This document shows, one piece after another, positions 1-64,000 of a DNA stretch of 64,000 nt. Origin of the DNA: Adhaeribacter aerolatus. GTDB lineage: Bacteria; Bacteroidota; Bacteroidia; Cytophagales; Hymenobacteraceae. The notes beneath the pieces were generated by a model. It was not told where the DNA came from, did not search any database, and saw nothing but the letters and a program-made list of their open reading frames with translations. The position numbers and the translations under genes are program-made. The first letter of the stretch is position 1. Every line of letters starts with the position of its first letter. The stretch spans positions 1 to 64,000 of the forward strand of contig NZ_BJYS01000043.1 in assembly GCF_007991635.1 (NCBI RefSeq), written 5' to 3'.

Positions 1-24
1 ATTCTTTTTTATAAAGAATATTCT

Positions 25-66
25 AAGCCCCCTGGTTTATAGTTATATAAACAGGGGGCTTTCTCG
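25..66 (+). terminator. Intrinsic terminator of an upstream gene outside the window
   Basis: A 10-bp GC-rich stem (25-34 with 52-61) closes over an AT-rich inner stem (36-41 with 46-51) and is followed by a T-rich stretch. It most likely ends a plus-strand gene lying before the window. Confidence 0.75.
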
Positions 67-474
67 TTTTTAAACGTATTGTCGTTCAAATACTATAATA
101 TTATCATTCCTGCCGGGCTAAATAATTTTATTCAGTTAGCAACAGTACTGTCTTACCTTTAATTTACAGAGTAATGCTTAGACTATTCGCTACCGTTGTT
201 GGGTATCTTCAGAGGTGGGTGTCTCTTCCTTCGGTCTGGGGAAGGTATTTATCTCAAATGCCTTTTAGGATTCTCAGGATTCTATGTAAAGAAGTATCAT
301 TAAGTTGTGCAACAAAATTATCAATTTTTAAGCTTGAACTTACACCACTCCGGTTGTTTAATCGATGGATAGTTTTAAATAGGCAATATTTAAAAATTGG
401 TTATGTGCTGGTGTGCAAATTTTACATATTTTGCGGTACCGTCCGTTCTACTAGCATTAACCAACCAGAATTCT
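67..474. other. Non-coding stretch upstream of the DUF1684 gene
   Basis: This stretch is AT-rich. A 126-codon open frame on the plus strand (174-554) overlaps the DUF1684 gene in another frame and has no recognisable domain, so I treat it as chance. There is a weak promoter-like element near 155-163 (close to TAnnTTTA) without a clear -33 box. I see no RNA gene. Confidence 0.5.
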
Positions 475-1092
475 ATGGCCAGACCTGTCCGTTTAGTTTT
501 TATTGCCGGCTTGTTATTAATAATCTTTTATTTCTTAAAAGAATCGGTTTTTAGCGATTCTGCTTATGTAGCCGGTATCAAAAAAGAACGCCAAGATAAA
601 AATCAGTCTTTCCGCAGCTCTAACTCACCACTGGAAGAGGCCGACCGTGCCACCTTTGATAGTTTAAGCTACTACGTGCCCGGTATTATCTATCGTGTAA
701 ACGCTGACTATAAAGAGTTCAGTCAACCCGAAACTGTGCAAATGCCCATGAACACCGGCGGTACAGAGCCTTACCTGCGTTTTGCCAAAGCTACCTTTAA
801 CCTTGAGGGGCAGCAAAATTCACTTATCTTGTACCTCCGGGTGAACACCACCGATAGTTCTTTATTTGTACCTTTTTCTGATAAAACAAATGGTCTGGAA
901 ACCTACGAAGGTGGTCGTTTTATGGATATACCGAAGCCAGAACCCGGTACTAACCAAATTACTTTAGATTTTAATAAGGCCTACAATCCATTTTGTGTAT
1001 ATAATTATAACTATTCCTGCCCGGTACCGCCTCCTTCCAATCGGCTGCCCGTTTCAGTTAGGGCCGGTGAAAAGTCGTATACAAAAAGATAA
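475..1092 (+). CDS. DUF1684 domain-containing exported or membrane-anchored protein
   Basis: A 205-residue protein with one hydrophobic segment (about residues 5-20) serving as signal peptide or N-terminal anchor. The rest matches the DUF1684 pattern: a beta-rich body, then the C-terminal hallmark 'AYNPFCVYNYNYSCPVPP' followed by RAGEK near residues 170-202. The family is widespread in Bacteroidota and Actinobacteria and has no established biochemical role. The reading frame extends upstream to a possible start at 397, but the methionine at 475 directly precedes a basic residue and the hydrophobic core, which suits an export signal. It lies upstream of pheT on the same strand with a 150-bp gap, so shared transcription is uncertain. 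Confidence 0.85.
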   Translation: MARPVRLVFIAGLLLIIFYFLKESVFSDSAYVAGIKKERQDKNQSFRSSNSPLEEADRATFDSLSYYVPGIIYRVNADYKEFSQPETVQMPMNTGGTEPYLRFAKATFNLEGQQNSLILYLRVNTTDSSLFVPFSDKTNGLETYEGGRFMDIPKPEPGTNQITLDFNKAYNPFCVYNYNYSCPVPPPSNRLPVSVRAGEKSYTKR

Positions 1093-1244
1093 AGGCTATT
1101 ACTTTCTAATTACTTTAATTAATAACTTTGCCGCTGATTTATTTAAATTAAAGAATAAACTAGGCAGGTTAAAGCGTTGAATTTATCCTTTCCTGTTCTT
1201 TACCGGGGTAGTGTTAATTGCCCCTTTACCGAATTATTAGATTT

Positions 1245-3656
1245 ATGCTGATTTCTTACGACTGGTTAAAAAGATTAATACCATTAGATAAGCCGGCTAC
1301 CGAAGTAGCTGCCCGCCTCACGGATTCCGGCCTGGAAGTAGAAGGCGTGCATACCTTTGAGCAGGTGAAAGGTGGCTTGCAAGGCATTGTAATTGGAGAA
1401 GTTTTAACTTGTGAAAAGCATCCGGACGCCGATAAACTAAAGGTAACCACCGTAGATATTGGCGAGGCGCAACCCAAAAATATTGTATGCGGGGCGGCCA
1501 ACGTAGCAGCCGGACAGAAGGTAATAGTAGCTACCGAGAACGCTACTTTGTTTCCTTTTGCTGGTGAATCTTTCCAGATAAAAAAATCTAAGATTCGCGG
1601 AGCTGTTTCGGAAGGCATGATTTGTGCCGAGGACGAAATTGGTTTAGGAGCTTCCCACGCCGGTATTATGGTGCTGGATACGGATTTACCTAACGGTACC
1701 CCAGCCGCTGAATATTTTGGTTTAGCTTCTGATACGGTATTTGAAATTGGTCTGACACCTAACCGGGCCGATGCCGCTTCCCATTTTGGCGTTGCGCGCG
1801 AATTACAAGCGCTCTATCATACCCGCTGCCAGTTACCCGATATTTCCAGGTTCAAAATAAATAATACTTCCCGGCCAATTAATATCGAGATTGCTGACCC
1901 GGAAGCTTGTCCCCGTTATGCTGGTTTAACCATAACAGGCGTAAGAGTAGGCGATTCACCGGCATGGCTTCGGAATAGGTTAAAGTCTATTGGTTTGTCG
2001 CCGATAAATAACGTGGTGGATATTACCAATTATGTGCTGCATGAGTTGGGCCAGCCCCTGCACGCCTTTGATGCAGATAAAATTGCCGGAAATATAATAA
2101 TTGTAAAGCGAGCCGAGGAAGGTACTTCGTTTGTAACGTTGGATGGGGTAGATCGTAAATTGCAGGCTTCGGATTTAATGATTTGCAATGCCGCCGAACC
2201 CATGGTGATAGCCGGCGTATTCGGCGGTAAAAATTCGGGAGTAACGGCCGAAACTACCTCTATTTTCCTGGAGAGCGCCTACTTTGCGCCGGCAAGCATC
2301 CGCCGGTCTTCGCAGGTGCATGGTCTTAAAACCGATTCTTCGTTCCGCTTCGAGCGGGGCACCGATCCGAATATGGTGCTTTACGCCTTAAAACGGGCGG
2401 CTTTGCTGGTGCAGGAGGTAGCTGGCGGCGAAATTTCCTCCGAAATAAATGATATCTATCCTAAACCTATAGAGCCTTTCCAAATCCGGATTAGTTTGGA
2501 TCGGGTACACCGGCTAATTGGCCAGTTTATTGGGGTTGAGCGCATTAAAGCCATCCTGACTGACTTAAATATTTTAATCTCCGAAGAAACCGAAACGCAC
2601 CTGACACTATCGGTGCCGCCGCACAAGGTAGATGTTACCCGCGAGGCTGATATTGTAGAAGAAATATTGCGGATTTACGGCTACAATAATATTGTATTGC
2701 ACGATAATATTTCGGCGAGTTACCTGGCAAAGTTCCCGCACCCCAACCCGGAAGAATTGAAACAGGTGGTATTTAATTTATTATCGGGCAGCGGCTTTAG
2801 CGAAATTATTACCAATTCCCTCACCGATTCTGGTTACTACGAAACGGCTGAAAACCCGGATGGGCAACTGGTGCGCATTGTTAATTACAACAGCGAAGAC
2901 CTGGATGTGCTGCGTAAAACGCTGGTGTTCTCGGGACTGGAAGTATTACGCCGGAATATTAACCGGAAACAAAAAGATTTGAAGGCTTATGAACTGGGCA
3001 AAGTGTACCAGAAAGCCGGCGACAAATACAAAGAACAGCAAATGCTGGCTTTGTTTTTAACCGGCAATACTGCTGCCGAATCCTGGCTTCAGAAATCAGA
3101 TAAAGCTACCTTTCACTACTTGGCCGGAGTAGTACAGAATGTATTAGTTAAACTGGCTCGTACTGATTACACGTTGCAGCCTTTACAGCACCCTTATTTA
3201 ACCGCCGGCGTGGCTTACCAGAAAAACGACATCGTGGTGGCAGAGTTAGGCTTGCTTGAGGAGCGGGTTTGTAAAAAACTGGATATTAAAGAGCCGATTT
3301 GGTACGCCGAACTGAACTGGGATTACTTGGTGCGGAATTACAAAAATCAACTGGTATTCCAGGAATTAGCCAAGTTCCCGGAAGTACGCCGTGACCTCTC
3401 GCTCGTTATCGACCGGAATATCACCTTCGACCAAATTAAGAGCATCGCCCAGCGAACCGAAAGGAAACTTCTGCAGGACATAAATGTGTTTGATGTGTAC
3501 GAAGGCGACAAAATTGAAGCCGGTAAAAAAGCGTACGCTATTAGCTTTACTTTATTAGATAAGAGTCAGACTTTAACCGATAAAGTTATAGATGGCACCA
3601 TGAACCGCCTGATGCAGCAATTTGAAAAACAATTAGGGGCCGTTATCCGGAAGTAA
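1245..3656 (+). CDS. pheT: Phenylalanine--tRNA ligase beta subunit
   Basis: An 803-residue cytoplasmic enzyme subunit that, with PheS, charges tRNA-Phe with phenylalanine. The order is typical: a short N-terminal segment beginning MLISYDWLK, a tRNA-binding OB domain (about 40-150, with the CEKHPDADKL motif), B3/B4 editing domain (about 210-360, 'YVLHELGQPLHAFDADK'), B5 domain (about 400-470), a catalytic-like core, and a C-terminal FDX-ACB anticodon-binding domain (about 710-803, 'FPEVRRDLSLVID'). Length matches the usual 790-820. The frame runs 27 bp further upstream to a TTG, but the family begins at MLISYDWL, so ATG 1245 is chosen. pheS is not in the window. The stop is 3 bp before the next gene. 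Confidence 0.97.
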   Translation: MLISYDWLKRLIPLDKPATEVAARLTDSGLEVEGVHTFEQVKGGLQGIVIGEVLTCEKHPDADKLKVTTVDIGEAQPKNIVCGAANVAAGQKVIVATENATLFPFAGESFQIKKSKIRGAVSEGMICAEDEIGLGASHAGIMVLDTDLPNGTPAAEYFGLASDTVFEIGLTPNRADAASHFGVARELQALYHTRCQLPDISRFKINNTSRPINIEIADPEACPRYAGLTITGVRVGDSPAWLRNRLKSIGLSPINNVVDITNYVLHELGQPLHAFDADKIAGNIIIVKRAEEGTSFVTLDGVDRKLQASDLMICNAAEPMVIAGVFGGKNSGVTAETTSIFLESAYFAPASIRRSSQVHGLKTDSSFRFERGTDPNMVLYALKRAALLVQEVAGGEISSEINDIYPKPIEPFQIRISLDRVHRLIGQFIGVERIKAILTDLNILISEETETHLTLSVPPHKVDVTREADIVEEILRIYGYNNIVLHDNISASYLAKFPHPNPEELKQVVFNLLSGSGFSEIITNSLTDSGYYETAENPDGQLVRIVNYNSEDLDVLRKTLVFSGLEVLRRNINRKQKDLKAYELGKVYQKAGDKYKEQQMLALFLTGNTAAESWLQKSDKATFHYLAGVVQNVLVKLARTDYTLQPLQHPYLTAGVAYQKNDIVVAELGLLEERVCKKLDIKEPIWYAELNWDYLVRNYKNQLVFQELAKFPEVRRDLSLVIDRNITFDQIKSIAQRTERKLLQDINVFDVYEGDKIEAGKKAYAISFTLLDKSQTLTDKVIDGTMNRLMQQFEKQLGAVIRK

Positions 3657-3659
3657 GTT

Positions 3660-3956
3660 ATGGGAGCAAAAGAAGAACTGGAACAGCTTAACCGGATTGA
3701 GCAAAAGCTAACTAAGCTGATTACCAGGTATAACCAGGCCCAGGAAGCTTTAGAGAAAGCCCAGCGGGAAATACGGCACCTAGAATTAACCGTTCAGCAG
3801 AAAGAAGAAGAAATAAAAAATTTTCAAAATCGAGAGAATATAACTAAAATTGTAAATACGATAGCAGCCGATGCTACCAGCGCTACTGAAATAAAGCTGA
3901 AAATAAACGAATATATTAGAGAAATAGATAAGTGTATTGCTTATTTAAGAGATTAG
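3660..3956 (+). CDS. Small coiled-coil protein between pheT and zapA
   Basis: A 98-residue, highly charged protein. Residues about 5-60 form an uninterrupted heptad-type coiled coil rich in Glu, Lys and Gln, and the last 40 residues form a shorter amphipathic region ending in CIAYLRD. It has no signal peptide and no catalytic motif. It begins 3 bp after pheT and lies 130 bp before zapA, an arrangement seen repeatedly in Bacteroidota. That context suggests (inference) a partner of ZapA in division, somewhat as ZapB partners ZapA in Gammaproteobacteria; nothing in the sequence proves it. Confidence 0.8.
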   Translation: MGAKEELEQLNRIEQKLTKLITRYNQAQEALEKAQREIRHLELTVQQKEEEIKNFQNRENITKIVNTIAADATSATEIKLKINEYIREIDKCIAYLRD

Positions 3957-4086
3957 TAAAGAGTTATTTGGTAAAAGAAGTTTAAATAAACCTAATTAAA
4001 GAGCAATTTAAAATATTCTTATCACTGTTTTACTTAAATATAATTAGGACGAATTACCATAATTTTAAACCGAATTACACAACAGG

Positions 4087-4377
4087 ATGAGTGAGTTATC
4101 TATAAAAATACGCATAGCTGACCGTGATTATCCCATGCGTGTAACGGAAGAAGAAGAGGAACGGCTGCGCATTGCCGGTCGGATGTTAAACGAGCGCCTG
4201 AAGCTTTTTAGGGAGCAGTTTGGCATTGACGACAAGCAGGATTTATTGGCTATGGTTGCCCTGGAGGTAGCCGCCGATAGTTTACACACCGTTAGAAACG
4301 ATGAATCGAAAAAAAGTATTCTTTCGGAAAAATTATCGCGCCTGGACCAACTTCTTTCATCTCTTAAAGTAGATTAG
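4087..4377 (+). CDS. zapA: Cell division protein ZapA
   Basis: A 96-residue cytoplasmic protein of the ZapA family, which binds FtsZ and promotes bundling of Z-ring protofilaments. The N-terminal part (about 1-45) shows the family pattern 'SIKIRIADRDYPMRV', a small beta-sheet head, followed by a helix and a C-terminal coiled-coil tail (about 55-96) used for tetramerisation. Length is usual for the family. It lies between the coiled-coil gene and rny on the same strand. No strong Shine-Dalgarno site precedes it, as is normal in this phylum. Confidence 0.9.
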   Translation: MSELSIKIRIADRDYPMRVTEEEEERLRIAGRMLNERLKLFREQFGIDDKQDLLAMVALEVAADSLHTVRNDESKKSILSEKLSRLDQLLSSLKVD

Positions 4378-4474
4378 TTGCTACCTTTTGGTAGTACTGT
4401 TTCTTACGCTATTTCTGGCTTTATAAAGGTCGCTGCCTTGGCTGCTATAATTTAAATCATAAAAAATTATAGTC

Positions 4475-6040
4475 ATGACCACTACTATTTATATTATTGG
4501 TACGGCCCTGGTTTCACTGGGGGTAGGTATATTTATTGGAAAATCGTTGTTGCGGCAGGTCTTTAAAAAAGAAGAAGGAGAAGCCCACGAAAAAGCCAAA
4601 CTGATTATCCGTGAGGCGGAACTAAACGCCGAAAGTCTGAAGAAAGATCGTATTCTGGAAGCGAAGGAAAAATACCTGCGCCTGAAAGCCGAATTTGAAG
4701 AAGATGCTAATAAAAAGAAGAACATCATTATTCAGAATGAAAACAAAGTAAAGCAGCGTGAACAGCAGATTGCTACCCAGGCCGAGCAGTTGAAACGCAA
4801 AGAGGCCGAATTAAACACCCAGAAAGAGCAACTGAACGCCCAACTCGACGGCATTAAAAAGCGGAAAGAAGAAGTAGAAAAAGCCCGACTTTCGGTTATT
4901 GAACAGCTCGAAAAAATAGCTAACCTGAGTGCGGCCGAAGCCCGTGAGCAACTAATCGACTCTCTGAAAAACGAAGCTCAGATTCAGGCCTCGTCTTACA
5001 TTAAAGATGTGGTAGCCCAAGCCAAGCTAACGGCAACGAAAGATGCCAAAAAAGTAGTGCTAGAAACCATTCAGCGTACGGCCGCCGAACATGCCATCGA
5101 AAACTGTGTTTCGGTTTTTAACATCGACAGCGACGACATCAAAGGAAAAATAATCGGGCGCGAAGGCCGGAATATACGGGCGTTGGAGGCAGCTACCGGT
5201 GTAGAAATTATTGTGGACGATACCCCGGAGGCTATTATTATTTCGGGATTTGATCCGGTGCGCCGCGAAATTGCCCGTTTATCATTGCACCGCCTGGTAT
5301 CGGATGGCCGCATTCACCCGGCCCGGATTGAGGAAGTAGTGGCTAAAACCAAAAAGAATATTGAAGACGAAATTGTAGAGATTGGCGAGCGTACGATTAT
5401 AGATTTAGGTATCCACGGCTTACATCCCGAACTGATTAAAATGGTAGGCCGGATGCGTTTCCGATCCTCATACGGACAGAATTTATTGCAGCACTCCCGC
5501 GAAGTAGCCAACTTGTGCGCCACCATGGCCGCCGAACTGGGGTTGAACGTAAAACACGCCAAGCGGGCCGGTCTGCTGCACGATATTGGCAAAGTAACGC
5601 CTGAGGAACCAGAGTTGCCACACGCTATTTTGGGTATGGAGTTAGCCAAAAAATACAAAGAGCATCCGGATGTTTGCAACGCCATAGGTGCCCACCACGA
5701 CGAGATTGAAATGACTGCCATGATTTCGCCGCTGGTACAGGCCTGCGATGCTATATCGGGTTCACGCCCGGGTGCCCGCCGCGAAATAATGGAATCTTAT
5801 ATTAAGCGTTTAAAAGAGCTGGAAGAAACCGCTATTGGTTTTGAAGGCGTAAATCAGTGCTATGCTATACAGGCGGGTCGGGAGTTGCGCGTAATGGTAG
5901 ATGCCGACAACGTAACCGACGAACGCGCGCAGCAGCTTTCTTACGATATTTCGCAAAAAATTGAAAAAGAAATGCAATACCCTGGCCAAATTAAAATTAC
6001 TGTTATCCGGGAAATGCGTTCTGTGGCTTACGCCAAGTAA
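4475..6040 (+). CDS. rny: Ribonuclease Y
   Basis: A 521-residue membrane-anchored endoribonuclease that initiates mRNA decay. Visible in order: one N-terminal transmembrane helix (about 5-22), a long charged coiled coil (about 30-200), a KH RNA-binding domain with the GREG loop (residues 228-231), and an HD metal-dependent phosphohydrolase domain with '[10 protein letters not shown]' (catalytic H369-D370) and preceding H340. Length and architecture match the family exactly. It follows zapA by 97 bp and is closed by a strong terminator. All residues needed for activity appear present. Confidence 0.97.
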
Positions 6041-6056
6041 TTTATTTAAATATACT

Positions 6057-6094
6057 AAAAAGCCCCGCTGGTTTAACTGGTGGGGCTTTTTTAT
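6057..6094 (+). terminator. Intrinsic terminator of rny
   Basis: The stem AGCCCC...GGGGCT (6061-6087) has A-rich and T-rich flanks on both sides (AAAA before, TTTTTT after), starting about 20 bp after the rny stop codon. Confidence 0.9.
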
Positions 6095-6347
6095 TGAGGT
6101 TTGGATTAAAAGTTGTTTAACCAAGCTAAATTTATAGAGATTTATACCAAGATAAAAGCCCTGTATTGCCCAAGGCACTGCTAAATTTTTGCCCCGTACT
6201 TGTTTGTTTTTAAAAGTAAATTATCCCAATTTACCCGCTCAAATTAAGTCTGGCAGTTTGTCGGCAGGGGAGGTGGGAGGTAAAGTCAGCGGGCTATTCA
6301 GGCAACCGAACGCACTCTGTTTTTTGCTGCTTCTCTGGTTTACTATC

Positions 6348-7130
6348 ATGAAAAAACTTATTTCTGCTTTGGGCCTGGCCGGTGGCTTGGTGGTTTTGGC
6401 GTCCGGGTGTACTTCGGTTTATATGCCCAATGTGCCTAACGTACCTATGTTTACGCAAAAAGGCGAGCTAAGTGCCGGCGCACATACTACCTTAAAAGGT
6501 AATATTACTTTTAATACCGCCTATGCTGTTACCGATCATTTTGCCGTCGTACTGAACGGCTCTATGTTGAGCAGCGAACGCAAAAAGCAAGACTTTCGGC
6601 ATAATTTACTCGAAGGCGGTGCAGGCTATTTTACTTCTTTCGGACCGGAGCAAAACCGGGTATTTGAGGTGTATACCGGCTTTGGGAAAGGCAGTAGCGA
6701 CCGACTGGAAAAAAATAAATCGGCTGAAGGTGTAATGGATTACGACCGGCTCGAAGGAAGTTTTAATAAATATTTTCTGCAGGTAAATTACAGTTCTAAA
6801 AGAAAGAAGGCCTGGCATTTATTTAACCGCGATTTTCATTTAAACTACGGTACGGCTTTGCGGGCCAGCTATCTGAGCATGACTGAGCATACCCTGAACA
6901 ATCTGGCAAAGCCCCTGGAAGATAATATTTTTCTGGAACCCATTTTTTATACCCGCGTTACTATAAACCCGGCCGTTCAGTTGCAGTACACCACCGGCAG
7001 TAATTTTGGTCTCCGTAACCGCAAAACGCTTACCGCAGCTTATTCGGTATTCAGTTTAGGTTTTGTTATCAACGTGGGAGGACGTGATGTTGCTCACCGG
7101 GGTTCGAACACGCGTAAACCTAGCCGATAA
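6348..7130 (+). CDS. Hypothetical outer-membrane lipoprotein
   Basis: A 260-residue protein with a lipoprotein signal (MKKLISALGL, hydrophobic stretch, then LASGC with the lipidated Cys near residue 20). The mature part is rich in beta-strands with alternating polar and aromatic residues ('GAGYFTSFG', 'LFNRDFHLNYG') and ends near 'VFSLGFVINVGGRD', which is compatible with a small barrel or a barrel-associated lipoprotein. I do not recognise a family with a known function. The frame stays open upstream to 6189, but that part is unlike a signal sequence, so ATG 6348 is chosen. It stands alone between the rny terminator and a 370-bp gap. Confidence 0.75.
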   Translation: MKKLISALGLAGGLVVLASGCTSVYMPNVPNVPMFTQKGELSAGAHTTLKGNITFNTAYAVTDHFAVVLNGSMLSSERKKQDFRHNLLEGGAGYFTSFGPEQNRVFEVYTGFGKGSSDRLEKNKSAEGVMDYDRLEGSFNKYFLQVNYSSKRKKAWHLFNRDFHLNYGTALRASYLSMTEHTLNNLAKPLEDNIFLEPIFYTRVTINPAVQLQYTTGSNFGLRNRKTLTAAYSVFSLGFVINVGGRDVAHRGSNTRKPSR

Positions 7131-7427
7131 TACCGCAATAATTCCACATTAATTAGTGGTAAGTCTGTTATACTTTGCTCATTTTTTTAGAATACTTATT
7201 ATTTAAATTAATTTTTTTGCTTAAGCATCAGGCAGTTAAAAAATAATTAAAAAATTTAACTAAAATTTAAAACCTTTTGGCGTAGTATTGCCGTATAAGC
7301 TATTGTTCCGGTAAGGATAAAGAAATTGATATAGTATCAGGAAATAAAACCTGATTAAAGATAATAAATGGTGTTTTTTTATTAGGGGAAAGGGGCTTGA
7401 CTTATCAAGCCTTTTTTTTGCCCAAAA
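7131..7427. other. Non-coding gap ending in a plus-strand terminator
   Basis: No open frame is worth reporting. The only clear element is the terminator at 7394-7419. Because it lies more than 260 bp after the nearest plus-strand gene, this stretch is either a long 3' untranslated region or holds a short non-coding RNA. No confident promoter is visible. Confidence 0.4.
7394..7419 (+). terminator. Intrinsic terminator
   Basis: The hairpin GGCTTGA-CTTA-TCAAGCC (7394-7411) is followed by a run of eight T. It is oriented for plus-strand transcripts. Confidence 0.8.
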
Positions 7428-7492
7428 ATTTATTAATTATTAAAAAGAAAGGCGGCTATAATAGCCGCCTTTCTTTTTAATAATTAATAAAT
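7428..7492. terminator. Bidirectional terminator; 32-bp perfect palindrome
   Basis: Positions 7428-7459 are the exact reverse complement of 7461-7492, with a single unpaired base at 7460. The GC core (GGCGGCTAT) is flanked by A-rich and T-rich arms that pair with each other. It lies 10 bp after the dps stop codon and can act in both directions. Confidence 0.85.
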
Positions 7493-7501
7493 ACTACCGG
7501 G

Positions 7502-7978
7502 TTAGCTTTTCAGAAAGGCCCGTAGCATCCAGTGGTTTTTCTCGTTTTCGTTTAAATCTTCACTAATCATGCCCAGGGTACCCTCGTCATTGCTTTCACC
7601 GGCTAGTTTTAGAATATCCCGCTCCATTTGAATAATGGTTTTAATATTATCAATGGTAGCGCCAACGGTTTCGCGGTCGCCGGTTAAATTCTGGCATTCT
7701 TTAATTGTTGATACCCGTACATAATCGGAGAAGGTATGCAAGGGGGTATGGCCTAAGGTGAGAATGCGTTCGGCAATTTCATCTATTTTTACCAGGGCTT
7801 GGGTATACAACTCCTCGAATTTAACGTGTAATTGAAAAAAATTTACGCCTTTAATATTCCAGTGAAAAGCACGCAGGTTCTGGTAATAAATATGATAGTT
7901 AGCGAGTAATTCATTTAATTTTTCAGCTAGCTCCAGGTTGGTTTCTTTTTCCAGTCCCAGGTCAGTCAGATTTTCCAT
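7502..7978 (-). CDS. dps: Dps-type DNA-protecting ferritin-like protein
   Basis: A 158-residue cytoplasmic four-helix protein of the Dps family. Dps dodecamers oxidise Fe(II) with hydrogen peroxide, store the iron and shield DNA during starvation and oxidative stress. The inter-subunit ferroxidase ligands are all present with the correct spacing: H39 (in 'RAFHWNIKG'), H51, D66 and E70. There is no long Lys-rich N-terminal tail, so direct DNA binding is uncertain. It is monocistronic, ends at a 32-bp palindromic terminator, and has a 19-nt sequence upstream (8013-8031) that recurs near the serBA gene. Confidence 0.95.
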   Translation of the reverse strand: MENLTDLGLEKETNLELAEKLNELLANYHIYYQNLRAFHWNIKGVNFFQLHVKFEELYTQALVKIDEIAERILTLGHTPLHTFSDYVRVSTIKECQNLTGDRETVGATIDNIKTIIQMERDILKLAGESNDEGTLGMISEDLNENEKNHWMLRAFLKS

Positions 7979-8080
7979 AGCTATTAAGGTTCTTTTATAA
8001 ACAGGGTTCAGAAATCAAAATCCTAAACTTTACTTAAATGGTTTATAAGAGTTAAACCGCCAACATTAGGTAAAGGTTAT

Positions 8081-8116
8081 AAAAAAAGGTGCAGCTTTTC
8101 AACTGCACCTTTTTAT
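8081..8116 (-). terminator. Intrinsic terminator of sucD
   Basis: The stem GGTGCAG/CTGCACC (8088-8094 with 8103-8109) is flanked by seven A on one side and five T on the other. It sits about 20 bp beyond the sucD stop codon on the minus strand and could act in either direction. Confidence 0.85.
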
Positions 8117-8135
8117 TGTTTTGTTTAATATTTAT

Positions 8136-9026
8136 TTAAGCCGAAATAGGCTCACCCTTTAACGCTTTCAGCATGGTTTCGCCAATATTAGCCGGGGATT
8201 CTACCACGTAAATACCACTTTCACGCATAATCTTCATTTTAGCAGCAGCCGTGTCATCGGCGCCACCAATAATTGCCCCGGCGTGACCCATGCGGCGGCC
8301 CTTTGGAGCCGTTTGGCCGGCAATAAAGCCAACTACTGGTTTTTTGTTACCGGTAGATTTAATGTATTCCGAAGCTACGGCTTCGTAGTTACCACCAATT
8401 TCACCAATCATAACAATCGCGTCGGTTTCCGGGTCGTTCATGAGCAATTCTACAGCATCTTTAGTAGGAGTACCAATGATGGGGTCGCCGCCAATACCAA
8501 TAGCAGTAGAAATTCCTAAACCAGCTTTTACAATCTGGTCGGCTGCTTCGTAAGTTAACGTACCGGATTTGGAAACAATGCCAATGCGGCCGGGCTCAAA
8601 TACAAAGCCGGGCATGATACCTACTTTAGCTTCGCCAGGCGTAATAACACCCGGGCAGTTCGGGCCAATCAGGGTAACATCAAAGTTTTTGATATACTCT
8701 TTGGCGAAAATCATATCTTTTGTCGGGATACCCTCGGTAATGGCTACAATTACCTTAATACCGGCATCAGCCGCTTCCATAATGGCATCGGCCGCAAAAG
8801 CGGGCGGCACAAAAATAATAGATACATTGGCTCCGGTTTTCTGTACGGCTTCGGCTACGGTGTTAAAAACTGGCCGTTCCAGGTGCGAAGAACCGCCCTT
8901 ACCCGGTGTAACACCTCCCACTACGTTAGTGCCGTATTCTATCATTTGCTGGGCATGAAACGTGCCCTCCGAGCCGGTAAAGCCCTGTACAATTACTTTT
9001 GAATCTTTATTTACTAAAACACTCAT
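8136..9026 (-). CDS. sucD: Succinate--CoA ligase (ADP-forming) alpha subunit
   Basis: A 296-residue subunit of the TCA-cycle enzyme that converts succinyl-CoA to succinate with substrate-level phosphorylation. The N-terminal CoA-binding Rossmann domain (about 1-130) carries '[14 protein letters not shown]' and GGVTPGKGG. The C-terminal ligase domain holds the phosphorylated histidine H248 in '[13 protein letters not shown]'. Length is standard. The sucC partner is not adjacent, as is common in this phylum. A textbook promoter (TTG-N19-TATTTTTG) lies about 47-76 bp upstream, and a terminator follows, so it is a single-gene unit divergent from the cystathionine-beta-synthase-like gene. Confidence 0.97.
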
Positions 9027-9072
9027 GTTTTCTTTTTTTAAGATGTCTGACGCTCAATTAAAGTAAGTGTTG

Positions 9073-9102
9073 CAAAAATAGATTATTTTGCCTCCCTTCC
9101 AA
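9073..9102 (-). promoter_or_regulatory. Bacteroidota sigma-ABfr-type promoter of sucD
   Basis: Read on the minus strand: TTG (-33 box, 9102-9100), a 19-nt spacer, and TATTTTTG (-7 box, 9080-9073). This matches the consensus TTG-N19-TAnnTTTG exactly. The predicted leader to the sucD ATG is about 40 nt. Confidence 0.75.
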
Positions 9103-9201
9103 AAATAAAGTTTAAGTACCTGAACGATGCTCGGCACTCAATCCAATTTATTTTAGGTGAAAGCAAACGGATTTAAATAAGACATATTAGGTTAAAAGAG
9201 C

Positions 9202-9209
9202 TACTTTTG
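9202..9209 (+). promoter_or_regulatory. Possible -7 promoter box of the CBS-like gene
   Basis: TACTTTTG matches TAnnTTTG and lies 83 bp before the start codon, but no TTG is found at the expected -33 spacing, so this is only a candidate. Confidence 0.35.
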
Positions 9210-9292
9210 TATTTATTTAGAATATCTGGCCTGGTACTGGTTATGGCACCATGCTAAAAATGAGTAACAGTTAAGGAAATCAACGCAGCATA

Positions 9293-10273
9293 ATGTATCT
9301 AAACCATATTACAGAAGCTATCGGTAATACGCCCCTGGTTAAGCTAAATAAAGTAACAGATGGGCTAGCGGCTACCATTTTGGCCAAAGTAGAATATTTT
9401 AATCCGGGAAACTCAGTTAAAGACCGGATGGCCATTAAAATGATTGAAGATGCCGAACAGGCGGGCCTTTTAAAACCTGGCGGCACCATTATAGAAGGTA
9501 CCTCGGGCAATACCGGCATGGGGCTGGCTTTAGCCGCATCGGCCAAAGGCTATAAATGCATTTTTACGCTTACCGATAAGCAAAGCCCCGAAAAAATAAA
9601 TATTTTAAAAGCAGTTGGTGCCGACGTAATTGTTTGTCCGACGAATGTGGCGCCGGAAGATCCGCAATCCTATTATTCGGTAGCCAAACGCTTAAACCAG
9701 GAAATACCCAATTCTTTTTACCCCAACCAATACGATAACCTCTCGAATACGGCGGCGCATTATGCCACCACCGGTCCGGAAATCTGGCAGCAAACTGAAG
9801 GCAAGGTAACGCACTTTGCCAGTGGCGTAGGTACGGGCGGCACCATCTGTGGCATATCTAAATACCTGAAAGAGCAAAACCCGGCTATTAAAGCCATTGG
9901 CCTGGATACGTACGGCTCGGTATTTAAGAAATACAAGGAGACTGGTATTTTCGATAAAAATGAAATTTACCCTTATAAAACCGAAGGAATTGGTGAAGAT
10001 ATTCTGCCCAAAAACGTGGATTTTAACCTGATTGACTTATTTATTAAGGTTACTGATAAGGATGGCGCTTTGATGACCCGGCGATTGGCGAAAGAAGAAG
10101 GATTGTTTGTAGGATGGTCTTGCGGAACGGCTGTTCATGGCGCTTTAGAATATGCCCGCGAACACTTAACCCAAGACGATGTTTTGGTGGTGCTGCTGCC
10201 CGACCATGGTACCCGGTATCTGGGTAAAATTTACAACGACGATTGGATGCGGGCCGAAGGCTATCTTGATTAA
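9293..10273 (+). CDS. Cystathionine beta-synthase-like PLP enzyme (cysteine synthase family)
   Basis: A 326-residue cytoplasmic PLP-dependent beta-replacing enzyme. PLP-binding Lys43 lies in 'NPGNSVKDRMA', the substrate loop is GTSGNTG (69-75), and the phosphate loop is GVGTGGTICG. Several motifs point to the cystathionine beta-synthase branch rather than CysK: 'NTAAHYATTGPEIW', 'EGIGEDILPKNVD' and YNDDWM near the end. The two C-terminal regulatory CBS domains of full-length eukaryotic-type enzymes are absent. The likely reaction is serine (or O-acetylserine) plus homocysteine or sulfide. It is monocistronic with its own terminator and divergent from sucD. Confidence 0.88.
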   Translation: MYLNHITEAIGNTPLVKLNKVTDGLAATILAKVEYFNPGNSVKDRMAIKMIEDAEQAGLLKPGGTIIEGTSGNTGMGLALAASAKGYKCIFTLTDKQSPEKINILKAVGADVIVCPTNVAPEDPQSYYSVAKRLNQEIPNSFYPNQYDNLSNTAAHYATTGPEIWQQTEGKVTHFASGVGTGGTICGISKYLKEQNPAIKAIGLDTYGSVFKKYKETGIFDKNEIYPYKTEGIGEDILPKNVDFNLIDLFIKVTDKDGALMTRRLAKEEGLFVGWSCGTAVHGALEYAREHLTQDDVLVVLLPDHGTRYLGKIYNDDWMRAEGYLD

Positions 10274-10290
10274 TTAAATATATTCTTTTT

Positions 10291-10334
10291 AAAAATGGGC
10301 GACCTGGTTATTATATCAGGCCGCCCATTTCTTT
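10291..10334 (+). terminator. Intrinsic terminator of the CBS-like gene
   Basis: AAATGGGCG...CGCCCATTT forms a long stem with an inner CCTG/CAGG extension and one mismatch, followed by a T-rich tail. It starts about 20 bp after the stop codon. Confidence 0.85.
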
Positions 10335-10395
10335 AGCAAATTTGCTTTCCTGTTTCATTGAGTGAATTATCAAAGTTGGAGTATAAAGCTTGAAC

Positions 10396-11667
10396 ATGAT
10401 AGAATTTTTTAGAAGATTATTTGAATCTGCCGATTTCATGCCGCATGGGCATTGCTATCTCTGGCAATCGGATATATTGTTTTTAACGGTTCTGGGCGAT
10501 GGGCTTACCGGCCTGGCTTATTTTACCTTGCCGTTTATGCTTTTTTACATTGTTAGAAAGCGCGAAGATCTGGCCCACCGTAACATGTTCCTGCTATTCG
10601 GTACATTTATTATGGCTTGCGGCGCCACGCATTTTGTGGATATCTGGACAATCTGGTTTCCGACTTACCGCCTGGCCTCGGTCGTAACCGTGGTAACCGG
10701 CTTGGTTTCGGCAGCTACCGCTATCGCTATGTTCCGGGCATTACCCCAAATCCTAACCTTAGCCAGTAATTCGCGGCTGGAAAATGCAAATCAGCAATTA
10801 CTGGACGAAATTGGTAAGAAAGAAGCCGCGCAGGGTGCTTTGCGCAAAATAAACGACGAGTTGGAACAACGCGTACAGCAACGAACTGCCCAGCTCATCC
10901 GGGCCAACCGCGAGCTGGAAAAAGAAATTGAGCACCGTAAAAAAGTGGAGAAAGCCAATCTGGTAAAAAATGCCGAGCTCATCCGGATTAATGGCGACCT
11001 CGATAATTTTGTTTATTGTGCATCCCACGACCTGAAATCGCCGCTGGTAAATGCCGAAGGTTTAATAATGGCCCTGCGCGAAGAACTACCCAATCAGAAC
11101 CCGCAGGTAAGTGAAATCATAAACCGGCTGGAAAATTCTATTACGCGTATGCATCATACGGTATTGGATTTAACCGAAGTAAGTGCCTTGCAGAAAGGAA
11201 CAGAAAAATCTGATTTTAAAGTGCTTTCTTTTAATGATGTTCTAGAGGAAGTAAAAATTAATCTGGCCGGAGAAATTGCTGCTTCCGGGGCAGAAATAGC
11301 CGCCGATTTTACTGCTGCTGATAAAGTTAAGTTTACCCATAAAAATCTTTACAGCGTAATTTATAACCTGGTAAGCAATGCCATTAAGTACCGGGCAAAA
11401 GATAGAGGGCCTCGGGTGCAACTTACTACACAGGAACACGGTAACTACATAATGCTGACCGTGGCCGATAATGGCATTGGCATAGATTTAATAAAGCACG
11501 AGAAAAAGATATTCTCCTTGTTTAAGCGCCTGCACGAACATACGGCGGGTAGCGGAGTAGGTTTGTTCATCGTGAAGCGCATTTTGGAAAACAACCAGGG
11601 CCGGGTAGAAGTGGAAAGCAAAGTGGGAGAGGGAACAGTTTTTAAAGTTTTTTTTCCAAAACAATAG
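10396..11667 (+). CDS. Histidine kinase with ethylene-receptor-like copper-binding membrane domain
   Basis: A 423-residue inner-membrane sensor kinase. Residues about 25-120 form three transmembrane helices resembling the ethylene-binding domain of plant ETR1: D35, Y42, P46, I72, C75 and H79 fall at the same spacings as ETR1 D25, Y32, P36, I62, C65 and H69, and the motif 'ACGATHFVDIWTIW' is nearly the plant one. Then come a coiled coil (about 125-200), a HisKA domain with phospho-acceptor H211 in 'CASHDLKSPL', and a HATPase_c domain with 'ADNGIGID' and 'GSGVGLFIVKRI' boxes. The start ATG 10396 is preferred over a TTG two codons earlier. A receiver gene follows 20 bp later, presumably its partner. 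Ligand sensing is inferred. Confidence 0.9.
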   Translation: MIEFFRRLFESADFMPHGHCYLWQSDILFLTVLGDGLTGLAYFTLPFMLFYIVRKREDLAHRNMFLLFGTFIMACGATHFVDIWTIWFPTYRLASVVTVVTGLVSAATAIAMFRALPQILTLASNSRLENANQQLLDEIGKKEAAQGALRKINDELEQRVQQRTAQLIRANRELEKEIEHRKKVEKANLVKNAELIRINGDLDNFVYCASHDLKSPLVNAEGLIMALREELPNQNPQVSEIINRLENSITRMHHTVLDLTEVSALQKGTEKSDFKVLSFNDVLEEVKINLAGEIAASGAEIAADFTAADKVKFTHKNLYSVIYNLVSNAIKYRAKDRGPRVQLTTQEHGNYIMLTVADNGIGIDLIKHEKKIFSLFKRLHEHTAGSGVGLFIVKRILENNQGRVEVESKVGEGTVFKVFFPKQ

Positions 11668-11687
11668 ATTTGGCTTATACGACAACT

Positions 11688-12107
11688 ATGAAAAAATTAA
11701 GGAGTATTTTACTAGTAGATGATAATGATACCAGCAACTTTCTGAACGAACGATTGCTAAAGCGGATGGCTGTAACCGACGAAATAAAGGTTTTAAGTAA
11801 TGGTAAAAGCGCCTTTGAGTTCCTGGAGAAGTTAAACCGGGCCGGCAGAAGTAGTATCGAAACCAAACCCGAACTTATTTTATTGGATATAAATATGCCC
11901 GTGGTAGATGGTTTTGAATTTCTGGAGTTATACAACCAATTGGACGAGCAGTTCCGGAGCGATATTCTGGTGGCTATTTTGTCTACCTCTAATCATCCAC
12001 AGGATACCAGCCGGGCTAGCGATTTTAATGCCTATTATATAATAAAGCCCCTCACCATCGAAAAAGTAGAAGCCTTGCTGTCGATGCATTATGCTGGCGC
12101 CGAATAG
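11688..12107 (+). CDS. Single-domain response regulator
   Basis: A 139-residue CheY-like receiver with no output domain. The acidic pocket is D11-D12, the phospho-acceptor is D67 in 'LILLDINMPVVDG', the switch residue lies in LSTSN, and the conserved Lys is in 'YYIIKPL'. It starts 20 bp after the ethylene-receptor-like kinase, so it is very likely phosphorylated by it and signals by protein contact. The preferred start is ATG 11688; the frame opens 18 bp earlier at a TTG. Confidence 0.92.
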   Translation: MKKLRSILLVDDNDTSNFLNERLLKRMAVTDEIKVLSNGKSAFEFLEKLNRAGRSSIETKPELILLDINMPVVDGFEFLELYNQLDEQFRSDILVAILSTSNHPQDTSRASDFNAYYIIKPLTIEKVEALLSMHYAGAE

Positions 12108-12478
12108 ATATTTATACCTTAAAATATTTGGCAATTGTTTCACCGGCTTATGCGTTTACTGGTACTTTTTAGGTAGTGCTTTTACTTACACCAGCTACTG
12201 TAATAATTAAAATATTTTTTTACTTCAAGAAGAATAAGCTAAGCTAGATTAGATATGATTTAAATAAATACTGGCAATTGTTTAGGAGGGCTCTTCTGCA
12301 AAGAATGCGATGCAGGTAAATTGTAGGCTTGGTTCATTTTATGTTTAAGCAATTCAGGCAGCAGATTCTTGACAGAACTACAGCACCAATGAAGGCTTAG
12401 AAGCGAAGATGTGCTGTAACAGAGGTATTCAGTTGTCTTTATTTTAGAAATACTGGCCTATTCAACTAGTTAATTTTA
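12108..12478. other. Non-coding gap
   Basis: An AT-rich stretch between the response regulator and the convergent TSUP gene. I see no open frame, no tRNA-like fold and no strong terminator. Confidence 0.5.
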
Positions 12479-13339
12479 TCAAAAAGTAAAGTTAAACAGT
12501 ACGCCGGCTTTAATAATTATATTTATAATCAGAGCCATGCCGGCCAGAAACAGGCCAATACCAATCAGCAAATCAATAGCCGGCAGGTTCACATCATCTC
12601 TTTTAAAATATTGGCCCAAAGCAGCCCCTATTGCAAAGGCGGTCATCAGCGGCACACTCTTAAGCCAGTCTACATGCCCCAGCCAGAAATGGGTACAAAG
12701 CCCGGTAAAACTGGTAACCGTTAAAATAAACAATGATGTGGAAGTGGCGATGCGGGCTGGCATATTAAAAACCTTAATCATGGCCGGCGTTTGTAGAAAA
12801 CCGCCGCCTATGCCAAACAAACCCGCTACTGTGCCGGTTACCAGGCCAAATAAAGCTACAACACCGCCGTTGATGCGGTAAGCCAGGTGTTTGTGGTGGT
12901 TTTTGCGGATAAAAGAAGTGGGTAAATGTGTAACGCGGTACATAACGCCACTTTTGCGGTTTACCACCGGTTTATCTTTAGGTGCGCCTAAAATTAAAAA
13001 GCTGATAATAATAACAAAAAAGGCAAATATAAACTGCAACTCTACTACCGGCAGAAAAACTACCAGAAAAGCACCGGCCACAGTACCCGCCATAGCCGGG
13101 AACTGAACCAGTGAAGCTACCAGGTAATCAATATTCTTTTCGCGGTAGTTAAAAAAAGTAGCAATCAGCGAGGCCGGAAACATAGCCGACATGGTACTAC
13201 CAATGGCGAGTTCGATAGGGAAGTGAAAAAATAAAATTAGAATGGGAACCATAAATACGCCCCCCCCGAAACCGACTACCGTACCAAAGGTACTTACCAG
13301 TAATCCTACCAGCATAATAATTAAAGTTTCGGTTGGCAT
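12479..13339 (-). CDS. TSUP family permease (sulfite exporter TauE/SafE family)
   Basis: A polytopic inner-membrane protein of about 286 residues with roughly eight hydrophobic helices arranged as two related halves. Each half holds a glycine-rich signature: 'VVGFGGGVFMVP' in the first and 'LFGIGGGFLQTP' in the second. The family moves small sulfur-containing or organic anions such as sulfite, sulfoacetate or taurine products; the substrate here cannot be read from sequence. The frame extends nine codons upstream to a GTG at 13366; the ATG at 13339 directly precedes helix 1 and is preferred. The first signature is encoded by a run of eight G (13260-13267). Confidence 0.88.
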   Translation of the reverse strand: MPTETLIIMLVGLLVSTFGTVVGFGGGVFMVPILILFFHFPIELAIGSTMSAMFPASLIATFFNYREKNIDYLVASLVQFPAMAGTVAGAFLVVFLPVVELQFIFAFFVIIISFLILGAPKDKPVVNRKSGVMYRVTHLPTSFIRKNHHKHLAYRINGGVVALFGLVTGTVAGLFGIGGGFLQTPAMIKVFNMPARIATSTSLFILTVTSFTGLCTHFWLGHVDWLKSVPLMTAFAIGAALGQYFKRDDVNLPAIDLLIGIGLFLAGMALIINIIIKAGVLFNFTF

Positions 13340-13613
13340 AACTTCAGGCAACGACAGTTCGGGCACACCGGCTCCGGTATATAGAAAAGCGGCTATTCTG
13401 TAATATATAGCTACTATAGTATACGTACTGAAACTAAGTAAAAGTGTTTTATTTATTTATACCCAATATACCAATTAAATTAAAGCATTTATTAGCCGGA
13501 CAACTTTAAAGTAATTTCATGAATACATTAAAATGTTTCTGGGCTAATTTACAGCATACGAATCGCCACTATTTATTTAGGTAAAGTAATGGATTTACTA
13601 TAATTAGCCTGAT

Positions 13614-14591
13614 CTAATGCTTCTTATGCAAACGCATACCCAGTACTATTTCATGACTGCCGGCGCTTTTGCTGCTCAGGGAGCTTACCCCTAAATCGTA
13701 GGCATAACCCAAGTCGAACTGGTGGTTCAGCGTTAGGCCAGCAAGTAAAATAAAGCTGTCTTGCTGGCGGTAAGAAAATCCGGCCCAGTAATTATCTTCA
13801 TAAAGCACCCGTAAGTTATAGTCAACCGAAACAGGTACTGGTTGCACCCATTTTACCAACACCGACGGAATAAATGCCAGGCTTGAGGTAGGCGCAAATT
13901 TATAAGCCGAAGTTAAAAAGTAATGGCTGCGCAGTTGATTGTCTCCCGCCTGTTTATCTGTAGCCGCCACATTGGCAAAAAGCTGGTTAGCCGATGCTCC
14001 CAAATAAAAATTATCCGCGTAAAGCCATAAGCCGGTCGATAAATTCGGGCTCCATTTATTTGACCCAGTAGCGGCCATATCATTGGGATTTGCAAAAGTT
14101 ACTTCATCGGGTCTTAAGGTTTGGCTGATAACCCCGGCCGAAGTCCCGGTAGCCAGCCGGATATTGCTGGTTAAAGGCAAATGATAGGCATAGGAAATGG
14201 TTGCTTCGGTGCGAGAGAAAGGACCAATCCGGTCGCGCAGCAAGATACCGCCAATACCATGGTGGGGTTTAACCCGGCGGGTGACGCCGTTTAGTGGTGC
14301 TTCCGGCGCAAAGGCAACTGGTTTATTCTGGCCATTGGTTTTTCCCTTTCTATGTTCTCCTTTACCATCCAGGCGCGTGTGGCCGCTTAAATAAAAGGTT
14401 ACCGGGGCGCCATTTACCCCCGACCACTGGTTGCGGTAGCCAATTTTAACATCGGCGTAATCTTCGAGGCCCGTTATGGCCGGGTTGAGCAGGTAATTAT
14501 TAATCATATATTGGGAGTACTGCGATTTTTGTTGCGCAAAAGAGCAAAGCGGCACTACCAGTAAAGAAATAAGTAGTAATAATCTATTCAT
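13614..14591 (-). CDS. Type IX secretion system PorP/SprF family membrane protein
   Basis: A 325-residue outer-membrane protein with a signal peptide (about 1-19, ending SFAQQ). The mature start 'QYSQYMINNYLLNPAITG' is the hallmark of the PorP/SprF family, followed by alternating beta-strands of a predicted barrel and a C-terminus typical of barrel proteins. SprF in Flavobacterium johnsoniae is needed for secretion of the adhesin SprB, and family members are regularly encoded beside the large T9SS client they serve. Here it lies 27 bp downstream of just such a client on the same strand, so dedicated anchoring or export of that adhesin is likely. Confidence 0.93.
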   Translation of the reverse strand: MNRLLLLISLLVVPLCSFAQQKSQYSQYMINNYLLNPAITGLEDYADVKIGYRNQWSGVNGAPVTFYLSGHTRLDGKGEHRKGKTNGQNKPVAFAPEAPLNGVTRRVKPHHGIGGILLRDRIGPFSRTEATISYAYHLPLTSNIRLATGTSAGVISQTLRPDEVTFANPNDMAATGSNKWSPNLSTGLWLYADNFYLGASANQLFANVAATDKQAGDNQLRSHYFLTSAYKFAPTSSLAFIPSVLVKWVQPVPVSVDYNLRVLYEDNYWAGFSYRQQDSFILLAGLTLNHQFDLGYAYDLGVSSLSSKSAGSHEIVLGMRLHKKH

Positions 14592-14618
14592 ATTAACTTC
14601 TTTTAATTATAATTTTAA

Positions 14619-17360
14619 TTAATGAACAATGCTGATCGGGCCGGTTAATTTGCGTCCTTTTTCGAGCGTAATTACATAGAAATAAGTGCCTACCGGTAGC
14701 GGAGAGCCTTTCCAGGTGCCATCCCAGTTATTGCGGTACCCGGTAGCGTCATAGATTTTATTGCCCCAGCGGTTAAATATTTCTATCCGGGCTGTTGGGA
14801 ATTTGTTGATGTTGGTAATTTCCCAGGTTTCGTTTACCCCATCACCGTTAGGAGAAATACCCGTTGGAATAACCAAATCCTGCGAAACAGTTACGGTAAC
14901 CTGGGCCTCGGTACTACAACCTGCTGGGTTGTTGATGGTAACAGTATAAGTGGTGGTTTCGGTGGGGCGAACCGTTAGGTCGGCTTCGGTGGGGTTGCTT
15001 AGTCCTGTTGTTGGCTGCCACAGGTAAGTAGTGCCACCCGAAGCTTTTAACACGGTGCTTTCTCCGTAGTTGATGGTAACGTTGGGACTTATAGTTGCAA
15101 CCGATACGGAATGAATAATCCCCTGAACCGGGATTCTTTCGCTTTCGCAACCATTCCGGACCAATGATACATAATAAGTGCTGGTGGATTGCAGAACAGG
15201 AGTCGTAAAGGTACTTCGTGTGGCTCCTGTTAATGGGGCTGTAGCTGTTGCAGCATTATACCAGCGGTACTCCCCGTCAGTGCCACCAGTGGCTGTTAAG
15301 GTAATACTACCGGGGCCGCACCGCTCGCCTTTAGTCACAACCGGCGGCGAAAGTGGGGTTTGGGCGTTTACCGAAATCTTATTAGTGGCTACTACAGTTC
15401 CGCAGTCGTTGATTAAGGTAACGGTGTATTCGCCGGTGGCGGTGGCTGTTAAAGTGTGGCTATTGGTGCCAACGTTCTGGTCGTCTTTTTTCCACTGATA
15501 GTTTATGCCCGTCTGCTGCGGCACCGCTAAGGTTACACTGCCGGTTTCGCAAAAGGTAGTTGGCCCGTTGGCCGTAATAGCAACTGGTTCCGGCGTAGGG
15601 TTAATGGTAAACGTTATAGAATTGCTACCATTAATGGTACCACAAGCGTTAGCTAATTCAATGGAGTAGATACCGGCTTCCGTGGCGGTAAATTTATTAC
15701 TATTATCACCTACATTTTTTCCGTTAAGCTTCCATTGGTAAGTAACGCCTACCTGTTCCGGCACCGATAAATTTACCCGGCCGTTGCCGCAAACGGTAGT
15801 AGGGCCATCGGCTGTTATTGTTTCCGGACGAGGTGCCGGCGTAATGGTAAAGGTAACGGTGTTGCTGGCACTAACCCGGCCGCACGTGTTAATTAAGACT
15901 AGGCCGTAAGTGCCGGCTTCGGTGGCGGTAAAGCGGTTGCTATTGGGGCCAACGGGTTGTCCATCCTTTAGCCATTGATAAGTAATATCAGCTTGAGTGG
16001 GTACCGATAAATCAATACTACCGCTCCCGCACACGCTGGTTGTACCTGCGGCAGTAATAGTCACTATTGGGGGCGTAACACTTTCCGAAACTGTAACGGA
16101 ATTGTTGCCATTGGTCCGGCCGCATTCGTTCGTCAGTTCTATGGTATAAATGCCACTTTCCGAAACAACTAAACTGGGGGTATTGGAGCCGGTATTTTGC
16201 CCGTCTTTCTTCCATTGGTACGTAACCCCGGGTTGCTCCGGCACCGATAAAGTTAGGCTGCCTTTGTCACAAATAGTAGTAGGACCCGAAGTTGAAATGG
16301 TAGCTGATTGAGGCAACAGGTTAGCAGGACAAGCCACGTTAACGGTTACCGTGGCCGTAGCACATCTAGAGTAACATTTGGTTGAACCGGCTTCGCAAAC
16401 TTCGTACGTAAAGGTATCGGTACCAATAAAACCAGGATTTGGCGTGTAAATTATAGTTTGTCCGTCTAGGGTTACTATGCCGTTCTGGGGCATACCCGCA
16501 ATATTGGACAGCGTAATGGGTTCGCCGCGGGTGTGACCATCGTTGGCAGTTACGGGTATGATTATTGGTTTATCACGCTCAGCTGCCACCAGGTCATTTT
16601 GCGCATCAGGCTTACTGTCGGGATCCAATAAGCAAATGGTTTGTTCATTAGACATGCCGCCGGTAGAACCCGAAAAGCCATAATAAACTAAAGTCTGGCC
16701 ATTAAAAACGTTGTTAATGATATCGTCTTTCTTTGTAAAGCGTAACTGGTCATCAAAATACAGTTTTAATTCCTGCGTTGCCGGATCCCAGGATATCTTA
16801 TAAACATGGCAGGTATTGTCTTCTATGTTCCGGCTGTTCGGATTGATAGGAATGGCCGTATACTCCGGCTGGCCTACCTTGCCGTTGTAAACAACCGTGG
16901 TGTGGTCATCATGGAAATCGCCGTAAGCCGAACCATTGTCGTATGTATCAAATTCAATAGCTACCGATGGCTTAATTACATTGGCGTTAGGATCCTGGAC
17001 AGAGTAGCCATACCCCAAACCTCCGGCCACCGCTCCGGTTGCTTCATAACCCCGCGGGTCATCGTGAAATAAAAAGGCAATGCCATCCGCACCATACTGG
17101 TCTTTCGTGCCCATGTACAAAATAAAACTTAGTTCTACCGGTCGCGATAAATCAATTTTCTCGTTCCACCAGATGGTACCATAGCGGTTTAACTTGTCCT
17201 CGGTTATTTTATAACATCTATCCGATATTTTTACGGCATCTCCTTTTGTTACAAATTGGGCTTGCGTTAAAATAGGCCAAAGTAAAAGAGTGATTAGTGA
17301 TGATAAATATAAATTAATCTTTAGATAAGTTTTTTTATTTAAATGAGTAAAAATTATCAT
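14619..17360 (-). CDS. Large T9SS-secreted adhesin: L-type lectin, cadherin-like and Ig-like repeats, type B sorting domain
   Basis: A 913-residue cell-surface protein. Order: signal peptide (about 1-35), a legume-lectin-like domain (about 36-255; 'GADGIAFLFHDD', 'AIEFDTYDNG'), a cadherin-like 'VTANDGHT' domain (about 260-345), four Ig-like repeats of about 80 residues each with a conserved Cys pair and a Y-Q-W-K core (about 350-670), an Ig-like T9SS domain ('RCGPGSITLTATGG'), a PKD-like module, and a C-terminal gliding-motility-associated type B sorting domain ('ISPNGDGVNETWEI', 'FNRWGNKIYD'). It would be exported by the T9SS and probably bind glycans. It is co-transcribed with the PorP/SprF-like gene. 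The repeats have about 240-bp DNA periodicity. Confidence 0.93.
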   Translation of the reverse strand: MIIFTHLNKKTYLKINLYLSSLITLLLWPILTQAQFVTKGDAVKISDRCYKITEDKLNRYGTIWWNEKIDLSRPVELSFILYMGTKDQYGADGIAFLFHDDPRGYEATGAVAGGLGYGYSVQDPNANVIKPSVAIEFDTYDNGSAYGDFHDDHTTVVYNGKVGQPEYTAIPINPNSRNIEDNTCHVYKISWDPATQELKLYFDDQLRFTKKDDIINNVFNGQTLVYYGFSGSTGGMSNEQTICLLDPDSKPDAQNDLVAAERDKPIIIPVTANDGHTRGEPITLSNIAGMPQNGIVTLDGQTIIYTPNPGFIGTDTFTYEVCEAGSTKCYSRCATATVTVNVACPANLLPQSATISTSGPTTICDKGSLTLSVPEQPGVTYQWKKDGQNTGSNTPSLVVSESGIYTIELTNECGRTNGNNSVTVSESVTPPIVTITAAGTTSVCGSGSIDLSVPTQADITYQWLKDGQPVGPNSNRFTATEAGTYGLVLINTCGRVSASNTVTFTITPAPRPETITADGPTTVCGNGRVNLSVPEQVGVTYQWKLNGKNVGDNSNKFTATEAGIYSIELANACGTINGSNSITFTINPTPEPVAITANGPTTFCETGSVTLAVPQQTGINYQWKKDDQNVGTNSHTLTATATGEYTVTLINDCGTVVATNKISVNAQTPLSPPVVTKGERCGPGSITLTATGGTDGEYRWYNAATATAPLTGATRSTFTTPVLQSTSTYYVSLVRNGCESERIPVQGIIHSVSVATISPNVTINYGESTVLKASGGTTYLWQPTTGLSNPTEADLTVRPTETTTYTVTINNPAGCSTEAQVTVTVSQDLVIPTGISPNGDGVNETWEITNINKFPTARIEIFNRWGNKIYDATGYRNNWDGTWKGSPLPVGTYFYVITLEKGRKLTGPISIVH
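15360..16330 (-). repeat. Four tandem Ig-like coding repeats, period about 240 bp
   Basis: The Cys-containing starts of the repeat units fall near 16265, 16024, 15783 and 15543, giving a spacing of 240-241 bp. Units are similar but not identical at DNA level, so recombination between them is possible but the repeats are not recent copies. Confidence 0.75.
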
Positions 17361-18040
17361 AATTAATCTTTATAAGTTAAGGTGATATTTTAGGGTAGTA
17401 TTAATGTTTTAAAAATATTGTATTATGCAGGCCAGATTAGTTTATTGTTGGTTTAAAGAGCTTGCATGATTTAAATTTAACAAGCTGTTGTTGTTTTTTG
17501 GCTGTTGAAGATATGTTGGTTTATTTCAATGTGTATAGTATGTAATGCCAAAATAAAGTAAAATTTTTATTTGTTAATAATTATATAGTAATATTTTTTA
17601 TATAATTTTATTTAGGATGCTGTTGAGTGTGAATAGATGCTTAAAATAGATGTTCGGCTAAATAAAACCATAAATAAAAATACTATTCCTATTTGCTTTA
17701 GGAAAGTAGAAATCCAGCATAATACTAACTAAGCCCCGGTGGGTAGCCCTAAGGTATTGTGAGGAACAGTAAAGTTTAGGGGTAAGTGTTATTTTGAACA
17801 ATGTTGAACAGTATCAGCTATAAATGATTAGCCAATAGATAGGAACCAAGATTATTCCTTTTGCAAAAGGAATCAGGCTTTATTTTACGAATAAATACAC
17901 CTGGTAAAGCGTACCATTTTCTGCTTAGAAAAAAGACTCTAGAAAAATGAAATATTCAAACAGCTTTGCAAAAGCGATTTAACCTTTTTACAAGTAATGC
18001 TGAAAGCTATTTCAGAAAGGGGAGGTGAAGCCGGTTTTAC
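17361..18040. other. Long AT-rich non-coding region upstream of the adhesin operon
   Basis: This 680-bp region lies between the adhesin gene start and the 3' end of adenine deaminase, both on the minus strand. It probably holds the adhesin promoter, but no perfect TTG-N19-TAnnTTTG was found. It contains a perfect 20-bp palindrome (17854-17873). No tRNA or credible small gene is visible. Confidence 0.5.
17854..17873. promoter_or_regulatory. Perfect 20-bp palindrome, possible operator
   Basis: ATTCCTTTTGCAAAAGGAAT is a perfect dyad without a T-tract, so it is unlike the terminators of this genome. It lies about 490 bp upstream of the adhesin gene and 170 bp after the adenine deaminase stop. 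Confidence 0.35.
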
Positions 18041-19687
18041 TTATACGAACAGCGAAGTAAACGTAAATTTTTCCCCATCAAAGAGTCCTTTGTCACTTAA
18101 CTTAAGGGCTGGGATTACCAATAAAGCCATAAAAGAAAGCGTCATGAATGGAGATTGTAATGTGCTGCCCAATTCTTTGGCAAAACGGTCTATATCGGAG
18201 TAAGCCTTAGCTACTTCATAACCATCCGCATCCGACATAATACCGGCCACGGGCAAGGGTAGAATTTTTTCGGTATGCTGGCCTACGGCCGCAATACCGC
18301 CTTTAGCTTCTATAATTAAGTTTACCGCCCGGCAAATACTTTCGTCTTCAACCCCAACAACTATAATATTATGTGAATCGTGCGCGACCGAAGAGGCAAT
18401 AGCGCCATCTTTTAACCCAAAGTTCCGGATAAAAGCCACGGCGGGTTGGGTATTTTGGTACCGGTTTATCACGGCTACTTTTAATATATCCTGCGCTGCA
18501 TCCGAAATAATAACCCCATTTTTAAGGTTGGGCTTTACCTGCGTACTGCCGGTAATTAATTGCCCATCGGCGGCTTCAATTACCTGTATTTGAATAATGC
18601 CGGCGGGAGCGGGTACGCAGAATTGGGCTGGTGTTTTCGTCTCGGTTTTAAAATTATTAACAATTTCACTGGAGGTGTAAGGAATGGCGGAACGGCCGTT
18701 TTCGGCAACTAAAAAACCGCCAATATACGTTTTCAAAACGTTTAATTCTTCCAGGTTATCAACCAAAATAAAATCGGCCGGGTCGCCGGGTTGTAAAAGG
18801 CCAACTTCCAGGTCGTAGTGTTGCACCGGGTTCACGCAGGCGGCTTGCAGCACTTTAAATAAATCGATACCTTTGGCTAACGCCCGCTTCACCAAAACGT
18901 TAATATGGCCTTCTACCAGGTTGTCCGGGTGTTTATCGTCGGAGCAAAACATTATGCGCCCGGGGTAATCCGGCAGCAAATCAATTAAATCTTCGAAGTT
19001 ACGGGCGGCGCTGCCTTCGCGAATTAAAATCTTCATGCCGTAGGCTAACTTATCCAGGGCTTCTTCGGCCGTAAAGCATTCGTGGTCGGTGCTAATGCCG
19101 GCCGCCATATATTGGCGCGCCTGCTCGCCCCGCAAGCCTGGCGCATGGCCATCTATCTGCTTCCCAAATTTCTGGGCCAAAGTAATTTTCTGGGTTACAT
19201 CCGGGTCCTGGTTTAAAACGCCGGGCCAGTTCATCATTTCGGCCAGGTATTTTATCTCGTTTCGCTGAAATAATTCTTCAATATCGTCGGGCGTAATTTC
19301 GGCGCCGGCGGTTTCAAAAGGCGTGGCCGGCACGCAGGATGGTGCCCCAAAGTAAAACTTAAAAGGTACTTTTTCCCCGTTTCGGAGCATATATTCTACC
19401 CCGGTCAGGCCCAGTACATTGCCTATTTCGTGGGGGTCCGATACCGTAGCTACCGTGCCGTGCACCACCGCCAGCCGGGCAAATTCAGAAGGCACCAGCA
19501 TCGAACTTTCGATGTGCACATGAGCATCAATAAAACCCGGCAAAATATATCTGGTATCCTCAGTTGGCCCTGGCGTTATTTTTTGGATCTTACCGTTTAC
19601 TACTTCCAGGGTGCCTTCAAATATCCGGTTTTGCAATACGTCTATTATTTTTCCGCTAATGTTAAAATCTTTCGGGTAGGTCGGCAT
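18041..19687 (-). CDS. ade: Adenine deaminase
   Basis: A 548-residue cytoplasmic metalloenzyme of the amidohydrolase superfamily that converts adenine to hypoxanthine and ammonia in purine salvage. The first metal motif is H56-x-H58 in '[17 protein letters not shown]'; further family motifs are [15 protein letters not shown] and '[12 protein letters not shown]'. The C-terminal adenine deaminase domain ends in the typical 'KFTFTSLFV'. Length fits the 540-600 range. It is transcribed alone, divergent from the HNH gene. Confidence 0.95.
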
Positions 19688-19853
19688 GTTGCGTAAATGC
19701 TGGGGTTGGGTAATTACATACGTTTATAAAAACAAAATAAGCTAATATTTAGAACAAAACCCTCCATCATTATGCGCGAAAACGGGGTCACATATTAAAG
19801 ATATCACAGCAATATTAGGAATTATAAATCTGAACCGGAGTGAAGATTATCTG

Positions 19854-19883
19854 TTGCACTTAGTGGCAGCTTGTGTAATTTTG
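19854..19883 (+). promoter_or_regulatory. Bacteroidota sigma-ABfr-type promoter of the HNH gene
   Basis: TTG at 19854-19856, a 19-nt spacer, and TAATTTTG at 19876-19883 match the consensus exactly. The start codon of the HNH gene lies 41 bp downstream. Confidence 0.7.
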
Positions 19884-19923
19884 CCTTCGTTTAAGAAATA
19901 ATATTTAGAGTGGCGAATTATAG

Positions 19924-20466
19924 ATGCAAGCGGAAACCTACCAATCTACTGTTATTAAATTTTTTTCGGATCCCTTACCTTTTAAAAAGCTTAAATTGAA
20001 ATACGCCTGGCAGGAGCGGGTTATATTTTTCGACCCACAGGATATTTACACGCAGGTAAAAATAAATGCTTTCCGTCGTATTCAATCCCACCTGGCTTTT
20101 CCGGATATGTTTCCGGACCGGAAAGATGGCTTATGCTCCTGCGGTTGCGGCATAGCTTTAACCGGTCGCCGTCGTCGGTGGGCTACTAACGACTGCACCA
20201 AATTTGCCACGGCCGTATGGGCTATAATAGATGGGCAAGTGGGTACCTATGAATATTATTTGGGAAAATACCAGGGCCGGAAGTGTGCTGTTTGCCGTTC
20301 GCGCCGCAATTTAAAAGTAGATCACATTATTCCGGTAAAATACGGCGGGGGTGGTTGCTGGCTTTCTAATTTTCAATTGCTCTGCCACGCCTGTCACGTA
20401 GAAAAAACCAATGCAGATTTTGGCTGGAAACAGCCACTGCCCGGCCCGGAAAGCTTACCCGTGTAG
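19924..20466 (+). CDS. HNH endonuclease family protein
   Basis: A 180-residue protein. The C-terminal half carries an HNH nuclease fold: zinc-binding pairs C121-x2-C124 and C154-x2-C157, catalytic 'VDHIIP' (D133-H134), N149 and H158. A second Cys-rich patch, 'CSCGCGIALTGRRRRW' (71-86) plus C91, resembles another small zinc-binding element seen in stand-alone HNH proteins. No restriction, toxin or phage partner lies nearby, so its target is unknown; it may be a genomic repair or housekeeping nuclease. It has its own consensus promoter. The N-terminal 65 residues match nothing I recognise. Confidence 0.83.
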   Translation: MQAETYQSTVIKFFSDPLPFKKLKLKYAWQERVIFFDPQDIYTQVKINAFRRIQSHLAFPDMFPDRKDGLCSCGCGIALTGRRRRWATNDCTKFATAVWAIIDGQVGTYEYYLGKYQGRKCAVCRSRRNLKVDHIIPVKYGGGGCWLSNFQLLCHACHVEKTNADFGWKQPLPGPESLPV

Positions 20467-20715
20467 TTGCACAGAAATAATACAATATGGCTTATTAGTT
20501 TACTTTATCTGAACGCTTGAAGCTAAATAAACAATAATAGTCAATCTCTTTTCGTATTTTTGGGGCAGTGATTACGTATGGATAGGAGCGCAGCGAAACG
20601 GAGGTAAATTGCTTTTTAGATTTAATCAATTTTTTATGAAGGTTGCCGGCTAGCTATCCTAAAATATTACGCAATCAGTAGCAGGTAAGAATCTGTTTAT
20701 TAATAAATTGAGTAG

Positions 20716-20880
20716 ATGGTTTTTAAAAAAGTATTATGGCTTTTAATGTTGCTTTTGTTTTTAAGCGGCAGCGCAGCTGAAATGGCGTGTAGCCGCAAAA
20801 GCTCCCTGACCAAGAAAACGATGGCTTACAAAAAGAAAATGCGGAAAGGCAAATCAGTGCCTTGCCCGTGTAATGAGTAA
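20716..20880 (+). CDS. Small exported protein, 54 residues
   Basis: A short frame from ATG 20716 to TAA 20880. The product begins MVFKKVLWLLMLLLF, a clear signal-peptide core, continues with 'SAAEMACSRK', a Lys/Met-rich middle, and ends 'SVPCPCNE'. The last part, with clustered Cys and Pro, resembles the tails of small Bacteroidota lipoproteins. The Cys after EMA could be lipidated, although the lipobox is weak. It lies 28 bp before cmk on the same strand, so co-transcription is possible. The function is unknown. Confidence 0.6.
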   Translation: MVFKKVLWLLMLLLFLSGSAAEMACSRKSSLTKKTMAYKKKMRKGKSVPCPCNE

Positions 20881-20908
20881 AATATAAGTTAAAACAGCAG
20901 CTTTTTAT

Positions 20909-21610
20909 ATGAAAAAGATTGTAGTAGCCATCGACGGATATTCATCTTGTGGAAAAAGTACTACTGCGAAAATAGTAGCCAAAGAGCTGCATTACGCATA
21001 CATAGATACTGGGGCCATGTACCGGGCAGTTACCCTGTATTTTCTGGACCACTACATTGATTTAACGAATCCCAAAAAAATAAACCAGGCCTTATCCGAG
21101 ATTCATATTACGTTTGAACGGAACGCCAAAACCCAGCGCAACGAAGTTTTTCTGAACGGTTTAAACGTAGAAGATGAAATTCGGAAAATGTATATCTCTA
21201 ATAAAGTAAGCGAGGTAAGTGTTATTCCGGAGGTGCGCCATTGCCTGGTAAAACAGCAGCAGAAAATGGGTAAAAAGAGGGGCGTGGTTATGGATGGCCG
21301 CGATATTGGTACCACCGTTTTTCCGGATGCTGAAGTGAAGGTTTTTATGACGGCCGATGTGTATACCCGGGCCAAACGCCGGCAGGAAGAATTGCTGGAA
21401 AAAGGCGAAATGGTGCCGATAGATGAAATTATTCAAAATCTACAGAAACGGGATCACATTGACTCCACCCGGAAAGAAAGTCCGTTAATGCAGGCGCCCG
21501 ATGCCCGGCTACTCGATACTACTTTTATTACCATCGATGAACAGGTAGATTTTGTTTTAGAACAAGTTGCGGCACAAATATTTCAGCGAGAATTTTCTGA
21601 ATCAGAATAA
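20909..21610 (+). CDS. cmk: Cytidylate kinase
   Basis: A 233-residue cytoplasmic nucleoside monophosphate kinase that phosphorylates CMP and dCMP with ATP. The P-loop 'IDGYSSCGKST' is at residues 8-18, followed by 'YIDTGAMYRAVTLYFL' and the lid segment with 'RDHIDSTRKESPLMQAPD', both family hallmarks. Length is typical. It is followed 110 bp later by ispH on the same strand; a cmk-ispH pairing is common in Bacteroidota and the two may be co-expressed. Confidence 0.96.
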   Translation: MKKIVVAIDGYSSCGKSTTAKIVAKELHYAYIDTGAMYRAVTLYFLDHYIDLTNPKKINQALSEIHITFERNAKTQRNEVFLNGLNVEDEIRKMYISNKVSEVSVIPEVRHCLVKQQQKMGKKRGVVMDGRDIGTTVFPDAEVKVFMTADVYTRAKRRQEELLEKGEMVPIDEIIQNLQKRDHIDSTRKESPLMQAPDARLLDTTFITIDEQVDFVLEQVAAQIFQREFSESE

Positions 21611-21720
21611 TGTTATAACCATAAAATAACCGCTATGCCCAAAATGGCTTAATCTTTGAACAGACAAGTAAAGTTTACCTTATTGGCTGTTTAAGAACCC
21701 GGCCGTTTCGTATTAATAAA

Positions 21721-22617
21721 ATGACCATAACCATAGATAAAAATTCGGGCTATTGCTTCGGCGTTGAATTTGCCATTCAGATGGCAGAAGACGAAATGGA
21801 AAATGTTCCTGAATTATATTGCCTCGGCGATATTGTGCACAACAGCATGGAAGTGCAGCGACTTTATAAAAAAGGGCTGCGCATTATCGATCGGGATCAG
21901 TTAAAAGAATTACACGATTGCAAGGTGCTCATTCGGGCGCACGGCGAGCCACCCGAAACGTACCAATTGGCCTTAAAAAATAATATTGAGCTGATAGATG
22001 CGTCTTGCCCCGTGGTTTTAAAACTGCAAAACCGCGTAAAACACGCCTACGACGACATGACTGCCCAGAATGGGCAAATTGTTATTTACGGACAGCAGGG
22101 CCACGCCGAAGTAATTGGTATTGCCGGCCAAACCCACGATCAGGCTATTATTGTTACTACCGAAGCTGACCTGGATAAAATAGATTTTACCCGACCAGTT
22201 ACCCTCTTTAGCCAGACAACTAAAAGCACCAAAGGTTTTTACAAGATAAAAGCCCAGATAGAAGAACGAATAGCCCAGACCAAAGGTACCTTAACCGATT
22301 TTGATGCCAACGACAGCATTTGCCGGCAGGTATCTAACCGGGAGCCCCAACTAACCCGTTTTGCCGCCGAGCACGATGTTATAATATTTGTGAGCGGCAA
22401 AAAAAGTTCTAACGGCAAAGCCTTGTATAGCGTTTGCCAGCAGGTAAACCCCCGGAGTTACTTTGTAGAGAACGAGGAAGAACTGGAGCTGGCCTGGTTT
22501 CAGGATTGCCGGTCGGTAGGTATTTGTGGCGCAACTTCAACGCCCATGTGGCTGATGCAGCAGGTAGCCGATAGCATTCAGGCCCTGGAACAGCCGGTGT
22601 TGCTGCCCGTAGAATAA
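21721..22617 (+). CDS. ispH: 4-hydroxy-3-methylbut-2-enyl diphosphate reductase
   Basis: A 298-residue [4Fe-4S] enzyme for the last step of the non-mevalonate (MEP) pathway, reducing HMBPP to IPP and DMAPP. Cluster ligands are C12 in SGYCFGVEF, C96 in 'DASCPVV', and a third Cys in 'NDSICRQVSNRE'. Substrate-binding His residues occur in 'DIVHN' (H40) and 'RAHGEPP' (H74), with the catalytic region 'YGQQGHAEVIG'. The C-terminal 'GATSTPMWL' is also typical. It sits between cmk and a DUF502 gene. Confidence 0.96.
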   Translation: MTITIDKNSGYCFGVEFAIQMAEDEMENVPELYCLGDIVHNSMEVQRLYKKGLRIIDRDQLKELHDCKVLIRAHGEPPETYQLALKNNIELIDASCPVVLKLQNRVKHAYDDMTAQNGQIVIYGQQGHAEVIGIAGQTHDQAIIVTTEADLDKIDFTRPVTLFSQTTKSTKGFYKIKAQIEERIAQTKGTLTDFDANDSICRQVSNREPQLTRFAAEHDVIIFVSGKKSSNGKALYSVCQQVNPRSYFVENEEELELAWFQDCRSVGICGATSTPMWLMQQVADSIQALEQPVLLPVE

Positions 22618-22661
22618 CAGCGGTTCGGGATATAACTTCCGGAATCCGCCCCGCAAAACAG

Positions 22662-23219
22662 ATGAGACGATTCTTTCGATATTTCCTGAATGGGCTCCTG
22701 ATTACGGCTCCCATTGCCCTTACCATTTACATCATCCTGGCCATGCTCAACTGGCTGGATGATTTATTTGACCTGGATATTGCCGGCTACCACATTCCGG
22801 GACTGGGCATATTGGTAATGATTATATTGCTTACCGTTATTGGCTTTATCGGGACTTCGTTTCTGGTTAGGCCTTTTTTTATCCTAACCGAGCGTATTTT
22901 TAACCGGGTACCCATTGTCAGTATAATCTATTCCTCCATCAAAGATTTGTTTGATGCCTTTGTGGGCGATAACCAGAAGTTTAACCGGCCGGTGTTGGTA
23001 AAAATGCAAACCGAACCACTTTTATACCGCGTCGGTTTTGTAACCCAGGACAGCCTGGTATCTATCAGCATGGACGATAAAATGGCTATCTATTTTCCGG
23101 ATTCCTACAATTTTTCGGGTAAGCTCTGGGTAGTACCCAAAGAAAACGTTACCTACTTGGAACTGCCCAGCAGCGAAGTAATGAAGTTTGTGGTTTCGGG
23201 TGGCGTTTCGAAAATATAG
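22662..23219 (+). CDS. DUF502 family membrane protein
   Basis: A 185-residue inner-membrane protein with two transmembrane helices (about 8-30 and 48-70), a loop with 'LVRPFFILTERIFNRVPIV', and a soluble beta-rich C-terminal part ('ENVTYLELPSSEVMKFVVSGG'). These are the marks of DUF502, a family found across bacteria and in plant COV proteins, of unknown biochemical role. It begins 44 bp after ispH. Its stop codon TAG is the first unit of a run of TTGTTAG repeats. Confidence 0.9.
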   Translation: MRRFFRYFLNGLLITAPIALTIYIILAMLNWLDDLFDLDIAGYHIPGLGILVMIILLTVIGFIGTSFLVRPFFILTERIFNRVPIVSIIYSSIKDLFDAFVGDNQKFNRPVLVKMQTEPLLYRVGFVTQDSLVSISMDDKMAIYFPDSYNFSGKLWVVPKENVTYLELPSSEVMKFVVSGGVSKI

Positions 23220-23243
23220 TTGTTAGTTGTTAGTTGTTAGTTA
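23217..23243 (+). repeat. Tandem heptamer repeat starting in the stop codon
   Basis: TAG (the stop codon of the DUF502 gene) is followed by three perfect TTGTTAG units and a partial fourth. The 11-mer TTAGTTGTTAG occurs here and, inverted, at 23992-24002 after the next gene. Confidence 0.8.
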
Positions 23244-23286
23244 TGGCTCATTTTAAAGACAGTACAAAATAGCAAACTGAATTTAC

Positions 23287-23979
23287 TTGAGAGATAAAAT
23301 ATACATAATTGGGCTGACAATTATTATTCTGACATTTATTGTGTCATTGAATCCTTATATATTAATTTTTACAGCGCCAGTTTTCTTATTAGGTGTTGGA
23401 CTTTTATGGTTCAGTAAGGCAAGACTTTTAGCAAAGACACTTTTTACATTTTTGCCTATAATTCTTTGGTATCCGTCTTTTTACATTTTTATGTATTTGA
23501 CAGGAACTATTGGAACTGCGACTGCTCAAAAGCTTGACTTCAATTTTCACGAAGACTTTAAAGGAAAAGCTATCGTAGTTCAAGAAATAAACTGCGGACA
23601 AGAAGTAGAAATAGTTAAAGGCAGAGAACAATTAAACTTTCCTGAAAATGGGATTTTACTTAACAAAGGAAAAATTGAAAGTGGATATATAAACCATAAA
23701 TATTACCGAGTGACTAGTTCAGGTGAAAAGATTACAGTTCCTGGAAGAGCAAATTATATGTTTTGGGACGATGCGGATACAGAAATTAGCACTTCTGAAA
23801 TTGGTGTATGGTTAGAAGGAATGGGAATGGCGACACAATTTCCGCCTGGAGGGCTTGGAGATTACGAATTTTTAGAGTTAATCATTGCTTCAAAAGACAG
23901 CTTAGAAAAATATCAAGATTTTCTTTATAATAAGAAAGTAGATAGCGTAAAATACCAAATGATGGAAAGTTGCAAATAA
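23287..23979 (+). CDS. AT-rich membrane protein, DUF6843-like
   Basis: A 230-residue protein with three or four hydrophobic helices in the first 80 residues, then a soluble region 'FHEDFKGKAIVVQEINCGQ' and 'FPENGILLNKGKIESGYIN' that resembles DUF6843 domain proteins (function unknown). The only plausible start is TTG 23287, directly after an in-frame stop. Base composition is clearly lower in GC than the neighbours, Arg codons are AGA rather than CGG, and I find no CCGG, a tetramer that is very frequent elsewhere. With repeat copies on both sides this suggests acquisition from another Bacteroidota lineage. Confidence 0.7.
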   Translation: MRDKIYIIGLTIIILTFIVSLNPYILIFTAPVFLLGVGLLWFSKARLLAKTLFTFLPIILWYPSFYIFMYLTGTIGTATAQKLDFNFHEDFKGKAIVVQEINCGQEVEIVKGREQLNFPENGILLNKGKIESGYINHKYYRVTSSGEKITVPGRANYMFWDDADTEISTSEIGVWLEGMGMATQFPPGGLGDYEFLELIIASKDSLEKYQDFLYNKKVDSVKYQMMESCK

Positions 23980-23990
23980 GCAAACCTATC

Positions 23991-24014
23991 ACTAACAACT
24001 AAGACTTCGTTAGT
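23991..24014. repeat. Inverted repeat downstream of the AT-rich gene
   Basis: CTAACAACTAA (23992-24002) is the reverse complement of the 11-mer at 23223-23233. ACTAAC (23991-23996) also pairs with GTTAGT (24009-24014), giving a short hairpin that resembles, loosely, an integron recombination site. Confidence 0.5.
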
Positions 24015-24165
24015 ATTTGGTACTGATAATGAAGTATATGTTATTAGTTATAGGTTAAATTAAAAGTAGTAAAACTAACTACCACCTTACTATTCCCGTA
24101 TTTCTACCTCAGCCAGCGGCTATCTTAAAACTTATTACTTACCACTTATAACTCAAAACTAACCC

Positions 24166-24975
24166 TTGCCAATTATTCAGCGGGAAAATGCGAAGCTTCA
24201 TTACCAGGTTTTTGGCCGGGGAAAGCATATCGTGTTTGCTTTTCACGGGTACGGGCAGGAGGGAAGCCATTTTCAGATATTGGCTGATGCCCTGAAACCA
24301 GATTGCACGGTTTACGCTTTCGACTTATTTTTCCACGGTAAAAGCAAGCTGCCTAAATCTAAATGGCCGCTCCGGAAAGAATTTTTGTGCGCCCTGATCC
24401 AACAATTACTGGACGAAGAAAATATTAGTCGGTTCTCGGTAATGGCCTTTAGTATGGGCGGCAAATTTGCGCTTACCTTAATCGAAGGATTTCCGCATTT
24501 AATTGAAAAAGTATTGCTGGTAGCGCCAGATGGTATTAAAACCAATTTCTGGTACAGTATGGCTACCTACCCGGGGTGGCTGCAAGGCATGTTTAAACGC
24601 ACGGTGCTCCGGCCGGTACCCTTTTTTAAATTCGTAAAATTACTCGACCGGTACAATGTGGTAGATAAAGGTTTGCTGCGTTTTGCCAACTGGCACATGG
24701 AATCTACCCCCAAACGCCTCCGGATTTATAAGAGCTGGATGGGCTTTAGCCAGCTTACTTTCGATATTCGGGAAATTGTAAGGCTACTCAACCAACATAA
24801 CACCAAAGTTTACCTCTTTTTAGGTGAGTTCGACAAAGTAATTCCCCAACACAGCTTGCAGGTATTTGTAAAAGCCGTAGAAAATTGCGAATTGGTGCTT
24901 CTTAAAACTGGGCATACGTTTCTGCTGCACGATGTAGCCAGTTACTTGCGCCGCCATCCCGAAGTTTTCCGCTAA
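24166..24975 (+). CDS. Alpha/beta hydrolase
   Basis: A 269-residue soluble hydrolase of the alpha/beta fold. The oxyanion loop 'AFHGYGQEGSHF' is near residue 26, nucleophile S96 lies in 'AFSMGGK', an acidic residue in 'LGEFDKVIPQ' (about 222) and H250 in 'LKTGHTFLLHD' complete the triad. The substrate is unknown; the sequence fits the general esterase/lyase group. The start is a TTG at 24166 since no ATG is available before the catalytic core. The gene converges with the next one, with only 13 bp between the stops. Confidence 0.85.
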   Translation: MPIIQRENAKLHYQVFGRGKHIVFAFHGYGQEGSHFQILADALKPDCTVYAFDLFFHGKSKLPKSKWPLRKEFLCALIQQLLDEENISRFSVMAFSMGGKFALTLIEGFPHLIEKVLLVAPDGIKTNFWYSMATYPGWLQGMFKRTVLRPVPFFKFVKLLDRYNVVDKGLLRFANWHMESTPKRLRIYKSWMGFSQLTFDIREIVRLLNQHNTKVYLFLGEFDKVIPQHSLQVFVKAVENCELVLLKTGHTFLLHDVASYLRRHPEVFR

Positions 24976-24988
24976 CTCTTGGTGCAGG

Positions 24989-25540
24989 TTAAATTTTCTT
25001 CTGCGGCTTCAGTTCCAGTTGCCGGAACAGGTAATAACGGTTGTTGAGTTTAACCGTTTCTAATAACAACTCCAGCGGCTGGTTTTGTTTATCCGTTAAA
25101 ATAATGGTTAATGGTTGCAGAAACGCGTTTTTAGCCGATCCTTTTCCCAACCGGGCCTCACTCACCTGGTAATCCGACCAGTTAATGGTTTGGCTTATTC
25201 CTTTTTCTATCAGGGTTTGGTAATTGCGGCGCAAGTTATTTTGTAGATCCGGGGCCGTAGTATTTTCCAGATAAGCCTGCATGTCTTCCGAACCTTTGCT
25301 TTTTAGCAGAACTATTTCTTTGTCCTCCAGTAAAAAAGCATTTAACGCGCTCATATTATTTTCCTGAATGGCCAATAACACGGTTTTTGCAAGTTCATCG
25401 GGCGAAGCGGCACCACGGGCCGACACTTTTTCCGGGGCAGCAAACAAATTGGAATAAGACGTGGCCGGGGCAGCAAACAGCCAGCCTGGCTGTGCCGTAA
25501 CAACCAGGAACAGATTTAACAGAAGCCAAAGTTTTTTCAT
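24989..25540 (-). CDS. Hypothetical exported protein
   Basis: A 183-residue protein starting MKKLWLLLNLFL with a signal peptide (about 1-24, ending LFAAPA). The mature part has a helical 'LAKTVLLAIQENNMSALNAF' region and a beta-rich end 'YYLFRQLELKPQKK', reminiscent of small NTF2/cystatin-like exported proteins of Bacteroidota, but I cannot assign a family. The frame stays open 51 bp further upstream without a signal-like start, so ATG 25540 is chosen. It converges with the alpha/beta hydrolase gene. Confidence 0.7.
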   Translation of the reverse strand: MKKLWLLLNLFLVVTAQPGWLFAAPATSYSNLFAAPEKVSARGAASPDELAKTVLLAIQENNMSALNAFLLEDKEIVLLKSKGSEDMQAYLENTTAPDLQNNLRRNYQTLIEKGISQTINWSDYQVSEARLGKGSAKNAFLQPLTIILTDKQNQPLELLLETVKLNNRYYLFRQLELKPQKKI

Positions 25541-25706
25541 GAAAAAGTGATTTAGAGCGTCGCTAAATTTTAATCCGTAAGAAATAATCATTCAGATTTT
25601 CATACTGTTATACGTTATTGCCAATAATACCGCTATTAGTGAAACAAATTGGTGAGATTAGTAAGACCACACATTATTTAAATAATGCTTACTTTCGGAT
25701 TCGTTC

Positions 25707-26189
25707 ATGGGAGAAGAAGAAACAAAAAAAATAATAGGACGACGGGAAATGGTAAATTTTCCGTTGTTGGAGTTGTTCGAAGTAGAAGCTAAAATAGATA
25801 CTGGAGCGTATACCTCAGCTATTCATTGCTCTGATATCCGGGAAGCAACCCTGGGCGATGGCAGCCGGGTTATCCGGTTTCAGTTGCTCGATCCTTCGCA
25901 TCCGCAGTACGACAATAAATTATTCCAATTTAAGGAATTTACCCTGCGCGATATTAAGAGTTCGTTTGGCGATGTGCAGGAGAGATACGTTATCCGCACC
26001 CAGATTCAATTGTACGAAGAAATATTAGAGGCTGATTTTTCTTTGTCGGACCGGCGCGATTTAAAGTATCCGGTTTTAATTGGGCGGGCGCTGCTGCAGA
26101 ATAATTTTTTGGTGGATGTTTCTAAAAAGAACGTGGCCCTGAAAAGGAAAAAAAGAGCTAACAGAAAGAAGAAAAAGAATAATTTATGA
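25707..26189 (+). CDS. RimB-type retropepsin-like protease (ATP-dependent zinc protease family)
   Basis: A 160-residue cytoplasmic protein. The segment '[14 protein letters not shown]' (D31-T-G-A) is a retropepsin-type aspartic protease motif, and '[13 protein letters not shown]' near residue 125 is the second conserved block of this family, historically called ATP-dependent zinc protease (PF05618). The C-terminal 17 residues are almost all Lys and Arg. Family members linked to rimK have been proposed to remove glutamate tails added by RimK. Here its TGA overlaps the rimK ATG by 4 bp (ATGA), which implies translational coupling and a joint function. Confidence 0.85.
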
Positions 26190-27091
26190 AAATAGTCATT
26201 CTGTCCCGTAATGCTAAGTTGTATTCTACCCGGCGTTTGGTGGAGGCGGCCCAGGCCCGCGGGCACGAGATGGTAGTGCTGGACCACCTTAAGTGCGATT
26301 TAATTATTGAAGCCGGTCAGCCGGCTATTATGTACAAAGGAGCCTTGGTAACCGGTATTGATGCGGTCATTCCCCGGATTGGTGCCTCGGTAACCTTTTA
26401 CGGTACGGCCGTGGTACGACAGTTCGAGATGATGAAGGTAAAAAGTGCGGTGGGCTCGCAGGCCATTGTGCGCTCCCGCGATAAACTGCGCACCATGCAG
26501 AATTTGTCCCGGGCGGGTTTGGGTATGCCTAAAACTGCTTTTACCAATTACTCCAAAGACAGCAAGCAGCTCATTAACCAGGTAGGCGGGGCGCCCGTGG
26601 TAATTAAATTACTCGAAGGTACCCAAGGGCTTGGTGTGGTGCTGGCCGAAACCAGCAAGGCCGCAGAATCGGTAATTGAAGCATTTCATAACCTGAAAGC
26701 GCGCATTATTGTTCAGGAATTTATTTCGGAATCGAAGGGGGCCGATATCCGGGCTTTTATTGTAAACGGCGAAGTAGTAGGAGCCATGAAACGGCAAGGC
26801 AGAGACGGAGAATTCCGGTCGAACCTGCATCGGGGCGGCATAGGTACCCTCATAAAACTATCGCGGGCCGAAAAAGCGGCCGCCTTACTTGCGGCTAAAA
26901 CCCTGGACTTAGCCGTAGCCGGCGTAGATATGCTGCAATCTAAACGCGGACCGCTAATTCTGGAAGTTAATTCTTCTCCGGGCCTGGAAGGGATAGAGAA
27001 AGCCACCAACCTGGATATTGCGAGTAAAATAATTCAGTACACCGAAGCTTTAGTACAGAAGAAAAAAGCCAAGCAAAAACAACGGGAATAA
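26186..27091 (+). CDS. rimK: RimK family ATP-grasp glutamate ligase
   Basis: A 301-residue cytoplasmic ATP-grasp enzyme. The N-terminal preATP-grasp fold begins '[20 protein letters not shown]'; the ATP-binding strand is '[18 protein letters not shown]', and metal/nucleotide residues lie in '[15 protein letters not shown]'. In E. coli RimK adds glutamates to the C-terminus of ribosomal protein S6. Length and motifs match closely. It is the middle gene of a three-gene operon, overlapping the retropepsin by 4 bp and directly abutting the aspartoacylase-like gene. Confidence 0.93.
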
Positions 27092-28036
27092 ATGCCGCAG
27101 GTAATTACCATTAACGGGCAAAATATTGGTTTAGGCCAGCAGGTGTTAATTCGCCTGAATATTTCGCGGCTGCCCAGTGGTACCGTTATTGATATTCCGG
27201 TGCATGTATTCCGGGCGCCCGAAGACGGACCGGTTTTGTTGTTGATGGCGGGCATGCACGGTGACGAAGTAAATGGTATTGAAACGGTGCGCCGGATGCT
27301 GCGCCGGAAAATGCTGCGGCCGGCGCGCGGCACCATTATAGCCATTCCGGTGCTTAATATTTACGGTTTTTTGAATTTTTCGCGCGAGGTGCCCGATGGC
27401 AAAGATGTTAACCGCAGCTTCCCGGGCAGTGAAGGCGGGTCGTTAGCCAGCCGGGTAGCCCATAAGTTTGTGAGGGAAATATTACCCTGGGTCGATTATG
27501 GTATTGATTTTCATACGGGGGGCGCTAGTAGGGCCAATTACCCGCAAGTGCGGTGCTTATTGTCTAACCCGGTGGCGGCCCAAATGGCTTATGCTTTTGC
27601 GGCGCCCTTTGTTATTAATGCTAATCTCCGGCCCAAATCTTTACGCAAAGAGGCCTCTAAATACGGTAAAAATATTATTGTTTTCGAAGGCGGTGAATCG
27701 TTGCGTTTTGATGAAGCAGGTATTCAGGAAGGGATAAACGGTACTATTCGGGTGTTAGCTTTTTTGCAAATACAAAAAAGTAATGTGTCGCCGGGTAAAC
27801 TGCCTAAAGTGTGCCAAAGAACTTCCTGGGTACGCGCCAAAGTAGCGGGTTTGTTCCGGAGCCAGATAGCTTTAGGCGATTATATCCAAAAAAGCCAGGT
27901 GATTGGAAGCATTGCGGATCCTTATGGCCAGATGTCGGTAAGTTTAAAGGCTCCCAAAGCAGGCTACGTAATCGGGTTAAACCGGATGCCGGTAGTCAAT
28001 CAGGGCGATGCCCTGCTACATTTAGGTTTACTGTAG
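27092..28036 (+). CDS. Succinylglutamate desuccinylase/aspartoacylase family zinc hydrolase
   Basis: A 314-residue zinc-dependent M14-like deacylase. The metal site is H56-x2-E59 in 'AGMHGDEVNGIE' plus H141 in 'IDFHTGG'; 'DVNRSFPG' is also typical. The C-terminal 80 residues form a beta-rich domain ('PKAGYVIGLNRMPVVNQGDALLHLG') resembling a biotinyl/lipoyl-like fold, as in many members. It starts immediately after the rimK stop with no gap. The substrate in this context is unknown: an N-acyl amino acid or a glutamate adduct would fit the neighbours. Confidence 0.88.
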   Translation: MPQVITINGQNIGLGQQVLIRLNISRLPSGTVIDIPVHVFRAPEDGPVLLLMAGMHGDEVNGIETVRRMLRRKMLRPARGTIIAIPVLNIYGFLNFSREVPDGKDVNRSFPGSEGGSLASRVAHKFVREILPWVDYGIDFHTGGASRANYPQVRCLLSNPVAAQMAYAFAAPFVINANLRPKSLRKEASKYGKNIIVFEGGESLRFDEAGIQEGINGTIRVLAFLQIQKSNVSPGKLPKVCQRTSWVRAKVAGLFRSQIALGDYIQKSQVIGSIADPYGQMSVSLKAPKAGYVIGLNRMPVVNQGDALLHLGLL

Positions 28037-28063
28037 CCGGGCAGATTACCTGATTTTTAATTT

Positions 28064-28738
28064 CTAAAATTTATCGAACCAATTATTTTCCATTGCCATA
28101 CGGATGGCGGCCACTTTGTTTGAGACGTGCATTTTGCTGTAAATGTTCTTTACGTGGGTTTGCACGGTATATTCACTTAAAAATAATGAGGTTGAAATAT
28201 GCTGGTAGGTGAGTCCCTGCGACAACATCTGCAATATTTCCAGTTCCCGCTTACTCAGGCTCGGCGCATCTTTATCCGGGGCTTTGCTCGCTGGCGCAAC
28301 TTTAAGCGAGTGCCTTACAAATTCCAGGGTTTTCTTGGCTATGGGCGGCGACATGTAGGCTTTCCCTTCCAGAGCACCCTGTATGGCCGAAACCAGGGAT
28401 GCGGCAGTTTCTTCTTTTAATAAATAGCCGCTGGCACCGGCCCGGATAGCATTAAAAACCCGGTCATCGTCATCGAAAACACTCAACATTAAAATATGCA
28501 AATGGGGGTATTTCTCTTTTGCAAGGCCGGTTGCTTCAATGCCGTTCATCTCATCCATCGCTACATCCATTAGTACCACTTCGGGCATTTGCTCCGGTAC
28601 AAGATCCGGCAGGGCGTCTACAAACTGCTTGCCATTCGAACATACCAATACAATATTTAAATCCGGATATCCAGACAAGCGTTGGATTAAATTTTTCCGC
28701 AGCAGCAGGTTATCTTCCACAATGGCCAGGCGAGGCAT
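28064..28738 (-). CDS. NarL/FixJ family response regulator
   Basis: A 224-residue transcription factor. The receiver domain (1-125) holds the phospho-acceptor D58 in 'EVVLMDVAMDEMNGIEA', with upstream acidic residues in 'IVEDN'. The LuxR-type helix-turn-helix (about 160-220) shows 'LSKRELEILQMLSQGLTY' and a recognition helix in 'SEYTVQTHVKNIYSKMHV'. The gene lies 218 bp downstream of the propeller kinase on the same strand and is its likely partner. Targets are unknown. Confidence 0.92.
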   Translation of the reverse strand: MPRLAIVEDNLLLRKNLIQRLSGYPDLNIVLVCSNGKQFVDALPDLVPEQMPEVVLMDVAMDEMNGIEATGLAKEKYPHLHILMLSVFDDDDRVFNAIRAGASGYLLKEETAASLVSAIQGALEGKAYMSPPIAKKTLEFVRHSLKVAPASKAPDKDAPSLSKRELEILQMLSQGLTYQHISTSLFLSEYTVQTHVKNIYSKMHVSNKVAAIRMAMENNWFDKF

Positions 28739-28955
28739 GAATTATTACTTTTAATGTTATAATAAAATATTTTGAACCGGCTTTGTAATTATGCCGGATA
28801 ATTACCGGACCGGGATAATAACAGGTTTCCCCAAATTAATTATTCCAATATAAGCTTAAATTATAATTTAATGAAATAAAGAAAAAATATTATTTAAGCT
28901 TCAGAAATGGTTAGTTTAAACCGACAAGAAAAGTAATGGGCCATATATCATTTTT

Positions 28956-31880
28956 CTATAAATCCATTTTAAGCTTAATGCGGGTACCTTTTCCGGGAGA
29001 AGATAGAATAGAAAATTGGGCCGGAATTTCTTTGGCTCTTTCCTGCATATTAAGCAAACCATAGCTATCCAGGCGGGTTTTTTGCGTGTCAAAGCCAATG
29101 CCGTTGTCGGCTATAATAATATCCAGCGATGTTGGCGCATTTACGTTAAATGTAATCTGCACCATATCGGCCTGGCTATGATTAAAAATATTATTAATAG
29201 CCTCCTGCACAATCCGGTAAAGATTTAAAGCCTGCACCGGCGATAACTTTAATTCCTGGTTTCCGGCTACTTTTATTTCGTGTTTAAAATCTGTTTTATA
29301 GCGGGTTAACTCCCAAATTAATTTTTGCACCCTGGTAACCAATTCGCCAATGCTAATATTTTCCTGCCGGATAGCCCAGATGGTTTCGCGCAATTGGTTG
29401 ATGGTTTGTTTTGTAAATTCGCGCAGGTGGCTGGTTCTGGAACTGGTTAAAACCTCGTTGGCAGCCGGCGTATCATCCAGTGAATTAATAATATAAGCTA
29501 GTTGGGAACCAACGTTGTCGTGTAAATCGCGGGCAATGCGTTCCCGTTCTTTCTGGAGCCGCTGCTCGGTTTCTATTTTTCGGAAACGCTGCTGGTACTG
29601 AAAAGCCGTTACATATCGTACCGCGCCCACAATTAGTATAATTAAGCAAATGCCCAACAAGCTAAGAAACCACCATTTTTGCCAGTACGGTGGGGTAACG
29701 GTAAAAGAAATATTAACGGCTTTACTCCAGCCGCTGTTTATTTTCTTAGCCTTTACTTCAAAAATGTGGTCGCCGGTACTCAGCGATGATAAATCTACGA
29801 AATTGTTGGTGGTTCTTATCCAGCCGGCTTTTTGTCCTTTTAAACGGTACTCGTATGTAATATTTTTTGGATCCTGAAAGGTTATCGCAACAAACCGGAT
29901 GAAAAGCCGATTATTGTCGTGGGGGAGGGATATTTTCTGGTTAACGTTTAAAATCTCATTATTTGTGCTTACCTGGCTTATTTGCACCATAGGTGGTTTA
30001 GAGATTATTTTTTCTATGTTGGTGTTTAATATGCTCAGGCCTCGTGGCGTAGCAATGTAAATCTTTTCCGCGTCCACGAAAATATCATTAATCTCATTGC
30101 TGATAATACCGTCCGAAACGGTAAAAGAATCCAGCTTTCTTTTGCCGTTTTTATAGGTTATCCGGCATATACCGTTGTTGGTAGCCACCCAAATAACATT
30201 GTCATTAATAATTACTTTTCTACAAATATTATCCGGTAGGCCATCTTTTTTGGTTACCTGGCGGATGATTTTGCCGTCTTTAAAAAAAATGAGGCCGTAG
30301 CCGTACGTAGCTAATACCAAAGTTTGGTCGGGCATTTGTGTAATGTGCGTTATCCGGTGGGTTAATAAAGAATCGGACCGGGCAAACGAAGTGAGCTGGT
30401 AATTTTTATAGCTATGCAGGCCCCGCACATTCGCAAACCACAAAGTACCCTGCTCATCCAGAAATTGCGTAAAAGTTCTGATTTTGGGGAAATTGGGCAG
30501 CGGTTCAGATTGATAAATTTCTTGTTTTAAGTTCTCTTTATTTATCTTTTGGATGCCCGAAGAATAAACAAAATAAATTTCGCGGTCAATAGATTCACTC
30601 ACCACCTTGGTAGGATATTCATACCCAACCGAACTTCTAATAATCACTTTTTTATTAGCTTTATCTTTCCGGAAAAGAACAATACCTTTATCGGTGGCGC
30701 ACCACATGTTTCGATCTTTATCTTCTTGCAGGTTATTTACCCGGTTGTATATATAATTCTGGTAATTGGCATCTAATTGCTCGATACCCTTGGACCTGAT
30801 CACATTTATCATGCCTTTATCCATTCCCAGCCAGAGATTGTTATCGCTGTCTTTGGTAACCGAGTAAATTTTATTTGAAGATAAGCCCTGCGCGGTGGTT
30901 AGCGAAACAACCTTTAAATAATTAGCCGGCAGCATATAAGTGCCCTCCCCAACAGTTGTAAACCAGAGATTGTCTTCGTTATCGTGGAGTGCACCGGTAA
31001 TGATGGTGCCGGGCAGGTAATGTTTGTAAGTAGTAGGTTTCTGAAAAAAATTAGAAAATAAATAGGTACCGGTGCCCAGGGTGTTTACCCATAAATTATT
31101 GCGCTTATCTAAAAACAAATAGCTAAGCTGGTTATCGGGGGGCAGGTAGCGCTTCGGGATAATTAGCCGCTGGCGGGAGCCCTGCATCGAAACAATGCCT
31201 TCTGCGGCTAAAAATATTAAGCCGCCCGATGGCGTATAAGCATAACATTTGGTTTTATGAAAGATGTAAGGGTAATCTACCAAAACGCCTTTGTCGTCTA
31301 TTATCCGGTAAAACCCACTCCGGCCTACCAACATCAGCCCGTTTTTGTCGTCTTCGTAAAAAAAGCATTCCCGCCCGTGTAACTTTTCTCCTAAATCAAT
31401 GCGGCTAACCTCATTAGCGGGCGATATTTTGAGGTAAATATTATCGAGTGCCGCAAACCATAAATTGTGCTGTTTATCTTCGTAAAAAGAAGTAAAAGCC
31501 GAGTTGATACTGGTTTTACGCACCAGATCGTCGTTGCCGGCATTAAATATTCGGCCGTTTAAGTAGTAACTCAGCTTACCCGATAAAGTCAGAAACCAAA
31601 TCCGGTTTTTAGAATCAGCGTAAATCTTTAATACCTCGTTATCCGAAAGGCCTTCATCTACGGAAAAATGTTTGAACTCCCGGCCGTCGAACCGAAGTAC
31701 GCCCGACTCGGTGGCAAACCAAATATATCCCTGCGAATCCTGAAGCGAATGATAAATCGTAGAATTAATAATTCCCTGGTCGGTGAGGGAATTTTGGAAG
31801 TTTACGTGCTGTGCCGATAAACCCGGCAAAAAAAATGGCAGAAAAAGAATTAATAAAAGAGCGTAAATTTTCTGTCGCAC
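28956..31880 (-). CDS. Two-component regulator-propeller histidine kinase
   Basis: A 974-residue membrane sensor. Signal peptide (1-23), then about 620 residues of two-component-regulator propeller repeats (recurring 'GYIWFATESGV', 'NLWFTTVGEG' units forming two seven-bladed propellers), a Y_Y_Y domain ('YEYRLKGQKAGWIRTTNN'), one transmembrane helix (about 735-757), a HisKA_3 domain with 'RERIARDLHDNVGSQL', and HATPase_c with 'RIVQEAINNIFNHS' and 'IADNGIGFD'. Such sensors usually detect extracellular polysaccharide fragments. It starts at GTG 31880 and pairs with the NarL-type regulator. No polysaccharide-utilisation genes are adjacent, so the ligand is open. Confidence 0.94.
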   Translation of the reverse strand: MRQKIYALLLILFLPFFLPGLSAQHVNFQNSLTDQGIINSTIYHSLQDSQGYIWFATESGVLRFDGREFKHFSVDEGLSDNEVLKIYADSKNRIWFLTLSGKLSYYLNGRIFNAGNDDLVRKTSINSAFTSFYEDKQHNLWFAALDNIYLKISPANEVSRIDLGEKLHGRECFFYEDDKNGLMLVGRSGFYRIIDDKGVLVDYPYIFHKTKCYAYTPSGGLIFLAAEGIVSMQGSRQRLIIPKRYLPPDNQLSYLFLDKRNNLWVNTLGTGTYLFSNFFQKPTTYKHYLPGTIITGALHDNEDNLWFTTVGEGTYMLPANYLKVVSLTTAQGLSSNKIYSVTKDSDNNLWLGMDKGMINVIRSKGIEQLDANYQNYIYNRVNNLQEDKDRNMWCATDKGIVLFRKDKANKKVIIRSSVGYEYPTKVVSESIDREIYFVYSSGIQKINKENLKQEIYQSEPLPNFPKIRTFTQFLDEQGTLWFANVRGLHSYKNYQLTSFARSDSLLTHRITHITQMPDQTLVLATYGYGLIFFKDGKIIRQVTKKDGLPDNICRKVIINDNVIWVATNNGICRITYKNGKRKLDSFTVSDGIISNEINDIFVDAEKIYIATPRGLSILNTNIEKIISKPPMVQISQVSTNNEILNVNQKISLPHDNNRLFIRFVAITFQDPKNITYEYRLKGQKAGWIRTTNNFVDLSSLSTGDHIFEVKAKKINSGWSKAVNISFTVTPPYWQKWWFLSLLGICLIILIVGAVRYVTAFQYQQRFRKIETEQRLQKERERIARDLHDNVGSQLAYIINSLDDTPAANEVLTSSRTSHLREFTKQTINQLRETIWAIRQENISIGELVTRVQKLIWELTRYKTDFKHEIKVAGNQELKLSPVQALNLYRIVQEAINNIFNHSQADMVQITFNVNAPTSLDIIIADNGIGFDTQKTRLDSYGLLNMQERAKEIPAQFSILSSPGKGTRIKLKMDL

Positions 31881-32002
31881 GGGAGCCTGAGAATAGTACT
31901 AGCCCTAAATATAAATAAGAAAGCTTACTGTGCAAATTATTCTTTATTTAAGATAAGGTCATAATTGATGTGCAATCAAATTTATAGCTCGGGATTAAAG
32001 TT

Positions 32003-32143
32003 GAAAGTAATAAGTTATAAGTTTTAAGTTTTAAGTAGTAAGACATAGAACAAGTCATCATTGAATATTATATATGATTAATATAATATTCAATATCTTA
32101 CTTACTACTTACAACTTATTACTTATTACTTACTACTTCTTAT
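32003..32143. repeat. AT-rich imperfect inverted repeat of TAAGT-type units
   Basis: The core is a perfect 13-bp inverted repeat (32061-32073 with 32081-32093) around a 7-nt loop. Outside it, both arms contain degenerate copies of TAAGTAATAAGT-like units. The right arm runs through the stop codon of the methyltransferase gene (32133-32135). Confidence 0.75.
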
Positions 32144-32915
32144 AAGTTTGCAGGTAAACTTCTTTGTCGGTTCGTTGGCCTACCAGCCGGAAAAACGAGA
32201 TCTGTTCCTGTTCATCTTTTTGTAAGGCTTCCGCAAACGGATCTTTTTTACCAGAAGCGGCAAAATCTTTCATGTATTGCTTCCTAATGACCGGAGCGGC
32301 CGGCAATATTTCGGCAGCCTTAATGGTAACCAGACCGGTTTTTTCCCAAAGCTTGCGCCACCAATCTACCGAATGAATAAAATACCAGTAATCCTGAAAA
32401 TCTTCGCGTAGAAATGCAGGTACCTGGTGCAGGGTTTCTATTTCTTCTTTAAAGCAAACATCAGCAATGGCTATGTACCCGTCCGGTTTCAGGAAACGGC
32501 AGATATAAGGCAGGTATTTTTCGTCGGTGCCAAAGTAGGTATAAGAATCAATTACAATTACCGCATCAAAGAAACCTTCGGCAAATGGCAGGTTACGGGC
32601 GTCGGCCTGAAGTGGGAAAACTTTATTGTCGCAATCGGCTTCAATTATTCGCTCCAGGTTATCGGTAGGAGAGATGGCTTCGTCCACGGCCCAAACCTGT
32701 ACTTTAAACTCGTTGGCTAAAAAGATAGAACTTACAGCTTTGCCGCAGCCCAAATCCAAAACCCGCATACCGGCTTTGAAGGGCAGAATAGAAGTTAAGC
32801 TCTCCAGGTTGTACAATACATTCTCGCCCATCGAGTGTTTGGTAACCCAATTCCGGTCGTACTTGGAGGCCCTGGGAAACAACGATTTTAAGCGTACCGG
32901 CGGATAATAGTCCAT
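32133..32915 (-). CDS. SAM-dependent class I methyltransferase
   Basis: A 260-residue cytoplasmic methyltransferase. The SAM-binding motif I is 'GMRVLDLGCGKAVSSIFLA' near residue 50; motif II-like 'VWAVDEAISPTDN' and 'FPLQADARNLPFAEGFFDAV' follow, then 'RFLKPDGYIAIADV'. The closest named relatives are small-molecule methyltransferases of the UbiE/cyclopropane-type fold. The substrate is not evident and the neighbours give no hint. Its 3' end is embedded in the inverted repeat at 32003-32143. Confidence 0.85.
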   Translation of the reverse strand: MDYYPPVRLKSLFPRASKYDRNWVTKHSMGENVLYNLESLTSILPFKAGMRVLDLGCGKAVSSIFLANEFKVQVWAVDEAISPTDNLERIIEADCDNKVFPLQADARNLPFAEGFFDAVIVIDSYTYFGTDEKYLPYICRFLKPDGYIAIADVCFKEEIETLHQVPAFLREDFQDYWYFIHSVDWWRKLWEKTGLVTIKAAEILPAAPVIRKQYMKDFAASGKKDPFAEALQKDEQEQISFFRLVGQRTDKEVYLQTYKK

Positions 32916-33099
32916 GCGTTTAGGTTTGCTAACCCCATACGCAGGTAAACCGGGCTGGTTATTGATAAATAAGTGGAAAGTTTTAAGTAATCAGTTTTAG
33001 GTATATAAAGCTTTGAAATAAAATGTCTTATACAATTTGTGTATGACAGAAATTTTGTAGCCTTATTTATGTTGAATGCGGTAAAAACTGCGAGGGCTG

Positions 33100-33780
33100 C
33101 TAGAGGTTGAGCAAAGCTGCCTCTTTCCGGATGATATCCGTATTGTGGATTTTAATACCGGCTCCATCCTGCGTGGCCGCGTACAGCATGGCTTTGGCTA
33201 CGTCCTCGGCCGCAATAGCTTTATATTTTTTTAATGGCCCGGCAAGTAAGAACCCAAATGTGTTCATGAGCACGGCGGCCACTTTTTCGCCTATTCGCTT
33301 TTCTTTGCGCGGACCCAGCAGCAAGGAAGGTTGAAAAATGTGAACCCCTAGAAAAGGCATGGGTTTAACCGCGTTTTCCATCTGGCCTTTTACCCGGCTA
33401 TAAAAAATAGGTGAACTCGCTTTGGCCCCCAACGAAGATACCACTAAAAATTGCGAAGCAAAATTAGCCGCAGTAATAGCTGCCAGATTAACTATGTAGG
33501 TATAATCTATTTTATAAAAGTTTTCCTGGGAGCCGGCCTGTTTAATAGTAGTACCCAGGGTGCAATATATATCATCGGCAATTAAACTGTGTTTATAAGT
33601 ATCCAACTTATTAAAATCTATTATCAACTGCCGTAGTTTGGGGTGTTGCATCGGTAAGGTTTTCCGGCCGACGGCAATTACTTTATCGTACCGGTTACTT
33701 TGCAATAACAACTGCAGGCAATAACTGCCAACCAACCCGCTGGCTCCCGCAATGAGGGCCGTTTTTTGAGGCAAGGTCAT
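33100..33780 (-). CDS. NAD(P)H-binding oxidoreductase, HTATIP2-like
   Basis: A 226-residue Rossmann-fold protein. The dinucleotide-binding loop is 'LIAGASGLVGS' (9-19). A block 'YCTLGTTIKQAGSQENFYKIDYTY' and 'VVSSLGAKASSPIFYSRVKG', with the Y-x3-K pair, matches atypical SDRs of the HTATIP2/TIP30 type. It is probably an NADP-dependent reductase or a redox sensor; the substrate is unknown. It is transcribed alone on the minus strand. Confidence 0.85.
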   Translation of the reverse strand: MTLPQKTALIAGASGLVGSYCLQLLLQSNRYDKVIAVGRKTLPMQHPKLRQLIIDFNKLDTYKHSLIADDIYCTLGTTIKQAGSQENFYKIDYTYIVNLAAITAANFASQFLVVSSLGAKASSPIFYSRVKGQMENAVKPMPFLGVHIFQPSLLLGPRKEKRIGEKVAAVLMNTFGFLLAGPLKKYKAIAAEDVAKAMLYAATQDGAGIKIHNTDIIRKEAALLNL

Positions 33781-34024
33781 AATAGATGTCAGGTTTTGAG
33801 GTTACAAATATAATGTTCTAATAATCTGCAATTTAAGTAAATATTTAAATTTTAATATATATTAAATAAAACATTTTAATTTATTAATATTTGCCTCTCA
33901 CCGGTTATTTAGAACCTAAAATTGCTCCTGTTTCCGGAAGCGCAGAGAATATAAAGTTACTAGCACAGTTCCTAATCCTGGAAGGAAAGACCATGGTGAG
34001 ATTTCAAAACTAACCCTCAACCTG

Positions 34025-34861
34025 TTATTGCTGCGCGTTTATAGAGATGGAATCCGGATTTATAATTACCCGGCCGTTCCGGTAAAGGCTGCCCAATGCC
34101 TTTTTAAAAGTTTTTTTACTCATGCCCAACGTGTCGTAAATAGCTTCGGGTGTGCTGTTGTCGGATAGTGGTAAGCGGCCGCCGGATGCTTTCAGCTTTT
34201 GCAGAATCTGTTCGGCTGCATCGGGTACTTCGGCGTAGCCACTACGTTGCAGGCTTACATCAATTTTTTGGTCTTCCCGGATTTTGCGAATATAACCAAT
34301 GGTTCTTTCGCCCAGTTTTAGTTGCCGGAAAACCTCGTTCTTATACAGAATACCCTGGTAACAGTTGTTAATAATTACCTTGATACCCAAATCCGTAAAG
34401 CCGACTATGAGTAAATCTGCCTCATCGCCCTCGCGCAAATCTTCCGGATTTTTATTTAGGTATTTTTCGTACTTAGCGGTGGCTACAATCCGGTCCGAGT
34501 TTTCGTCGAGATACACATACACCACATACTTACTGCCCGGCTGCATTTTATCGCGCTGGTTCTGGAACGGTACAAATAAATCTTTTTCCAAACCCCAGTC
34601 CAGGAAAGCGCCATAGTTAGAGGTTTGTTTTACTTCCAGCGCAGCAAAATCGCCTACTTTGGCTTTGGGTTGCAGGGTGGTAGCAATAATGCGGTCTTCG
34701 GAATCGCGGTAAACAAAAACCCGTATTAAATCACCTATCCGGTAATCTTCCGGTAAGTACTTCTGGGGCAACAATATTTCTCCGTCCTCCGAATCGAGGT
34801 AAACACCAAAATCAACTTGTTTAATAATTTCCAGTTCGTTGTAATCGCCAAGGGCTACCAT
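34025..34861 (-). CDS. CvfB family S1-like RNA-binding protein
   Basis: A 278-residue protein with tandem S1-type OB domains: the first starts 'LEIIKQVDFGVYLDSEDG', the second 'LEVKQTSNYGAFLDWGLEKDLFVP', a third 'DLLIVGFTDLGIKVIINN'. A C-terminal winged helix (about 210-278) includes 'DTLGMSKKTFKKALGSLY'. This architecture is that of CvfB, an RNA-binding regulator first described in Staphylococcus aureus virulence. The -7-like box TAGGTTTG (34892-34885, minus strand) lies 24 bp upstream. Confidence 0.92.
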   Translation of the reverse strand: MVALGDYNELEIIKQVDFGVYLDSEDGEILLPQKYLPEDYRIGDLIRVFVYRDSEDRIIATTLQPKAKVGDFAALEVKQTSNYGAFLDWGLEKDLFVPFQNQRDKMQPGSKYVVYVYLDENSDRIVATAKYEKYLNKNPEDLREGDEADLLIVGFTDLGIKVIINNCYQGILYKNEVFRQLKLGERTIGYIRKIREDQKIDVSLQRSGYAEVPDAAEQILQKLKASGGRLPLSDNSTPEAIYDTLGMSKKTFKKALGSLYRNGRVIINPDSISINAQQ

Positions 34862-34884
34862 TTCTGTTATTATAATTTTCTGTA

Positions 34885-34892
34885 CAAACCTA
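34885..34892 (-). promoter_or_regulatory. Possible -7 box for the cvfB-like gene
   Basis: Minus-strand TAGGTTTG matches TAnnTTTG, but no TTG lies at the expected -33 distance, so this is a half-match. Confidence 0.35.
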
Positions 34893-35060
34893 CGGAAAGA
34901 AAAGATAGCCGGATATACCCGGATAATATTTAAACCATTATTTATTAATAAATAACAGATTATTCCCGTTACAGCTATTTTATCGGTATTTCAGGTCAGC
35001 CTTTTTAAAGCTATAGGGTTATTTAAATCAGGAGAAACAAAAGGTATAGCCAGGAATATA

Positions 35061-36392
35061 TTAGATTACCGCCTTCTTCGTAACGGCTTCCACCGGAATA
35101 TTCTCGTGGGTTTTGCCCAAAATAAACCGGATACCTTTGTTAAAGCTGAAATAACTCCAAACCCAATTAAAAAGCACCACAAATTTATTACGGAAGCCAA
35201 TAATCGAAATCAGGTGAATAAACATCCAGATTACCCAGGCTAGAAAGCCCTGAAATTTATATTCTTTGTCAAACATTTTTAAGTCGGCTACGGCATGGTT
35301 GCGGCCAATAGTAGCCATAGCGCCCTGGTCGTGGTACCGGAACGGCTCCAGCGGTTTGCCGGCTAAGGAATTCGCGATATTTTTGCCCAGCAATTTGCCT
35401 TGCTGAATAGCGGGCTGGGCCATCATGGGGTGCCCCTGCGGATTTTCGTCGGTTACCATGGCGGCCACATCGCCAATAGCAAAAATATTATCGTAGCCCA
35501 CCACCCGGTTGTAAACATCTACCTGCAGCCGGTTGCCTTTTAAAACACTTTCGGGCCGTATACCCGCAATGAGTGCGCCCGTAACGCCGGCGGCCCAGAT
35601 TAAAGTACGGGTAATCAGGGTTTCGCCGGTATCTAAAGTTACGGTGTAGCCGTCGTAAGATTTCACGCGCCGGTCCAGCCAGAGCTTAACTCCAAATTCT
35701 TCCAAATATTCCTTTGCTTTCCGCGAAGCTTCTTCCGACATGCCTTTCAGTAGTTGTGGCCCGCTTTGAATCAGGTGAATATCCATTTTAATAAAATCGA
35801 GCTCTTTGTAGTCTTTCGGAAATACGTGTTTGCGCAGCTCGCTTAAAGCGCCGGCCAGTTCTACCCCTGTTGGGCCGCCCCCTACAATCACGTAATCCAT
35901 TAAGCTATTAAGCTGTTCTTCGTTGTCTATCTGCAGGGCTTTTTCAAAATTGCTCAACACCGTATTGCGCAATTCTACGGCATCATCCACATTTTTCATG
36001 GCAATGGCCGCTTTCTCCATTTGCTTATCGCCGAAATAATTGGTGGTGGCGCCGGTGGCTATTACTAGTAAATCATAGCGGAGCAACCCGATAGAAGTTT
36101 CTATCATTTGGGTGGCTGTTTCAATGGCCTGCACTTCGGCCCACCGGAAATAAAAGTTAGGCTGCTCATCGAATATTTGGCGGAACGGGTGAATGATGGA
36201 ATCGCCTTCGAGGCCCGCCGTAGCTACCTGGTACAACAAAGGCTGAAATGTATGGAAATTTTGCTTGTCAATCAGCACCACCTGCACATCAGCGTCTTTC
36301 AAGCTTTTAGCAAGTTCCAGGCCGCCAAAGCCGCCACCTATTATTACCACCCTTTTTTTGCCATTATCTTCTATTCTTGCGCAATTGGCCAT
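35061..36392 (-). CDS. ndh: Type II NADH dehydrogenase (NAD(P)/FAD-dependent oxidoreductase)
   Basis: A 443-residue peripheral membrane flavoprotein that passes electrons from NADH to quinone without proton pumping. The FAD-binding loop is 'VVIIGGGFGGLELAK' (15-29) and the NADH-binding loop is 'DYVIVGGGPTGVELAG' near residue 165; 'IFAIGDVAAM' contacts FAD. The C-terminal part has a hydrophobic, amphipathic stretch ('LAWVIWMFIHLISIIGF') for membrane attachment. Length agrees with the family. It is transcribed alone. Confidence 0.93.
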   Translation of the reverse strand: MANCARIEDNGKKRVVIIGGGFGGLELAKSLKDADVQVVLIDKQNFHTFQPLLYQVATAGLEGDSIIHPFRQIFDEQPNFYFRWAEVQAIETATQMIETSIGLLRYDLLVIATGATTNYFGDKQMEKAAIAMKNVDDAVELRNTVLSNFEKALQIDNEEQLNSLMDYVIVGGGPTGVELAGALSELRKHVFPKDYKELDFIKMDIHLIQSGPQLLKGMSEEASRKAKEYLEEFGVKLWLDRRVKSYDGYTVTLDTGETLITRTLIWAAGVTGALIAGIRPESVLKGNRLQVDVYNRVVGYDNIFAIGDVAAMVTDENPQGHPMMAQPAIQQGKLLGKNIANSLAGKPLEPFRYHDQGAMATIGRNHAVADLKMFDKEYKFQGFLAWVIWMFIHLISIIGFRNKFVVLFNWVWSYFSFNKGIRFILGKTHENIPVEAVTKKAVI

Positions 36393-36689
36393 AGTTCCCA
36401 GATTTTAAGCAGTAGTTAGCTTTCTATTTAATCCTTATATCCAGATTTTACCGGATTGGTTGTACTGGTGGAGGAGATAGTCATTAAAAATAGTTGCTGT
36501 TGGTTAAAATGAAGGGTATATTTAGGTAACTCTACTTTTAAAAGCAAGCTGTTCTATTGAGTAAGTTAATAAACTTTAGCAGTTCGGATTCAAAATGATT
36601 TGTCGGGAATATTTTAAAAGGTAATATCCCCACTAATGGGAAAATAGTTGTGCTGTATAGTAACGAACCGGTTAAACAAAGAACGCAAA
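36393..36689. other. Non-coding stretch next to the REP-like cluster
   Basis: AT-rich, with no gene. A 113-codon minus-strand frame (36538-36879) runs through it into the repeats and is discussed among the rejected items. Confidence 0.5.
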
Positions 36690-36890
36690 ATTCTAACCCC
36701 GCAGGGGTGCCATAACGCAGCGATGGGTGCAGCCCATCGAAATACCCAATATTCCACAAGAGTCTTGAAAGGACGTAATTTTTATCAAATTTAATAATTG
36801 ATATTTCGCCCTTACAGGGCTTCTGGTGGTTTGTACCACATACCCAGGGCTGCACCCTGGGCTGTATTATTTCGCCCATTAAGGGCTAGG
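36690..36890. repeat. REP-like cluster of short GC-rich palindromes
   Basis: Five GC-rich dyads lie in 200 bp of otherwise AT-rich DNA: ACCCC/GGGGT at 36696-36708, CGATGGG/CCCATCG at 36721-36739, GCCCT/AGGGC at 36808-36820, CCCAGGG/CCCTGGG at 36843-36861, and GCCC/GGGC at 36874-36886. Two units carry the same TTTCGCCC-N-AGGGC form. This is the look of Bacteroidota REP elements mobilised by RAYT transposases (inference); no RAYT gene is in the window. Confidence 0.75.
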
Positions 36891-36971
36891 TGTGGTAATA
36901 AATAGGGAGTAAAAAAGTATTATAACTTTATAACCCATCAAAAATGACGGATTACTAATATTTTGTCTGAA

Positions 36972-38864
36972 TTACCTAAAATCCGGCACTAATGGTTGCG
37001 TAAAGCGAAAATCGTTGAAGTCGTAGTAGGGGCGGGTAGAGTTAAAATTACGCAGCGGGGAAGAGCCTTGCGGGTAATAGCCCAGCAATAACTGAATGGT
37101 ATTAAAAGCCATGTACTCATTCCGGAACCGGATACCCAATCCATAGCCTTGGTAAGGCCGGTGTTTAAACGGGTTGCCGGTATCGGATTGCGACAGCCAG
37201 GCTACATCGGCAAATGAGACCAGCGCTAACCGGAAGCCCAGGAAAGAGATAGGGGTAAATAAGCTGTTTTCGTAATTGAACACAATGCGTTTGGTACCCC
37301 GTTCGGGCGTGCGGAAGCCCCGGATACCTTCCTGGCGGTTAATACTGAGTAAGTTTTCGCCGTACAAGCGGTTGATACCAATACTGGTGCGGTTCCAGAT
37401 AAAGTGCCGCCACTGCCAGGTACCCACCGAAAGCAGTTTCGTAAAATATAAAATCTCGCTTGAAAATTCGCCTTGTTCCCAGCGCTTGCCCCGGATAAAG
37501 GTATCGTAAGAGGCATCGAGGTATAAATACCCGAAGTTGGTGCGGTACTTGCCAAAGGCCATTTTGGCTCCCAGGTAGCGGCGGTTATACAGTTGGCCGG
37601 CTTCGTAGCCCGCCGATAAAGAAAATAAATTACCCGCCGGAATATCCTCCGTACGCCCGAAACCAAACAAATACTGCGACCGGTAATATTTACGGAAACT
37701 ATAACCAATGGCTCCTATATACAAGGTGTTATTCTGGTAATCGGGGTTAGGTGCGTTAAAGTAATTCGTAGCGATAATGCGGCCGGCCGTAATAATACGG
37801 GCGCGGTTTTCGAAACCCAGGTTGTACGATTTGAGCTTATGCGCCTTTCCCAACCAATAATCCTGGCGCGTGTACTCAATGTTCATGCGCCGCCGGATAT
37901 CGTCCTCGTTTTTTATATAAATCGGATGGCGGTAATAATTAAAACTGGCGGCCCCGGCATACTTGGTATTGGCCGTATAAAAATCGCGGTAAAAGTTTAA
38001 ACCCCGCTGCTGGTAATTGGCTTCGTTGCGGTAAAGTATCTGCGCCGAAGCAAACGTATTGTAAATATTCTCGATGGTGTAACTGCCCGAATACATCCAG
38101 GTGCGCCGGGTACCGTTATTTATCAAAGAATCGACGCCAAAGGTATACAGGTTGCGGAACTGGTGGCCCAGCCCTAAAAAGTTAATATCGTTCAGCCCAA
38201 TGCGGCCGTAAGCTTTGCTCGGGTTTAGCGCTACCGAACCGCTTAAACTAAATACATCTTTGGTAATTATTAAAATATCAACGCTGTCCTGGGTAGAGGT
38301 CTTCTCATTTACCACCACGCGGGCATCCAGAATATATTCTTTCTGCCGGAGCAAACGTTCCGATTCCGACAAATCCAATGGCTCCAGAATACCGCCGGTT
38401 TTAAAAAGCAAGGTATTCCGGATACGACCCCGGTGGGTTTTAATGTGCACCGAATTACCGGCTTTTTCCAGGAAATTACGCGGCCGCCGGGTGGTATCGG
38501 TGATAGAATAACCAAAGCTGTTGAGGGTGCGGTAATCAATGCGCCTAACTACCTTGTAGTTGTGTTTTTCGGTAGGGGTATTTAAGAGTACCGGGCTGTT
38601 GTAGTTAAGGGTAACCTTGCGATCGAACCGGAAAAGCGATTTGGTTACCCGCCCCCAGAAAGTTTTCTTCCGCGATAATTCTTTCAGATTTTCCAGAATG
38701 CGATCCGAGGCATTAGGCCGCGCCACTGAATCCAGGGCTGGAACTGGCTTGGATTTAAGAGAATCAGTAACAACTGTTGGGTTCTGCGCCTGGGCAACAA
38801 AGGGCACACTACTTCCTGCTACCAGGAGGAAGAAAGCTAACCAAAACCCTTTGAAAAAAATCAT
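36972..38864 (-). CDS. BamA/TamA-like outer membrane protein
   Basis: A 630-residue outer-membrane protein. Signal peptide (about 1-26, ending AQAQN), a periplasmic part (about 27-230) with one POTRA-like region ('LSESERLLRQKEYILDARVV' and 'VDILIITKDVFSL'), then a 16-strand-type barrel rich in Tyr and Arg ('GLGHQFRNLYTFG', 'GIRGFRTPERGTKR') in the last 400 residues. The 'GIRGF' motif is the conserved loop-6 feature of the Omp85 superfamily. It is shorter than true BamA, so it is likely an accessory Omp85/TamA-type protein. It is transcribed alone, upstream of the REP-like cluster. Confidence 0.88.
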   Translation of the reverse strand: MIFFKGFWLAFFLLVAGSSVPFVAQAQNPTVVTDSLKSKPVPALDSVARPNASDRILENLKELSRKKTFWGRVTKSLFRFDRKVTLNYNSPVLLNTPTEKHNYKVVRRIDYRTLNSFGYSITDTTRRPRNFLEKAGNSVHIKTHRGRIRNTLLFKTGGILEPLDLSESERLLRQKEYILDARVVVNEKTSTQDSVDILIITKDVFSLSGSVALNPSKAYGRIGLNDINFLGLGHQFRNLYTFGVDSLINNGTRRTWMYSGSYTIENIYNTFASAQILYRNEANYQQRGLNFYRDFYTANTKYAGAASFNYYRHPIYIKNEDDIRRRMNIEYTRQDYWLGKAHKLKSYNLGFENRARIITAGRIIATNYFNAPNPDYQNNTLYIGAIGYSFRKYYRSQYLFGFGRTEDIPAGNLFSLSAGYEAGQLYNRRYLGAKMAFGKYRTNFGYLYLDASYDTFIRGKRWEQGEFSSEILYFTKLLSVGTWQWRHFIWNRTSIGINRLYGENLLSINRQEGIRGFRTPERGTKRIVFNYENSLFTPISFLGFRLALVSFADVAWLSQSDTGNPFKHRPYQGYGLGIRFRNEYMAFNTIQLLLGYYPQGSSPLRNFNSTRPYYDFNDFRFTQPLVPDFR

Positions 38865-39119
38865 ATGTAATCTTAACCTGATATCCCACTAAGAACTTCA
38901 TTTGCTGCGGATAGATAACAAATATGGCACATTTGCTATTATTTACCTAATACCGTAAGGGGGCAAATTTATCATTTTACTCTAAACGAAATCCCCGGCA
39001 TAATCTTTTACTTCACGGGCTGTATTCCTGCTTTAGCAATAAAAAATAAAAAGTCTTAAACTAAAAATTTTAGCTAATATTATTGGTTGTTAATCTTTTT
39101 ATTTAGTAATATTGGCCAT

Positions 39120-40385
39120 ATGAATGACAAAGTTCAGGAAAAGCTAAGTATATTAGCCGATGCGGCCAAATATGATGTATCTTGCTCATCGAGTGGCGGC
39201 AAACGTAAAAACGAAAATAAAGGCTTGGGCAACGCCGAAGGCATGGGTATTTGCCACAGCTATACCGAAGACGGCCGTTGCGTATCGTTGTTAAAAATTT
39301 TACTTACCAACTACTGCATTTTTGATTGTGCGTATTGCGTAACCCGGCGGAGCAACGACATTAAGCGGGCGGCCTTTACTGTAGACGAAGTGGTAAACCT
39401 GACTATAAATTTTTACCGCCGCAATTACATCGAAGGTCTTTTTCTGAGTTCCGGTATTTTCAAAGATTCTGATTATACCATGGAGCGGCTGGTACGAATT
39501 GCCAAAAAACTGAGGCAGGAGCATAAATTCAACGGCTACATACATCTGAAAACCATACCGGGTGCCAGCGAGGATTTAATAAAAGAGGCCGGCCTTTACG
39601 CCGATCGACTGAGTGTAAATATTGAGTTGCCTTCAGAACTGAGCTTGCAGGCTCTGGCTCCAGAAAAAAATTACGGGCAAATTCTTAAGCCCATGGGCGC
39701 TATTAGCCGCGAACTGGTGCATAATAAGGAAGAGAAAAAATTATTTAAGCTGGCGCCTAATTTTGCGCCGGCCGGCCAGAGCACCCAGTTAATTGTGGGT
39801 GCCTCCGCCGAAAACGATAAGCAGATTCTGCACCTTTCCAACCAATTGTACCAGGATTATAAGCTCAAGCGGGTTTATTACTCGGGCTATATTCCGGTAT
39901 CTAACGATAACCGGCTGCCGGTACTGGCCACTCCGCCTATTATTCGCGAGAACCGCATTTACCAGGCCGATTGGTTGCTGCGCTTTTACGGCTTTGGGGT
40001 AAACGAACTGGTAAACGATTTTTTCCCGAACCTCGATTTGGAAATTGATCCGAAGCTGGCGTGGGCCTTACGCAACCGCCATTTTTTTCCAGTAGAAATC
40101 AACGCCGCCGACTACGAGCTTATTTTGCGGGTGCCGGGTATTGGTGTTAAATCGGCCAAAAAAATAGTATCGGCCCGTCGTTTTACCCCCCTCACGTTTG
40201 AGCACCTGCAAAAAATTGGTGTGGTGCTGAAGCGGGCTAAATATTTTATTACCTGCAGTGGCCGCAGTCTGGAGCAAAAGGATTACACCGAAGAGGTAAT
40301 TAGAAGAAAAATAATATTTGGCGAAAATTCTTACCGTAGTGCCCTCGTAAAGCAGCAATTGGACTTATTTCAGCAGGTAGGTTAA
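39120..40385 (+). CDS. Putative DNA modification/repair radical SAM protein (TIGR03916 type)
   Basis: A 421-residue protein. The radical SAM cluster motif C66-x3-C70-x2-C73 lies in 'NYCIFDCAYCVTR', and additional Cys residues precede it (C22, C45, C54). A helix-hairpin-helix DNA-binding motif, 'LRVPGIGVKSAKKIVSARRF', is near residue 345. This combination defines a family annotated as putative DNA modification or repair enzymes and found beside a TIGR03915 partner, which is also here. The reaction is unknown. The start is ATG 39120; the frame opens earlier at 39087 but the family starts near 'MNDKVQEKL'. Confidence 0.9.
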   Translation: MNDKVQEKLSILADAAKYDVSCSSSGGKRKNENKGLGNAEGMGICHSYTEDGRCVSLLKILLTNYCIFDCAYCVTRRSNDIKRAAFTVDEVVNLTINFYRRNYIEGLFLSSGIFKDSDYTMERLVRIAKKLRQEHKFNGYIHLKTIPGASEDLIKEAGLYADRLSVNIELPSELSLQALAPEKNYGQILKPMGAISRELVHNKEEKKLFKLAPNFAPAGQSTQLIVGASAENDKQILHLSNQLYQDYKLKRVYYSGYIPVSNDNRLPVLATPPIIRENRIYQADWLLRFYGFGVNELVNDFFPNLDLEIDPKLAWALRNRHFFPVEINAADYELILRVPGIGVKSAKKIVSARRFTPLTFEHLQKIGVVLKRAKYFITCSGRSLEQKDYTEEVIRRKIIFGENSYRSALVKQQLDLFQQVG

Positions 40386-40456
40386 AACCGAGTGTATCTT
40401 TTTTAATCTTTTTTGAGTATAAATAGTTAATATATAATAGTTTATATACAGTAATT

Positions 40457-40618
40457 ATGAAATCTACGAATAAACTCGCCCCTATGTCTTGTTATTGCAA
40501 ATTAAGCGTGCTGATTCCGCACCTGAAAAGTTTGTCGGCTAAGAAAACTGCTATACCGGTGAAAGACCTGGAAGCATCCGCCGCTTACAGCAGCCAAGTA
40601 TTTAAGCGGTATATTTAA
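40457..40618 (+). CDS. Possible small protein between the radical SAM pair
   Basis: A 53-residue frame from ATG 40457 to TAA 40618 lies exactly in the gap between the two paired genes, 9 bp before the next start. It begins MKSTNKLAPMSCYCKL and has no known domain, two close Cys residues and a basic middle. It may be a real small gene or chance; the fit between neighbours is the main support. Confidence 0.35.
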   Translation: MKSTNKLAPMSCYCKLSVLIPHLKSLSAKKTAIPVKDLEASAAYSSQVFKRYI

Positions 40619-40627
40619 CAGCCATTA

Positions 40628-41395
40628 ATGCTTATATACCTTTACGATGGCACATTTGAGGGCTTACTTACCGTTATTTTCGAGATTTATGAACGCAAGG
40701 CGGCACCCGCTCAAATTGTATGTCGTAAGGCGGAATTGCCAGGGCTTTTTACCCAAACTATTCCGGTAATTACCGATGAGGCCAAAGCTGACCGGGTCTG
40801 GATAGGGTTGGGTAAAAAAATATCGGCGGCGGCGCGTAGCCAGTTATACAAAGCATTTTTATCGGAGCAGCCGCAAACTGCCATGCTAATTTACCAGTAT
40901 GCTCAACTGACGTTTGCCAGCGCCGTCAGCATCGAGGATAATTTTGCTGCCGATTGTGTCCGGGAATTAGCCCAAATTAATAAGCAGGTTTTCCGGGAAA
41001 GCCACCGCATGGAAGCATTTATCCGGTTTCAGAAGACCGCTGATGATTTATTCTACGCCACTATTGTGCCGGACTTTAACGTACTGCCGCTCATCTCCGA
41101 GCACTTCCGGAAACGGTACGCCGATCAGCGCTGGCTTATTTATGATACTGCCCGCCACTATGGCCTTTATTACGATTTAGAAAAGGTAAGCCAGATAAAC
41201 CTGGATAAAGAAATTGCGGATCGGAGCGGCAACCTGCCGGCCAATATTTTGGAAGAACAGGAACATCTCTATCAAAAGCTATGGCAAACTTATTTTCACC
41301 ACGTAAATATTCCCGAACGGAAAAATCGTAAACTGCATTTGCGCCACATGCCGTTGCGCTACTGGAAATACCTCACCGAAAAACAACCGCAATAA
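40628..41395 (+). CDS. TIGR03915 family putative DNA metabolism protein
   Basis: A 255-residue protein of the family known only as the partner of the TIGR03916 radical SAM protein. Features: N-terminal 'YLYDGTFEGLLTVIFEIYE', a central helical part, 'LFYATIVPDFNVLPLISEHF', and a C-terminal 'YQKLWQTYFHHVNIPERKNRKL'. In other genomes it is sometimes fused to a uracil-DNA-glycosylase-like domain, which is absent here. It lies 242 bp downstream of the radical SAM gene on the same strand. A role in repairing or altering a DNA base is inferred from the pairing. Confidence 0.88.
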   Translation: MLIYLYDGTFEGLLTVIFEIYERKAAPAQIVCRKAELPGLFTQTIPVITDEAKADRVWIGLGKKISAAARSQLYKAFLSEQPQTAMLIYQYAQLTFASAVSIEDNFAADCVRELAQINKQVFRESHRMEAFIRFQKTADDLFYATIVPDFNVLPLISEHFRKRYADQRWLIYDTARHYGLYYDLEKVSQINLDKEIADRSGNLPANILEEQEHLYQKLWQTYFHHVNIPERKNRKLHLRHMPLRYWKYLTEKQPQ

Positions 41396-41848
41396 AATAC
41401 GAAGGCGGCTTTGGTAACGAAGCTGCTGGTCTTTAGTCACTTCTCAATTATTCAGGTAGTAAATTCGAGTATTTCTCTTTTCTTAAATATGATTTTTTCT
41501 GCTCCAAGCTAAATGTACCTGAATCACCAACACTTAGTATAATAAATAATCTCGCCTCTTTTTTTGCCGGCTTATACTTTGATAAATGGGTGTATTTTGG
41601 TTGGTTAAAGGTTTTAGAATAAATTTTCTCCTGAATATTTCTTTAAATAAAGCTAAATGCATCAAAAAATGCTTTAAGGATAAATATTGGCACAGTTTAG
41701 GTTTCCATAGTTTTATCAGTCATTCCCCAACTAAACTATCAAAGCAACTATTCCGAAAGATTCTCGTTGCTAGTAGTATATAATATTTTTAAGATATAGC
41801 ATTTTCGATCTGATTTTAAATTTAGAAGATTGTTTAACTCCATTAACT
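41396..41848. other. Non-coding gap upstream of the M48 protease gene
   Basis: Mostly AT-rich DNA. A short, weak hairpin follows the preceding gene, and a 65-codon frame (41586-41783) shows no domain or signal. I see nothing else. Confidence 0.5.
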
Positions 41849-43315
41849 ATGAAACGATATTTTATTGCGCTTAATTTAACGGTAGTACTGCTGCTGACAA
41901 ATAGTTGTGCTACCAACCCCGTTACCGGCAAACGAGATATTATGCTGGTATCAGAAGGGCAGGAACTGGCCATGGGTAAAGAATCGGACCCGCAGATTGT
42001 GGCCTCATTAGGATTGTACAACGACCCCAAACTGCAAAGTTTTATTACCGAAAAAGGCAAAGCCATGGCCGCTGTCTCGCACCGGCCGGACCTGCCCTAC
42101 GAATTTAAAATTGTAGATTCGCCAGTAATAAATGCTTTTGCTGTGCCCGGCGGCTATGTGTATTTTACCCGCGGTATTATGGCCCATTTTAACAACGAAG
42201 CCGAATTTGCCGGGGTTCTGGGACACGAAATCGGTCATATTACCGCCCGGCACTCGGCACAGCAGCAAAGTAAGTCTATGCTGGCGCAGGTAGGCCTGAT
42301 TGCCGGCATGGTAGTATCGCCGCAATTCGGGCAATTTGCCGAGGCCGCCCAACAAGGTTTAGGCATGTTGTTTCTAAAATTCGGCCGCGACGATGAGCGT
42401 GAATCGGACCGTTTAGGCGTGGAGTATTCAACTAAAATTGGCTACGATGCGCAGGAAATGGCCGGCTTCTTCCATACGCTGGAGCGGGAGGGAGAAAAAA
42501 GCGGGGCGGCAGAAATTCCAAACTTTATGTCTACGCACCCGTCGCCCGGCGAACGTTACGAAACCGTTTCTAAGCTGGCGGCCCAGGCGAAACAAAAGCT
42601 AAATGCCACTAATTTAAAAGTTAACCGCGATTCGTACCTGCGCATGATAGATGGCATTATTTATGGCGAAGATCCGAAACAGGGATTTGTTGAAAATAAC
42701 GTGTTTTATCATCCGGTAATGAAGTTCCAGTTTCCGGTACCCGCCGGCTGGGCCCTACAAAATTCGCCGCAGCAAGTACAAATGGCCCCCAAAGATGGCC
42801 GTGCCCTGATGATACTTACCCTGGCGCAGGGAACTTCGCTGGAAGCAGCCGCGCAACAAGTGGTGCAGGGAAATCAAATAACTGTACTGGAATCTAAACA
42901 AGTAAGTGTAAACGGATTACCCGCTTTTGCGATGGTAGCCGAACAGCGGCCTCAGCAACAACAACAGCAGCAGCAACAACAAACCCAGGTTATCCGGGCG
43001 CTGATTTACTTAATTCAATACGGGGGTAATATTTATAATTTAATGGGCATTACCACTGCGAACGATTTTAATAGTTTCGCCAACGTATTTTCCGGCCCCA
43101 TGCAGAATTTCCGGCAATTAACCGACCCGGATAAACTGAACCGCCAGCCCGCTCGCATCCGGATTAAGCCCGTTACGCAATCCGGAACCCTACAACAGGC
43201 TTTAACTTCTTACCAATCCAGAAGCGCTGATATGCAGGATTTATCTATTCTGAACGGTATGGAACTGAATGATCGGGTGGAGAAAGGAATGCTTATTAAA
43301 ACTATCCAGCACTAA
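41849..43315 (+). CDS. M48 family metalloprotease, lipoprotein
   Basis: A 488-residue protein with a lipoprotein signal (lipobox 'LLTNSC', lipidated C20). The M48 peptidase domain (about 40-270) has the zinc motif H126-E-x2-H130 in 'LGHEIGHITARH' and the third ligand region 'DERESDRLGVEYS'. The C-terminal part (about 280-470) is a separate beta/alpha domain of unknown role and includes a ten-Gln tract (about residues 371-380). Homologues such as BepA and LoiP help quality control of outer-membrane proteins. The palindromic terminator at 43344-43402 follows 28 bp after the stop. Confidence 0.93.
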   Translation: MKRYFIALNLTVVLLLTNSCATNPVTGKRDIMLVSEGQELAMGKESDPQIVASLGLYNDPKLQSFITEKGKAMAAVSHRPDLPYEFKIVDSPVINAFAVPGGYVYFTRGIMAHFNNEAEFAGVLGHEIGHITARHSAQQQSKSMLAQVGLIAGMVVSPQFGQFAEAAQQGLGMLFLKFGRDDERESDRLGVEYSTKIGYDAQEMAGFFHTLEREGEKSGAAEIPNFMSTHPSPGERYETVSKLAAQAKQKLNATNLKVNRDSYLRMIDGIIYGEDPKQGFVENNVFYHPVMKFQFPVPAGWALQNSPQQVQMAPKDGRALMILTLAQGTSLEAAAQQVVQGNQITVLESKQVSVNGLPAFAMVAEQRPQQQQQQQQQQTQVIRALIYLIQYGGNIYNLMGITTANDFNSFANVFSGPMQNFRQLTDPDKLNRQPARIRIKPVTQSGTLQQALTSYQSRSADMQDLSILNGMELNDRVEKGMLIKTIQH

Positions 43316-43343
43316 TATTTAGTTTCTGCTTACTTCGTATAAG

Positions 43344-43402
43344 TAACACAGGTAAATAAAAAAAGCACCCTCAGTGGGTGCTTTTTTTATTTACCTGTGT
43401 TA
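43344..43402. terminator. Bidirectional terminator; 27-bp perfect palindrome
   Basis: Positions 43344-43370 pair perfectly with 43376-43402 around a 5-nt loop. The core AAAGCACCC/GGGTGCTTT carries long A and T arms that also pair, extending well beyond an ordinary terminator stem. Confidence 0.88.
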
Positions 43403-43536
43403 AAGCCGATGTTAAAGATGGGGCAGAGCCTGAGCATTTACCTGGGTGGCTGATAGAAAATGCACTACTGAGTCTAGAACTTCCAGGTAGTAATTCACCG
43501 CCTGTCAAAGTCTGGTAAGCTAATAACCTAGTAAGT

Positions 43537-44412
43537 TTAATTTATTTGCACTTTAAGAATATTACCTTTCTCTTTTTTCCCTTCGTTCGAAATAAACAAG
43601 TCCCCCGCCGGGTTAAAGGTCATGCCTTCGGGCTGCGAAAAACCGGTACCATTTATGTTATAACGGTGCTTAATACTGCCTTGGTCATCCAGTACCAGAA
43701 GTTGCGGGTTGGTGCCTTCCAGCACGTAAATATCGCCGGTGGTTGGGTGTACGGCAATCTCGGAGGGCTGCATGCGCGATCCCAGCTTTTTAGCTTTAGA
43801 ATCAGCAAATACACTATCGTTTAAGTCTATTTTGTACACCGGCGTTTTACTTAATTTTTTTGCGTTCAGGTCAAATGCGTAAATGCCTTTAAAATCAGCA
43901 TCATCGGATTCATCACCTTTAATTGCCAGCAGCAAACGATTGTTTTTGCGGTCGTAGGTGATGCCTTCTACATTATTTTTAACTGTTAAATGCGTTGCAT
44001 ATTCTTTTATGTGCGGCGAACCGGAAGTAATATCGTTTATCTCAAATATTTTGCCATCGCTCCGCACCACATAGGCAATATCGTTTACCAAAGCTATGCC
44101 TTCGTAATCGCCGGAAGCCCCAAAATCTACCTCCGACTCAATCCGGTTTTTAGCAATGTTGTAAATAAAAACCACGCCCGCTTCGTCCTGCACGCAAGCA
44201 AAGTGGTTTTCGTCTAAATAAGCAATCCCCGATACTTCGCGCAGCATGTTAGGCATTTCCCATTTTTCCAGAATTTTAACCTCGCCGGTACTGGTAGCCT
44301 GGTTATTATCCTCCTTATTCTTTTTTTTAGGTTTATCGGTTCGCGAGGAATCACAAGAAAAAAGGCCAAGAGCCAGAATCAGAGCCAGCCAGAATATATT
44401 AAAAGTCTTCAT
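43537..44412 (-). CDS. SdiA-regulated domain lipoprotein (YjiK-like beta-propeller)
   Basis: A 291-residue lipoprotein (signal 'MKTFNIFWLALILALGLFSC' with lipidated C20). The mature protein is a beta-propeller with repeated strands such as 'EVSGIAYLDENHFACVQDEAG' split over blades, 'YEGIALVNDIAYVV' and 'QPEGMTFNPAGDLFISNEG', which match the SdiA-regulated/YjiK family. The role is unclear; it may act as a periplasmic phosphodiesterase-like or ligand-binding propeller. The frame extends 36 bp upstream to another ATG, but the signal peptide begins at 44412. Confidence 0.85.
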   Translation of the reverse strand: MKTFNIFWLALILALGLFSCDSSRTDKPKKKNKEDNNQATSTGEVKILEKWEMPNMLREVSGIAYLDENHFACVQDEAGVVFIYNIAKNRIESEVDFGASGDYEGIALVNDIAYVVRSDGKIFEINDITSGSPHIKEYATHLTVKNNVEGITYDRKNNRLLLAIKGDESDDADFKGIYAFDLNAKKLSKTPVYKIDLNDSVFADSKAKKLGSRMQPSEIAVHPTTGDIYVLEGTNPQLLVLDDQGSIKHRYNINGTGFSQPEGMTFNPAGDLFISNEGKKEKGNILKVQIN

Positions 44413-44864
44413 TTTAAATTTTAAGTTAAATTTTGCTACGTGGTACAACTAAGCCCGAATTAATATAGCACTTGGTTTTTACTGGCTGCTTTTCTTTTTG
44501 TATACTCCTATGCTTAATCGATACCTGTGTTCTGGGTATATTTAGTAATCATAGGTTTTATTTGGTATGACGAAAACTGGATAATTCAGACTTCTGGTAT
44601 ATACCACCTGGCATGTACCACTTAGGGTAAATCCATTATAATCTTTTTGTACTGGTACTTTAAATTTTGGTTTTTGTTTATTTAGAGGAGGAAAGTTTTA
44701 GTTCCGGCTTACAATACTAAAAATATTGCTTCAGCGATTAACGTATATTTCAGGAAGGCAACTTAAACCAGTTTTGTTTTAACCGGCGTTTAAGCGAACT
44801 AATCAGAAATAAGAAAGTTCTTTTTGCTGATGAAATCCAGAATAGCTTTTGTCGCTTGAATGTT
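44413..44864. other. Non-coding gap
   Basis: A 452-bp AT-rich region between the YjiK-like gene and ecsC-like gene, both on the minus strand. No frame of 60 codons or more, tRNA, or terminator was found. Confidence 0.5.
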
Positions 44865-45662
44865 TTAGGATTCAGGAGGTGAAATCAGTTTGTCCGCAGC
44901 AATTTTTTCTTCCTGCCAGCGCATGCGGTAAGCGTTCATGGCGGTTACGCCCAGCTTATTCAGCAGCCGGTAGTTTACAACAGCCCCTACCGGTGCGCCT
45001 ATTATAGGTATCAGCTGGGCCATCTTAGCCAAATCTATATAATCGCGGTATTCCTGCTGCAAAGAGCGCCAATCAAACTGGTGCATATCGTCGGGTAAGG
45101 TTTTTCGTTTTTCGGTCCAGTTTTCCATTTTCAGGTATATCTGGCGGCGGTGCTCCTGACTGCTGAAAGCCAACTGAAAAATATAAAGCAGGTAAACCCG
45201 TTCGCGGTAATCGTTGGTGGCGTAGCCGTAGGCAGCGGCCAAATCGAAGAGTAATTTTAATTTCAAGCCCAGTAATAACGGAAAATCGGCCAACCCCAAT
45301 AAAATGCCGCCGGCTCCCGTTACCCCCCCTTCGGCAGCGCCTAACTTTTTGTAAAAAGCTATCCTTTCTAAAGCTTTTATTTCTTTTAACCTTAAAGTAT
45401 GCGAAAGAACAGGCTTAAAAGTGATTATTTGGGCTCCGAATAATGTAGCCCTAATCATTTGTTTAATGGCGGCCGTTACAACCTGGTGTACTTTTTCCGG
45501 AATCAGGTTATTAACTTTTACCTGCATCTTGCGGGTCACCTGGTTCAGTAAAGAAGGCTGTTCCTGCATTTTCCGCTGCCAAATATATAATTCGTGTAGG
45601 GCTACTGCTTCGTAGGTGGGGTCAGTCATTTCAGTTTCTATTTGGGCAATGTTCTTTACCAT
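44865..45662 (-). CDS. EcsC family protein
   Basis: A 265-residue protein of the EcsC family. It has a helical N-terminal part, a glycine-rich hydrophobic centre 'GAAEGGVTGAGGILLGLADF' that is the family hallmark, and a C-terminal 'AQLIPIIGAPVGAVVNY' segment followed by 'AMNAYRMRW'. These hydrophobic stretches suggest membrane association. EcsC was named from the Bacillus ecs locus; its molecular role is still unsettled. It is transcribed alone on the minus strand. Confidence 0.88.
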   Translation of the reverse strand: MVKNIAQIETEMTDPTYEAVALHELYIWQRKMQEQPSLLNQVTRKMQVKVNNLIPEKVHQVVTAAIKQMIRATLFGAQIITFKPVLSHTLRLKEIKALERIAFYKKLGAAEGGVTGAGGILLGLADFPLLLGLKLKLLFDLAAAYGYATNDYRERVYLLYIFQLAFSSQEHRRQIYLKMENWTEKRKTLPDDMHQFDWRSLQQEYRDYIDLAKMAQLIPIIGAPVGAVVNYRLLNKLGVTAMNAYRMRWQEEKIAADKLISPPES

Positions 45663-45790
45663 ATACCTTCAAACAGCATATGAAGATACAATATTGTAAT
45701 TCTGTTAGTTAATAAATTATGTTAAGTAAAGGTTTGCGATGGAAATTCTTCCATTTAATCAGATTAGGCCTCAGGTGGCAATAAACATTT

Positions 45791-46975
45791 TTATTCCTTG
45801 CTCTGGGCTTTCCATACCCGAATAAAATTTCCGCCTAATATTTTATTTATGTCCTGTTGAGTATATCCGCGGGATAGTAGTTCTTCCGTAATTAACGGGA
45901 AATCGGCTACACTGTTTAGCTCACGGGGCGTAGCGGTAATGCCGTCAAAATCGGAGCCCAGGCTAACGTAATCAACGCCCACCAGTTTTACAATATAATC
46001 GAGATGATCGAGTAATTTAGAGAGGGGCGGTCTGACCAAGGTTGCTTCCTGGGGGTATTTTCTTGCCAATATGGCTAGTATGCTGGCTTTACTTTTTCCA
46101 GATTTTTGGAGCGCCGCTACTTCAGCCTGGTGTTTTTTCAAAAAAGAATTCTGACGGGCGTTAAAGCCGGGATCAATAAAAACTGAATTGAAATTTAAAC
46201 CAATTACCCCGCCGTTTTGGGCAATAGCTTTTATTTGATCGTCTTTCAGGTTCCGGTAATGCGGCGCTAGCCGGTAAACATTACTATGCGAAACGATTAC
46301 GGGTTTGGTGGTCGTATGAATAGCCTCCCAGAAGGTTTTTTCGCCCACATGGCTTAAATCCACCAGCATGCCTAACCCGTTCATGCGCCGGATTACCTGT
46401 TGGCCGAATTCGGTTAAACCTTTTTTAGCGGACGGCAAAGAACCACGATTTTCGTCGCGGGCCGAAGAGGCCAGGGTATTTGAATTGTTCCAGGTTAAGG
46501 TCAGATACCGGGCGCCCCGGTTGTATAGTTGGTCCAGGTTGGCCAGTTTGTGTTCCAGCATGTGCCCGCCTTCTATGCCAATTATAGCGGCCAATTTCTT
46601 TTGCTTTACCGCTTCATAAAGTTGCTCCGGGCGCTGCACCAGCATTATTTTATCCGGGTTGCGGGCAATTACCGCTTGCAGCGAATCTATCTGGCGGTTG
46701 GCATACCGGAAAGCTTTGCCCGGACCATATTTCTGATCGCACCAAACCGAAAAAAACTGCGCATCTACGCCGCCCGCTTTAAACCGCCTTAAATCCGAGT
46801 GGGTCCTGGAACTCAGGTCATCGGCAATATCCATTCCGCGCATCATGGCAATCAGCACGTCGTTGTGTAAGTCTACCACAATGGCTTCCTCGTGCCATTT
46901 TCTATAATCCTGGCCTTTTACCCGGACTGGTAAAAAAAGCAACAGCAGGCAGATAAAATGAAGATACTTTGGCAA
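45791..46975 (-). CDS. Membrane dipeptidase, peptidase family M19
   Basis: An exported zinc dipeptidase of about 394 residues. The zinc motif 'VVDLHNDVL' appears early, then 'IGIEGGHMLE', 'LVDLSHVGEKTFWE', 'VIVSHSNVYRLAPHYRNL' and 'VSLGSDFDG', all typical of renal-dipeptidase-like M19 enzymes. The frame is open to 47128, but that ATG sits in the loop of the terminator of the next gene, so it cannot be the real start. TTG 46975 gives a good signal peptide ('LPKYLHFICLLLLFLPVRVKG') and is chosen; ATT/CTG starts nearby cannot be excluded. Confidence 0.87.
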   Translation of the reverse strand: MPKYLHFICLLLLFLPVRVKGQDYRKWHEEAIVVDLHNDVLIAMMRGMDIADDLSSRTHSDLRRFKAGGVDAQFFSVWCDQKYGPGKAFRYANRQIDSLQAVIARNPDKIMLVQRPEQLYEAVKQKKLAAIIGIEGGHMLEHKLANLDQLYNRGARYLTLTWNNSNTLASSARDENRGSLPSAKKGLTEFGQQVIRRMNGLGMLVDLSHVGEKTFWEAIHTTTKPVIVSHSNVYRLAPHYRNLKDDQIKAIAQNGGVIGLNFNSVFIDPGFNARQNSFLKKHQAEVAALQKSGKSKASILAILARKYPQEATLVRPPLSKLLDHLDYIVKLVGVDYVSLGSDFDGITATPRELNSVADFPLITEELLSRGYTQQDINKILGGNFIRVWKAQSKE

Positions 46976-47102
46976 GGCGGTATTCTTTTGTGAGTGGCAG
47001 CCGTTTGGCTGAGCGGGAAGAATATTTGATTGGGCCGGATTGAATTTAAAGGAAAGATAAAAAATAAATGAATGTTGCGGGCGGCAGTTTAATGGAGCGG
47101 CA

Positions 47103-47140
47103 AAAAAATAGCCCGGGCTTTGTCGCACCCAGGCTATTTT
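47103..47140 (-). terminator. Intrinsic terminator of the haem dehydrogenase gene
   Basis: AAAATAGCC-x-GGG pairs with CCC-x-GGCTATTTT (47105-47117 with 47128-47140; one mismatch), followed on the minus strand by a run of seven T. It lies 37 bp after the stop codon at 47177. Confidence 0.88.
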
Positions 47141-47176
47141 ATCTTCATACCAGTTAAAAGCAGCTTATATCATTTA

Positions 47177-49837
47177 TTACTTTTTCTGCTGGGCGAGGAA
47201 GGTAATAAGAGAGGCAAATTCTTCGTAAGACAAGGAATTGGCCAGACCCGCCGGCATCATCGAAGTTTCCAGTTCTTTACGGGAGGCAATTTCGCTGGTT
47301 TTAACCGTAAATACCTGGCCGGCAATGTTCCGCATTACTATTTTATCGGCGGTTTCTTCCGATACAAACCCCATAATGCTTTGTCCGCTTTTGGTGTTTA
47401 CGAGTACAGAAGCAAAGCCCTGCGAAATAGAGGCGTTCGGTTTCAGAATAGATTCGGCAATTTGGTCGCGGTTCATGATAGAACCAATCTGACCCATAAA
47501 CGGACCTTTCATGGGTTCGCTTTTGCTTAAGCTGTGGCAGGCAATACAGCCTTGCTGGGCAAACAGTGCTTTGCCTTTGATCGGGTCGCCTTTGATTTTG
47601 GCCATAGCCAGCATTACATCTTCGATGGAAGTTTTACCAATCTGGCCTTTCTGATTCCGGATCTTTTCCAGATCTATTTTTACTTCTTCGGTGGTAGCCA
47701 CTTTTTCTTCGCCGCCAAACTCGTCAATGCCCATCCGGTGCCGGGCATTCAGGTCGGCAAAGAACTGTTTGCCGTTTTCATCGGCTTTCTGCCATTCGTC
47801 TTTCAGTAATTTCTCAATTTTAGGCGATGCTTCCCAGGTAATGGGTTTGTAGTAAGGGCCGCGGGTATCAGGCCGGGTACTCCACCACCACGAACCATCG
47901 TAAGGCGCTTCTTTCTGGTATAGCCGCGATAAGGTAGTCAGGATTTCCTTTTTCAGATTTTCGTCTTTGGCTTGCTGATAGGCTGAAATTAAACCATCTA
48001 CCGCTTTCGGGTCGTGCAGGTAGCGCAACGTCCATAAGGCCAGTTTGGAGTTTTCGGTACCAATGGCGCGCACACTGGCATCTACAGCATTTAGGTCTAC
48101 CAAAGCACGTACGGCAACGTGCGCCGGAATAATAGCGGCATTGGGGGTGGCGTGCGGTCCTTCGGTACCACGGGCCGGCGCATTGTGATTAGCCGGAACC
48201 TTTATTTCGAGCAAAGCCGGCGCTACTTCCGGACGGCCCAAACGGCCTAATCCAACCGCTGCTGCCACTTGTACCCGCGGCGAAGCATCTTTTAAGGCCT
48301 GAATAAACGGTTCGGTAGGTACACTTTTCAGGTTTGTTTTACGGTCGGTAAGGGCTCGTAAGGCAAATTCCCGCACATCGGCTTCGGAACTAAGCTTGGT
48401 TAAGTTTTTAACACCATCTGCGCCGGCGGCCTGGGCATAGGTAAATATTCCGGCAACCCGAACATCTAAAGGTTGATTTTTATCTGCGGCGATTTTCCAG
48501 GCGGCTTTAGCGGCTTTTTTGCCGGAGCGGCTAATTAATTCTTGTTGCGCATGCAACCGGGCTACTGAGCTTTGCGATTTTAACAAAGAAACCAATTCTT
48601 TTTCAGAGGCTTTTTTCAGATTGGGGAATGCTTTGTATTGCCAGTTTTTAGGTACTGCCCGCACCACAAAACCTTTGCCCGGATTACCGGAGTAACCAGC
48701 CCCGTCCCAGGCTGCCAGGTAAACCCGTCCCGAACCATCAATATCTAAATCGGTAATTTGCGGCAGTTTAATAAATTCTTCTTCTTTTTGCGTAAAACCA
48801 GCGCCGGTAGGAGTAACCCGGTGTATGTAAAGTTGGCTGCGGCCCCAATCGGCCATCATAGGAACTTTGTTGTATTTTTCGGGCCAGGTAGGATCGTCCA
48901 TAAACAAGGCACCCGTACCCGAACCACCGCCCAGGTCTATTAACGCCGGAATGATTTCATCAGTAAAATTTTTAAACAACACCGGGTAACCGTATTCAGC
49001 CGATTGAATCTGGTGGCTGAAGCGAATATTCCAGCCGCCGCCATCATTTGTATTTCCGCGTGTAAAAATATTCATGTAAGGGTCAATTGCCACATCGTAA
49101 ATATTACGCATGCCGTGGGTGTAAACTTCCATTTCGGTACCATCCGGCCGCACCCGCACAATACCACCGCCCAGCATGGTCATTTTTTTACCGGTACGGT
49201 CTACAGCATCGTGAAAACCAAAGTCACCGACGGCAATGTAAATCCAGCCGTCAATACCCATCCGGATGCCATTGGTGGCGTGGTCGGTACCACGGCTTTG
49301 CAGGAATTTAGGCGAACTGATATTTTGAATAAGCGGTTTCGACGGGCCATCGGCTATGCCATCGTTGTTTTTATCTTCAAAAACAACCAAATCCATGCCC
49401 GAAGCTTTGCCGGTTTCTTTCGAGAAAGTGGTATGCAGAACGAAAAGCTGGTCGCCAAGCGAAATAATACCCCGCGGATTATCTACCTGGGCAAAAGTAG
49501 TATGCTGATCTACTTTGCCGTCGTTGTCTTTGTCAATCAGTTTAACAATGCTGCCTTTACCCGGATTTTTACCCAAAGACCCCTGCATATCCACCCCCAC
49601 ATAAACTTCGCCGGTGGGTGCTACGGCCAAACAGGCCGGGCTGGGCGTCAGGTCAGGTCCGGTAAAGTTGGTTATCGTTAATTCGCTCGGGCCATCGGCG
49701 GTAAAGACTGGCGCGTTAACTTTTAATATTTTGCTTGCTGCTTTTTGGTTTGTAACCGTTACCATAGGTTCGGGTTTTTTGCCTAAGCCAAACAAAATGA
49801 AAAAAACATAGAATAAACTCAAAGAAATTTTTAACAT
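47177..49837 (-). CDS. Exported propeller/HEAT/cytochrome c dehydrogenase (PVC-type haem-binding protein)
   Basis: An 886-residue exported protein. Signal peptide (1-20), an N-terminal sugar-dehydrogenase-like six-bladed propeller (about 45-400; 'GVDMQGSLGKNPGKG', 'MGIDGWIYIAVGDFGF'), HEAT repeats (about 420-650; 'DASPRVQVAAAVGLGRLG'), and a C-terminal cytochrome c domain with the haem motif CIACH in 'FAQQGCIACHSLSK' and a distal Met region (about 770-886). Such proteins abound in Planctomycetes and Bacteroidota and are assigned to periplasmic oxidation of sugars or alcohols. It is divergent from the sugar-isomerase-like gene, so the two share a 225-bp regulatory gap. Confidence 0.9.
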   Translation of the reverse strand: MLKISLSLFYVFFILFGLGKKPEPMVTVTNQKAASKILKVNAPVFTADGPSELTITNFTGPDLTPSPACLAVAPTGEVYVGVDMQGSLGKNPGKGSIVKLIDKDNDGKVDQHTTFAQVDNPRGIISLGDQLFVLHTTFSKETGKASGMDLVVFEDKNNDGIADGPSKPLIQNISSPKFLQSRGTDHATNGIRMGIDGWIYIAVGDFGFHDAVDRTGKKMTMLGGGIVRVRPDGTEMEVYTHGMRNIYDVAIDPYMNIFTRGNTNDGGGWNIRFSHQIQSAEYGYPVLFKNFTDEIIPALIDLGGGSGTGALFMDDPTWPEKYNKVPMMADWGRSQLYIHRVTPTGAGFTQKEEEFIKLPQITDLDIDGSGRVYLAAWDGAGYSGNPGKGFVVRAVPKNWQYKAFPNLKKASEKELVSLLKSQSSVARLHAQQELISRSGKKAAKAAWKIAADKNQPLDVRVAGIFTYAQAAGADGVKNLTKLSSEADVREFALRALTDRKTNLKSVPTEPFIQALKDASPRVQVAAAVGLGRLGRPEVAPALLEIKVPANHNAPARGTEGPHATPNAAIIPAHVAVRALVDLNAVDASVRAIGTENSKLALWTLRYLHDPKAVDGLISAYQQAKDENLKKEILTTLSRLYQKEAPYDGSWWWSTRPDTRGPYYKPITWEASPKIEKLLKDEWQKADENGKQFFADLNARHRMGIDEFGGEEKVATTEEVKIDLEKIRNQKGQIGKTSIEDVMLAMAKIKGDPIKGKALFAQQGCIACHSLSKSEPMKGPFMGQIGSIMNRDQIAESILKPNASISQGFASVLVNTKSGQSIMGFVSEETADKIVMRNIAGQVFTVKTSEIASRKELETSMMPAGLANSLSYEEFASLITFLAQQKK

Positions 49838-50062
49838 ATTTAGTTTATGGATTTAGGAAAAGGTGCTTATTTCTTTTTTTATTGCAAAATAACCAAATAG
49901 CCTTAGAAATTCGCGGACTTTAATCTTCTTTTTTATTTTTCTATATTTCGCCGAAGGGTTAAGGCTGTAAAAAGTAGAAAAACTTAAGGCATATTATTTA
50001 TAAAACTTACTCTGAAACCATATATTAGGCTTTTCTATTTTATTAAACCTATTAAAACTTAT

Positions 50063-50926
50063 ATGAAGAAAATTACCAGCTTGCTATATCTCGCCATGTT
50101 CATGGGCCTGGGTTTAACAGATGCATTGGCTCAAAAAGGAAAACCGCTTTTTCCGCAGGCTCCCGGCATGGAAGCTTATACTTACCGGCATAGTTTTAAG
50201 AAAGATGTGGCAGCTACCCTCGATACCATTAAGGCCTTGGGCATAACCGAACTGGAAAGTGGCGCCAGCCCGAACGGAATGGCACCCGAGCAATTCCGGA
50301 AATTACTCGATGTGCGTGGCCTGAAGTGCCCTTCTATTGGCGTTGGCTATGAAGAAATTGTAAAAGACCCGGCCGAGGTAGCCCGAAAAGCCAAAATATT
50401 AGGAGCCCAGTACGTAATGGTGGCCTGGATTCCGCATAAAAATGACTTTACGCTGGCAGACGCGCAGAAAGCTGCTGCTGATTTTAACCGGGTGGGCAAA
50501 GTATTAAAAGAAAATGACGTTACTTTCTGTTATCACAACCACGGCTACGAATTTCAGCCTTATAAGAACGGTACCCTCTTCGATTACTTAGCCGAAAACA
50601 CGGACCCGAAGTATGTTTCCTTCGAGATGGATATGTTGTGGGCCTACCATGGTGGTCAGGATCCGGTTAAGTTGCTGAACAAATACGGAAACCGTTGGAA
50701 ATTAATGCACCTGAAAGATTTACGTAAAGGCGTTAAAGGCGATTTAACCGGCAATACTCCCACCGAGAACGATGTAGTATTGGGTACAGGCCAATTAGAC
50801 GTGCCGGCAATTCTGAAGGCTGCTAAGAAAGTAGGAATAAAGCATTATTTTATCGAAGACGAAAGCCCCCGCTGGTATTTACAGGTACCTCAAACCATGT
50901 CTTACCTCAAAAGCCTGAAAGAATAA
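50063..50926 (+). CDS. Exported sugar isomerase/epimerase-like TIM barrel
   Basis: A 287-residue protein of the xylose-isomerase-like (AP endonuclease 2) TIM-barrel superfamily, but with a signal peptide (about 1-24, ending DALAQ). Metal-binding acidic and His residues occur in 'TFCYHNHGYEFQ', 'VSFEMDMLWAYHGG', 'MHLKDLRKG' and 'HYFIEDESPRWYL'. Cytoplasmic relatives isomerise sugars or inositol derivatives; exported ones in Bacteroidota have been linked to lyase or hydratase steps on 3-keto-glucosides, which suits the DUF1080 neighbour. It leads the plus-strand carbohydrate gene set and has its own terminator. Confidence 0.88.
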   Translation: MKKITSLLYLAMFMGLGLTDALAQKGKPLFPQAPGMEAYTYRHSFKKDVAATLDTIKALGITELESGASPNGMAPEQFRKLLDVRGLKCPSIGVGYEEIVKDPAEVARKAKILGAQYVMVAWIPHKNDFTLADAQKAAADFNRVGKVLKENDVTFCYHNHGYEFQPYKNGTLFDYLAENTDPKYVSFEMDMLWAYHGGQDPVKLLNKYGNRWKLMHLKDLRKGVKGDLTGNTPTENDVVLGTGQLDVPAILKAAKKVGIKHYFIEDESPRWYLQVPQTMSYLKSLKE

Positions 50927-51326
50927 TAATAACTAATTTGGTTATAGATTTCGCTGTTTAGTCTCTCCTGAGAGAAGCTTCTATATTTATAATTCCTATA
51001 CTTATTAAAAGATAAGCTCCCGGTATATGGTACTGCCGGGAGTTTTTTCTTTTAGAGCTTGCCACCTTTGTATAAATCGGCGATTGTAGAAATTTTCTGG
51101 TTAGTTAATGTGGCTTTTCTACTTGTATTTAATGAACTATAGCGGTACAGAATAGCCTGATAATTCTGCCATAAATTAATAATGTTAAAGGAAATCAGAA
51201 ATATGCTTTCTAAGAGAGTTGAATACTTGTTAAATGGTTGGTAAGTTGCCCATGTTTTAGTTAATTGCAAATCGAAGAGTTTTAAACTTTGCTTTTATCT
51301 AAATTACTTACCACTTAACACCACTC
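50927..51326. other. Gap with terminator and a repeat-like motif
   Basis: It holds the terminator at 51013-51047 and, just before the MFS gene start, the 15-mer ATTACTTACCACTTA (51303-51317) that also occurs at 24134-24148. A 72-codon minus-strand frame (51052-51270) has no recognisable content. Confidence 0.55.
51013..51047 (+). terminator. Intrinsic terminator of the isomerase-like gene
   Basis: The stem CTCCCGG/CCGGGAG (51017-51023 with 51036-51042) is followed by TTTTTT. Confidence 0.85.
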
Positions 51327-52670
51327 ATGCTTCAAACTCAACCTGAGAAACCAACCGGATTAAACGAAGATTCAAATTTTACCGAAGACAAAGGCAAGAT
51401 TACCAATTATCGTTGGGTCATTTGTGCCCTGCTGTTTTTTGCTACCACCATCAACTACATCGACCGGCAGGTTATTGGTTTGCTAAAGCCTACGCTGGAA
51501 GTACAATTTAATTGGTCCGAAGTAGATTACGGTAATATTGTAATGATTTTTGCCGGCTGTTACGCACTGGGCTATGTAATCTTCGGTAATTTTATTGATA
51601 AAATCGGCACCAAAATGGGATACAGCATTTCGGTTGTGGTTTGGAGTATTGCCGCTATATTACACGCCGCAGTTAAAAGCACCTTTGGTTTTGGAGTAGT
51701 GCGCGGTTTACTCGGCCTGGCCGAAGCCGGTAACTTTCCGGCGGCCGTAAAAGCAGTTGCCGAGTGGTTTCCGAAAAAAGAACGGGCGCTGGCCACCGGT
51801 ATTTTTAACTCCGGTACCAGTATTGGAGCGGTAGCCGCCCCGCTGCTGGTGCCTTGGTTGTTAAGTGCCTACGGCTGGCAGGAAGCCTTCATTATTACCG
51901 GTGCCATTGGCTTTATCTGGCTGGTATTTTGGTGGTTATTGTACGAAATTCCTTCGCGGCACAAAAAGGTTTCTCCACAGGAACTAGCTTACATAAACAG
52001 TGATGTTGATCCCGCGGATGCCCAAAATACCGGCAAGATAAAATGGAGCCGCCTGTTAGGCATTAAGCAAACCTGGGTTTTTATTGTTGGCAAAGTACTG
52101 ACCGATCCTATCTGGTGGTTTTTCCTGTTCTGGCTGCCTTCTTATTTTGCCACCACCTTTAACCTCGACCTGAGCAAACCCAGCATTCACCTGGCCATTG
52201 TTTATTCGGCTACCACCCTGGGCAGCATTGGCGGCGGCTATTTATCTTCTTTTTTAATTAAAAGAGGCTGGCCCATCTTAAAAGCCCGGAAAACAACATT
52301 ACTGATAGTGGCCTTTGCGGTATTGCCGATTATGCTGGCCCAACAGGCACCAAATATTTGGGTGGCAGTAGGCATTATCAGTTTAGCCGCCGCCGCGCAC
52401 CAGGCCTGGAGCGCGAATATTTTTACCATTGTTTCAGATATTATTCCGCGGCGTGCCGTTAGCTCGGTAGTGGGGATTGGTGGAATGGCCGGCTCTATTG
52501 GCTCTACCTTATTTCCATTACTGGTAGGATCTTTGTTAGAGTATTATAAAACGGCTGGTAATATTGGCGCCGGCTACAATATTTTGTTTATCATTTGCGG
52601 TTGCGCGTATTTCCTGGCCTGGTTTATCATCCAGTTGCTGACAGCCCGTATGAAACCCGTTGAACTCTAA
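51327..52670 (+). CDS. MFS transporter, ACS family (hexuronate-transporter-like)
   Basis: A 447-residue inner-membrane transporter with twelve hydrophobic helices. The opening 'FFATTINYIDRQVIGLL' and 'RGLLGLAEAGNFPAAVKA' are hallmarks of the anion:cation symporter family, which includes hexuronate (ExuT) and sugar-acid transporters. That suits import of an oxidised sugar produced in the periplasm by the neighbouring dehydrogenases. It begins a run of plus-strand genes: MFS, DUF1080 (33-bp gap), dehydrogenase (28-bp gap). Confidence 0.92.
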   Translation: MLQTQPEKPTGLNEDSNFTEDKGKITNYRWVICALLFFATTINYIDRQVIGLLKPTLEVQFNWSEVDYGNIVMIFAGCYALGYVIFGNFIDKIGTKMGYSISVVVWSIAAILHAAVKSTFGFGVVRGLLGLAEAGNFPAAVKAVAEWFPKKERALATGIFNSGTSIGAVAAPLLVPWLLSAYGWQEAFIITGAIGFIWLVFWWLLYEIPSRHKKVSPQELAYINSDVDPADAQNTGKIKWSRLLGIKQTWVFIVGKVLTDPIWWFFLFWLPSYFATTFNLDLSKPSIHLAIVYSATTLGSIGGGYLSSFLIKRGWPILKARKTTLLIVAFAVLPIMLAQQAPNIWVAVGIISLAAAAHQAWSANIFTIVSDIIPRRAVSSVVGIGGMAGSIGSTLFPLLVGSLLEYYKTAGNIGAGYNILFIICGCAYFLAWFIIQLLTARMKPVEL

Positions 52671-52703
52671 TATCCACCATTTATACCAAACTTTATTTTT
52701 ATC

Positions 52704-54071
52704 ATGAATTTAAAATTATTATTCTTTGCCGGATTACTGCTTTTTAGTTTTTCCGCTTCGGCCCAGAAGAAAAATGCTGGTAAGTGGCAAAACTTATTTA
52801 ACGGCAAAGACCTGAGTGGCTGGAAACAGCTAAACGGTAAAGCCCGCTACGAAGTTAAAAACGGCGAAATTGTGGGTACTACCGTAAAAGGCGAGCCCAA
52901 TTCTTTTTTAGTTACCGAAAAAGAATACGGTGATTTTATTTTAGAGCTGGAGCTGAAACTGGAGCAGCCCATGAATTCGGGTATTCAGTTCCGGAGCCTG
53001 AGTAACCCGGCTTACATGAATGGCCGCGTGCACGGTTATCAGATGGAAGTAGACCCCAGCGACCGCGCCTGGAGCGGTGGCATCTACGACGAAGCGCGTC
53101 GGGGCTGGTTGTATACCCTGGAAACCAACCCGGCCGCCAAAACCGCTTTTAATAAGACCGACTGGAATAAGTACCGCCTGGAATGCATCGGTAACACCAT
53201 CCGGACCTGGGTAAACGGCCAGCCGGTAGCCCACTTACTCGATTCAGAAACGGCCAAAGGCTTTATTGCCCTGCAGGTACACTCGATTGGTAAAGAACAA
53301 AAAACGGATGGGCAGCAGATTCGGTGGCGCAATATTCGCATCCAGACCACTAATCTGAAGCCAAGTGCCCCTACGAATATTCCGGTGGTAAATAATTTGC
53401 CTAATGTATTATCCGAGCAGGAAAAGAAAGAGGGCTATACTTTGCTTTGGGACGGTAAAACCACCCAGGGGTGGCGCGGCGCTCATAAAACAGCTTTCCC
53501 GAAACAAGGCTGGGAAATTAAAGACGGCGTGTTGAGTGTGCAAAAATCGGATGGCGGCGAATCGACAAACGGGGGCGATATTGTTACCGAAAAAGAATAC
53601 GGTGCTTTCGAACTGAAATTTGATTTTAAATTAACACCCGGCGCTAACAGCGGCCTGAAATATTTTGTTACTGAATCAGAACAAAGCAAAGGTTCCGCTA
53701 TTGGCCTGGAATTCCAGCTGCTCGACGACGAAAAGCATCCCGATGCCAAAATGGGCGTGGTCGGCAATCGCACACTGGGCTCTTTGTACGATTTAATTCC
53801 GGCAGTTAAAAATTCGCAATCGCGCCGGCCCATTGGCCAGTGGAATACCGCTATTTTAAAAGTATTTCCGGATGGTAAAGTAGAACATTGGTTAAACGGC
53901 CAGAAGGTTACCGAATATACCCGGGGAACTCCAATCTATCAGGCCTTGGTAGCCCGCAGCAAATACAAAGACTATCCTAACTTTGGTATGGCTCCTAAAG
54001 GCAGAATTCTGTTACAAGACCACGGCGACCTGGTTTCTTTCCGGAGTCTTAAAATAAAGGAGCTGAATTAA
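52704..54071 (+). CDS. Two-domain DUF1080 protein (3-keto-disaccharide hydrolase family)
   Basis: A 455-residue exported protein. Signal peptide (about 1-20, '[10 protein letters not shown]'), then two DUF1080 (PF06439) domains: the first opens '[20 protein letters not shown]' and covers about 24-215, the second opens '[15 protein letters not shown]' and covers about 240-453. Both have the concanavalin-like beta-sandwich pattern with 'MNSGIQFRS' or 'ANSGLKYFV' and 'YEFQL'-type strands. Members of this family hydrolyse glycosides oxidised at C3, which fits the adjacent dehydrogenases. It is part of the plus-strand operon. Confidence 0.92.
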
Positions 54072-54099
54072 AATTTGATTTTCGCTGTTTTATAGAAGC

Positions 54100-56418
54100 A
54101 TGAAAAAAATATATTATCCCATTCTGTTGCTGCTGCTAACGGGTATTTTATTTTACTGTAAGTCTAATAAAAGCCTGAGCGGCCAAGCTGCTGCCACCAC
54201 TGGTACTACCAACAACAAATTAACCAATGCGCAGGTAGATTTAAACACTTCGCCTATTGTTTCACCGACCGATGCCATAAAAATGATGCAGGTCGAAGAC
54301 GGGTTTGAGGTGAAACTAGTCGCCTCTGAACCGTTAATCAGTACGCCCGTAGCTTTAACCTTCGACAATAATAACCGGATTTGGGTGGTGGAAATGACCG
54401 GCTACATGCCCGATACGGTGGGCACCGGCGAAGAAATTCCGAACGGTAAGATTGTAATTCTGGAAGATAAAAATAAAGACGGGGTAGCTGATGAACGTAA
54501 AGTTTTTCTGGATTCATTGGTGTTGCCCCGGGCCATTTGCCTCATCGAAGATGGTATTTTGGTAGCCGAGCCGCCGCGCTTGTGGTATTACAAAATAAAA
54601 AATGATAAGCCGGTACAAAAAGTATTAGTTGACGCCGCCTACGCCGAAGGCGGCAATGTAGAGCACCAGCCCAACGGTTTGCTGCGGGCCATGGATAACT
54701 GGATTTACAATGCCAAATCGGCCAAGCGCTACCGCAAGCGGGGCGATCAGTGGGATATCGAACGCACGCACTTCCGGGGGCAGTGGGGTATTACCCAGGA
54801 TAATTATGGTCGTTTGTTTTATAACACCAACTCCGAAAATTTACTAGGCGATTTCTTCTCGCCGGGCTTGGGCGCCAGTAACCAGAATCAGCGGGGGGTG
54901 GCCGGCTTCAGCCGTAGAATAGTTGCTGATAACAAGGTGTATCCTATCCGCCCGACGCCGGGCGTAAACCGCGGTTATATGGCCGGTGTTCTGGACGAAA
55001 GTTTGCGGCTGACCAATTTTACCGCCGCCTGCGGACCAGTAGTTTACCGCGGCGATTTATTTTCTCCGGCCTACATCGGTAATATTTTTGTAGCCGAACC
55101 TTCCGCAAATTTAATTAAGCGCAATGTTGTTTCGGAGGAAGGCTATGTTTTAAACGGGCAGCAGGCTTACCAGAACCGGGAGTTTATTGCTAGTTTGGAT
55201 GAGCGTTTCCGGCCGGTAAGTTTATATAACTCACCCGAAGGCGCTATGTACGTGGTAGACATGTACCGGGGTATTATTCAGCATAAAACGTACTTAACTA
55301 CTTACCTGAAAAAAGAAATCGGCCGCCGCGAATTAACCCAACCATTAAACGCCGGCCGTATTTATAAAGTAGTACCCAAGAACAAAAAGGCCACGGCCGT
55401 AACCATACCGCAGGACCCGGACCGACTGGTGAAATTATTAGGTCATGCCAATGGGTGGGTGCGCGATAATGCTCAGCAAACCCTTATCGACGGCAAATTT
55501 ACCCAAGCCATACCGGCACTCCGGAAAATTATCAAAAATGACAAAAATCAGTTGCAGGCCATTCATGCCCTCTGGACTTTAGAGGGTTTAGGAGCGTTGC
55601 AAACCGAAGAAGTTACCGCGCTTTTGAATAATCCGGCCTGGCCTTTACGCATGCAGGCATTAAGCGTACTGCCATCAATCCTGAATAAAACTAATTACGC
55701 GCAGGTAATGCCGGTGCTGACCCAAATGGTCCAAAACGATACGTTGGCCGCGCCTTACCTTGCTTTTATCGCCAATAGTATTCAGAACTTAGATAAAACT
55801 GCCGCTAATAATATGTTGCGCCAGGTGGTGCAGAAATACCCCAATAACCAGTACGTAGCCGATGCAGTAATCAGTAACCTGCAAGGCCAGGAAGAAGTTT
55901 TCGGGAAAGAACTGGCATCGCTGGCTGCCGGTCCGGATCTGGCCATTAATAAACAAATGGGGCGTATTATCACGAATATCCGCAATGCCCGCGCCAACCG
56001 CAATCCGGAGGTGCTGCGAAAAGAATTCCCAAAAGGTGCGGCTATGTTTAATTCCACTTGCCAGACTTGCCATGGGCCAGACGGGAATGGGGTAAACGGG
56101 CTGGGACCACCATTAAATGGCTCGGAATGGGTAACCGGCGATAAAGACCGGTTAATCTCGGTGGTATTATTTGGTTTAACCGGGCCGGTAACCGTAAAAG
56201 GCCACTTGTATAAAGCGCCGGAAGTAAACGGCGATATGCCCGGCATTGGCTATAACAAAGAATTACCGAATGAAGAAATTGCCGAATTGTTAAGTTTTAT
56301 TCGTAAATCATGGCAAAATAATGCCGATAAGATAGAAACGCAGGAAGTAACCAAAGTGCGCGATAAACTGAAAGGACGGCAGAAGGCCTTTACCGAGGCC
56401 GAACTTAATAAAATGTAA
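54100..56418 (+). CDS. Haem-binding membrane-bound dehydrogenase with HEAT repeats and cytochrome c domain
   Basis: A 772-residue exported protein, probably lipid-anchored (signal 'MKKIYYPILLLLLTGILFYC', though the lipobox is not classic). The propeller (about 60-440) starts with the typical 'VEDGFEVKLVASEPLI' and 'PVALTFDNNNRIWVVEMTGYM' blocks of putative membrane-bound dehydrogenases, then HEAT repeats (about 445-620), and a C-terminal cytochrome c with CQTCH in 'FNSTCQTCHGPDGNG' (about 648-662). It probably oxidises a periplasmic sugar and hands electrons to the respiratory chain. It differs from the protein at 47177-49837 in its propeller subtype. A terminator follows 20 bp after the stop. 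Confidence 0.9.
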   Translation: MKKIYYPILLLLLTGILFYCKSNKSLSGQAAATTGTTNNKLTNAQVDLNTSPIVSPTDAIKMMQVEDGFEVKLVASEPLISTPVALTFDNNNRIWVVEMTGYMPDTVGTGEEIPNGKIVILEDKNKDGVADERKVFLDSLVLPRAICLIEDGILVAEPPRLWYYKIKNDKPVQKVLVDAAYAEGGNVEHQPNGLLRAMDNWIYNAKSAKRYRKRGDQWDIERTHFRGQWGITQDNYGRLFYNTNSENLLGDFFSPGLGASNQNQRGVAGFSRRIVADNKVYPIRPTPGVNRGYMAGVLDESLRLTNFTAACGPVVYRGDLFSPAYIGNIFVAEPSANLIKRNVVSEEGYVLNGQQAYQNREFIASLDERFRPVSLYNSPEGAMYVVDMYRGIIQHKTYLTTYLKKEIGRRELTQPLNAGRIYKVVPKNKKATAVTIPQDPDRLVKLLGHANGWVRDNAQQTLIDGKFTQAIPALRKIIKNDKNQLQAIHALWTLEGLGALQTEEVTALLNNPAWPLRMQALSVLPSILNKTNYAQVMPVLTQMVQNDTLAAPYLAFIANSIQNLDKTAANNMLRQVVQKYPNNQYVADAVISNLQGQEEVFGKELASLAAGPDLAINKQMGRIITNIRNARANRNPEVLRKEFPKGAAMFNSTCQTCHGPDGNGVNGLGPPLNGSEWVTGDKDRLISVVLFGLTGPVTVKGHLYKAPEVNGDMPGIGYNKELPNEEIAELLSFIRKSWQNNADKIETQEVTKVRDKLKGRQKAFTEAELNKM

Positions 56419-56438
56419 ACGCTATAATTTTATGTTGG

Positions 56439-56477
56439 AAAGGCTCAGGTTTTCATACTAATCTGGGCCTTTTTTTG
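56439..56477 (+). terminator. Intrinsic terminator of the MFS-DUF1080-dehydrogenase operon
   Basis: AAAGGCTCAG (56439-56448) pairs with CTGGGCCTTT (56463-56472) with one G-T pair, followed by a T-run. It lies just before the SDR gene start, so SDR expression would need read-through or its own promoter. Confidence 0.8.
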
Positions 56478-56489
56478 ATAGTTTATATT

Positions 56490-57275
56490 ATGAATCTGGA
56501 ATTAAAAGACAAAGTAATTATTGTAACGGGTGGCGCCAAAGGCATTGGCGAAGGTATTGTAAAAGTGCTGGCCGCCGAAGGTGCTATACCGGTTATTATT
56601 GGCCGTAAGGAAGAAGATAATTTGGCTACCGTAGCCACAGTAAAAGCCGCCGGCGGCCAGGCCGCACAGGTGGTTGCCGAACTAACCGATCCGGTAGCCA
56701 GCCAGGAAGCCGTAGCTGCGGTATTAAAACAATATGGCCGGATAGACGGGCTGGTAAATAATGCCGGGGTAAACGATGGTGTAGGTCTGGAGAAAGGCAG
56801 CTACGAAGGTTTTATAGCCTCGCTGCACAAAAATCTGGTACATTATTACCTGATGGCGCATTATGCCTTACCGGCCTTAAAGGAAACCAAAGGTAGCATC
56901 GTAAATATTGGCTCTAAAACCGCTGAAACCGGCCAGGGGGGCACTTCGGCATACGCGGCGGCTAACGGCGGACGGAACGCGCTCACCCGCGAATGGGCCG
57001 TTGAATTATTGCCTTACCAGATCCGGGTGAATGCTATTATTGTGGCCGAAGCCTGGACCCCGCTGTACGAAAGCTGGATTAAAACCTTTGACGATCCCGA
57101 AACGAAACTAAAGGGCATTACCGAAAAAATACCACTGGAAAAGCGTATGACCACCACAGAAGAAATTGCCAACATGGTAGTTTTTTTATTATCGCCTAAA
57201 TCCAGTCATACTACCGGCCAGCTTATTCATGTAGATGGCGGTTACGTGCATCTCGACCGGGCTCTGAATGGTTAA
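56490..57275 (+). CDS. SDR family oxidoreductase lacking the catalytic lysine
   Basis: A 261-residue cytoplasmic short-chain dehydrogenase. The cofactor loop is 'IVTGGAKGIGEGI' (11-23), NNAG is at 90-93, and the catalytic Ser and Tyr are S142 and Y155. The Y-x3-K motif reads Y155-AAA-N159 (codon AAC), so the usual lysine is replaced by Asn. The region 'NALTREWAVELLPYQIRVNA' resembles L-fucose-dehydrogenase-like SDRs. With the MFS importer it would be a logical cytoplasmic oxidation or reduction step. The start is ATG 56490, with a TTG five codons upstream. Confidence 0.9.
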   Translation: MNLELKDKVIIVTGGAKGIGEGIVKVLAAEGAIPVIIGRKEEDNLATVATVKAAGGQAAQVVAELTDPVASQEAVAAVLKQYGRIDGLVNNAGVNDGVGLEKGSYEGFIASLHKNLVHYYLMAHYALPALKETKGSIVNIGSKTAETGQGGTSAYAAANGGRNALTREWAVELLPYQIRVNAIIVAEAWTPLYESWIKTFDDPETKLKGITEKIPLEKRMTTTEEIANMVVFLLSPKSSHTTGQLIHVDGGYVHLDRALNG

Positions 57276-57404
57276 ATGGAAGCAGGAACCGGAACCTTAT
57301 CCTTGTAAACGCCGCCTAATTAGTTAGCCGGATGAAGCAACCGAATTTGTAATATGTATTTCTTGGCAATATATTTAAAAGCAAACATCACCACTATATA
57401 AACT

Positions 57405-58172
57405 ATGTCTGATTATAACCCATCTGACCGCCGGGGCTTTCTGAAAAAGGCTGCTTTGGGCGGCTTACTAACTGTCGGTATTCCCGCCATTATATCGGAA
57501 GCTTTTGCGGCCGAAAAACCTAAAAAAATAACCCTGAAGCAAAATGCCGTTATTCTGTTTCAGGGCGATTCCATTACCGATGCCGGCCGCAAAAAAGATA
57601 ATATGGATTACAACAGTCCATCGGCATTGGGCAGTGGGTACGCTTTTCTGGCTGCTGCTGATATGTTGCTGCAGCATCCCGGCAAAAGCCTGCGGGTTTA
57701 CAACAAAGGCATTAGCGGCAATAAAGTTTACCAACTGGCAGAACGTTGGGATAATGATGCGCTAGCCCTGAAACCAGATGTACTCAGCATATTAATAGGC
57801 GTAAACGATTTTTGGCACAAGCTCAATGGCAACTACGCCGGAACCATTCAAACATACCGCGACGACTTCAAAAAGCTTCTGGATCGGACCAAACAACAGT
57901 TACCGGAAGTAAAACTGATAATAGGCGAGCCCTTTGCCGTAACTGGGATTAAAGCTGTAGATGAGAAATGGTACCCGGCTTTTAACGAATACCGCCAGGC
58001 TGCCCGCGAAATTGCCGACGCTTATGGCGCCGTGTTTATTCCGTACCAGAGTGTTTTCGACAAAGCGCAAAAATCAGCTCCCGGCGTTTACTGGACTTAC
58101 GATGGTGTACACCCCAGCCTGGCCGGCGCCCGCTTAATGGCACAAGCCTGGTTAGAAACCGTAAAGGGTTAA
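57405..58172 (+). CDS. SGNH/GDSL hydrolase with twin-arginine signal
   Basis: A 255-residue exported esterase. The N-terminus 'DRRGFLKKAALGGLL' with a following hydrophobic core and 'EAFAAEKP' is a TAT signal. SGNH blocks: nucleophile S56 in 'FQGDSITDAGR', Gly in 'KGISGNKV', Asn in 'IGVNDFWHK', and the D-x2-H pair in 'YDGVHPSLAG'. Such enzymes remove acetyl or other acyl groups from carbohydrates, which fits a role in preparing the substrate of this locus. It closes the plus-strand series. Confidence 0.92.
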   Translation: MSDYNPSDRRGFLKKAALGGLLTVGIPAIISEAFAAEKPKKITLKQNAVILFQGDSITDAGRKKDNMDYNSPSALGSGYAFLAAADMLLQHPGKSLRVYNKGISGNKVYQLAERWDNDALALKPDVLSILIGVNDFWHKLNGNYAGTIQTYRDDFKKLLDRTKQQLPEVKLIIGEPFAVTGIKAVDEKWYPAFNEYRQAAREIADAYGAVFIPYQSVFDKAQKSAPGVYWTYDGVHPSLAGARLMAQAWLETVKG

Positions 58173-58397
58173 ATAATGCCTTGTTTAAATCGAGGGATTG
58201 TATTTCATGATTAATAAATAAAAGTGAGTTCATTAACCAAATTATGTTATTCAGGAAGAATCTATTTTGCTACCTGCTAAATAGGTTCCTCCTGAATGCT
58301 CAGTTAAATTTCTAAGACAAGGATGAATTACTAAAATCTATGTTGGGGTTTTGAAGACAATCAAAAAGTAAACAGCCCAACTTGCATAACACCAGTA

Positions 58398-58436
58398 AAT
58401 AAAAAAGCAGGAAAGAAGATTTCCTGCTTTTTTATT
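58398..58436. terminator. Bidirectional terminator between convergent genes
   Basis: 17-bp perfect arms (58398-58414 and 58420-58436) around a 5-nt loop, with the GC core GCAGGAAA/TTTCCTGC flanked by pairing A and T runs. It serves the convergent serC-like gene and possibly the SGNH gene. Confidence 0.88.
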
Positions 58437-58456
58437 CTTATTAAAAATATTTGGTT

Positions 58457-59545
58457 TTAGCCGATTAATTCCTGCAGTTTAAAAACCAATGCCTGCACCT
58501 GGCTAACAGAATGGGTTGGAAAGTTAGCAATTCGAATTTGGGTTTCTTTGTAGTTGCCGTAACCGCTGCCTACCACCATATCAAACGGCGTGAGTTTTTT
58601 GATGATATCAGAGGCCGGCATTTTGGTGTTAGCAATAATGGTGGTAACCGAGCGGTGGCTGGGCTCCTGCACCGCAATATCAAAATTCTGGCTGGCCGCT
58701 AAATAATCGTATAGCAGACGGGCTTTCGTTTCGGTTTCTTCCCGTATGGTTTCGATGCTTTTTTTATTCATTTCTTCGGCTACGTGGCCCAGTAAATAAA
58801 TATTCAGCACGTTGGGCGTTTCAGGGTTTTGGTAAGTTTTGGCTTTACTCAACAGCGAAGGAATGCTGTGGTACGAACCAATAGAAATTCCTTTGGCCTG
58901 GAGCGCCTCTGCTTTCGCAATGCAGCGCTCATTTAATAGCCAAACGCCTAAGCCGGCCGGTAAACCAAAGCACTTCTGCACCGAAAAATAAATGGAGTCT
59001 ACTAAGTTATAATCAAAGGCCGGGTGCGGCATCGATGATACGGCATCCACAAAAATTAAAGCGTTCGCACCGGCTTTTGCCCGGAATTTATTTATTTCAT
59101 TAACTGGCAGGCTGGCTCCCGAACTGGTTTCGTTCTGCACCAAGGCAATCAATTCCGCCGAACCCGGAATATTTATGTCATCGGCCCGGAAACCCTGACC
59201 AAACGGTACTTCGTGTTTGGTAGCTTTCCGGCCTAATTCTTCAGAAATCTGGAAGAAACGTTTTGAAAAAGAGCCGTTTACCAGGTGGAAGCTTTCTTTG
59301 GCCACGCAGTTCTGGATAGCCCGCTCCCAAATTTCGTTAGCCGAAGCTAAAAACAATATTTCCCAGCTTTGAGGTAATTGCAATAACTCGCGCAAACCTT
59401 TTTCGGCGTGGGCATAAATATCTTTAAACTGCTGGCTGCGGTGCGAAATACTGCCTATTTTATTCGCCATCGCTGTCTGCATGTGCTGGGGCACGGTTGG
59501 GTATAATTCAGAAGGGCCGGGGGTAAAATATACCTTGTTATTCAT
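58457..59545 (-). CDS. serC: Class V aminotransferase, probable phosphoserine aminotransferase
   Basis: A 362-residue PLP enzyme. 'VYFTPGPSELYPTVPQHM' opens the protein as in class V aminotransferases; the PLP Lys is in 'YFSVQKCFGLPAGLGVW', and 'NALIFVDAVSSMPH' holds the conserved Asp. Sequence alone would allow alanine-glyoxylate aminotransferase or phosphoserine aminotransferase. The adjacent SerB-SerA fusion strongly favours the phosphoserine reaction: 3-phosphohydroxypyruvate plus glutamate to phosphoserine. The start is taken at ATG 59545; another ATG is seven codons upstream. Confidence 0.85.
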   Translation of the reverse strand: MNNKVYFTPGPSELYPTVPQHMQTAMANKIGSISHRSQQFKDIYAHAEKGLRELLQLPQSWEILFLASANEIWERAIQNCVAKESFHLVNGSFSKRFFQISEELGRKATKHEVPFGQGFRADDINIPGSAELIALVQNETSSGASLPVNEINKFRAKAGANALIFVDAVSSMPHPAFDYNLVDSIYFSVQKCFGLPAGLGVWLLNERCIAKAEALQAKGISIGSYHSIPSLLSKAKTYQNPETPNVLNIYLLGHVAEEMNKKSIETIREETETKARLLYDYLAASQNFDIAVQEPSHRSVTTIIANTKMPASDIIKKLTPFDMVVGSGYGNYKETQIRIANFPTHSVSQVQALVFKLQELIG

Positions 59546-59566
59546 ATTTTTATGATTTTGTAGCAT

Positions 59567-59647
59567 TAGGTATCAAGTAGCAAGTATCTGGTAGCAAGAC
59601 CTTATATATATATCATCTTGTTACCTGATACTTGCTACCTGATACTA
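59567..59647. repeat. Imperfect inverted repeat between serBA and serC
   Basis: Arms of about 31 nt (59567-59598 and 59616-59647), differing at about four positions, consist of TATCAGGTAGCAAG-like units around an AT-rich loop. The right arm includes the stop codon of serBA (59645-59647). It could form a large hairpin in the operon mRNA and reduce serC expression. Confidence 0.75.
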
Positions 59648-61537
59648 ATACAGTATCCGGAATTTGATGGTGTGGGCTACACTTTTTAAATCCGCTACCA
59701 GGTTCTTGTCGTATTCCTTATCAATGTCGGTAATCACGTAACCAATGTGTTCGTTGGTTTTTAAATATTGGCCCAGAATATTCACATGGTTGCCGGCCAG
59801 CACGTTGTTAATATTGGCCAGTACGCCCGGCACGTTCTCGTGAATGTGAATCAGGCGATGGGCGTTTACCAATTCGGGCAATTGAATATTTGGGAAGTTT
59901 ACACTCTGGTACGTGTTACCGGTATTGATGTACTGCATAATCCGGTTCGGCACAAAGTTGGCAATATTTTCCTGGGCTTCGGACGTGCTGCCGCCAATGT
60001 GCGGCGTTAAAATCACGTTGGGCAAGCCCCGCAATTCGTTCACAAATTCTTCGGCATTGTTTTTCGGCTCGTACGGGAAAACATCTACCGCCGCACCTTT
60101 TAACTTACCAGATTTCAGGTTCTGCACCAGGCTGGCAATATCTACAATGTGGCCGCGGCTCAGGTTCAGGAAAATAGCTCCGTCTTTCATCGCCTCAAAT
60201 TCGGCGGCCCCAAACATATTTTTATTGCTGGCACGGCCGTCTACGTGCAGCGATACAAAATCGGCTAAGCCTAATAATTCTTTTAAGGTATTGCATTTGC
60301 GGGCATTACCCAGTTGCAGTTTTTCTACTACATCGTAATAATATACCTCCATGCCCAGGGCTTCGGCAATTACCGATAGCTGCGCCCCAATATTGCCATA
60401 TCCCACAATACCAAGCTTCTTACCGCGTACCTCAAAGCTGCCGGCAGCCGATTTGTCCCACTCGCCCCGGTGCATTTTTTCGCTTTTCGGGAAAATATTA
60501 CGAGCCAGCATTATTATCTGACCAATAGCCAGCTCCACCACACTGCGTGTGTTACTGTAAGGGGCATTAAATACGGAAATGCCCATTTGCAAACAAGTAT
60601 TCAGGTCTATCTGGTTGGTACCGATACAGAAAGCGCCCACACTCATTAATTTATTGGCGTTGGCCAGTACTTTTGCAGTTACCTGTGTCTTAGACCGGAT
60701 ACCCAAAATTGATACATTTTTAATCCGTTCGCACAATTCTTCTTCGCTCATGGCCCCGGTCATGGCTTCTACCTGATAACCTTCTTGCTTAAATAACTCC
60801 ACTGCTTTCGGGTGAATATTTTCGAGGAGCAGAACGCTGATGCGATTTTTAGGGTAAGAAATAGCCATGGGTAATTTATTCTGGTATAAAAATTCGTCCA
60901 GGCTGGGAGCAATGTGCTCTGCCTTGGCCACTACGTTGTCGCGGGTAATATTTTCGGTGAAGGCGTAAAATTTATTCGCCAGCCCAGCTTCTTTTATTTC
61001 GTAATCGGTATAGCCATCGCCGAGCACGTACACATCGCCTTGCAGGGCCAGGCCTTCCAGCAACTTTATTTTACCTTTATCCAGGCACAAAACATTATTC
61101 TGGTCGAAACCAATAATATTGCCCTGGTCGTCGTACTCAAAGGTATTGGCGTAAATATTTTCTTCTTTAATGCCGTACTGCGTTACAATAGGGGTAATAA
61201 ATTCTTTAAAGCCGCTCGATACAATAAAAATATTATCGGCGTACTGCTTAAAAAATTCGGTGTTGCGTTTGATAGATTCCGACACTTTGTTGTTGAGCCG
61301 GGCAATGAGCGGAGCCAAGTGTTTTTTATGTGCTTTAAGTAAAGCAATGCGTTTGGTCAGGCCTTCGGTAAAAGAGCTTTTACCTTCCATGGCGCTATTG
61401 GTCAGGTTTTTAATTTCCTGCAGAATCTGGTCTTTATTTTCGTCGTCGTGTAAGGAAATTTCACACAGTTCGTCTAATGCTTCAACCTGGGTAAAGGTAC
61501 TGTCAAAGTCTATAATAAAATATTTGTCTTTGCTCAT
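59645..61537 (-). CDS. Bifunctional phosphoserine phosphatase / phosphoglycerate dehydrogenase fusion
   Basis: A 630-residue cytoplasmic protein that joins the first and last steps of serine synthesis. Residues 1-215 are a HAD phosphoserine phosphatase (SerB): D10-F-D12-S-T, 'IVSSGFKEF' (104-113), Lys in 'KGKIKLL', and 'LGDGYTDYE' (173-178). Residues 230-545 are D-3-phosphoglycerate dehydrogenase (SerA): Rossmann loop 'GYGNIGA' (379-385), 'NTRSVVELAIGQ', and the catalytic H513 in 'TPHIGGST'. A C-terminal ACT domain (about 560-630) is the usual serine-feedback site. All catalytic residues look intact. serC follows on the same strand. Confidence 0.93.
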   Translation of the reverse strand: MSKDKYFIIDFDSTFTQVEALDELCEISLHDDENKDQILQEIKNLTNSAMEGKSSFTEGLTKRIALLKAHKKHLAPLIARLNNKVSESIKRNTEFFKQYADNIFIVSSGFKEFITPIVTQYGIKEENIYANTFEYDDQGNIIGFDQNNVLCLDKGKIKLLEGLALQGDVYVLGDGYTDYEIKEAGLANKFYAFTENITRDNVVAKAEHIAPSLDEFLYQNKLPMAISYPKNRISVLLLENIHPKAVELFKQEGYQVEAMTGAMSEEELCERIKNVSILGIRSKTQVTAKVLANANKLMSVGAFCIGTNQIDLNTCLQMGISVFNAPYSNTRSVVELAIGQIIMLARNIFPKSEKMHRGEWDKSAAGSFEVRGKKLGIVGYGNIGAQLSVIAEALGMEVYYYDVVEKLQLGNARKCNTLKELLGLADFVSLHVDGRASNKNMFGAAEFEAMKDGAIFLNLSRGHIVDIASLVQNLKSGKLKGAAVDVFPYEPKNNAEEFVNELRGLPNVILTPHIGGSTSEAQENIANFVPNRIMQYINTGNTYQSVNFPNIQLPELVNAHRLIHIHENVPGVLANINNVLAGNHVNILGQYLKTNEHIGYVITDIDKEYDKNLVADLKSVAHTIKFRILY

Positions 61538-61658
61538 AAAATAAAAGAATCTGGTGGTAGCTATGGAGCCGCTAAGTTCTGTATTTTTTATAATTTATCT
61601 AAACATCCGGAAAAATTATTCAAAATTTTAATCAAATAGCCCTAGTGCCTTGATGAAG

Positions 61659-61677
61659 AATCAAAATCCTAAACTTT
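61659..61677. repeat. 19-nt sequence shared with the dps upstream region
   Basis: AATCAAAATCCTAAACTTT is identical at 61659-61677 and at 8013-8031, and both copies lie upstream of a minus-strand gene (122 bp from serBA, 35 bp from dps). Confidence 0.6.
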
Positions 61678-61690
61678 CCGCCTGCTAAAA

Positions 61691-61722
61691 ATAAAAAATC
61701 CCGCCATTATGGGCAGGATTCC
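61691..61722 (-). terminator. Intrinsic terminator of bshA
   Basis: AATCC-x-GCC pairs with GGC-x-GGATT (61697-61705 with 61712-61720; one mismatch); the minus strand then continues with a T-rich run. It separates bshA from serBA. Confidence 0.8.
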
Positions 61723-61747
61723 TTATTATCGCCTAGCAGCGGACCTG

Positions 61748-62884
61748 TTAAACGGTTTCCATCTGGGCATCTTTTATTTTCTGATAAAATTGCTCGTATA
61801 ACGGTACAATTTTGCTGGTTTCAAAATCTTTGGCACGGGTCAGGGCATTGGCTTTGAACTGGGGCAAATTGGCATCGTCGAGCACATAAAGGGCATTTTT
61901 TACCATATCCTGTACATCGCCCACCGGACTAACAAATCCGGTTACCCCGTGAATATTCAGTTCGGGAATACCGCCGGCATTGGAAGAAATAACGGGCACC
62001 TGGCAGGCCATGGCTTCGAGTGCGGCCAAACCAAAACTTTCTTTTTCCGAAGGCATTAAAAACAAATCGGCCACCGAAAGTACTTCTTCTACGGCTTCGA
62101 GCTTACCTAAAAAACGCACATCGTTGCACACATTCAGCTTACGGCAGAGTTTTTCAGCTTTCATCCGGTCTGGTCCGTCGCCCACCATCAGCAACTTGCT
62201 AGGTATTTGCTGGCGCACCTTGTAAAATATTTTAATTACATCCTGCACCCGTTTCACGCTCCGGAAGTTAGAAGTATGCACCAGTAGCTTTTCGCCAAAC
62301 GGACTAATAGCTGTTTTAAAATGTTCTTTTCGCTGCCGCTGAAAGCGCTCTAAATTTATAAAATTAGGTATTACTTCAATCTCCTTCTCGATGCGGAAGT
62401 GGTTGTAGGTTTCGGTGCGGAGGTCGGCCGAAACCGCCGTAACGCCATCGGACTGGTTGATGCTAAAGGTAACCACCGGTTCAAAGGAAGGGTCTTTGCC
62501 CACTAAGGTAATATCGGTACCGTGCAATGTTGTAATTACCGGAATCTGAATGCCCTTGGTTTTTAATATTTGTTTGGCCATAAAAGCCGCCGAAGCGTGC
62601 GGTATGGCATAATGCACGTGCAGTATATCCAGCTTTTCGAACTGCACAATATCTACCATTTTGCTGGCCAGTGCGAGCTCGTACGGATCGTACTGAAATA
62701 GCGGGTAGGAGGGAACAATAACTTCGTGGTAAAACAGATTCTCGTTAAAAAAATCGAGACGGGCCGGCTGGCTGTATGTAATAAAATGTACCCGATGGCC
62801 TTTTAAAGCCAGTTCTTTGCCGAGTTCGGTGGCTACTACACCACTGCCGCCAAAGGTGGGGTAACAAACAATACCTATATTCAT
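61748..62884 (-). CDS. bshA: N-acetyl-alpha-D-glucosaminyl L-malate synthase
   Basis: A 378-residue GT4-family glycosyltransferase catalysing the first step of bacillithiol synthesis: UDP-GlcNAc plus L-malate to GlcNAc-malate. The opening 'MNIGIVCYPTFGGSGVVATELG' is diagnostic, followed by 'HVHYAIPHASAAFMA', 'TTLHGTDITLVG', 'GDGPDRMKAEKL' and the EX7E region 'PSEKESFGLAALEAMA'. Bacillithiol is the low-molecular-weight thiol of many Bacteroidota. The frame extends 42 bp upstream, but MNIG at 62884 is the family start. Confidence 0.95.
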   Translation of the reverse strand: MNIGIVCYPTFGGSGVVATELGKELALKGHRVHFITYSQPARLDFFNENLFYHEVIVPSYPLFQYDPYELALASKMVDIVQFEKLDILHVHYAIPHASAAFMAKQILKTKGIQIPVITTLHGTDITLVGKDPSFEPVVTFSINQSDGVTAVSADLRTETYNHFRIEKEIEVIPNFINLERFQRQRKEHFKTAISPFGEKLLVHTSNFRSVKRVQDVIKIFYKVRQQIPSKLLMVGDGPDRMKAEKLCRKLNVCNDVRFLGKLEAVEEVLSVADLFLMPSEKESFGLAALEAMACQVPVISSNAGGIPELNIHGVTGFVSPVGDVQDMVKNALYVLDDANLPQFKANALTRAKDFETSKIVPLYEQFYQKIKDAQMETV

Positions 62885-63151
62885 GAAGTAATTTAGACTT
62901 AATGGTGTACTACTTGTACGTGGCAATATTTAGTAAGGACCACTTCTAAGACCTAATAAATATTAATCAGACAAAGTAAGTAAATAGTTTTGAATTTATT
63001 TTACCCAGTTTACGAAGCATAATCAGGAAAAGAACAATAAAAACTAGGACTCATTAATTTCTAATTGCTTTTAAACTTGATTTTTTCTGATTTAAAACCA
63101 CAGCCAGGCCCGAATTCAAGCTACTTTTTGGTATAACCAAGAAGAACCGGT

Positions 63152-64000
63152 TTAAGTTTTAGGAATAATAGCATTATAAATAACATCGTGAATGCGGGTG
63201 CGGATGCTATAACTGGTTAATTTATTATTCACGGCATCCGGGTTAACGCGGTTCGATAAGAAAATATATACCAGGTTAGTTTCGGGATCTACCCAGGCGC
63301 AAGTGCCGGTAAATCCGGTATGGCCATAGGTGCTTAAAGAAGCCAGGTTGGAGGTGGCGCCAACGCCATCGGGGGCTGCCATATCCCAACCTAATCCGCG
63401 ACGGTTGCCTTTAAAGGGCCGTTGTGCAAATTCGCTCACCACATCGGTGTTAAAATACCGGTGACCGCCGTAAGTGCCGCCTTGTAAATTCATCTGCATC
63501 AGGGCGGCTACATCAAAGGCATTCGAGAATAAACCGGCGTGGCCCGCAATGCCACCCAGCATAGCCGCGCCCTGATCGTGCACCGTGCCCCAAATCTGAG
63601 CCTTCCGGAAATAGGTGTCGTTTTCGGTTGGAGCAATTTGCTCTTTGGTAAACCGCGTTAAAGGCGTATACCCTAAGGTAGTTAAGCCCATTGGCCCATA
63701 AAAATTCTGATCCATGAAATCGCTCAGGTTCTGGTTCAGGAGTCTTTCGGCCACCCGGCGTAAAAAGTAAAAGGTCAGGTCAGAATATTTAAACTCGTAG
63801 GTGCCGCCTTTGGGTTTGGAAAGCATGGGCGACTTTTTAATCCATTCCCACATGGTTTCCTCAATATCTTTAGCCGCGTACATGCCCGGCACTACTTCGT
63901 GCGGAAATTCGAGACTTTGGGTATCGGCGTAATATTTATGTTTTACTTTGGGGTCGGTGGTGCGCTGGTGAAAAGGCAAACCTGGTTGTAAACCGGCCTG
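63152..64000 (-). CDS. Serine hydrolase (beta-lactamase family), 3' part only
   Basis: The frame continues past the window end, so at least the N-terminus is missing; the visible part begins QAGLQPGLPFHQRT, which normally follows the SxxK serine in this family ('LLTHQAGL'). Visible are 'FKYSDLTFYFLRRVAERL' (YxN-like block), 'GLTTLGYTP', 'GGIAGHAGLFS', 'RRGLGWDM' and the KTG-like 'GHTGFTGTCAWVDP'. In Bacteroidota such a domain is often the C-terminal half of a GH3 beta-N-acetylhexosaminidase fusion acting on peptidoglycan; whether that holds here needs the missing sequence. Confidence 0.85.
   Translation of the reverse strand, partial: QAGLQPGLPFHQRTTDPKVKHKYYADTQSLEFPHEVVPGMYAAKDIEETMWEWIKKSPMLSKPKGGTYEFKYSDLTFYFLRRVAERLLNQNLSDFMDQNFYGPMGLTTLGYTPLTRFTKEQIAPTENDTYFRKAQIWGTVHDQGAAMLGGIAGHAGLFSNAFDVAALMQMNLQGGTYGGHRYFNTDVVSEFAQRPFKGNRRGLGWDMAAPDGVGATSNLASLSTYGHTGFTGTCAWVDPETNLVYIFLSNRVNPDAVNNKLTSYSIRTRIHDVIYNAIIPKT

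Follow-up and report, generated by a model that had tools for sequence, protein, structure and literature searches.

The window, which is the whole 64,000-nucleotide stretch of Adhaeribacter aerolatus DNA that was analysed, encodes a sensor histidine kinase with an N-terminal ETR1_N domain and a separate receiver directly behind it. The most likely explanation of the kinase, to which we give about even confidence, is that it would be a Cu(I)/ethylene sensor with altered coupling. Three membrane helices would hold Cu(I) on Cys75 and His79, beside Asp35. The copper would bind ethylene or another small olefin of that kind, and this would alter how active the attached histidine kinase is. The kinase would phosphorylate the receiver encoded directly downstream, and the phosphorylated receiver would act on a partner. 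In the window lineage, ethylene binding would survive, possibly with changed affinity, and the signal coupling would be altered. We infer the binding of Cu(I) and ethylene and the phosphotransfer to the neighbouring receiver by analogy with AzoEtr1 of Azospirillum brasilense, and the partnership of kinase and receiver is read from adjacency and synteny. The domain family and the gene plan are known; two substitutions set the window lineage apart, and orthologues at one locus form a natural series. The features are listed below in positions of the window.

9293..10273, + strand: PLP-dependent enzyme PF00291 ("CysK-like"), a synteny anchor outside the system
10396..11667, + strand: ETR1_N sensor histidine kinase of 423 aa, with an ATG start and an in-frame TTG at 10390
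10435..10464, + strand: segment FMPHGHCYLW (residues 14-23) ahead of helix 1, with Cys20 and Trp23 conserved across many bacterial members
10474..10761, + strand: ETR1_N domain (PF25487), residues 27-122, with predicted helices 25-55, 62-87 and 91-121
10498..10500, + strand: Asp35, equivalent to ETR1 D25 by sequence comparison
10528..10530, + strand: Leu45 (I35 in ETR1; Ile in 118/124 homologues)
10618..10632, + strand: CGATH with Cys75 and His79, equivalent to the ETR1 copper ligands C65 and H69
10687..10689, + strand: Thr98, codon acc (K91 in ETR1; Lys/Arg in 111/124 homologues)
11002..11193, + strand: HisKA phosphoacceptor region, SHDLKSP with His211 (Pfam 26.5, slightly under the cut-off of 26.9)
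11344..11661, + strand: HATPase_c domain over the Pfam cut-off, with boxes NAIKYR, DNGIG and GSGVGL
11688..12107, + strand: single-domain receiver (Response_reg over cut-off) with VDDN, LLDINMP (Asp67) and IKPL (Lys120)
12479..13366, - strand: TauE/SafE family permease PF01925, a synteny anchor outside the system

The open reading frame truly belongs to a domain family that is already known and follows the known kinase-plus-receiver plan. The ETR1_N profile (PF25487) matches residues 27-122 of it with E=1.7e-32 and a score of 112 bits, where the cut-off is 27, and the kinase motifs are complete, which bears out the proposal of an earlier note on this DNA that an ETR1-type domain is carried by a histidine kinase. 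The motifs of a two-component system are all present in the sequence, namely the phosphoacceptor His, the ATP-binding boxes and the receiver Asp and Lys. The single-domain receiver that the note had placed after the kinase is found as a receiver-only open reading frame at 11688-12107. It begins 20 bases past the kinase stop and retains the acidic pocket, the phosphoacceptor Asp and the Lys. One copy of ETR1_N is found in the window genome (6.68 Mb, 95 contigs). In four pairs, Pontibacter sensors match those of genomes assigned to the window's family at 125 of 125 positions, which places the window in the Pontibacter family of the phylum Bacteroidota.

In published work on ETR1, ethylene binding needs seven residues, among which are D25, I35, P36, I62, C65 and H69, and the requirement for I35 rests on alanine scanning. 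In the papers drawn on, a bridge is predicted between the binding Asp and a conserved lysine (ETR1 Lys91) that couples binding to output, and a high-resolution structure of the receptor membrane domain is missing from them. The window protein was compared with the AtETR1 sequence. In this comparison D35, Y42, P46, I72, C75 and H79 correspond to D25, Y32, P36, I62, C65 and H69 with identical spacing, and the alignment exhibits both this spacing and the common CGATH motif, as had been noted earlier. Y32, which the earlier note counts among the residues that matter, is presumably also one of the seven. Six of the seven binding residues are therefore kept in the window protein, and the seventh, I35, is replaced by Leu45. 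Both copper ligands of ETR1 (Cys65 and His69) are matched by Cys75 and His79, and the position of K91 is occupied by Thr98. Judged by sequence comparison, the copper ligands are intact and the complete site is atypical; the description of the domain as "apparently intact" holds for the ligands and the six residues and fails at Leu45 and Thr98. The six-residue pattern (D-x6-Y-x3-P-x25-I-x2-C-x3-H) has one occurrence among the six-frame stop-to-stop open reading frames of at least 30 residues in the window, at the kinase. It is absent from 200 shuffles of the window open reading frames and from 836,758 residues of open reading frames without an ETR match in the fetched loci.

Because the copper ligands are kept, the bridge lysine is replaced by Thr and Ile35 is replaced by Leu, binding is expected to survive and coupling to be altered. 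The predicted Asp-Lys bridge cannot form with Thr98, so coupling is probably altered in the window lineage. Leu45, at one of the seven residues that ETR1 requires, counts against this explanation.

The two positions were counted among homologues. Together with the window, 165 loci yielded 149 distinct rows, of which 140 remained after rows more than 95% identical were dropped. Removing 16 rows without Cys75, without His79 or without a letter at position 98 left 124; L193 and L197, two of these, are without a letter at position 35. L001, L004 and L154-L187 had been excluded beforehand as duplicates or neighbourhood pieces. The counts cover the loci taken up from the listed matches, at most 30 per genome search, and the set leans towards the window, as 68 of the 124 homologues come from a scan of a species collection that was seeded with window peptides. 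Among the 124 homologues counted, all of which have Cys75 and His79, Ile occupies position 45 in 118 and Lys or Arg occupies position 98 in 111. All seven binding residues are present together in 100 of the 124 and not in the window protein. The lysine of helix 3 is replaced by Thr only in the window and in its congener L096 (2/124 homologues counted). AzoEtr1 and one cyanobacterial homologue have Ile45 and Lys98. Leu45 also occurs in two Pontibacter homologues (L022 and L023), both with Lys98.

Position 98 is non-basic in 13 of the 124, and 6 of these 13 have Asp35. The missing lysine had appeared rare in the first count, where 3 of 94 were non-basic with the window included, and this rarity was given up on the wider sampling. 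The 68 rows that were seeded by window patterns account for part of the low non-basic fraction in the full set. In the subset of 37 homologues found by the profile only, position 98 is K in 16, R in 10, L in 9, D in 1 and Thr in 1 (L096), which gives 26 basic and 11 non-basic residues. Loss of the lysine at position 98 is therefore, on these sequences, a recurrent minority state. Leu98 occurs in four homologues that keep Asp35 and the two copper ligands (L190, L191, L194 and L111), and these form a second kind of lysine-less receptor.

The recount of 11 in 37 weakens the reading of altered coupling and strengthens the possibility, which we consider real and well short of even, that the window protein is an ordinary and fully working ethylene receptor in which the substitutions at positions 45 and 98 make no difference or are compensated. 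Non-basic residues in 13/124 and 11/37 indicate that position 98 may matter less than in ETR1, and the four Leu98 homologues with Asp35 point the same way. An ordinary receptor would also be consistent with the retained copper ligands, Asp35 and six of seven binding residues, and with the conservative change of Ile to Leu, which recurs next to Lys98 in the two Pontibacter homologues. Against it, Lys/Arg98 is kept in 111/124 and its loss tends to accompany the loss of Asp35, in a comparison that ignores kinship. With and without Asp35, the basic and non-basic counts are 108 and 6 against 3 and 7 (Fisher p=2.4e-6 on 124 rows, kinship ignored), or 108 and 6 against 2 and 6 when the two rows lacking a letter at position 35 are left out. 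Statistical support for an Asp35-Lys98 linkage was set aside. In the tree of an earlier 123 rows the independent pairs with support number no more than 3 to 4, which is too few for a test.

Thr98 and Leu45 are common to the window protein and L096 (the same gene as L154), which belongs to another species of the genus and whose sensor is 74% identical. The two substitutions are therefore inherited and are not a sequencing error. The full-length tree exhibits the window protein and L096/L154 as sisters (97/95), and the orthologues of the genus with Lys98 (L155 and L156) adjoin them (95/93). The kinase-only tree agrees, with 98/97 and 96/91 for the same groupings. The terminal branch of the window protein is not flagged as long in the full-length tree. 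The sensor has dN/dS of about 0.08 against L154, so its divergence is mostly synonymous, at a dS of 2.3 that is saturated; this value also agrees with an ordinary receptor.

The structure of the window sensor was predicted with AlphaFold2 at a mean pLDDT of 92.3. The three-helix N-terminal domain of the earlier note is reproduced as three long helices (25-55, 62-87 and 91-121), followed by a fourth predicted helix at 125-144. The three are of membrane-spanning length and would be placed in the membrane. Asp35 is the 11th residue of helix 1, His79 is the 9th residue from the end of helix 2 and position 98 is the 8th residue of helix 3, so the three could lie at similar depth. A search of PDB sequences gave no match to the window protein at E up to 1, and Foldseek gave no structural match at E<=0.001. 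VIA-align against 420 chains gave a best Z of 9.8, which is ordinary for helical bundles and reports common arrangements only.

The closest known system that was compared is AzoEtr1 with AzoRR-etr1 of Azospirillum brasilense. Like the window, it has a three-helix ETR1_N domain, a histidine kinase and a receiver-only gene immediately downstream, and D35, C75 and H79 have identical numbering in both sensors. The window sensor is 42.2% identical to AzoEtr1 of strain Sp7 over residues 9-124 without internal gaps. AzoEtr1 was cloned from Sp245, and its first 130 residues are identical to those of Sp7. In the published study (PMC11819568), the first 130 residues of AzoEtr1 bind ethylene saturably in yeast and effects on biofilm were measured. 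AzoEtr1 differs from the window protein in having Ile45, Lys98 and a PAS domain.

The window protein resembles AtETR1 in six of seven binding residues, in CGATH and in a sensor joined to a histidine kinase. AtETR1 contains its receiver within the protein and has a GAF domain. In the window, the receiver is a separate protein, the GAF domain is absent and a bacterial PHGHCYLW segment precedes helix 1. The window protein also differs in Leu45 for I35, in Thr98 for K91 and in a stretch between helices 2 and 3 that is three residues shorter. SynEtr1 of Synechocystis, by its published description, is likewise a bacterial ETR1-type kinase that signals to a response regulator; it differs in being a light sensor as well and in having a regulator that switches on transcription of a small RNA.

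The PHGHC segment before helix 1 was considered as a second copper site and dropped, because its near-invariance was seen in a set that had been seeded by it. DFMPHGHC is one of the scan patterns, which makes the full motif look more conserved than it is. Of the 124 homologues, 56 come from outside the pattern scan, counting the window and the loci for which its sensor was the query. In these 56, position 17 holds His 28 times and Arg 24 times, His19 occurs in 25, Cys20 in 51 and Trp23 in 53. In the 37 found by the profile only, position 17 holds Arg 18 times and His 16 times, and His19 occurs in 13. Cys20 is present in 33 and Trp23 in 34 of these 37. As guesses, the two residues may serve in a dimer disulphide or in copper entry. 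Literature matches to HGHC as a letter string were unrelated, judged by their titles.

The gene order around the kinase was compared in relatives. The order of CoA ligase, CysK-like gene, ETR kinase and receiver is kept in L154, L155, L156, L022, L023 and L083, and CysK-like gene, kinase and receiver are kept in L158. The TauE gene follows in L158, L022, L023 and L083. In L020, L021 and L159 the kinase is found without these neighbours. The receiver adjoins the kinase in 8 of 11 family loci (the window and ten others). Two further loci exhibit other forms. L098/L157 (G296, same genus) is a second and longer ETR1_N kinase with Ser35 and Leu98 that is followed by a receiver. L113 (G304) is a divergent copy with a short open frame of 218 aa and changes at positions 20, 42 and 72, and is possibly decaying.

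The domain is present in 4 of 8 genomes of the window's genus. G300 (L185) is very close to the window, with a 99% identical SucD-like protein and an 88% identical receiver, and has a 93-base kinase remnant (71% DNA identity) between the CysK-like gene and the intact receiver. In G302 (L186) the receiver is kept and the kinase was not found. Neither kinase nor receiver is found beside the CysK-like gene of G299, and a close CysK-like match was not found in the incomplete assembly of G301 (78%). The loss of the kinase in such close relatives suggests dispensability and counts against the favoured explanation. The receptor may be losing its function in the window lineage, with relaxed ethylene sensing, a departing gene and a receiver that has another job. 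We regard this reading, which overlaps the favoured one, as unlikely. It would account for the remnant beside an intact receiver in G300, for the states of G302 and G299 and for the orthologous sensors without the copper cysteine that are described below. It is opposed by the complete window open reading frame and kinase motifs, by the mostly synonymous (saturated) divergence of the sensor from L154 and by a terminal branch that is not flagged as long.

In genus g142 of the same family, CysK-like gene, kinase, receiver and TauE gene are kept in 6 of 6 loci examined. The g142 orthologues (L114-L124, L161-L166) resemble the window in the syntenic locus, the kinase, the receiver and His79, and differ from it in a basic residue at position 98. 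In their sensors Cys75 is Gly or Ala, Pro46 is Ala or Ser, Ile72 is Ala or Gly and Asp35 is mostly Glu. Among the 11 g142 loci taken up, out of 15 g142 genomes with a match, Cys75 is lost in 11, His79 is kept in 11, Lys/Arg98 is kept in 11 and Glu35 is found in 10; L162, L164 and L165 are among the loci set aside beforehand and are not in this count. These orthologues without the copper site still pass the ETR1_N cut-off.

The fold is thus kept without Cys75 in 11/11 g142 loci examined, and the scaffold can therefore be of use where a copper site of the ethylene type is absent. This agrees with a further reading, to which we give little weight, in which the same fold senses another ligand, namely copper itself, another small gas or a hydrophobic molecule. 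The genomic setting of the window fits this reading as well. None of the five neighbours that were identified with Pfam is an ethylene gene; they encode RNase Y, a ferritin-like protein, a subunit of succinyl-CoA ligase, the PLP-dependent enzyme and the TauE/SafE permease. The sole search made for ethylene synthesis or breakdown, for ACC deaminase in the window genome, gave only matches below the cut-off. The retention of both copper ligands and Asp35, as in AzoEtr1 with its measured ethylene binding, argues against another ligand and for the Cu(I)/ethylene sensor. The readings overlap, and the confidences given to them are not meant to sum to one.

The states found at the locus are a complete site, a site with the bridge lysine lost (window lineage), a site with the copper cysteine lost and the acid-base pair of Glu35 or Asp35 with Arg/Lys98 kept, and a decayed kinase with the receiver kept. 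We propose, tentatively and with clearly less than even confidence, that the receptor has been taken apart in complementary ways at one syntenic locus, so that binding and output would be separable modules and the g142 protein would be an ethylene-blind kinase with another input. The recount of position 98 slightly weakens this proposal too.

According to the literature drawn on, bacterial ETR1-type members are known in cyanobacteria, proteobacteria and other phyla, in line with the earlier note, and ethylene binding is reported for the Synechocystis and Azospirillum receptors. That the domain stands out in Bacteroidota, as the note may be taken to suggest, is made less likely by its spread. 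The Pfam profile matches 18 of 296 genomes in the phylum sample, and the window sensor as query matches 86 of 390 genomes in the order sample, 7 of them of g142; some of these matches lack the copper site. With the profile, 34 of 204 genomes of the family match, 15 of them in the g142 form. In the class sample the profile matches 21 of 395 genomes, and 15 of these exceed the cut-off. L198-L204 from the class sample lie close to the limit of the profile, L198 slightly over the cut-off and the rest under it. One or both copper ligands are missing in L198 and L199, the two of these that the alignment took up. The statement that no ligand is established for a member from Bacteroidota was left uncontradicted by a non-exhaustive search of open-licence papers, in which we found no Bacteroidota ethylene receptor and no ligand or copper data for one. 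PF25487 was not found by name in the open-licence papers searched.

The scan of the species collection that was seeded with window peptides found 75 loci in several phyla, and 16 of the 75 have a diguanylate-cyclase-like output by the literal GGDEF/GGEEF motif. These are gammaproteobacterial open reading frames of 323-352 residues with an ETR1_N sensor and GGDEF/GGEEF (L059, L064, L066, L068, L070-L073, L078, L085 and L087-L092). Such fusions suggest ethylene-type control of cyclic di-GMP. Hybrid kinases with an ETR1_N sensor and a receiver are found in Legionella anisa and Legionella sp. PC1000 (L061 and L065). Among 72,556 plasmid records, 18 carry a relative, 7 of these from Azospirillum.

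How copper-bound ethylene switches its receptor is an unsettled question, and the series at this locus bears on it. The natural orthologues that have the copper site without the lysine, and those that have the charge pair without the cysteine, come with related kinases and receivers and would make binding and coupling separately testable in bacteria. The findings in this work also make Bacteroidota bacteria worth testing for ethylene responses.
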